IMG/VR virus record: IMGVR_UViG_3300045935_000047
Location: 1 to 21,779 of that record
Length of the DNA: 21,779 nt
From: a virus
Strand: one strand, 5' to 3'
Shown: in pieces, positions 1-21,779 of the stretch
How the letters are laid out: each line of letters starts with the position of its first letter
How positions within the stretch are numbered: position 1 is the stretch's first letter
Notes under the pieces: model-generated
Seen by the model: the letters and a program-made list of their open reading frames with translations, nothing else
The model's database searches: none
What the model was told of the DNA's origin: nothing
Position numbers and translations under genes: made by a program

Positions 1-24
1 CAGGTGCAGAATTAGCTGGAGCAT
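1..24 (-). CDS. Possible start of a further early-operon gene (partial)
   Basis: An ATG on the minus strand at 24-22 opens a frame that runs off the window edge after eight codons (MLQLILHL). It lies four bases beyond the stop of the preceding gene, and a GGGAAAG stretch stands about seven bases upstream. This matches the close packing of the rest of the operon. Too little is visible to say what it encodes. Confidence 0.3.
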
Positions 25-28
25 CGCT

Positions 29-241
29 TCACTTTCCCTGCGTCTTGAACTCTTCAGGGATCAGGTACGGCGTGAATTGGGGATTACCGGTGTTGAGCTC
101 GTTCACGAACCGCATCCAACGCCAGAAGGCCTTCTTGTCGGTGGCGGAACCTGCCGCTATGCCCATCGCGATCAACAGGTTCCCGTAGTCTGCCCGCGAC
201 ATTTCGAGCGTGACGGTGTCTCCGTTTTCAGTGAATTTCAT
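29..241 (-). CDS. Small hypothetical early-operon protein (70 aa)
   Basis: A 70-residue soluble protein that I do not recognise. It has a mixed composition with a central Trp-Arg-Trp patch (FWRWMRF, about residues 39-45) and no membrane segment or cysteine motif. Its start codon overlaps the stop of the upstream gene by four bases (ATGA), and AAAGGG lies about six bases before the start, so it is probably translationally coupled. It is the last complete gene seen in the minus-strand operon. Its position in a phage early operon fits a host-takeover or regulatory role, but that is only inference. Confidence 0.6.
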   Translation of the reverse strand: MKFTENGDTVTLEMSRADYGNLLIAMGIAAGSATDKKAFWRWMRFVNELNTGNPQFTPYLIPEEFKTQGK

Positions 242-480
242 TTGTAGCCCTTTAACTGTTCATTCGCAATGAAGTCTTTGGTCCCGATCCGGATATCGGA
301 AACGTAGGGACAGTTTCTCCATTCGACGGGAAGTTGGTTGATCTCCATATGGCACGGAGAGTGGCTGCTGGTGATCAGCCCGCACTGGTTCCCGTCGGAC
401 GGCATCAGCACGAACGCCTTCGAATAGTTCGGGACGGTGGACACAAACATCGTGTGGCCGTAAAACGGGCAGTTTTTCAT
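238..480 (-). CDS. Small hypothetical early-operon protein (80 aa)
   Basis: An 80-residue protein of unknown function. It starts MKNCPFYGH and holds four cysteines (C4, C33, C43, C57) plus several histidines. The spacing is not a classical zinc ribbon, although the CPFYGH start resembles half of one. A good ribosome site, GAGGTG, lies five bases before the ATG. Both ends overlap neighbours by four bases (ATGA), so expression is coupled to the genes on each side. No signal peptide or membrane helix is seen. Confidence 0.6.
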   Translation of the reverse strand: MKNCPFYGHTMFVSTVPNYSKAFVLMPSDGNQCGLITSSHSPCHMEINQLPVEWRNCPYVSDIRIGTKDFIANEQLKGYK

Positions 481-725
481 AGTTTCACCTCGAAAGGCAT
501 CACCATACCGGAGGGGCTGGTCCCAATGCGGAAGAACCTCTCATTAGGGTCCGGCTCGTCCAGAAACTCGATCTCGATCATGTTCAACAGTCCGGCCGCC
601 ATCGCACCAGCGTGCGCCTCAGCCATTTGGCCCACAACATCCTCGAGGCCAGGCTCCTCGAGTTCCATGCGCTCTTCGAACTGCACCGTTCTACCGGCAT
701 AGCCGCGGATCACCAGGTGGATCAT
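477..725 (-). CDS. Small acidic hypothetical protein (82 aa)
   Basis: An 82-residue acidic protein I do not recognise. The middle (about residues 18-50) is likely helical and rich in Glu, Ala and Met. The end is basic-hydrophobic with alternating residues suggestive of strands. A strong purine-rich ribosome site (AGGAGAAGGA) precedes the ATG. The gene overlaps both neighbours by four bases. Small acidic proteins of phage early operons often bind and inhibit host proteins, but nothing in the sequence shows this directly. Confidence 0.6.
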   Translation of the reverse strand: MIHLVIRGYAGRTVQFEERMELEEPGLEDVVGQMAEAHAGAMAAGLLNMIEIEFLDEPDPNERFFRIGTSPSGMVMPFEVKL

Positions 726-907
726 AACGGGTCCTTCTCCTGTTGCTCCACGTTTGCCATGACTATTTTTCCGATCTGGAGGCTGGCCGGGAGCATGGGC
801 CCGATGAAGCGATCCAACTCCATGCCGTGCCGCGACACCAGGACGGTGTAGTCGGGGTCTTCCTTGTCTTCAGACGTGTAGACATTAACCGTGTATTGAT
901 ATTGCAT
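722..907 (-). CDS. Small hypothetical protein (61 aa)
   Basis: A 61-residue protein starting MQYQYTVNVYTSEDKED. Residues 1-25 look like a beta hairpin, followed by a short helix. No family is recognised. AGGGG lies about eight bases before the ATG. The 3' end overlaps the next gene by four bases, and the 5' end shares a single base with the preceding stop, consistent with coupled translation in the operon. Confidence 0.55.
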   Translation of the reverse strand: MQYQYTVNVYTSEDKEDPDYTVLVSRHGMELDRFIGPMLPASLQIGKIVMANVEQQEKDPL

Positions 908-1113
908 TATGCCGCCCCTGCCTTTTGGTCCGTTTGGGATGCCTCCAGCGCGAACCAGCCCTCGATGGCCGACTGGATCACGCCGGCCAGGTCGTTGACC
1001 AACCGCTCGTCGTAGATCCGTCCATCCTCGCGGAGACTGACGTTGGACTTATACGCATCATCCAGGAACCACTGTGCCAGCTCCACGCATTTGGGGTCGT
1101 ATTCGACTTTCAT
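907..1113 (-). CDS. Small hypothetical protein (68 aa)
   Basis: A 68-residue acidic, mostly helical protein (MKVEYDPKCVELAQWFLDDAY start). Residues 36-60 form a likely amphipathic helix. I do not recognise the family. The start is supported by a purine-rich site (AGGGGGAAGG) directly before the ATG. This site belongs to a repeated start element also found at 1508 and 1714. The gene overlaps its upstream neighbour by four bases and its downstream neighbour by one. Confidence 0.6.
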   Translation of the reverse strand: MKVEYDPKCVELAQWFLDDAYKSNVSLREDGRIYDERLVNDLAGVIQSAIEGWFALEASQTDQKAGAA

Positions 1114-1280
1114 GCCTTCCCCCTGGCCGGCGCCGCGGCCGTCTCCTCCGATTCATACCTCTCAACACAATCCCGTAGGATGGCAAGCACCGCGGCCTCA
1201 CGTTCGGTAAGCGTGCGCTCCTGCTGGATCTCAAGCAACTGGGCGTATCGCCTGCCAATTGAATATTCAGCCATCTTCAT
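1110..1280 (-). CDS. Small hypothetical protein, probably helical (56 aa)
   Basis: I place the start at 1280 (MKMAEYSIGRRYAQLL) because it forms an ATGA overlap with the preceding short frame and the protein-like sequence begins there; an ATG at 1319 in the same frame adds an arginine-rich extension without a better ribosome site. Residues about 5-42 look like two helices (LLEIQQERTLTEREAAVLAIL). The C-terminus APARGKA is produced by the repeated start element of the next gene. Function unknown. Confidence 0.5.
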   Translation of the reverse strand: MKMAEYSIGRRYAQLLEIQQERTLTEREAAVLAILRDCVERYESEETAAAPARGKA

Positions 1281-1342
1281 AGCGGGTCGTGTCCTTCCTC
1301 CATCGCGGCCTCCAGCCATTCCGAGTCGCTAATCTTCGGCAT
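1277..1342 (-). CDS. Possible 21-codon micro-gene
   Basis: A 21-codon frame (MPKISDSEWLEAAMEEGHDP..) sits between two small genes and would close the only gap in the overlapping chain: its stop overlaps the next ATG by four bases and its start overlaps the previous gene by 14 bases. GAGGA lies about 12 bases upstream, a rather long distance. The acidic helical composition is protein-like, but it may only be a coupling frame or chance. Confidence 0.3.
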   Translation of the reverse strand: MPKISDSEWLEAAMEEGHDPL

Positions 1343-1508
1343 ACATCCAATCCTCATAGGCTTGGATCGCTTCATCGAGCGTATAGGTCGTCTCGGGCTC
1401 TCCAGCCTTCCACCATTTCTCGCAATCCGCATCTGACTCCCATCCACGGTGGTAGAGGAGGTCAATATCAAACGGCTCCGGGCCGCTTCCGAATGCTTCC
1501 CAACTCAT
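1329..1508 (-). CDS. Small acidic, Trp-rich hypothetical protein (59 aa)
   Basis: A 59-codon gene that is easy to miss because it is short. It begins MSWEAFGSGPEPFDIDLLYH and ends EDWMYAED. It is strongly acidic and holds five tryptophans, including WW near residue 34. Its ATG overlaps the upstream stop by four bases, and the upstream GAGAGGTGAGG is a convincing ribosome site. No family is recognised. The composition (acidic, aromatic) is compatible with a protein-binding or DNA-mimic type phage protein, but this is speculation. Confidence 0.6.
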   Translation of the reverse strand: MSWEAFGSGPEPFDIDLLYHRGWESDADCEKWWKAGEPETTYTLDEAIQAYEDWMYAED

Positions 1509-1714
1509 GCCTCACCTCTCACCGGCGCCGCTTTCACTTCCAGTCCGTCGTCCCAATCGTCGTCATACTCGGTATCCAGGCAATACTCGCACCCATCGCA
1601 CGGCTCTTCGCCGCCGCATTCGCAGACGCAGAGATCCCCGCCGCACCCCTCGCAATAGAGCACGCCCGACCCGCCACCATCGCTCGGCCACTCGCACATG
1701 CACTTCAACTTCAT
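1505..1714 (-). CDS. Cysteine-rich small protein, likely zinc-binding (69 aa)
   Basis: A 69-residue protein with ten cysteines in its first 45 residues, at positions 5, 7, 21, 24, 29, 31, 33, 39, 42 and 45. CxxC pairs (CEGC, CDGC) suggest one or two metal sites. The second part is very acidic (EYDDDWDDGLE). No known zinc-finger family is identified with confidence. The ATG follows a strong GGGGGGAGGG purine run that belongs to the repeated start element, and the gene overlaps both neighbours by four bases. The C-terminus APVRGEA is made by that same element at the next junction. Confidence 0.6.
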   Translation of the reverse strand: MKLKCMCEWPSDGGGSGVLYCEGCGGDLCVCECGGEEPCDGCEYCLDTEYDDDWDDGLEVKAAPVRGEA

Positions 1715-1914
1715 GCTTTCCCTCCCCCCGGCGCCGCCGCTCCCGAGATCTCCCCCGAGATTTTCGAGGTTATTGCGGCGCCGGCATCTGGCGCGGGAGC
1801 CAGATGCCGGTGCGTCCAGCCCTGCCCGGCCTGGAAACCGTGGCCGGCGTAGGGGTGCTGGGCCCAGTCGCCGGGCGCGTGAAGGCGTTTAGCGGTGCAG
1901 GCTGGGCAGTTCAT
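1711..1914 (-). CDS. Small hypothetical protein with CPxC start (67 aa)
   Basis: A 67-residue frame starting MNCPACTAKRL, with a CxxC pair near the start and two more-distant histidine clusters (HPYAGH, THRH) that might complete a metal site. The middle of the gene carries a perfect 12-bp inverted repeat (1781-1810), so part of the protein sequence (HLAPAPDAGAA) is dictated by that structure. Four-base overlaps with both neighbours support a real gene; there is no strong ribosome site, so it probably depends on coupling. Function unknown. Confidence 0.45.
   Translation of the reverse strand: MNCPACTAKRLHAPGDWAQHPYAGHGFQAGQGWTHRHLAPAPDAGAAITSKISGEISGAAAPGGGKA
1781..1810. repeat. Perfect 12-bp inverted repeat, 6-base loop
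   Basis: Arms CCGGCATCTGGC and GCCAGATGCCGG pair perfectly around a six-base loop (GCGGGA). It lies inside a small minus-strand gene and would form a very stable RNA hairpin. There is no following T-run in either direction, so it does not look like a normal terminator. It resembles a REP-type palindrome or an attenuating mRNA structure. Confidence 0.7.
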
Positions 1915-2564
1915 TGTTTGACGCCCGTCCGGCTGGCCTTTACCGGTTGATCAGGAAGCCCGAAGGCTCCATAACAGCGCTTCCGCATCTCTTGCAAAAA
2001 CAGTCCGCCACCCTGGGGAACGTAGCCCATCCGAGTCTTGATCCAGGCCTGGAAGTCTTTCATATCGTCCTGCAACTCCTTCACCTTGACGGTACCGTTT
2101 CCGACATTCGCAACCGGCTTGACGTTGTTTTTGAAGAGGTGCTCTGTGGGAATAAATAATCGAAGGACTCCGCTGATCGTGATGGCGGAAATATCGCCGC
2201 AGGTATAAACGTCAACTCCACCCCCGGGAAATGCGGATCGAAGCGTCAGTCCGACTTGCGGCGTCAGTTTCTGAGTCTTCATCTTCGCGAGGAAGCGAAG
2301 GAACGTTTTGGCTGGATTCCGAACCGAAAGGTCTCCAATAGATCGCGCCTTGAGAGCTTGCTGGAACGAGTCGAGCACGCCGGACGCTTCAGCAATCCGC
2401 AAAAACTCCCTGTCTTTTTCTGAAAGCGACAGGAGCCACTCCTCATCGGGCTCTGTCGTACCGAAGGAACCGTAGTCAGTTTCAAGTCGAAACCGGATGG
2501 GCTTTCGGCAATGGGGGCAGGTCCCATTCCAGCCAATAACGCGTTTCGGCGGGCGCTCAGTCAT
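1911..2564 (-). CDS. Hypothetical early protein with CPHC knuckle (217 aa)
   Basis: I choose the ATG at 2564 (MTERPPKRVIGW), which overlaps the upstream gene by eight bases; a longer in-frame start only adds an Arg/Pro-rich stretch read out of the neighbour. Residues about 16-21 hold CPHCRKP, half of a zinc ribbon; a matching second pair is not seen. The middle contains a helical region (SEKDREFLRIAEASG) and a strand-rich region (about residues 100-150) with a lone DVYTCGD cysteine. The C-terminal segment (WIKTRMGYVPQGGGLF) may be helical. I recognise no family. Being directly coupled to the replication-initiator-like gene, it may act in replication, but this is inference. Confidence 0.65.
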   Translation of the reverse strand: MTERPPKRVIGWNGTCPHCRKPIRFRLETDYGSFGTTEPDEEWLLSLSEKDREFLRIAEASGVLDSFQQALKARSIGDLSVRNPAKTFLRFLAKMKTQKLTPQVGLTLRSAFPGGGVDVYTCGDISAITISGVLRLFIPTEHLFKNNVKPVANVGNGTVKVKELQDDMKDFQAWIKTRMGYVPQGGGLFLQEMRKRCYGAFGLPDQPVKASRTGVKQ

Positions 2565-3621
2565 TGGCGCTCGCTCCTTTCGCGGTCTGCCTGGCCTCCT
2601 CGGCGTCCCAACACGCCTGATGGGCGCCACGCATTCGCGCTTCTTCCGGGTAGATGGGTTTGTGGCACGCCCAGCAGGTTGCGGTGTTCGCGGCTCTCCA
2701 CTCTTCGGTAGCTTTCATCTCTGCTGCGAGTTTCGGCGGCACGGCTTCCAGCAGTATCCCGGTAGGGTTCTTGTATTTGCGCTTGTCGATGGTGGCGTCA
2801 ACTGCGTCGATGGCTGCAACGATCTGCTGGACCGTACACTTCGGAGCCACGTCACGGCACGCGGAAACGAAGGCCTGTCCGGTAGAGGTGCGAATCCCGA
2901 GTTTCCCGCTCACAACAACAACATCGTCTTCGGCGGTGGGAACTGCGCCCGCGGGCGAAGCGGTCTGCTCTTTTGTTGTTGAATCCCCCCCCTTCTTTAA
3001 GGTTTTTCTTTCATCCTTATATGCCGGCGCGCCTGGGGCTACAATAAGCGCCTCTTTCAGGCGTTCCTGGGGTACTTTTGTGGCCTCTTTGTACTCCAGA
3101 TAGGCCTTTTTGACGTGGGAAATGTACTCAGGTGAAGGTACAAAGCCAAGCGGGAGCCGCATATCCGAAATAACCATTGCGGCCTTTATTTCCGGGTTTT
3201 TTTTGTACCCCGGTTGGGGTACAAGGGTACTTTTTTTGTGAGCGCGGGGAACCGTCCAACAGTATATCTCAACTGCGCCTTTACGCAACTTGCCGCCATC
3301 GACGGCCCGGCGCTCTGCAAATCCCTTCTGTTCGAGTTCCGCCAGGGCATCCCGAACCTTTTGCCTCTGTTTTCCGATCAAAATGGCTAGATCGGTCGGT
3401 GTGACGGGTACGCGCGTCTTCTTTCCTTCGACAACTATCTGCTTGATGGCCTTTTGACTGTGGAACGCAACCGTATGAAGGCGCAAGATATAGAGCACCG
3501 CAGCGGCATCGTCTGAAAGCTGGGCGCGGGCAGCTTTCCGCATGAAGTCCTTGACTTCGCCGTACCACTCGCCGTCCTTGACGCCCTGCCCCCGGAACCA
3601 ATTGCTAAGCTGTCCAGCCAT
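2557..3621 (-). CDS. Winged-helix replication-initiator-like protein with C-terminal zinc knuckle (354 aa)
   Basis: The first gene of the minus-strand operon. Residues about 35-103 form a winged helix-turn-helix: a helical lead (SDDAAAVLYILRLHT), then VTPTDLAILIGKQRQKVRDA as the DNA-recognition helices and a basic wing near 103-122. A linker rich in Lys, Thr and Ala follows (about 200-230). The segment near 263-296, ending in KNPTGILLEAVP, resembles the C-terminal helices of phage replication initiators of the lambda O/DnaD type. The last part has a probable zinc knuckle with C316, C319, H334 and C337. The ATG at 3621 is preceded by GGGAG at a good distance. The likely role is binding the phage origin and recruiting host helicase; a transcription-regulator role is the main alternative. 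Confidence 0.65.
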   Translation of the reverse strand: MAGQLSNWFRGQGVKDGEWYGEVKDFMRKAARAQLSDDAAAVLYILRLHTVAFHSQKAIKQIVVEGKKTRVPVTPTDLAILIGKQRQKVRDALAELEQKGFAERRAVDGGKLRKGAVEIYCWTVPRAHKKSTLVPQPGYKKNPEIKAAMVISDMRLPLGFVPSPEYISHVKKAYLEYKEATKVPQERLKEALIVAPGAPAYKDERKTLKKGGDSTTKEQTASPAGAVPTAEDDVVVVSGKLGIRTSTGQAFVSACRDVAPKCTVQQIVAAIDAVDATIDKRKYKNPTGILLEAVPPKLAAEMKATEEWRAANTATCWACHKPIYPEEARMRGAHQACWDAEEARQTAKGASAND

Positions 3622-3636
3622 ACAGATTCTCCCAAA

Positions 3637-3653
3637 GACGCGCGAATCGCGTC
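3637..3653. promoter_or_regulatory. Candidate operator dyad before the early operon
   Basis: GACGCG and CGCGTC form a 6-bp inverted repeat around CGAAT. It sits 16-32 bases upstream of the start codon of the replication-initiator-like gene (3621), where a repressor could block initiation or transcription. The motif is short and GC-rich, so chance cannot be excluded. Confidence 0.35.
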
Positions 3654-3922
3654 ACAAAACCGTTATCAGTTGCGCTGGGAGGTATGGCAGAATAGAGGAA
3701 GCCGTACCTTCCGGCGTTTGTTTGCACTTGCGGCTGCGTCATTTCTTCCGGAAGCTTCGCAGCGGTGAGGAACTACAGAATCAACGGAGGGGATCTTCCA
3801 CGGCTGTAACGCGGGGCGGGGGCGGATCGCCAATCACAACACATGGTGATCATGACCTGCCGGTAGTACCCAAAGTACCGCACGACCTCTTGGCCGGAGG
3901 TGTGTCGCGTTAACCTGGAAGT

Positions 3923-3957
3923 GGGCTGACGCAGTATTCGAAGTACTGTGCCAGCCC
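3923..3957. promoter_or_regulatory. 35-bp imperfect palindrome upstream of the integrase
   Basis: GGGCTG and CAGCCC form the outer arms and CAGTA and TACTG the inner arms, all centred on base 3940. Thirteen of seventeen positions pair as Watson-Crick and two more as G-T. It ends 28 bases before the integrase ATG. It may be an operator, an integrase core or arm site, or a leader hairpin controlling integrase translation. It lacks a T-run, so a terminator is unlikely. Confidence 0.5.
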
Positions 3958-3985
3958 TAACCAATCCATGCTTTTGGGAGCACAG

Positions 3986-4933
3986 ATGGCTGACCAAAGT
4001 GTACCGCTCGTGTCCCTGGAACGTCTCCGGATCGAGCAGTCGAAATTTCAACAAGGCTTGATCGCCGAGAACACCGCCCGCGGGTATGCGTCCGACTGGA
4101 AGGTCTTCGAAGACTTTTGCGCGCGCTACCGCCTGACCGCGTTGCCGGCGACCGAGGAGACGGTGAGCCTCTTCCTCACGGACCAATTGAGCCGCCGCAA
4201 AATCAGCACCGCGCGGCGGCGCAAGTGGGCCATCGTCTTCGAACACCGCAGCCGCGGAATGCCTTCTCCGGCGGGGATCATAACGAAGGAACTTCTGCGC
4301 GGCGCCCAGCGGATCCGCGGGGAGAAGCCGCGGCAGATGCAGCCGATCACCGTCGCCCAGCTGCGCGAGATGTCCGCCGGCCTCTGCAAGGTCGGGACTC
4401 CGGTAGCATTGCGCAACCGCGCAATACTGGTGCTCGGCTTCGCCTCCTCGTTGCGCCGTTCGAACCTTACGAGGCTGCGCCTGGCAGACGTGGAGTTGTG
4501 CGAGCAAGGTTTGATCGTCTGTGTAGACCGCGAGAAGAACGATCAGGAGGCCAAGGGGCGGCTTATTGGCATTCCGCGGGGAAAGCACCGCCATACCGAC
4601 CCCGTGCGCGTCCTCGAGGCGTGGCTGCGAGTGCGTACCGGCACTGCTGAAGGGCCGTTGTTCCCACGGCTCGACCTTTCGCATGAAGGCGAGCCGCTGG
4701 ACGGTCAGAGCGTGTGCCGGGTGCTCAAGGAGACGCTGAATACCTTCGGCATCGACAGCAGCCAGCGGGGTGCGCATTCGCTCCGCAGCGGACTGATTAC
4801 GGCGGCCGCGGAGGCCAATATCAGCGCGCTCCGCATCGCCGCCTATACCGCGCAGTCGCCTGAAATCGTGCGCCTCTACTTTCGCAGGAGTGAATTGTGG
4901 CGGGGTAACGTCGCCGGCTGCGTCGGGTTGTGA
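3986..4933 (+). CDS. int: Tyrosine recombinase / phage integrase (315 aa)
   Basis: A 315-residue site-specific recombinase. Residues about 20-105 form the helical core-binding domain (SAM-like; NTARGYASDWKVFEDFC). The catalytic domain follows: Arg I is in SSLRRSN (R157), the beta-hairpin Lys is probably K184 (DREKND), HxxR is H264-R267 (AHSLRSG) and the nucleophile is Y298 (RLYFRR). The second His/Trp position, normally nine residues before Tyr, is Ala (A289, in YTAQSPE). The ATG at 3986 has GGGAG six bases upstream; an ATG at 3968 has none. It would insert the phage into the host chromosome, and the attachment site should be close. A resolvase role is less likely given the phage context. Confidence 0.9.
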   Translation: MADQSVPLVSLERLRIEQSKFQQGLIAENTARGYASDWKVFEDFCARYRLTALPATEETVSLFLTDQLSRRKISTARRRKWAIVFEHRSRGMPSPAGIITKELLRGAQRIRGEKPRQMQPITVAQLREMSAGLCKVGTPVALRNRAILVLGFASSLRRSNLTRLRLADVELCEQGLIVCVDREKNDQEAKGRLIGIPRGKHRHTDPVRVLEAWLRVRTGTAEGPLFPRLDLSHEGEPLDGQSVCRVLKETLNTFGIDSSQRGAHSLRSGLITAAAEANISALRIAAYTAQSPEIVRLYFRRSELWRGNVAGCVGL

Positions 4934-5323
4934 GCCTGGCTGCCGTCCGGGTTGTCGTGGGCTTATCGTGTTCTCTCCCCCAATTTCGGTCGAGGGTTGG
5001 GAAGGAGCGACCGTCCGAAATACCCCTGTGGGACAGGGGCACGGCCGCCCTTTCCAATATCAACGTACCCAGTAGCTAGCTGGGCAGAGCAAAAGTAGCA
5101 CATAATCGCGGTCCTGCGCAATTACGGGCTAGCCTTCCCCTCCACGGGAACACCCCTTTCGAGGCAGCTCTTAGACTCAGACTGGAGATGATTGCCACCA
5201 TCGCCCCAATTACTTTCGGGCGACAGAGAGTACGATAGTCCCATAGAGAGTCTAAATGCAAGGGCGGCTCCGACCGGCGCATAAATTACGATGCCGACCC
5301 GCGAGTAGCTCTATTTTCAGTGA
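4934..5323. other. Non-coding stretch downstream of the integrase
   Basis: About 390 bases without a convincing gene on either strand; the short frames present lack ribosome sites and have improbable composition. It holds a perfect 7-bp hairpin at 5023-5039, a weaker dyad around CCCAG/CTGGG at 5068-5084 and one inverted copy (GTAGCACA, 5095-5102) of an octamer that occurs twice near 5850. I see no tRNA. This is a reasonable place for attP or a late promoter, but neither can be located from this sequence alone. Confidence 0.55.
5023..5039 (+). terminator. Hairpin after the integrase, possible terminator
   Basis: CCCCTGT, loop GGG and ACAGGGG form a perfect 7-bp stem about 90 bases after the integrase stop. 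The following bases (CACGGCCGCCCTTTCC) have no proper T-run, so intrinsic termination would be weak. It could equally be a protein-binding dyad. Confidence 0.35.
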
Positions 5324-5632
5324 GTGAAAGTGAGAGAAATGACACCGATCAAAGGGCGCGTCCCGCTCAAGCCGCCGGTGCAGCACGGGACAGCAGCGAG
5401 TGCTCGTCCGCTTCTCGGGTTCGCCGAACGCCGGGCCGCGCTGTTGGCGAACATAGAGCAATCAGAAGCGGCCCGCGCCGCTGAACTCGCGCAAGAGCGC
5501 ACCAATCCGTCACGCGCCCCGGGCGGCTCACGTCAAAGGCGTATTCGGGCTCTGCAACGTGAAAACGAAGATCTGCGCAAAGAGATCGCCGAACTAAAAC
5601 AGTTCCTCATCGAGCTAGGATCTCCGCTTTAA
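5324..5632 (+). CDS. Small coiled-coil protein sharing a scaffold-protein motif (102 aa)
   Basis: A 102-residue protein with a GTG start at 5324; an ATG at 5339 is an alternative, and neither has a well-spaced ribosome site. Residues about 1-45 are basic and Pro-rich, and 68-98 form a charged coiled coil (RALQRENEDLRKEIAELKQF) preceded by GGSRQRRI. The same GGSRQRRI-x2-L-x-RENE pattern occurs in the predicted scaffolding protein (near residue 85). Family unknown. Being upstream of the large terminase, it could be a small-terminase-like, head-assembly or DNA-binding protein. The shared motif favours a role linked to head assembly, but this is inference. Confidence 0.6.
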   Translation: MKVREMTPIKGRVPLKPPVQHGTAASARPLLGFAERRAALLANIEQSEAARAAELAQERTNPSRAPGGSRQRRIRALQRENEDLRKEIAELKQFLIELGSPL

Positions 5633-5651
5633 TTCCCTCAGGTCGAGAACG

Positions 5652-5666
5652 GCCGGGTGCGCCGGC
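5652..5666. terminator. Weak hairpin between convergent genes
   Basis: GCCGG, loop GTGCG and CCGGC form a 5-bp GC stem between the stop of the plus-strand coiled-coil gene and the stop of the minus-strand membrane-protein gene. A bidirectional terminator would fit there, but no T-run follows on either side. Confidence 0.25.
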
Positions 5667-5670
5667 GGTA

Positions 5671-5829
5671 TCACTTAATCATGGGGAGCAGTGTCGCCAA
5701 AACCCAGAACGCCAGGCCGGCACTGATCAGGGACGGGTAGTACGGGTTTGGCGCGGTCCACCAACGGGACGCGGCGCCGAGGACGAACAACACGAAGGCA
5801 AACACAAGGCAGATCAAACTTCCAGACAT
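5671..5829 (-). CDS. Tiny two-helix membrane protein (52 aa)
   Basis: A 52-codon gene on the strand opposite to its neighbours. It encodes two hydrophobic segments, about residues 4-20 (SLICLVFAFVLFVLGAA) and 34-49 (LISAGLAFWVLATLL), joined by a short polar loop with a WW pair and NPYYP. The ATG is preceded by AAGGGG about nine bases upstream, a good ribosome site. Such short double-helix proteins are common in phages and usually uncharacterised; a holin-like or superinfection-related role is possible but not shown. It converges on the coiled-coil gene, and paired 8-bp repeats lie in front of it. Confidence 0.6.
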   Translation of the reverse strand: MSGSLICLVFAFVLFVLGAASRWWTAPNPYYPSLISAGLAFWVLATLLPMIK

Positions 5830-5843
5830 ATTCACTTACCCCT

Positions 5844-5872
5844 TGTGCTACGATACTCCCAAAGTGTGCTAC
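5844..5872. promoter_or_regulatory. Paired direct repeats, candidate operator
   Basis: TGTGCTAC occurs at 5844-5851 and again at 5865-5872, a spacing of 21 bases or two helical turns. The pair lies just upstream of the minus-strand membrane-protein gene, where its promoter should be. A regulator binding the same face of the DNA could use this arrangement. A third copy in the opposite orientation is at 5095-5102. Confidence 0.4.
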
Positions 5873-5943
5873 AGCCACCCGCCGGGCCGGGTGATCGGAA
5901 GATTCACCAACAATAGCCCGCATTCCCCTGCATCAGTATATCT

Positions 5944-6252
5944 GTGTCTTCAAAAGCGGCCCTGAAAGTACCCGTATTCACGCAATACGGAACAGTCGAA
6001 ATGGCCGATGCGGCACGTGTGCGCCAATTCGAAGATGCGCCCAACGCAGAATTCGTAGTGGAACGCAGAACAGGCCGATTGCTAAGGATCGTATTGACCA
6101 GCTACGGCGACGACTACGGCCGGCGCGGGCGGCACAGCAACCCGCAACGGGACGTGCACCAGGCAGAGACCGACAGCAACCCGCCGCGGGTCTGGACCTT
6201 CAAACATTCGGTCGAAAGTGCGAAGCAGCGGGCGGGAGAGCCGCAATCATGA
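5944..6252 (+). CDS. Hypothetical protein (102 aa)
   Basis: A 102-residue protein of unknown function. The GTG at 5944 has no ribosome site, and an ATG at 6001 (MADAARVRQFEDAP) is an alternative; the segment between them reads like protein (VPVFTQYGTVE), so I keep the longer form. Residues about 35-55 (AEFVVERRTGRLLRIVL) suggest two strands, and the C-terminal half is polar, Arg/Gln/Asn-rich and probably disordered. It overlaps the next gene by four bases (ATGA) and lies in the late operon before the terminase. Confidence 0.55.
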   Translation: MSSKAALKVPVFTQYGTVEMADAARVRQFEDAPNAEFVVERRTGRLLRIVLTSYGDDYGRRGRHSNPQRDVHQAETDSNPPRVWTFKHSVESAKQRAGEPQS

Positions 6253-6467
6253 CGGTTGGGATACTACGCACATTACTTGCGCCGCTCGCTGATGACCTCA
6301 CCATCATCGTCACCGGTCCTTGCCTGGATGACGACGGTGACGAGGCCGAGGCGTGGTTTTCGCTTCAGGCAGTGAACGTCAAAATGGACAGCGACACCGG
6401 CGAAGAGTACGCCCGGTTCGGCTGCACCCGGCTGGATAATTTCGAACCCAATGACACCGACGGTTGA
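6249..6467 (+). CDS. Small acidic hypothetical protein (72 aa)
   Basis: A 72-residue acidic protein (DDDGDEAEAW near residue 27, net negative throughout) with no recognised family. The strands around LTIIVTG and FSLQAVNVKM suggest a compact beta fold. It overlaps the upstream gene by four bases and the terminase gene by 17 bases, so it is probably translated with both. By position it could be a terminase partner, but its length is well below that of usual small terminases. Confidence 0.6.
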   Translation: MTVGILRTLLAPLADDLTIIVTGPCLDDDGDEAEAWFSLQAVNVKMDSDTGEEYARFGCTRLDNFEPNDTDG

Positions 6468-8019
6468 GGCCGAAGCGGAACTGGTAGATGCGGTTGCGCA
6501 ATACAAAGACGACCCGCTGGGCTGGGTGCGCTTCGCATACCCCTGGCGAGAGCAAAGGACGCCGCTCGCGGATTACGCCGGCCCTGACGAGTGGCAAGGG
6601 GAACTCCTGCGCGAGATTGGCGAAGAGGTACGGCGCCGCGGTTTCAACGGTCTCGATGCGGTTGGCCCGATTCGCCAGGCCATCAGTTCCGGCCACGGTA
6701 TCGGGAAATCCACCACTTCCGCCTGGCTGGCGAACTGGATCATGTCCACGCGCCCGAATTCGCAGGGCACTATCACCAGCAACACATTCGCGCAGTTGAG
6801 CACCAAGACCTGGCCGGCCATCCTCAAGTGGACGCGCATGTGCATCACCGGCCACTGGTTCGTGGCGGGCGCGGAAAAGATCGTTGCCAAGGCGGCCCCG
6901 GAATCCTGGTTTGTGACCGCACAGACGTGCCGGCGCGAAAACTCCGAGGCCTTCCACGGGCAGCATGCGGCCCGGTCAACCAGTTGGTACCTGTTTGACG
7001 AGGCCTCGGCAATTCCGGACGAGATCTGGAACGCGGCCGAGGGCGGCCTGACGGATGGCGAGCCCATGATCTTCGCCTGGGGCAATCCGACCCGGAACAC
7101 CGGCAAGTTTCACCGCATCGTTTTCGGCAGCGAACGGGACCGCTGGCGCCAGAAGATCATCGACAGCCGTACCGCAAGGTTCACCAACAAGGCCCTGCTC
7201 GAGGAGTGGATCCACGACTACGGCGAAGACTCCGATTTTGTAAGGGTTCGCGTCCGCGGGATCGCGCCGCGCGCCGGCGAGTTGCAATACATTGACCAGG
7301 AACGGGTCTGGCAGGCGCAGCAGAGACTGGAATCCAGCTTCGCAGACGACCCCCTGGTGTGTGGATTCGACGTCGCCGGCCGTGGCGGAATGTTCAGCAT
7401 GGCGGGCGCAAGGAGTGATGGCGGCGGCGACGGCGCCGCCAGGCGCGACAGCGGCGGATCGGGCGCCTGGAACGTCATCGCCTTCCGCCGCGGCCTGGAC
7501 GCGCGCACGATACCCGCTATCCGGATCTCGGGCGAGGATACGCGGGACCGTTCCGTCATGATGGCGAAGCTGACCGAGATTCTCTCGGACAAGCGGCCCA
7601 CGCACAAGGTCGCGATGATGTTTGTCGATAGCGCCTTCGGCGCGCCCTACGTGGAGCGGCTGCGTCAGATGGGGTTCGACAACGTGATGGAAGTCAATTT
7701 CGGGGCGCCTTCGCACGACCGCCACCAGGCCAACATGCGGGCGTATATGTGGGCGCGGATGAAGGAGTGGCTCCTGAAGGGCGCGATTCCCGGCGACAAC
7801 ATACTCGAGACGGATCTCACCGGCCCCGGCTACCACCTCAATAAAAGCGAGCAGCTCGTGATCGAGAGCAAGGCCGACATGGTGAAGCGCGGGATCGCGA
7901 GCCCGGATTTTGGGGATGCGCTGGCGCTGACCTTCGCGGCATTTGTGCCGCCGCAAGGGCCGGCCGCGGCGCAGGAATTCGAGCGGGGATTTGGCGGCGG
8001 CGGGTCGTGGATGGGGTGA
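6451..8019 (+). CDS. terL: Terminase large subunit, P22 gp2-like (522 aa)
   Basis: The packaging motor: an ATPase that threads DNA into the procapsid through the portal and a nuclease that cuts the concatemer. Walker A is GHGIGKST (residues 81-88), Walker B is WYLFDEAS with D183-E184, and the coupling motif is probably GNPT (211-214). The C-terminal RNase H-like nuclease carries FDVAG (D307), FVDSAFG (D393) and PDFGDA (D486/D489). Residues about 314-341, just after the first nuclease Asp, form a Gly/Asp/Ala-rich insert. The length is usual for the family. The start overlaps the preceding gene; the long N-terminal part (PLGWVRFAYPW) is typical of terminases. Functional by all visible motifs. 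Confidence 0.93.
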   Translation: MTPTVEAEAELVDAVAQYKDDPLGWVRFAYPWREQRTPLADYAGPDEWQGELLREIGEEVRRRGFNGLDAVGPIRQAISSGHGIGKSTTSAWLANWIMSTRPNSQGTITSNTFAQLSTKTWPAILKWTRMCITGHWFVAGAEKIVAKAAPESWFVTAQTCRRENSEAFHGQHAARSTSWYLFDEASAIPDEIWNAAEGGLTDGEPMIFAWGNPTRNTGKFHRIVFGSERDRWRQKIIDSRTARFTNKALLEEWIHDYGEDSDFVRVRVRGIAPRAGELQYIDQERVWQAQQRLESSFADDPLVCGFDVAGRGGMFSMAGARSDGGGDGAARRDSGGSGAWNVIAFRRGLDARTIPAIRISGEDTRDRSVMMAKLTEILSDKRPTHKVAMMFVDSAFGAPYVERLRQMGFDNVMEVNFGAPSHDRHQANMRAYMWARMKEWLLKGAIPGDNILETDLTGPGYHLNKSEQLVIESKADMVKRGIASPDFGDALALTFAAFVPPQGPAAAQEFERGFGGGGSWMG

Positions 8020-8050
8020 GTGTTGCCAAATCACAACAGTCTGCATGTAA

Positions 8051-8071
8051 CGGGTTGCAACGGGTTGCAAC
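8051..8071. repeat. Tandem 10-bp repeat with palindromic GTTGCAAC
   Basis: CGGGTTGCAA is repeated directly (8051-8060 and 8061-8070). Each unit with the following C contains the perfect palindrome GTTGCAAC, so two palindromes sit exactly ten bases apart. It lies in the 83-base gap after the terminase and before the DPGYG-repeat gene and may be an operator. Confidence 0.45.
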
Positions 8072-8102
8072 AAACTAACCAAAGTCAATTACGGAGTAAC
8101 AC

Positions 8103-8654
8103 ATGCCTTTACGTCGCATCGTCTATCCCGTGTTTGTGATGATTCCCGGTCCAGCGGACCCAGGTTACGGCGTCGAAGCGCCGGTAGATCCAGGTTATGG
8201 GCATCCGGCCTGGGGGCCGGTAGATCCGGGCTACGGCATCCCTGGAGGTGGCGGCCATCCTTCCACCGGCCCAATCTATGGTGGCGGCCATCCCAGCACC
8301 GGCCCAATCAAGCCGCCGGGCCGGCCTATCGTGCCGTCGAACCCGATCTACAAGCCGCCGCCGGGCCACCCGTGGCTACCGGGTCACTGGGCGCCCGTGG
8401 ACCCAGGCTACGGCCTGCCTCCCGTGTTTGGATGGTTCCCGGTGGACCCAGGATTCGGCATTCCCGAGGCGCCGCCGCCTACCGCCGGCAACCTGCCCAC
8501 AACCCCGGGCCACTGGGTTCCCACGGACCCCGATTACGGTATGCCGGTGCATGGTTGGCCGGGCGACAAACCGCATCCGCCGCTATGGGCCTGGATTCCT
8601 GAAATTGGGAAGGACTTCGGCACGCTGCCGGCGCCTACGCCGGCGCCCAAATAA
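8103..8654 (+). CDS. Pro/Gly-rich DPGYG-repeat protein (183 aa)
   Basis: A 183-residue, low-complexity protein. After a short hydrophobic N-terminus (RRIVYPVFVMIP), it carries six units of the type xDPGYG (near residues 18, 28, 40, about 98, 113 and 141; the last two are DPGFG and DPDYG), two GGGHPSTGPI units (50-69), two PGHW units and several Pro-rich linkers. There are no cysteines or enzyme motifs. A ribosome site (GGAG) lies six bases before the ATG. I have seen Pro/Gly/Tyr repeat proteins of this kind described as hypothetical in short-tailed phages, but know no function; a structural or virion-decoration role is a guess. It lies between the terminase and a P-loop kinase. Confidence 0.75.
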   Translation: MPLRRIVYPVFVMIPGPADPGYGVEAPVDPGYGHPAWGPVDPGYGIPGGGGHPSTGPIYGGGHPSTGPIKPPGRPIVPSNPIYKPPPGHPWLPGHWAPVDPGYGLPPVFGWFPVDPGFGIPEAPPPTAGNLPTTPGHWVPTDPDYGMPVHGWPGDKPHPPLWAWIPEIGKDFGTLPAPTPAPK

Positions 8655-8655
8655 C

Positions 8656-9087
8656 ATGCCACGCCTGACCGTGCTTATGGGCGCGCCCGGAGCGGGCAAA
8701 AGCACCTACGCGAAGAGCACCGGCGCGACCGTAGTCACCACAGACGGCGGCCGCGAACGCGGGCAGAAGCCCGGCGACACGCTGCATAACGCCTATCGCC
8801 AGATCCACAGTGCGCTGGCCGCGGGCAAGGACGTGGTGTTCGATACGACGGGCGCGAATCCCAAAGTGCGGAAGGCCGCGGCCACGATTGCCGCGCAGTA
8901 TGGCGCCCAACTCAATGCGCGTGTGATGGACACGCCCGTGGCGCAATGCGTCCAGGCGCAGCAGTCCCGGCCCAACCCGGTTGCGTCCGCGACCGTCAAG
9001 CGGATTCACGATGCGGTACGCAAGCAGACCGCTGGCCTACAGGGCGAGGGTTTTACCAACGTGGGCATCGTTCGCAACAGAAGGTAA
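8656..9087 (+). CDS. P-loop kinase, polynucleotide-kinase/zeta-toxin-like (143 aa)
   Basis: The protein-like part starts at the ATG at 8656 (MPRLTVLMGAPGAGKST), one base after the preceding stop; the longer open frame upstream is a shadow of the repeat gene. Walker A is GAPGAGKST (9-17). DVVFDTTGANPKVRK (about residues 56-70) matches the Walker B/substrate region of the AAA_33-type kinases related to T4 polynucleotide kinase and zeta toxins. The end is Arg/Lys-rich. At 143 residues it is a minimal single kinase domain without a phosphatase. The substrate is unknown: nucleic-acid 5' ends, a nucleotide or another small molecule. No strong ribosome site is seen, so translation is probably coupled. 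Confidence 0.75.
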   Translation: MPRLTVLMGAPGAGKSTYAKSTGATVVTTDGGRERGQKPGDTLHNAYRQIHSALAAGKDVVFDTTGANPKVRKAAATIAAQYGAQLNARVMDTPVAQCVQAQQSRPNPVASATVKRIHDAVRKQTAGLQGEGFTNVGIVRNRR

Positions 9088-9091
9088 CAGA

Positions 9092-9256
9092 ATGCCACTA
9101 AAAAAGGGCAAATCTCCCAAGGTCATCAGCGCCAATATCCGCACTGAAGTGGCCGCGGGGAAAAAGCCGAAACAGGCAGTGGCGATCGCGCTGCGGACTG
9201 CGGGCAAGCCGAAAAAGCGCACGCTGGGCGACCTGATGAAGGATGGCAAGCAGTAA
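9092..9256 (+). CDS. Small basic protein (54 aa)
   Basis: A 54-residue basic protein (MPLKKGKSPKVISANIRTEV start), with residues about 8-35 predicted helical and a KQAVAIALRTAGKPKK segment. The pattern resembles a family of very small Lys-rich phage proteins (K-G-x-S-x-K-V-I-S-x-N-I, KQAVAIAL) found near portal genes; the function is not known to me, although DNA binding would suit the charge. AGAAGGTAACAG gives a good ribosome site. The end overlaps the portal gene by 14 bases. Confidence 0.7.
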   Translation: MPLKKGKSPKVISANIRTEVAAGKKPKQAVAIALRTAGKPKKRTLGDLMKDGKQ

Positions 9257-11426
9257 GGCCGACAAAGATCTGATCGCGACGGCACGCGAACGCTACAAAC
9301 TCGCCGAATCATCCGAAAGCGAGATCCGGCGCGAGGCGAAAATCGACCTCGAGTTCGCGGCCGGCAACCAGTGGGACGAAGACGACAAGCAGCGGCGCAA
9401 CATGATGGGCCAGGGCGGCAAGCGGCCCTGCCTGACCTTCAATAAGCTGACCGGGCCGCTGAACCAGGTCGCCAACCAGGCCCGCATGAATAAGCCCGAC
9501 CTCGAGGCTTTGCCGGTCGATTCCTCAGGCGATGCGGAAACGGCCAGGGTGTACGAGGGCATGATCCGCCACATTCAGTACGCCTCGAAAGCCGATCAAG
9601 TTTACGAGACTTCGTTGGATCAAAGCACGAAGGGCGGTTTCGGGTATTTCAAAGTCACAACGAAATACTGCGGAAACAAGACGTTCGACCAGGAAATCCG
9701 CATCGAGCGCATCCTGAACCCGTTCAGCGTGCTGATGGACCCCTACGCACGCGAAGCGGACAAAAGCGATGCCAAGTGGGCCTTTGAACTCGAGTGGATC
9801 TCGCGCGAAGAATACGAGGCCGAATTCGGCAAGACTGAAATCGTCTCGCTGAATTACTTCGACGGCGGCATCAACCCGGCCCCGGACTGGATCGGCAAAC
9901 AGGGCGTGCTGGTGGCCCGCTACTGGTACGTCGAGATCGAAACCAAAACGCTGGTGGGCATCCAATGGCCGGACGGCAGGATCACGAGCGAGTACGTTGA
10001 GAACCTGCCCGAGGAACTGCCCCCGGGCGTGCAGTACGCGGTCGATAAGGACGGCAGCCGCATCGAACGCGAAGACCAGATCCGGCACGTCAAAATGTGC
10101 CGCCTGAATGGTATAGAGATCCTGGACGAAACCGACTGGAAAGGGCAATGGATCCCGATCCTGGCCGTGCTGGGCGAAGAGATGTACATCGAGAACAAGC
10201 GATACCTCTTCAGCCTGATCCGCTTCGCCCGCGACCCGCAAAAGCTCTATAACTTCTACCGCAGTTCGGAAGCCGAAACGGTCATGCTCGGCACCAAAGC
10301 GCCGTGGGTCGGAGTGAAGGGCGCGTTTAAGGATCCCCGATGGGCGAGCGCAAACACCGTCCCGTGGGCCTATCTCGAGTACGAACCCCTGGACATTGCC
10401 GGCAACCCGGTCCCGATGCCGCAGCGCAACCTGGCGGAGCCGCCGATACAGGCTCTGTCGATCGGCGCCGCGCAGGCGTCCGACGACATCAAGGCGACCA
10501 CGAACGTCTACGACGCCTCGCTGGGCTCGCAGTCCAACGAGACTTCCGGCATCGCGCTCCAGCGGCGCCAGGGGCAGATGGAACTGTCCAATTTCCACTT
10601 CGTCGACAATCTGAACCGCGCCATTCTCCAGTGCGGCGTCATCCTCTGCGACCTGATTCCGAAGATCTACGACACGCCGCGCGAAGTGCGGATCTTGGGC
10701 GAGGACATGCAGGAGGAAATCGTCAAACTGAACCAGAAGTTCCAGGACGATTACGGCCAGGAGAAGTGCTACGACCTCACCAACGGCAAGTATGACGTGC
10801 GCCTGAAGATCGGGCCGAGTTTCAAGACGCAGCAGCAGGAGACGGCGTCTCAGGTTACGGAACTGTCGCGCAACTTCCCGCAATTGATGACTGTAGCCGG
10901 CGACATCGTCTTCGATAACTTGAATTTCGCCGGCGCCGAGAAAATCGCAGACAGATTGCGCCGCGCCATGCCGCCGAACCTGACGGAAGAGACCGGCAAA
11001 AAGCCGGCCGAACTGCTCGCGCAGCAGAACCAGCAGCAGGCGCAGCAGATCGAGCAGATGACCGCGGCCTTAAACAAACTAACTGACGATATACGCTCCA
11101 AACGCATCGAGTCGGAATCGCAGCAGCAGATCGAGCAGATGAAGATCGAGAGCAGCGATCGCCAGGCCGCCCTCAAGGCGCAGGTTGACTTGATCAAGCT
11201 GGAATCGTCGCTGACGTCCACCGAGGATATCGCGATACTGCGCAACCAGGTAGTCCTGCTCCAGGCCCAGATGGCCGCTATGGCGTCCGGCGCCGCGGCC
11301 GATGCCGCGGCAGGCCCGGAACCCGGCGAAGCGATGGGGGGGCCCGAAGGGGCGCCTATGGGCGGGCCAATGGGCGGCAGTGCCGCCATTCCGCCCGCAG
11401 GGCCGCAGCAGCAGGTCGGAATATGA
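9243..11426 (+). CDS. Portal protein, P22 gp1-like (727 aa)
   Basis: Forms the ring at the unique head vertex through which DNA enters and leaves. The family signature is clear: an N-terminal helix region, FAAGNQWDEDDKQRR (around residues 38-52), FNKLTGPLNQVANQARMNKPD (about 65-85), SLDQSTKGGFGYFKV and ERILNPFSVLMDPYA. About residues 590-680 form a long helical/coiled-coil barrel section rich in Gln (QQNQQQAQQIEQM), the counterpart of the P22 portal barrel. The last ~40 residues are Gly/Ala/Pro-rich. The length is normal for P22-type portals and much larger than siphophage portals. It overlaps the small basic protein and is followed one base later by the convergent antitoxin gene. Confidence 0.92.
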   Translation: MASSKADKDLIATARERYKLAESSESEIRREAKIDLEFAAGNQWDEDDKQRRNMMGQGGKRPCLTFNKLTGPLNQVANQARMNKPDLEALPVDSSGDAETARVYEGMIRHIQYASKADQVYETSLDQSTKGGFGYFKVTTKYCGNKTFDQEIRIERILNPFSVLMDPYAREADKSDAKWAFELEWISREEYEAEFGKTEIVSLNYFDGGINPAPDWIGKQGVLVARYWYVEIETKTLVGIQWPDGRITSEYVENLPEELPPGVQYAVDKDGSRIEREDQIRHVKMCRLNGIEILDETDWKGQWIPILAVLGEEMYIENKRYLFSLIRFARDPQKLYNFYRSSEAETVMLGTKAPWVGVKGAFKDPRWASANTVPWAYLEYEPLDIAGNPVPMPQRNLAEPPIQALSIGAAQASDDIKATTNVYDASLGSQSNETSGIALQRRQGQMELSNFHFVDNLNRAILQCGVILCDLIPKIYDTPREVRILGEDMQEEIVKLNQKFQDDYGQEKCYDLTNGKYDVRLKIGPSFKTQQQETASQVTELSRNFPQLMTVAGDIVFDNLNFAGAEKIADRLRRAMPPNLTEETGKKPAELLAQQNQQQAQQIEQMTAALNKLTDDIRSKRIESESQQQIEQMKIESSDRQAALKAQVDLIKLESSLTSTEDIAILRNQVVLLQAQMAAMASGAAADAAAGPEPGEAMGGPEGAPMGGPMGGSAAIPPAGPQQQVGI

Positions 11427-11427
11427 C

Positions 11428-11712
11428 CTATTCGGCGGTCAGAGCTTGATGGACAAGCGATTTCAGATAGGTTTGATACCCCAGGCCCTTTTGTTCTGCC
11501 TGGGTCTTGGCAAGCTCGATATCCGCAACCGAAAGACGAATCGTAATGGGCTGCGTCTGCTTTCGTTTTTCAATCTCGGCTGCGGCGATCTGGGCGGGAG
11601 TCATCAATTTTCCGTTGGCATCGCGAACCGGCTTTCCCCACTTGACCTTGTCACGGTTCCGGTAATACCAGTCGGCCTCTTCGGCTTCAGTTTTAAACTT
11701 TGGAATCTTCAT
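11428..11712 (-). CDS. brnA: CopG-type antitoxin partner of BrnT (94 aa)
   Basis: I choose the ATG at 11712 (MKIPKFKTEAEEADWYY), which overlaps the toxin stop by four bases; a longer frame only runs into the toxin gene. Residues 1-25 (FKTEAEEADWYYRNRD) match the start of the CopG_antitoxin family. The C-terminal third (QPITIRLSVADIELAKTQAEQKG then YQTYLKSLVHQAL) is a ribbon-helix-helix: the strand ITIRL contacts DNA and the two helices dimerise. It should neutralise BrnT and repress the operon at the dyad at 11960-11980. Its 3' end nearly touches the portal stop. The gene symbol is used for the functional pair; the family is the CopG type rather than classical BrnA. Confidence 0.8.
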   Translation of the reverse strand: MKIPKFKTEAEEADWYYRNRDKVKWGKPVRDANGKLMTPAQIAAAEIEKRKQTQPITIRLSVADIELAKTQAEQKGLGYQTYLKSLVHQALTAE

Positions 11713-11951
11713 TGGTGTTTCCTGCCTTTCCAATAAGCGGTGACCACGCGAACACGTTCGCCGCGCAAGGTCCATATCACATCGAGGCGGCGGCCGCCTG
11801 TGATCCCGGTGGTTCTCTGCCGCCATTCGCTGCCTCCGCGTCCCGGTACGGTCGCGACGGGATTGTACATGGCGGTTTCGCAGTCCTCAGGGGTGACGCC
11901 ATGCAAGGCGATATGGCGGCGGTTGGCGTCATCCCACTCGAATTTCAGCAC
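11709..11951 (-). CDS. brnT: BrnT-family ribonuclease toxin (80 aa)
   Basis: An 80-residue toxin related to RelE-like ribonucleases. FEWDDANRRHIALHGVTPEDCE (residues 4-25) is the family N-terminus (EWD...N..KHGV), and the strands DVIWTLRGERVRVVTAYWK (about 57-75) contain the Arg and Trp expected in the active region; several family members end in -ARxAxxxE, whereas this one ends WKGRKHQ. It starts with GTG at 11951, and no ribosome site precedes it. A probable promoter places the transcript start close to that codon, so leaderless translation is possible. It cleaves RNA to halt growth when antitoxin is lost, acting as phage or lysogen maintenance or anti-superinfection. Confidence 0.8.
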   Translation of the reverse strand: MLKFEWDDANRRHIALHGVTPEDCETAMYNPVATVPGRGGSEWRQRTTGITGGRRLDVIWTLRGERVRVVTAYWKGRKHQ

Positions 11952-11957
11952 TATCTA

Positions 11958-11987
11958 AGTGTACATCGAATGTATGTACAGTGTCAA
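11958..11987 (-). promoter_or_regulatory. Toxin-antitoxin promoter with operator dyad
   Basis: On the minus strand, TTGACA (11987-11982) and TACACT (11963-11958) form -35 and -10 boxes 18 bases apart. The spacer region holds the perfect inverted repeat TGTACAT / ATGTACA (11960-11966 and 11974-11980; 7-bp arms, 7-bp centre). A ribbon-helix-helix antitoxin bound here would block RNA polymerase, as is usual for this kind of system. Confidence 0.65.
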
Positions 11988-11991
11988 CTTC

Positions 11992-11997
11992 TATAAA
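11992..11997 (+). promoter_or_regulatory. Possible -10 box for the scaffold gene
   Basis: TATAAA lies 12 bases before the scaffold ATG, in the gap opened by the toxin-antitoxin pair. No convincing -35 box stands at the right distance, and the leader would be very short. It is noted because the oppositely oriented module would otherwise separate scaffold and coat from the upstream operon. Confidence 0.25.
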
Positions 11998-12008
11998 ACA
12001 TCAGCCTT

Positions 12009-12929
12009 ATGCCAGACGAAGTAACCCCTACGCCCGAGCAAGGGACGGAAGCATCCACAGAAGGCGCGGCCCCGACTGACTTTCGGGAGTATGCCAAGTG
12101 GCGCGCAACCGGTGAATTGCCCGAGGCGCAGGAAACAGCAGCACCCGCGGCCGCGCCCGAAGCGCCGGCCAAAACTGAACCGGACCCGGAAACGGAAGAC
12201 CATCAGGAACCAGGGGAAGAAGAACCGCCAGACGACGCAGCCGGCGGCAAAGGCCGCGGCGGATCACGCCAGAGACGCATCGATAGGCTCACCAGGGAAA
12301 ACGAGGAGTTGAAGCGGCAACTGGCCGGCGCAAAGCCGGCGCAGCCGCAGGATAAGCCCTCGGAACCCGCACCCGCCGGCAAGCCGAAGCTCGAAAACTA
12401 TCAAACGCTCGAGGCATACCAGGAAGCTCTGACGGACTGGAAATTCGACCAACGCGAGCAACAGCGCAAAGACGCTGACGCGAAAGCCGCGGCCGATACA
12501 GCCATCCGCCAGGAGCAGGAGACGTGGACGGCCAAAGAGAAAGCCGCACGCAAGGCGCACGCCGACTACGACGACCTGATCGACACGGTGCAGATCCCGG
12601 CGGGGCCGGGAGTCCTGGCCGCCCGGCAGGCCATGTTGGAAGACGAAAACGGTGCCGAACTGCTTTACTACCTCGCGAAGCGTCCTAAAGAACTCGAGCG
12701 CATTGCCGGCCTGACGCCGGCGAGCGCGGTCCTGGCAATAGGCAAACTGTCGGTTGCACTTTCCCCTGCCTCTCCTGTAAACGGCAAACCCCAGATAACA
12801 AGCGCACCCAAACCGCCGCCGCCAAGTGGCCGGCCTTCAAAGGTCACGAGCGATTCGATCGATGATCCCGAAGTGCAGCGCGACTTCAAGCGGTACGTGA
12901 AAGTGAGGGCGCAAATGAAGGGTACATAG
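12009..12929 (+). CDS. Scaffolding protein (306 aa)
   Basis: Predicted from position (portal - scaffold - coat, the standard P22 order) and composition. It is highly charged and Ala/Pro/Glu-rich and has no cysteine. Residues about 1-75 are acidic and disordered. GGSRQRRIDRLTRENEELKRQ (around 85-105) begins a coiled coil, and about 150-185 is a long Lys/Glu/Gln/Ala helix. The C-terminal part is Pro-rich and then ends basic (RDFKRYVKVRAQMKGT), as expected for the coat-binding helix-turn-helix of P22-type scaffolds. It would guide procapsid assembly and leave before or during packaging. No ribosome site precedes the ATG. Confidence 0.8.
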   Translation: MPDEVTPTPEQGTEASTEGAAPTDFREYAKWRATGELPEAQETAAPAAAPEAPAKTEPDPETEDHQEPGEEEPPDDAAGGKGRGGSRQRRIDRLTRENEELKRQLAGAKPAQPQDKPSEPAPAGKPKLENYQTLEAYQEALTDWKFDQREQQRKDADAKAAADTAIRQEQETWTAKEKAARKAHADYDDLIDTVQIPAGPGVLAARQAMLEDENGAELLYYLAKRPKELERIAGLTPASAVLAIGKLSVALSPASPVNGKPQITSAPKPPPPSGRPSKVTSDSIDDPEVQRDFKRYVKVRAQMKGT

Positions 12930-12930
12930 A

Positions 12931-14145
12931 ATGGCAGGAAATACGCTTCTGTCCGCACAGGTGATCACCAACGAACTCCTGATGCGGTTCAAAAACAACC
13001 TCGGCTTCTCGGGCGCAATCGCCCACACCTGGGACGACAAATTCGCCGTCGAGGGCGCCAAGATCGGCGACACCGTCCGTCTGCGCGACCCTGTGCGGTT
13101 CACGGTTGCCAAGGGTAGAGTGATTACGCCCCAGGACGTCACCGAGACGTCGAAGACCCTCACACTCAATACCCAGGCGAACGTGTCCTTCCAGTTCACG
13201 TCCGCTGAACTGACCCTCACAATCGACGCATTCCGCGACCGCTATCTCGATTCGGCGGCGGTTGCGCTCGCTAACGCAGTCGATGTGGACGGGCTGCTGA
13301 TGGCGTACCAGGCCACGCCCAACGCAATCGGGACTCCCGGTTCGCCTCTGACCATGCTCGACGCCGCATGGCAGGCCGGCGAAGTGCTGGACCTGAATTC
13401 GACGCCGATGGACGGCAAACGCAGCATGGTGATCTCGCCGAAGGTGCAGACACTGACGCTGAAAGCCGCGCAAGGACTCTTCCAATCGTCCACGCAGGTC
13501 AAAAACCAGTACGAGCGCGGGCGCATGGGAACTATGGGCGGCTTCGAGTGGGTGATGGATCAGAACACGCCCGTGCATACGGTTGGTCCGCTCGGCGGCG
13601 CACCGGCGGTTACGGTGGCCAACCAGACCGGATCGACGCTCCTGACATCCGGCTGGACCGCCGCGGCGGCGCTGCGCCTCAAAAAAGGCGACCTGTTTAC
13701 GCTGCCGACCGTATTCCGGGTCAATCCGGTTTCGGGCGCGGTTGGCTCCGATCTGCAACAGTTCGTGGTGACGGCCGATACCTCGAGCGATGCCGCAGGC
13801 CTGGCCTCGATTCCGATCTACCCGCCGATCAACGCCGCGGGCGCGACCAGGACCGTCAGCAACTCGCCGGCCGCCGGTGCCCCGCTCACGATCATCGGCA
13901 CGGCGAACCAATTGACGGCGCAATCGATCGCGTTCCACGAGAGCGCCTTCGTCATCGGCATGGCGCCGCTCGTGGTCCCGAAGGGCGTCCACTTTGGCGC
14001 GTCCCAGAGCGACCCTGACACCGGAGTTTCGATTCGTATGCTCAGTGACTACGACATCGTAAATGATTTGTTTATAACGAGATGCGATGTTTTGTACGGC
14101 CACGCAGCACAGCGGCCCGAATGGGCAGTACGTCTAGAGAGCTAA
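12931..14145 (+). CDS. Major coat protein, P22 gp5-like (404 aa)
   Basis: The shell protein of the head (HK97 fold of the P22 type). The start (LLSAQVITNELLMRFKNNL) and the region EGAKIGDTVRLRDPVRFTV...FQFTSAELTLTIDAFRDRYLD are typical of the P22 coat family: an N-arm helix, then the long E-loop and P-domain. Residues about 215-345 with many Thr/Ala/Gly probably include the inserted I-domain-like region. About 404 residues agrees with family length (P22 430). It begins one base after the scaffold stop and is abundant in the virion. The last ~110 bases are clearly more AT-rich than the rest of the gene, adjacent to the HNH gene. Confidence 0.9.
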   Translation: MAGNTLLSAQVITNELLMRFKNNLGFSGAIAHTWDDKFAVEGAKIGDTVRLRDPVRFTVAKGRVITPQDVTETSKTLTLNTQANVSFQFTSAELTLTIDAFRDRYLDSAAVALANAVDVDGLLMAYQATPNAIGTPGSPLTMLDAAWQAGEVLDLNSTPMDGKRSMVISPKVQTLTLKAAQGLFQSSTQVKNQYERGRMGTMGGFEWVMDQNTPVHTVGPLGGAPAVTVANQTGSTLLTSGWTAAAALRLKKGDLFTLPTVFRVNPVSGAVGSDLQQFVVTADTSSDAAGLASIPIYPPINAAGATRTVSNSPAAGAPLTIIGTANQLTAQSIAFHESAFVIGMAPLVVPKGVHFGASQSDPDTGVSIRMLSDYDIVNDLFITRCDVLYGHAAQRPEWAVRLES

Positions 14146-14165
14146 TGGATTGATATGCTGTATGC

Positions 14166-14882
14166 ATGTCGATCAATGATGACTTTACACGTATAGAAAT
14201 AGAAAGTCAATGTGCTCACTGCGGCGAGTTGTATCGAACGAGAAAACGTATTCGAACCACCGAGTACTGCTCCAGGGAGTGCTACCAAAAAGCGCGGCAA
14301 GTGCGGGCTGCGGACGATACAAAAAAGCCGTGTGAGCAATGCGGTGCTTTGTTCGGTCCGCAACCGCGAAGCGATGGCGGTCGATTTTTCCGTATGGCCG
14401 ATTTTCGAAACCGCCGATTTTGCAGCCTCCAATGCGCCACAGATTCGCGACGAAATACGATGGCAGACCTCTTGAAGAAGCTCGTTATCGACCCGGTCAC
14501 GAATTGCCATATCTGGACCGGGCACAAAAGCCATCACTACGGAGTAGCGAGAATGGCCGGGCGCAATATCACCGTTCACCGGGCGATTTGGGAGCACTAC
14601 AGGGGAACAATTCCACCAGACCGCCAGATCGATCATACGTGCGGTGCAAAGTTGTGCTGCAACGTGAATCATTTGCGTTTGGTAACGGCGCGCGAGAATT
14701 CGCTCGCGGCGACCAGCAACAATATGGCGGCTCGAAATCACAGGCGTGTCAAATGTCCGTTGTGCGGCGGCCCATATAGCGCGTTTCCGAATGGAACCCG
14801 TTACTGCAAACCCTGCCGTCACGCTCAACAGATGCGGTATCAACGCCGTTACCGCGCCGCCAAACGAAAACAAAAGGAATAA
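14166..14882 (+). CDS. HNH homing endonuclease with zinc knuckles (238 aa)
   Basis: A free-standing endonuclease. Two N-terminal zinc knuckles: C16-C19 with C35-C39 and C56-C59 with C86-C90. The HNH nuclease spans about 110-175: WTG (117-119), H138 (VHRAIWEHYRG), D156-H157 (QIDHTCG), C164-C165 and N168-H169 (NVNHLRLVT), all consistent with an active HNH_3-type enzyme. A third knuckle (C197-C200, C214-C217) and a basic tail follow. Its composition is more AT-rich than its neighbours, and it sits between coat and the next structural gene with only a 20-base gap and no strong ribosome site: a typical mobile homing gene. It would nick DNA of endonuclease-less relatives at this place. Confidence 0.88.
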   Translation: MSINDDFTRIEIESQCAHCGELYRTRKRIRTTEYCSRECYQKARQVRAADDTKKPCEQCGALFGPQPRSDGGRFFRMADFRNRRFCSLQCATDSRRNTMADLLKKLVIDPVTNCHIWTGHKSHHYGVARMAGRNITVHRAIWEHYRGTIPPDRQIDHTCGAKLCCNVNHLRLVTARENSLAATSNNMAARNHRRVKCPLCGGPYSAFPNGTRYCKPCRHAQQMRYQRRYRAAKRKQKE

Positions 14883-14891
14883 GGAACACCC

Positions 14892-15530
14892 ATGAGCGAA
14901 AAACAGAACGACAAAAAGCGTGAAAGCGCAAAGCTGCCGGAAGAAGAGGGCGTGGAGCGGGGATTCGCCAACCGGCACGCCGAAATCACCGAACCAGGCC
15001 AGGTCAGACGGCAGGAAATCCCGCCGGAAATCGAGGGAGATGCCGGCGAGGTCGAACAAGAGGCCGACCGCAGGCGCACCGAAGGGGTGGAGCGGGGATA
15101 CGCCAACCGGCACGCCGAGGTGGCGGGAGCAATCGTAGGCGATCTGCCGGAACCGGCGCCGTTCTCGCGGCCCCGGACCACGGCAGAGCCTGAGGGCGGC
15201 TATGAGGCCGGATACCCGAAGGTCTACTTCTCGGTCTACGACCGCGTGCCGCCAATCGTGGTCAAAACTCCGAACGAGGAGACGGCCATCGACAAGGCAA
15301 ACTTCATGACGATTCCGCCCGAAGAAGTCGATGTGCTCCTGACGGACGCAAAGATGCGGGCTGAATGGCGGGTGGGCGACCGCGCCGCGGAACGCAACCT
15401 CGACAATGATCCGGCGGGGGGCAGCAGATCGGCATACTCGCCGGCGCCGGGAGAATCGGAGCGGCGGAACCGCCCGCGGGACGAGGCCCGTGAACGCGAG
15501 GCCAAGGATCGCGAGGCCAAGAGGCGCTAG
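14892..15530 (+). CDS. Charged hypothetical protein with a duplicated motif (212 aa)
   Basis: A 212-residue, highly charged protein starting after a good ribosome site (AAGGAA). It contains two near-identical units, EGVERGFANRHAEI (about residues 19-32) and EGVERGYANRHAEV (64-77), that are separated by acidic linkers. Around residue 107 begins YPKVYFSVYDRVPPIVV, part of a module also seen in the next two genes. The last ~40 residues are an Arg/Glu/Lys-rich tail (REREAKDREAKRR). Family unknown. Its location after coat suggests a head or tail accessory protein; the final stop abuts the ATG of the next gene. Confidence 0.65.
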   Translation: MSEKQNDKKRESAKLPEEEGVERGFANRHAEITEPGQVRRQEIPPEIEGDAGEVEQEADRRRTEGVERGYANRHAEVAGAIVGDLPEPAPFSRPRTTAEPEGGYEAGYPKVYFSVYDRVPPIVVKTPNEETAIDKANFMTIPPEEVDVLLTDAKMRAEWRVGDRAAERNLDNDPAGGSRSAYSPAPGESERRNRPRDEAREREAKDREAKRR

Positions 15531-15965
15531 ATGCCGAAACGCTCCGAGGGATACCCGCAACTCTGGGGCAACGTCAATTCTCCGCCGGTGCTGGTCTCCC
15601 AGCCCGAGCAGGCCCAGGATCTCGGCTCGGCCTGGCGGAGGATCGACCTTACGCCGTTCCTGCCGCAACCAGCGCCGCCGCTGCCGGACGTTCCGCCGGT
15701 GTCGATCAACCCCGCAAGCGCGAACGTTCCGGCGACTCCCAGCAGCGGCAGCTTCGCGGTCACCGTCACTGGCGAAGGCCAATCGGGAACCTGGACCGCG
15801 GAGAAGGACGCCGCCGCGGCCTGGCTCGCTATCCAATCCCCGCTCACCCCGCAATCGGCAGACGGCACCGTTGAGTATGCGGCCGGCCTCAACTCCGGAG
15901 CGGAGCGGACGGCAAACATCTACGTCAACGGCAAAACCTTCAAGGTCACGCAAGCAGGCGTATGA
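15531..15965 (+). CDS. BACON-like domain protein (144 aa)
   Basis: A 144-residue protein beginning right after the previous stop. Residues about 7-45 carry YPQLWGNVNSPPVLV..EQAQDLGSAWRR, the module shared with its neighbours. Residues about 55-142 look like a BACON/Ig-type beta sandwich: VSINPASANVPATPSSGSF, TWTAEKDAAAAWLAI, GTVEYAAGLNSGAERTANI and a final FKVTQAG strand, all in the order known from BACON domains. Such domains bind carbohydrate or mucin-like surfaces in other phages and are common in Acidobacteria. A capsid- or tail-decoration role is inferred. It overlaps the next gene by four bases. Confidence 0.7.
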   Translation: MPKRSEGYPQLWGNVNSPPVLVSQPEQAQDLGSAWRRIDLTPFLPQPAPPLPDVPPVSINPASANVPATPSSGSFAVTVTGEGQSGTWTAEKDAAAAWLAIQSPLTPQSADGTVEYAAGLNSGAERTANIYVNGKTFKVTQAGV

Positions 15966-16246
15966 CCCCCTCCAACGACTACCCGCGGATGATGTTTCAC
16001 CGGATCAAAGAGCCGGTGACTATTCTTTCGCGGGCAGAGGAGGACGCCCTTGGCCCGGAGTGGCGCCGCACGATCTGGCTCGAGCCGGAAAGAGCGCCCG
16101 CGCCCACTCCTCAACCAGATCCGGCGCCCGGGGCGGTCGATTACGCCGCTCCTACGCCGGAAACGGGACTCGCGCCGCCTTCTCCCTCAGTGCCGCGTAG
16201 GCAGGCGGCGCGGGTTCCCCAACATAAGCGGCAAAGCGGGCGATAA
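15962..16246 (+). CDS. Small structural-type protein with the shared YP module (94 aa)
   Basis: A 94-residue protein. The first ~40 residues (DYPRMMFHRIKEPVTIL..EEDALGPEWRRTIW) match the module found in the two upstream genes, and the EEDALGPEWR pattern is common in small phage tail or head-decoration proteins. The rest is Pro/Ala-rich and then basic, probably disordered. It overlaps the upstream gene by ATGA and ends 15 bases before the gp4-like gene. Function unknown. Confidence 0.65.
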   Translation: MTPSNDYPRMMFHRIKEPVTILSRAEEDALGPEWRRTIWLEPERAPAPTPQPDPAPGAVDYAAPTPETGLAPPSPSVPRRQAARVPQHKRQSGR

Positions 16247-16261
16247 GCAGAGGATTCCCAG

Positions 16262-16906
16262 ATGCCTACAGTAAGCGAATTCATCCACTCATCGATGCGC
16301 CTGATAGGCGCCATTGCGGCCGCTGAGACGCTCGAAACCAACGAACTGAACGACGCGCTGGTGACGGCGAACCAGTTGCTGTCAAGTTTTAATACCGAGG
16401 GCGCTTCGCTTGTGGCCCGCAAGCGGCTGACCATGAGCGTATCGGCCACGAATGGCCCCTTCACGCTCTCAGAGCGGCCGGTTAGGATCGAAGCGGCCTC
16501 GGTTGCCTCAGGCGGCATCGATTCGCAATTAGAGATTGTGGATTCCGTTGGATGGGAAGCGACACCGGAAAAGTTGGCCCAGTCGGTCTATGTCCGCAAG
16601 CTGTACTGCGACTATGGCTACCCGTCCGCAGCAGTGTATATCGCTCCAGTGCCGCGGCTGGGCGGCCAGCTTGAGATGTGGATTTACGTGCCGTTGACAC
16701 AGTTCGCCTCGCTCTCGACTGTGATCGATCTGCCGCCGGGATACGAGATGGCTCTGCGCTATAACCTTGCGGTTGCCCTTCTGCCCGAGTACCCGCGTTC
16801 AGAAGTTGATCCCACGTTGTTGCAGCAAGCCCAGAACTACAAGGCGGCAATCGTGCAACTCAATGCGCAGAACCACATGCGCTCACAGGCGCCGGCCGCG
16901 GCTTGA
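16262..16906 (+). CDS. Head-completion / tail-accessory protein, P22 gp4-like (214 aa)
   Basis: Likely the first factor that plugs the portal after packaging. The N-terminal helices (TVSEFIHSSMRLIGAI ... ELNDALVTANQLLSSF) and a following strand region, then MWIYVPLTQFASL...IDLPPGYEMALRYNLAVAL (about 138-175), and a C-terminal helix (QAQNYKAAIVQLNAQ) follow the gp4-like family. It starts at an ATG with GAGG eight bases upstream, and is about 50 residues longer than P22 gp4. A second, larger protein with the same core lies at 19062, so this module has been duplicated. Confidence 0.75.
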   Translation: MPTVSEFIHSSMRLIGAIAAAETLETNELNDALVTANQLLSSFNTEGASLVARKRLTMSVSATNGPFTLSERPVRIEAASVASGGIDSQLEIVDSVGWEATPEKLAQSVYVRKLYCDYGYPSAAVYIAPVPRLGGQLEMWIYVPLTQFASLSTVIDLPPGYEMALRYNLAVALLPEYPRSEVDPTLLQQAQNYKAAIVQLNAQNHMRSQAPAAA

Positions 16907-16968
16907 TGGCAGACCCTACCCGGCGCAGCATTCTGTTCGCGCCCGCACTGGCTTTAGGAAGTGAACTG

Positions 16969-19065
16969 ATGACACCCACTTTCGGCAAGATTCGTTTCGG
17001 CGCTACCAATGGCGTAGCCCCTCTCTCGATGGGGTTGCCGCCGGCATCTTATCCCGGCGCGGTCGCCACCAATGCCCAGCTTGCGGTGGCCGTGGACCGC
17101 CTTCAGACGCGCCTGGCAGTGCCATTAGCCGCTACCGACACCGTGATGCAGGTTCAATCGGGCGCGGGGATCGTCGCATCGTGCCTGCTTACCATCGACA
17201 ACGAGATCGTGCAGGTACTATCTGGCTCGGGCACCTCCTGGACGATCAGCCGCGGTTTCGACGGCACAACGCCGGCGCTGCACCTGGGGAGTTCCATTGT
17301 CTCGGGATTCATCGATGCGTGGCACCACAACGCACTGGTTGCCGAGGTCCAGGCAATCGAACAGGTGCTCGGGCCGAATCTGTCGAGGATTCCGGCGACG
17401 CCTTTTTTGATCTCCACGACCTTTGATTTTGCGGCGCAGAGTCCCGGCGGAACGCTCAGTGCGGGAAATAACGTGATCACAATGACGCCGGTTCCGCAAG
17501 GCGTCAATGGCACCGACACCAACCACCGGCTTTACATCTCGGGAGGCACCGGCGCTCCCGAGGCCGTGCTGATCACGGGCGGGACCGCGGTAGCTGGAGC
17601 CGCCAGCGGGACTGTGATCGTTCAGTGCGCCAACGCGCATTCAGGCGCCTGGAGCATAGACACTGCTACAGCAGGAATCCAGGAAGCCGTCATCGTTGCT
17701 CAAGGCCTCGGCCAAGGGCTGATTTTTATCCCGGCCGGAATATTCACCGTTCACGCTTCTATTAACGTATCGGGTTCCAGCATCAAGATTCGCGGCGCCG
17801 GCCGGCGCGCAACTCTTGTTCAGCGTGACGTCACACTGGCCGCTTTCGATATCTTCACCTTGTCCAGTTCCGGCACCGTTGGAAATGAAGTATCCGGTAT
17901 GAGCCTTGGCCTTACGGGCACCGCAGCGACCGGCTGGGCCGTGAAGGCCTCGAACCAAAACAACATGCTCCTGCGAGATCTGGACGCGCAGACACCTTCC
18001 GGCATCAGTCTTATAGGTTGCGGGTATTCCAATATCGAGAACTCGATAATGATGCTGATAGCCAGCGGCGAGATCGGGATTTATGTGGCTGGCGGTATAG
18101 AGCTTTCTTTCCAACAAATTTATCTCGGAACCAGCGCCGGCGCTCCCGGCTTCGCGGCAATTTACCTCGATGGCGGGAGTGCATTCTTTTTTCACACCAT
18201 TGACGCTATCCAGTTCACAAAAGGTGTTTACTTTGCGGCAACCCAGTCGCCGATTCAATTCATGTGGTTCGAAAGCGTCAGTATGGACACTATGGCGGAC
18301 ACGGCCTGGGAGGTTCTGCCGAGCGGTAACGCAATTGTCAGTGTGGTTTGCACGAATTGTTGGGCGGCAACATCAAATACCGGCCAGGGTATCGATCTGA
18401 ATGCCGCGACAAATTCGATTTACGGGTTCAAATGGGTCGGCGGGCGTGTCTATGCCAACGGAGCCAATGGGATCAAAATTAACGGGGACGTCCAGGACAC
18501 GCAGATCATCGGCAGCACGATTGCCGGCAACGGCAGGCATTTTGCCGGCAGCGAGATTCTTATTCAGACCGGGGCGAGCAAGGTCAGCATCACCGACAAC
18601 CTGATTGGGCAGGCCGATGCGCCTGTCGGTGCTACCTACTGGAACCCGGTCACTCCAACGGCCTTGTTTGGCATTGATGTGTCCACCTCGGCAATCGACA
18701 ATCTACTGATCACCGATAACAGGTTCACGGGCGGCTATGTAACCGGGGCGATGCGCCAGAATTCCACCGGGACACATAATGTTATCAATCGGAACGCCGG
18801 CATCGACAATCAACCGCCAGGATCTATCGCTTCAGCGACCGCAATCGCTATTCCCAACACGGGAGCCTCGCTGTTTTACGTGACCGGCACCGCGGCGATC
18901 AGCACTATTCTCGGCGGTAATGTCGGGCAGTCCCTGTCATTGATCTTCAATAATGCCAGTCCTGGCGGCGTTGCGGCCGGCGGAAATATCGCCAAAGCAA
19001 TCCCGGCATCACAAAACCAGCGTCTTACTGGCGTGTTCGATGGAACGAGTTGGTATTTCCAATGA
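16969..19065 (+). CDS. Tailspike with right-handed beta-helix, pectate-lyase-like (698 aa)
   Basis: The receptor-binding, probably polysaccharide-degrading spike. I take the ATG at 16969 because AGGAAG stands seven bases before it; an ATG at 16906 adds 21 residues but has no ribosome site. Residues 1-150 form a head- or baseplate-binding section that includes [19 protein letters not shown]. From about 255, [15 protein letters not shown] and [12 protein letters not shown] mark the start of a pectate-lyase-3-type beta-helix, which runs to about 620 with repeated GxxxxxG coil turns. The end ([15 protein letters not shown] and [11 protein letters not shown]) matches the small C-terminal domain of many phage tail proteins. 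The stop overlaps the next ATG by four bases. Confidence 0.8.
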
Positions 19066-20387
19066 GCACTCCACCGCTTTTCAACACTCAACTTTTCAAC
19101 GCTGCGCTTTTTGGCGGCGGCGGCGCGACCGCGGGACTAACGCCGCGCCAGGTGGGCCAGGGCATCCTGTATCCCGCACTGCGCAAGGCGGGCGTCACGC
19201 TCGGGCCGGGACGCACGCCTTCGCCCGCGCAGTTCCAGGACGCGATAGACGAACTGAACCGGCTCAACGCAATGTTGAATTGCGACCGGATGTATATCTA
19301 CTCGATTGCGCGTGCGGAATATCCGTTAGATCCACCAAAGGCAACTTACACGATTGGACTTTCGGCGGATGCGTTCGATGTCCCAGACTTCGAGGTCGAA
19401 CGGCCGCAGATGATCGAGGGGGCGAATATCATCAATGGCGACCTGAAATATCCGCTATGGTTCGCTTCCGCGGCGCAGTGGGCGGATATTTCTCTCGGGC
19501 CATTACCGGACTTCGCGTCCAATGTGCTCTACAGTGACCGCGCCAGCCCCGTGTCAACGTTGTATTTCCGGGGCGTGCCGGCGGCGGGCCAGATCCTGGA
19601 ACTGTTCACCTGGACCCGCGTCCCGCAGTACCAGAACGTGACTGACGTGGTCCTGGTTCCGCCGCAGTACGAGGACGCGATGGTCTTGAACCTGGCGGTT
19701 CGCCTGGCGCCGCATTTCCAGCTTCGCGTTCCGCCTGACGTGCGCGAGGATGCCCGGATATCGCTGATGCATCTGCGTTCGATCAATGCGCCGCAACCGA
19801 TTGCGGACCTGTCCTGGGGGCCCGGAAGCTGGAGATGCACCAACTACGGGTACGGCGCCTCTGCGCTGTTTTCCCCCGGCAGTTCGGGCGGCTCGGGCGG
19901 TTCCGCGAGCGGCACGCCCGGACCTCCTGGCCCTGCGGGACCGGCGGGGCCGGCCGGCGCCACCGGCCCAGCGGGTCCGCAGGGCGATCCCGGCGTGGCC
20001 GGGCCGACCGGACCCACGGGACCGACCGGGCCTGCCGGTCCAGGTTCGACGCTCTACGACGTTGTGGTTTCGTTTGTCGCGAAGCCGGATGCGGCGGGTT
20101 TGATCTTCCTGCTTACCTTCCCGCGCGTGGTGACCTTCGCGGCCAACTTTGCGGGTTCCGTGGGAACGGTGCGCGCGAACCCAACCACGACTGCGACTTA
20201 CAGCGTGAAGAAAAACGGCTCCGCAATCGGCACGATTGTGGTCTCGACGGGCGGCGTGGTGACGTTCACCACGACCGGGGGCGCGGCGCAGGCCTTTGCC
20301 GCGGGCGACCGGATGACGGTCGAGGCTCCCACGCCGCAGGACGGCACGCTGGCCGATGCGGCGTTTACGCTGGCGGGAACACGGTAA
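19062..20387 (+). CDS. gp4-like tail protein fused to collagen stalk and a C-terminal beta domain (441 aa)
   Basis: Start ATG at 19062 ([12 protein letters not shown]), overlapping the tailspike stop. Residues about 30-265 repeat the gp4-like core: helix [15 protein letters not shown], strand region, then [10 protein letters not shown]...[18 protein letters not shown] and a final helix. A Gly/Ser linker leads into fifteen perfect Gly-X-Y triplets (residues 284-328; [12 protein letters not shown] types), a collagen triple-helix stalk. The last ~110 residues form a beta-rich tip ([35 protein letters not shown]) seen in other phage tail proteins. It could be a trimeric fibre or needle attached through a gp4-like ring. 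Fusion is clear; the virion role is inferred. Confidence 0.78.
19911..20045 (+). repeat. Collagen-like Gly-X-Y repeat region
   Basis: 135 bases encoding fifteen consecutive Gly-X-Y triplets inside the fused tail protein. The DNA is a GC-rich, imperfect 9-bp tandem repeat, so replication slippage could change the stalk length between relatives. Confidence 0.85.
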
Positions 20388-20414
20388 TGCCCTTATTGGA
20401 GGTCTGGCGACGAT

Positions 20415-20894
20415 ATGTCAGCCGCAATTAAGTCTAACTACGGCACAAGCAATCAAGCGATTAGTTGTACTATAACCTCGCTTACCACTGGGTCAGCACG
20501 GGCATCAACAGCAGTTGACAATACCAGTAATTTGTTTCTGGATGCGCTGGTATTTGTGAAGATCAAGACGGGTGCCTCCGGTTTCAGCGCAACCAGCTAC
20601 GCCAATGTGTACGCTTATGGCACGGCGGACGGCGGGACCACATACACCGAAAGCGCCACGGGAACGGATGCGGCGATTACGCTTACGGTTCCTCCGAATG
20701 CAAAACTGATTGGCACGATAAACATCGTGGCGAACGCCACGACGTACAACGCGGGGCCATTTTCGGTGGCGGCGGCATTCGGCGGAATCCTGCCGGATCA
20801 CTGGGGAATCATCGTCTTGAATCAGGGCAGCGGCACTCTGGATGCGAGTGTCGGGTCTGTTTGGTATCAGGGGATTCTGGCGCAAACCGCATGA
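20415..20894 (+). CDS. Conserved phage structural protein (159 aa)
   Basis: A 159-residue Thr/Ser/Ala-rich all-beta protein. The patterns DNTSNLFLDALVFVKIKTG, YANVYAYGTADGGTTYTE and FGGILPDHWGIIVLNQGSGTLDAS are, to my memory, typical of an uncharacterised family common in tail clusters of GC-rich phages. A purine-rich GGAGG lies about 12 bases before the ATG, rather far. No signal or membrane segment. It probably decorates the tail or capsid. It overlaps the next gene by four bases (ATGA). Confidence 0.7.
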   Translation: MSAAIKSNYGTSNQAISCTITSLTTGSARASTAVDNTSNLFLDALVFVKIKTGASGFSATSYANVYAYGTADGGTTYTESATGTDAAITLTVPPNAKLIGTINIVANATTYNAGPFSVAAAFGGILPDHWGIIVLNQGSGTLDASVGSVWYQGILAQTA

Positions 20895-21718
20895 TCGTCG
20901 CACGTCCCAAAATCGGCGATGGAGGATTTCGGGCGGGCTCTCCGGTAGACTGGCAGAATCCCATCACTGTCGGGCTGGCGGGAGCTTACGTCGTCGATAG
21001 CGGAAGCGCGGCGGTCCTGTACGATTCGGCCGGAGTGGCGGGAAATTGCACGCAACTCCTGCCGTCCAATCGCATTCAATTCGTCCGCGAGGCGCAGATT
21101 CCGGCGGATCAGGCATGGTTCGCCAAAGACGGAGTATCCAGCACCAGCAATGCCTACCAGAACACGACGTACAATCTGCCGAATTCCAATCTCACTATCG
21201 TTCAGGTGATTCGAACGACGAGCAATCTGGACGGCTCCTGTTTCGGGAACCGGGACGCGAACGCCTCGGCGGCGCAGCGGTGCCAGTGCAATAACCCATT
21301 TTCGGGCGCGGTGTATTGGGATTTCGGCGGGACCAGTGCCCCGAACCGTGTTTCGTTCGCGATTCCGGCCGGATACCTCAATGCATGGCACACGATGGTC
21401 TGGACGGCGGGCTCCACGGGTATGGCTATCTACGTGGATGTCGCAACCTTGGCAAGCAACGGATCGGCAGCGACCCGGACCAACGTGGCATCGGGCTTTC
21501 TGATAGGAAATACGTTCAATCCTGTCGGGGGTTCGAACAATTGCGCGATTGCCTTGCACTTGCTCTTTACGCGCATCTTGACTGGGGCAGAAATTGCGAG
21601 GATCTCGCGCAATCCGTGGATGGTATTTCTGCCGCAACCGCAAACGCGGGGAATCCGGTACTTCGTTCCCGTTACGGCGCGGGCAATGGTTCAACCTCAA
21701 CCCTTTGTAGTCACATGA
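20891..21718 (+). CDS. LamG / concanavalin-like tail protein (275 aa)
   Basis: A 275-residue protein starting MIVARPKIGDGG at 20891, coupled to the preceding gene by an ATGA overlap; a longer upstream frame is a shadow. Residues about 25-240 fit a LamG-like jelly roll: the strands LTIVQVIRTTS, VYWDFGG, NRVSFAIPAGYLNAWHTMVWTAG, TGMAIYVDV and CAIALHLLFTRILTGAEIARISRNPWMVF. The ARISRNPWMVF ending of the domain is common in phage LamG-like proteins, which likely bind carbohydrate or other tail proteins. No catalytic residues are obvious, so it is probably an adhesion or structural protein. Confidence 0.75.
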   Translation: MIVARPKIGDGGFRAGSPVDWQNPITVGLAGAYVVDSGSAAVLYDSAGVAGNCTQLLPSNRIQFVREAQIPADQAWFAKDGVSSTSNAYQNTTYNLPNSNLTIVQVIRTTSNLDGSCFGNRDANASAAQRCQCNNPFSGAVYWDFGGTSAPNRVSFAIPAGYLNAWHTMVWTAGSTGMAIYVDVATLASNGSAATRTNVASGFLIGNTFNPVGGSNNCAIALHLLFTRILTGAEIARISRNPWMVFLPQPQTRGIRYFVPVTARAMVQPQPFVVT

Positions 21719-21779
21719 AAATCTCTCTCGCCGGGCCATCCTACACGGCGCAGTCCGTAGTCGCCGCAGCGCAGCAGAC
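21715..21779 (+). CDS. Start of a tail-hub / DNA-stabilisation-like protein (partial)
   Basis: An open frame begins at 21715, overlapping the previous stop by four bases, and runs off the window after 21 codons. It begins MKISLAGPSYTAQSV and continues with Ala/Gln. The GPSYT-x-x-SV start is, to my memory, typical of large phage proteins of the P22 gp10-like tail-hub class; this is a recall-based assignment and only a short piece is visible. Confidence 0.6.
   Translation, partial: MKISLAGPSYTAQSVVAAAQQ

What the first reader, a model, noticed from the sequence alone, without database searches (positions are those of the whole stretch)
11428..12008. Toxin-antitoxin pair inserted backwards between portal and scaffold
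A BrnT/CopG-type pair sits on the opposite strand in the middle of the head operon, one base from the portal stop. Its promoter and a perfect 7-bp dyad lie in the 57 bases before the scaffold gene, so antitoxin binding or convergent transcription could influence scaffold and coat expression. TA modules are usually placed with lysogeny genes, not within head genes. It may serve superinfection exclusion, lysogen maintenance or a head-gene timing switch.
Basis: partly seen in the sequence, partly recalled or inferred. Interest (0 to 1): 0.6.

Follow-up and report, generated by a model that had tools for sequence, protein, structure and literature searches.

The report
Toxin-antitoxin cargo in phage head operon
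A soil bacterial virus carries a small self-controlled toxin-antitoxin gene pair, backwards, between two of its shell-building genes, at a joint where its relatives carry other passenger genes or none, so it is most likely cargo used while the virus lies dormant in its host.

Summary
A BrnT-fold toxin gene (11709-11951, minus) and a CopG-type antitoxin gene (11428-11712, minus) lie between portal and scaffold of a P22-like podophage. A sigma-70-like promoter with an overlapping 21-bp dyad lies in the 57 nt before scaffold. The dyad belongs to the module: it recurs upstream of homologues in an unrelated phage and in bacteria. In 39 records with this joint readable, 21 have portal and scaffold abutting; the other 18 carry exchangeable cargo (this pair, HigBA, a conserved small minus-strand gene, methyltransferases, an HTH gene). 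All 11 above-cutoff toxin-family hits in 44 related records run against the portal gene (about 8 independent insertions). I read this as an autoregulated moron in a variable slot of a probably temperate phage, plausibly of Acidobacteriota, serving lysogen defence or maintenance. Antisense morons are known (Tab of JBD26), so this is a new variant of a known kind. A head-gene switch is unlikely. Caveats: two of five residues needed for B. abortus BrnT RNase activity are replaced and a third is Glu to Asp, so toxicity is unproven; lysogeny is inferred from an integrase alone.

The parts
11709..11951 (-). BrnT-fold toxin gene (80 aa, GTG start)
   Evidence: Pfam PF04365 over cutoff; AlphaFold model pLDDT 90.1, best structural matches 7vd7 Z 10.7 and BrnT 3u97 Z 10.0, next 6.8
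11428..11712 (-). CopG/RHH antitoxin gene (94 aa, ATG start), overlaps toxin by 4 nt
   Evidence: Pfam PF12441 over cutoff; N-terminal EEADW-like and C-terminal RHH-like blocks conserved in an alignment of 18 sequences
11958..11987 (-). sigma-70-like promoter of the pair (TTGACA, 18 nt, TACACT)
   Evidence: same hexamer spacing in L029
11960..11980 (.). operator-like dyad TGTACAT-N7-ATGTACA covering most of the -10 hexamer and most of the spacer
   Evidence: recurs upstream of homologues
11952..12008 (.). 57-nt gap between toxin start and scaffold start
9243..11426 (+). P22-like portal gene, left flank
   Evidence: PF16510 2e-162
12009..12929 (+). scaffold gene, right flank
   Evidence: phrog_8865 2e-45
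12931..14145 (+). coat gene
   Evidence: PF11651 1.8e-37
6451..8019 (+). terminase large subunit gene (context)
   Evidence: phrog_2 5.2e-30
3968..4933 (+). tyrosine integrase gene (context; the evidence for lysogeny)
   Evidence: PF00589 1.6e-8

Best explanation
This is a moron: a complete type II-like toxin-antitoxin cassette with its own autoregulated promoter, seated in a variable cargo slot at the portal-scaffold joint of a P22-like phage that is probably temperate and plausibly infects Acidobacteriota. Shown from sequence: gene identities, overlap, promoter-dyad geometry, dyad recurrence with the module, empty and differently filled sites in relatives, opposite strand. Inferred: in the prophage the minus promoter is used; the antitoxin dimer or TA complex binds the dyad over the -10 region and shuts it off, keeping the pair low; the toxin is freed when antitoxin is lost (foreign phage, or loss of the prophage), which protects the lysogen. 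The reverse orientation keeps the pair out of the late mRNA; on induction, late transcription runs across it from the other side and would further dampen it.
For: Family and fold. Codon-position pattern of selected proteins. Operator pattern TGTAYAT-N7-ATRTACA with 3 or fewer mismatches upstream of 12 of 26 toxin homologues tested, 10 of the 12 beginning 25-31 nt before the start. Joint empty in 21 of 39, filled in 18 of 39, 14 of the 18 with minus-strand cargo; at least 9 changes of slot state on the portal tree. Other TA insertions against the portal gene: BrnT/CopG upstream of TerL in L054 and between TerL and portal in L004/L023; BrnT/BrnA L009; HicAB L017; DUF4160/DUF2442 L003/L012; HigBA L026, L033. 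Integrase in 14 of 44 records. Precedents: Tab with own promoter on minus between TerS and TerL (PMC10884400); antisense moron in ST64B (PMC7067206); noncontiguous operons in S. aureus phages (PMC11087260).
Against: Of the five residues reported as needed for B. abortus BrnT RNase activity, two are identical, one is conservative (Glu to Asp) and two are replaced (Lys9 to Asn, Glu78 to His), so the toxin may be weak or act otherwise. No Peptidase_S24 repressor in any of 11 records searched and HTH_3 hits in only 4 of 11; no prophage of this portal type found in GTDB by peptide pattern. 4 of 18 filled slots carry plus-strand cargo. The operator pattern was written after seeing the window, L091 and L097, and 14 of 26 upstream regions do not fit it well. 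No expression data of any kind.
Confidence: 0.62

Rival explanations
1. Head-gene timing switch: the TA operator or convergent transcription tunes scaffold and coat expression.
For: Operator and scaffold start lie within 57 nt; the insert separates portal and scaffold, which abut in 21 of 39 records.
Against: Relatives do without it; the slot takes unrelated cargo including plus-strand methyltransferases; the dyad travels with the module, not with scaffold; no plus-strand promoter-like site found in 11000-12600.
Confidence: 0.06
2. Decayed or repurposed toxin: catalytic residues are lost and the locus now acts as an antitoxin source that neutralises host BrnT toxins or cures host addiction.
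For: Lys9 to Asn and Glu78 to His; antitoxin-like genes without a recognised toxin of this family beside them in L069 and L003/L012.
Against: Toxin frame and protein are conserved between phages (50% to L029) with excess third-position change; Asn at that position is shared by all 22 members of this subfamily in alignment A5, bacterial ones included.
Confidence: 0.17
3. Pure selfish addiction: the cassette stays because losing it kills the lysogen, with no defence role.
For: Turnover of TA types in the slot; TA modules on plasmids and chromosomes can work this way (established knowledge).
Against: Does not explain why non-TA cargo uses the same slot.
Confidence: 0.12

Closest known systems
BrnT/BrnA of Brucella abortus (PDB 3u97)
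   Same: Toxin-first two-gene operon; BrnT fold (Z 10.0); RHH antitoxin controlling its own promoter (PMC11980606 passages; PMC5086665 passage).
   Different: Antitoxin is PF12441, not PF14384; two RNase residues replaced; shorter C-terminus; carried by a phage.
Tab of Pseudomonas phage JBD26
   Same: Minus-strand moron with its own promoter inside the late packaging operon (between TerS and TerL), transcribed from the prophage (PMC10884400 passages).
   Different: Tab blocks tail assembly and is one gene; here a TA pair between portal and scaffold, untested.
P2/P4 anti-phage hotspots
   Same: Small high-turnover locus between two conserved genes, in P2 next to the portal gene (PMC9122126 passages).
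   Different: The P2 slot lies between the replication gene A and portal Q; here between two head genes, with TA modules prominent.
Noncontiguous operon ith-1/tha-1 of S. aureus phage 80alpha
   Same: Antisense gene with its own promoter inside an operon; opposing transcription couples it to the life cycle (PMC11087260 passages).
   Different: There the antisense gene is the inhibitor in the lysogeny operon; here the antisense unit is a TA pair in the late operon and no interference was measured.
HicAB of Moraxella phages Mcat13 and Mcat18
   Same: TA pair antisense between tail genes.
   Different: Other TA family, tail region.

Membership tests
BrnT sequence/fold family (PF04365) | Profile match over curated cutoff | tested here: met
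   37.1 vs 34.5 bits
BrnT sequence/fold family (PF04365) | BrnT fold | tested here: met
   7vd7 Z 10.7, 3u97 Z 10.0 over 73 residues, next 6.8
BrnT ribonuclease as in B. abortus | Residues Asp6, Glu7, Lys9, Arg41, Glu78 (list from PMC5086665) | tested here: not met
   Mapped through 3u97 and alignment A5: D7 and R44 kept, Glu to D8, Lys to N10, Glu78 to H79. Not filed as a BrnT ribonuclease
Type II toxin-antitoxin module | Two small overlapping genes, toxin plus antitoxin with DNA-binding domain | tested here: met
Type II toxin-antitoxin module | Operator over own promoter | tested here: met
   Sequence level only: dyad 11960-11980 over promoter 11958-11987, recurs in homologues
Type II toxin-antitoxin module | Toxicity and neutralisation by antitoxin | not testable with these tools
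   needs expression assay
Phage moron | Present in one phage, absent at the same joint in relatives | tested here: met
   21 of 39 joints empty
Phage moron | Own promoter and terminator | tested here: inconclusive
   Promoter found; no minus-strand intrinsic terminator-like site in 9243-11712
Phage moron | Expressed in the lysogen | not testable with these tools
   no lysogen known
Anti-phage defence system | Protects the host against other phages | not testable with these tools
   needs plaque assays

The most novel reading that the evidence does not exclude
The antisense seat is itself a two-way life-cycle device. In the lysogen the TA transcript, which has no detectable intrinsic terminator and whose last gene ends one base from the portal stop, runs on into portal as antisense RNA and silences portal mRNA of incoming kin, in the manner of STnc6030 in BTP1 (PMC7067206). 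On induction the late transcript runs the other way, silences the TA pair, and so couples toxin control to virion assembly. Selection for this geometry would explain why different TA families in unrelated phages sit antisense in packaging and head genes.
Probability: 0.12. Interest if true: 0.72.

Novelty: new variant of a known kind. Interest (0 to 1): 0.42.

Why it matters
It shows a repeatedly re-used cargo slot inside a head operon, a place thought unlikely for TA genes, in a P22-like soil phage group possibly of Acidobacteriota, whose phages are little known. Empty and filled natural alleles of one joint give a ready comparison for asking what TA cargo does for a phage, and whether the antisense seat matters. 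A BrnT subfamily with changed catalytic residues is also worth an activity test.

Tried and rejected
Head-gene switch: rejected as main reading, see rivals. Chance ORFs: rejected (Pfam, fold, codon-position pattern). Dyad as chance: marginal alone (73 of 2000 shuffles), kept because of recurrence. Universal antisense rule: rejected; of 13 annotated phage records that I picked from the BrnT, HigB and HicA hits, 6 have the TA opposite to both annotated neighbours (phi105, Mcat13, Mcat18, Shelly, Javan170, AP45), the others are sense, one-sided or at a record end. In L119/L120 the TA lies on the strand of its tail-gene neighbours upstream. Plus-strand cargo exists (L018, L019, L025, L059).

Led nowhere: portal scan of GTDB contigs, 0 relatives among 58 pattern matches; tblastn of the toxin in 50,697 phage records, no match, in plasmids one Deinococcus match; phmmer of the toxin against PDB, no match; Foldseek alone, none at E 0.001 or below; distant blastn of the head operon in phages, 2 weak hits; Peptidase_S24 repressor, 0 of 11; ParE toxin family, 0 of 44.

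What the counts leave out: in the 39-joint tally L017, L023, L044, L054 and L060 are omitted because they do not reach scaffold, and duplicate loci of one contig are counted once; some of the 39 are near-identical contigs, so 21 and 18 are not independent. L033 was placed by inspection. L033 and L028 are not in the tree because their portal stretch is short. 14 of the 42 tree rows had no slot label when changes were counted, so 9 rests on the 28 labelled rows. Paper searches that did not turn up this arrangement in their listings; only PMC open-licence text was searched, and of the listed papers I read passages of PMC11980606, PMC9122126, PMC11924767, PMC5086665, PMC4619438, PMC7556043, PMC4553209, PMC11087260, PMC7067206 and PMC10884400.

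Full report
What is there. The window is a whole IMG/VR record of 21,779 bases from a P22-like podophage: TerL, portal, scaffold, coat on plus, an integrase at 3968-4933. Between portal and scaffold, on minus, lie a BrnT-fold toxin gene and a CopG-type antitoxin gene overlapping by 4 nt, one base from the portal stop. The 57 nt before scaffold hold a good sigma-70-like promoter for the pair and a perfect 7-7-7 dyad covering most of its -10 hexamer and most of the spacer. The inferred transcript start is at or next to the toxin GTG, so the toxin may be translated from a leaderless message while the antitoxin follows a GGAAA-like site; this is inference.

The proteins. Both exceed Pfam cutoffs. 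The AlphaFold model (pLDDT 90.1, pTM 0.80) matches 7vd7 (Z 10.7) and B. abortus BrnT 3u97 (Z 10.0, rmsd 2.0 over 73 residues); the next match is 6.8. A review lists Asp6, Glu7, Lys9, Arg41 and Glu78 as needed for RNase activity (PMC5086665, passage read). Through 3u97 and alignment A5 (24 sequences) these are Asp7, Asp8, Asn10, Arg44 and His79 here. The Asn is shared by all 22 members of the subfamily in A5, bacterial ones included; the two classic BrnT rows (L009, L099) have Lys. So it marks a subfamily and not a recent defect. Codon-position differences show protein-level constraint.

The operator travels with the module. The nearest homologue, L029 (toxin 52.6%, antitoxin 64.2% identical over the aligned part), lies in a phage with unrelated terminase and portal. 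Its promoter region is TTGACA, 18 nt, GACACT, with the same left arm. The pattern TGTAYAT-N7-ATRTACA fits upstream of 12 of 26 toxin genes tested with 3 or fewer mismatches, 10 of these starting 25 to 31 nt before the start; 14 of 26 do not fit that well. The pattern was written after seeing three of the rows (window, L091, L097).

The slot. I compared 39 records, window included, in which the portal-scaffold joint can be read (tally). In 21 the genes abut or overlap. In 18 there is cargo: BrnT/CopG (window), HigBA (L026, L033), a HigA-like gene plus a small ORF (L006), that small minus-strand ORF alone (10 records; phrog_8785, unknown function), C5-methyltransferases on plus (L018, L019), a 60-aa plus ORF (L025), an HTH-like gene on plus (L059, my reading of the sequence). 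Slot state changes at least 9 times on the portal tree over the 28 rows that were labelled. Portals next to cargo tend to end differently from portals at empty joints, which suggests exchange including the last portal codons.

More TA modules, same orientation. Whole-record scans of 44 related records gave BrnT in 6, HigB in 2, HicA in 1, DUF4160 in 2 over cutoff, ParE in 0. All 11 toxin-family hits run opposite to portal. Collapsing near-identical or homologous insertions leaves about 8; a two-sided sign test gives 0.008, but cargo in general leans to minus here, so this is no TA-specific rule. They sit upstream of TerL (L054), between TerL and portal (L004/L023, L009, L017, L003/L012), at portal-scaffold (window, L026, L033), and before a second integrase (L026 record). 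Outside the clade, L029 (BrnT/CopG, beside TerL), L117 (HigBA), L121-L123 (BrnT/BrnA between a TerL-like and a TerS-like gene) and L124/L125 (BrnT/BrnA with a HicB-like gene) also run against their packaging or head neighbours; for L117 and L121-L125 this rests on ORF calls and my reading only. L069 has a lone CopG-like antitoxin (below the Pfam cutoff) against two large genes that look like tail genes. L119/L120 does not follow the pattern.

Host and life style. Of 28 GTDB loci with antitoxin relatives, 22 are titled as Acidobacteriota taxa. One of four such genomes searched holds a P22-like portal (39% identity), and 2 of 396 genomes of its phylum do, that one included. This points to Acidobacteriota, weakly. 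Integrase genes occur in 14 of 44 records; many records are fragments. No S24 repressor was found in 11 records, so lysogeny is probable and not shown.

Mechanism. I favour a prophage-expressed, autorepressed TA moron. Tab of JBD26, a minus-strand gene with its own promoter between TerS and TerL, is transcribed from the prophage and defends it (PMC10884400, passages). Antisense position to lytic genes is described as characteristic of accessory loci (PMC7067206, passages), and opposing transcription as a life-cycle coupling in S. aureus phages (PMC11087260, passages). Defence against other phages, lysogen maintenance and simple addiction cannot be told apart here. A switch acting on scaffold is unlikely for the reasons given under rivals. 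No minus-strand terminator-like site was found in 9243-11712, which leaves open antisense read-through into portal.

Novelty. TA modules in phages, antisense morons, and cargo hotspots are each known. New here is a TA-rich set of cargo slots in the packaging and head operon of a P22-like soil group, with natural empty sites, and a divergent BrnT/PF12441 pair. I found no paper on this arrangement in the listings.

Noticed in passing
L007:8158-8427 (minus) and homologues in 10 other records: Conserved 81-89 aa minus-strand gene (phrog_8785, unknown function) at the portal-scaffold joint; differences by codon position 445/391/923 summed over pairs of 9 sequences show it is coding.
   Followed up: partly
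window 11410-11426; L003:8137-8166; L010:5261-5290: Portal C-terminus differs between empty and filled joints, suggesting the exchange takes the last codons along.
   Followed up: no
records of L003, L011, L018, L024, L026, L027: Two tyrosine recombinase genes per genome; in most, one lies near the packaging genes as in the window and one elsewhere.
   Followed up: no
L124:1863-3394 and L125:3972-5503: HicB-like gene and BrnT/BrnA pair together, both against the head-gene strand: possible double TA cargo.
   Followed up: no
L113 (G047:C933:18289-20268): P22-like portal, 39% identical, in a Bryobacterales genome that also carries an antitoxin relative (L095).
   Followed up: partly
window 14166-14882: HNH endonuclease gene downstream of coat (PF13392 3.1e-14), a further accessory gene in the late region.
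   Followed up: no
L006, L008, L011, L013, L022, L024: Two adjacent matches to the gene at window 16262-16906 in several relatives: tandem copies.
   Followed up: no
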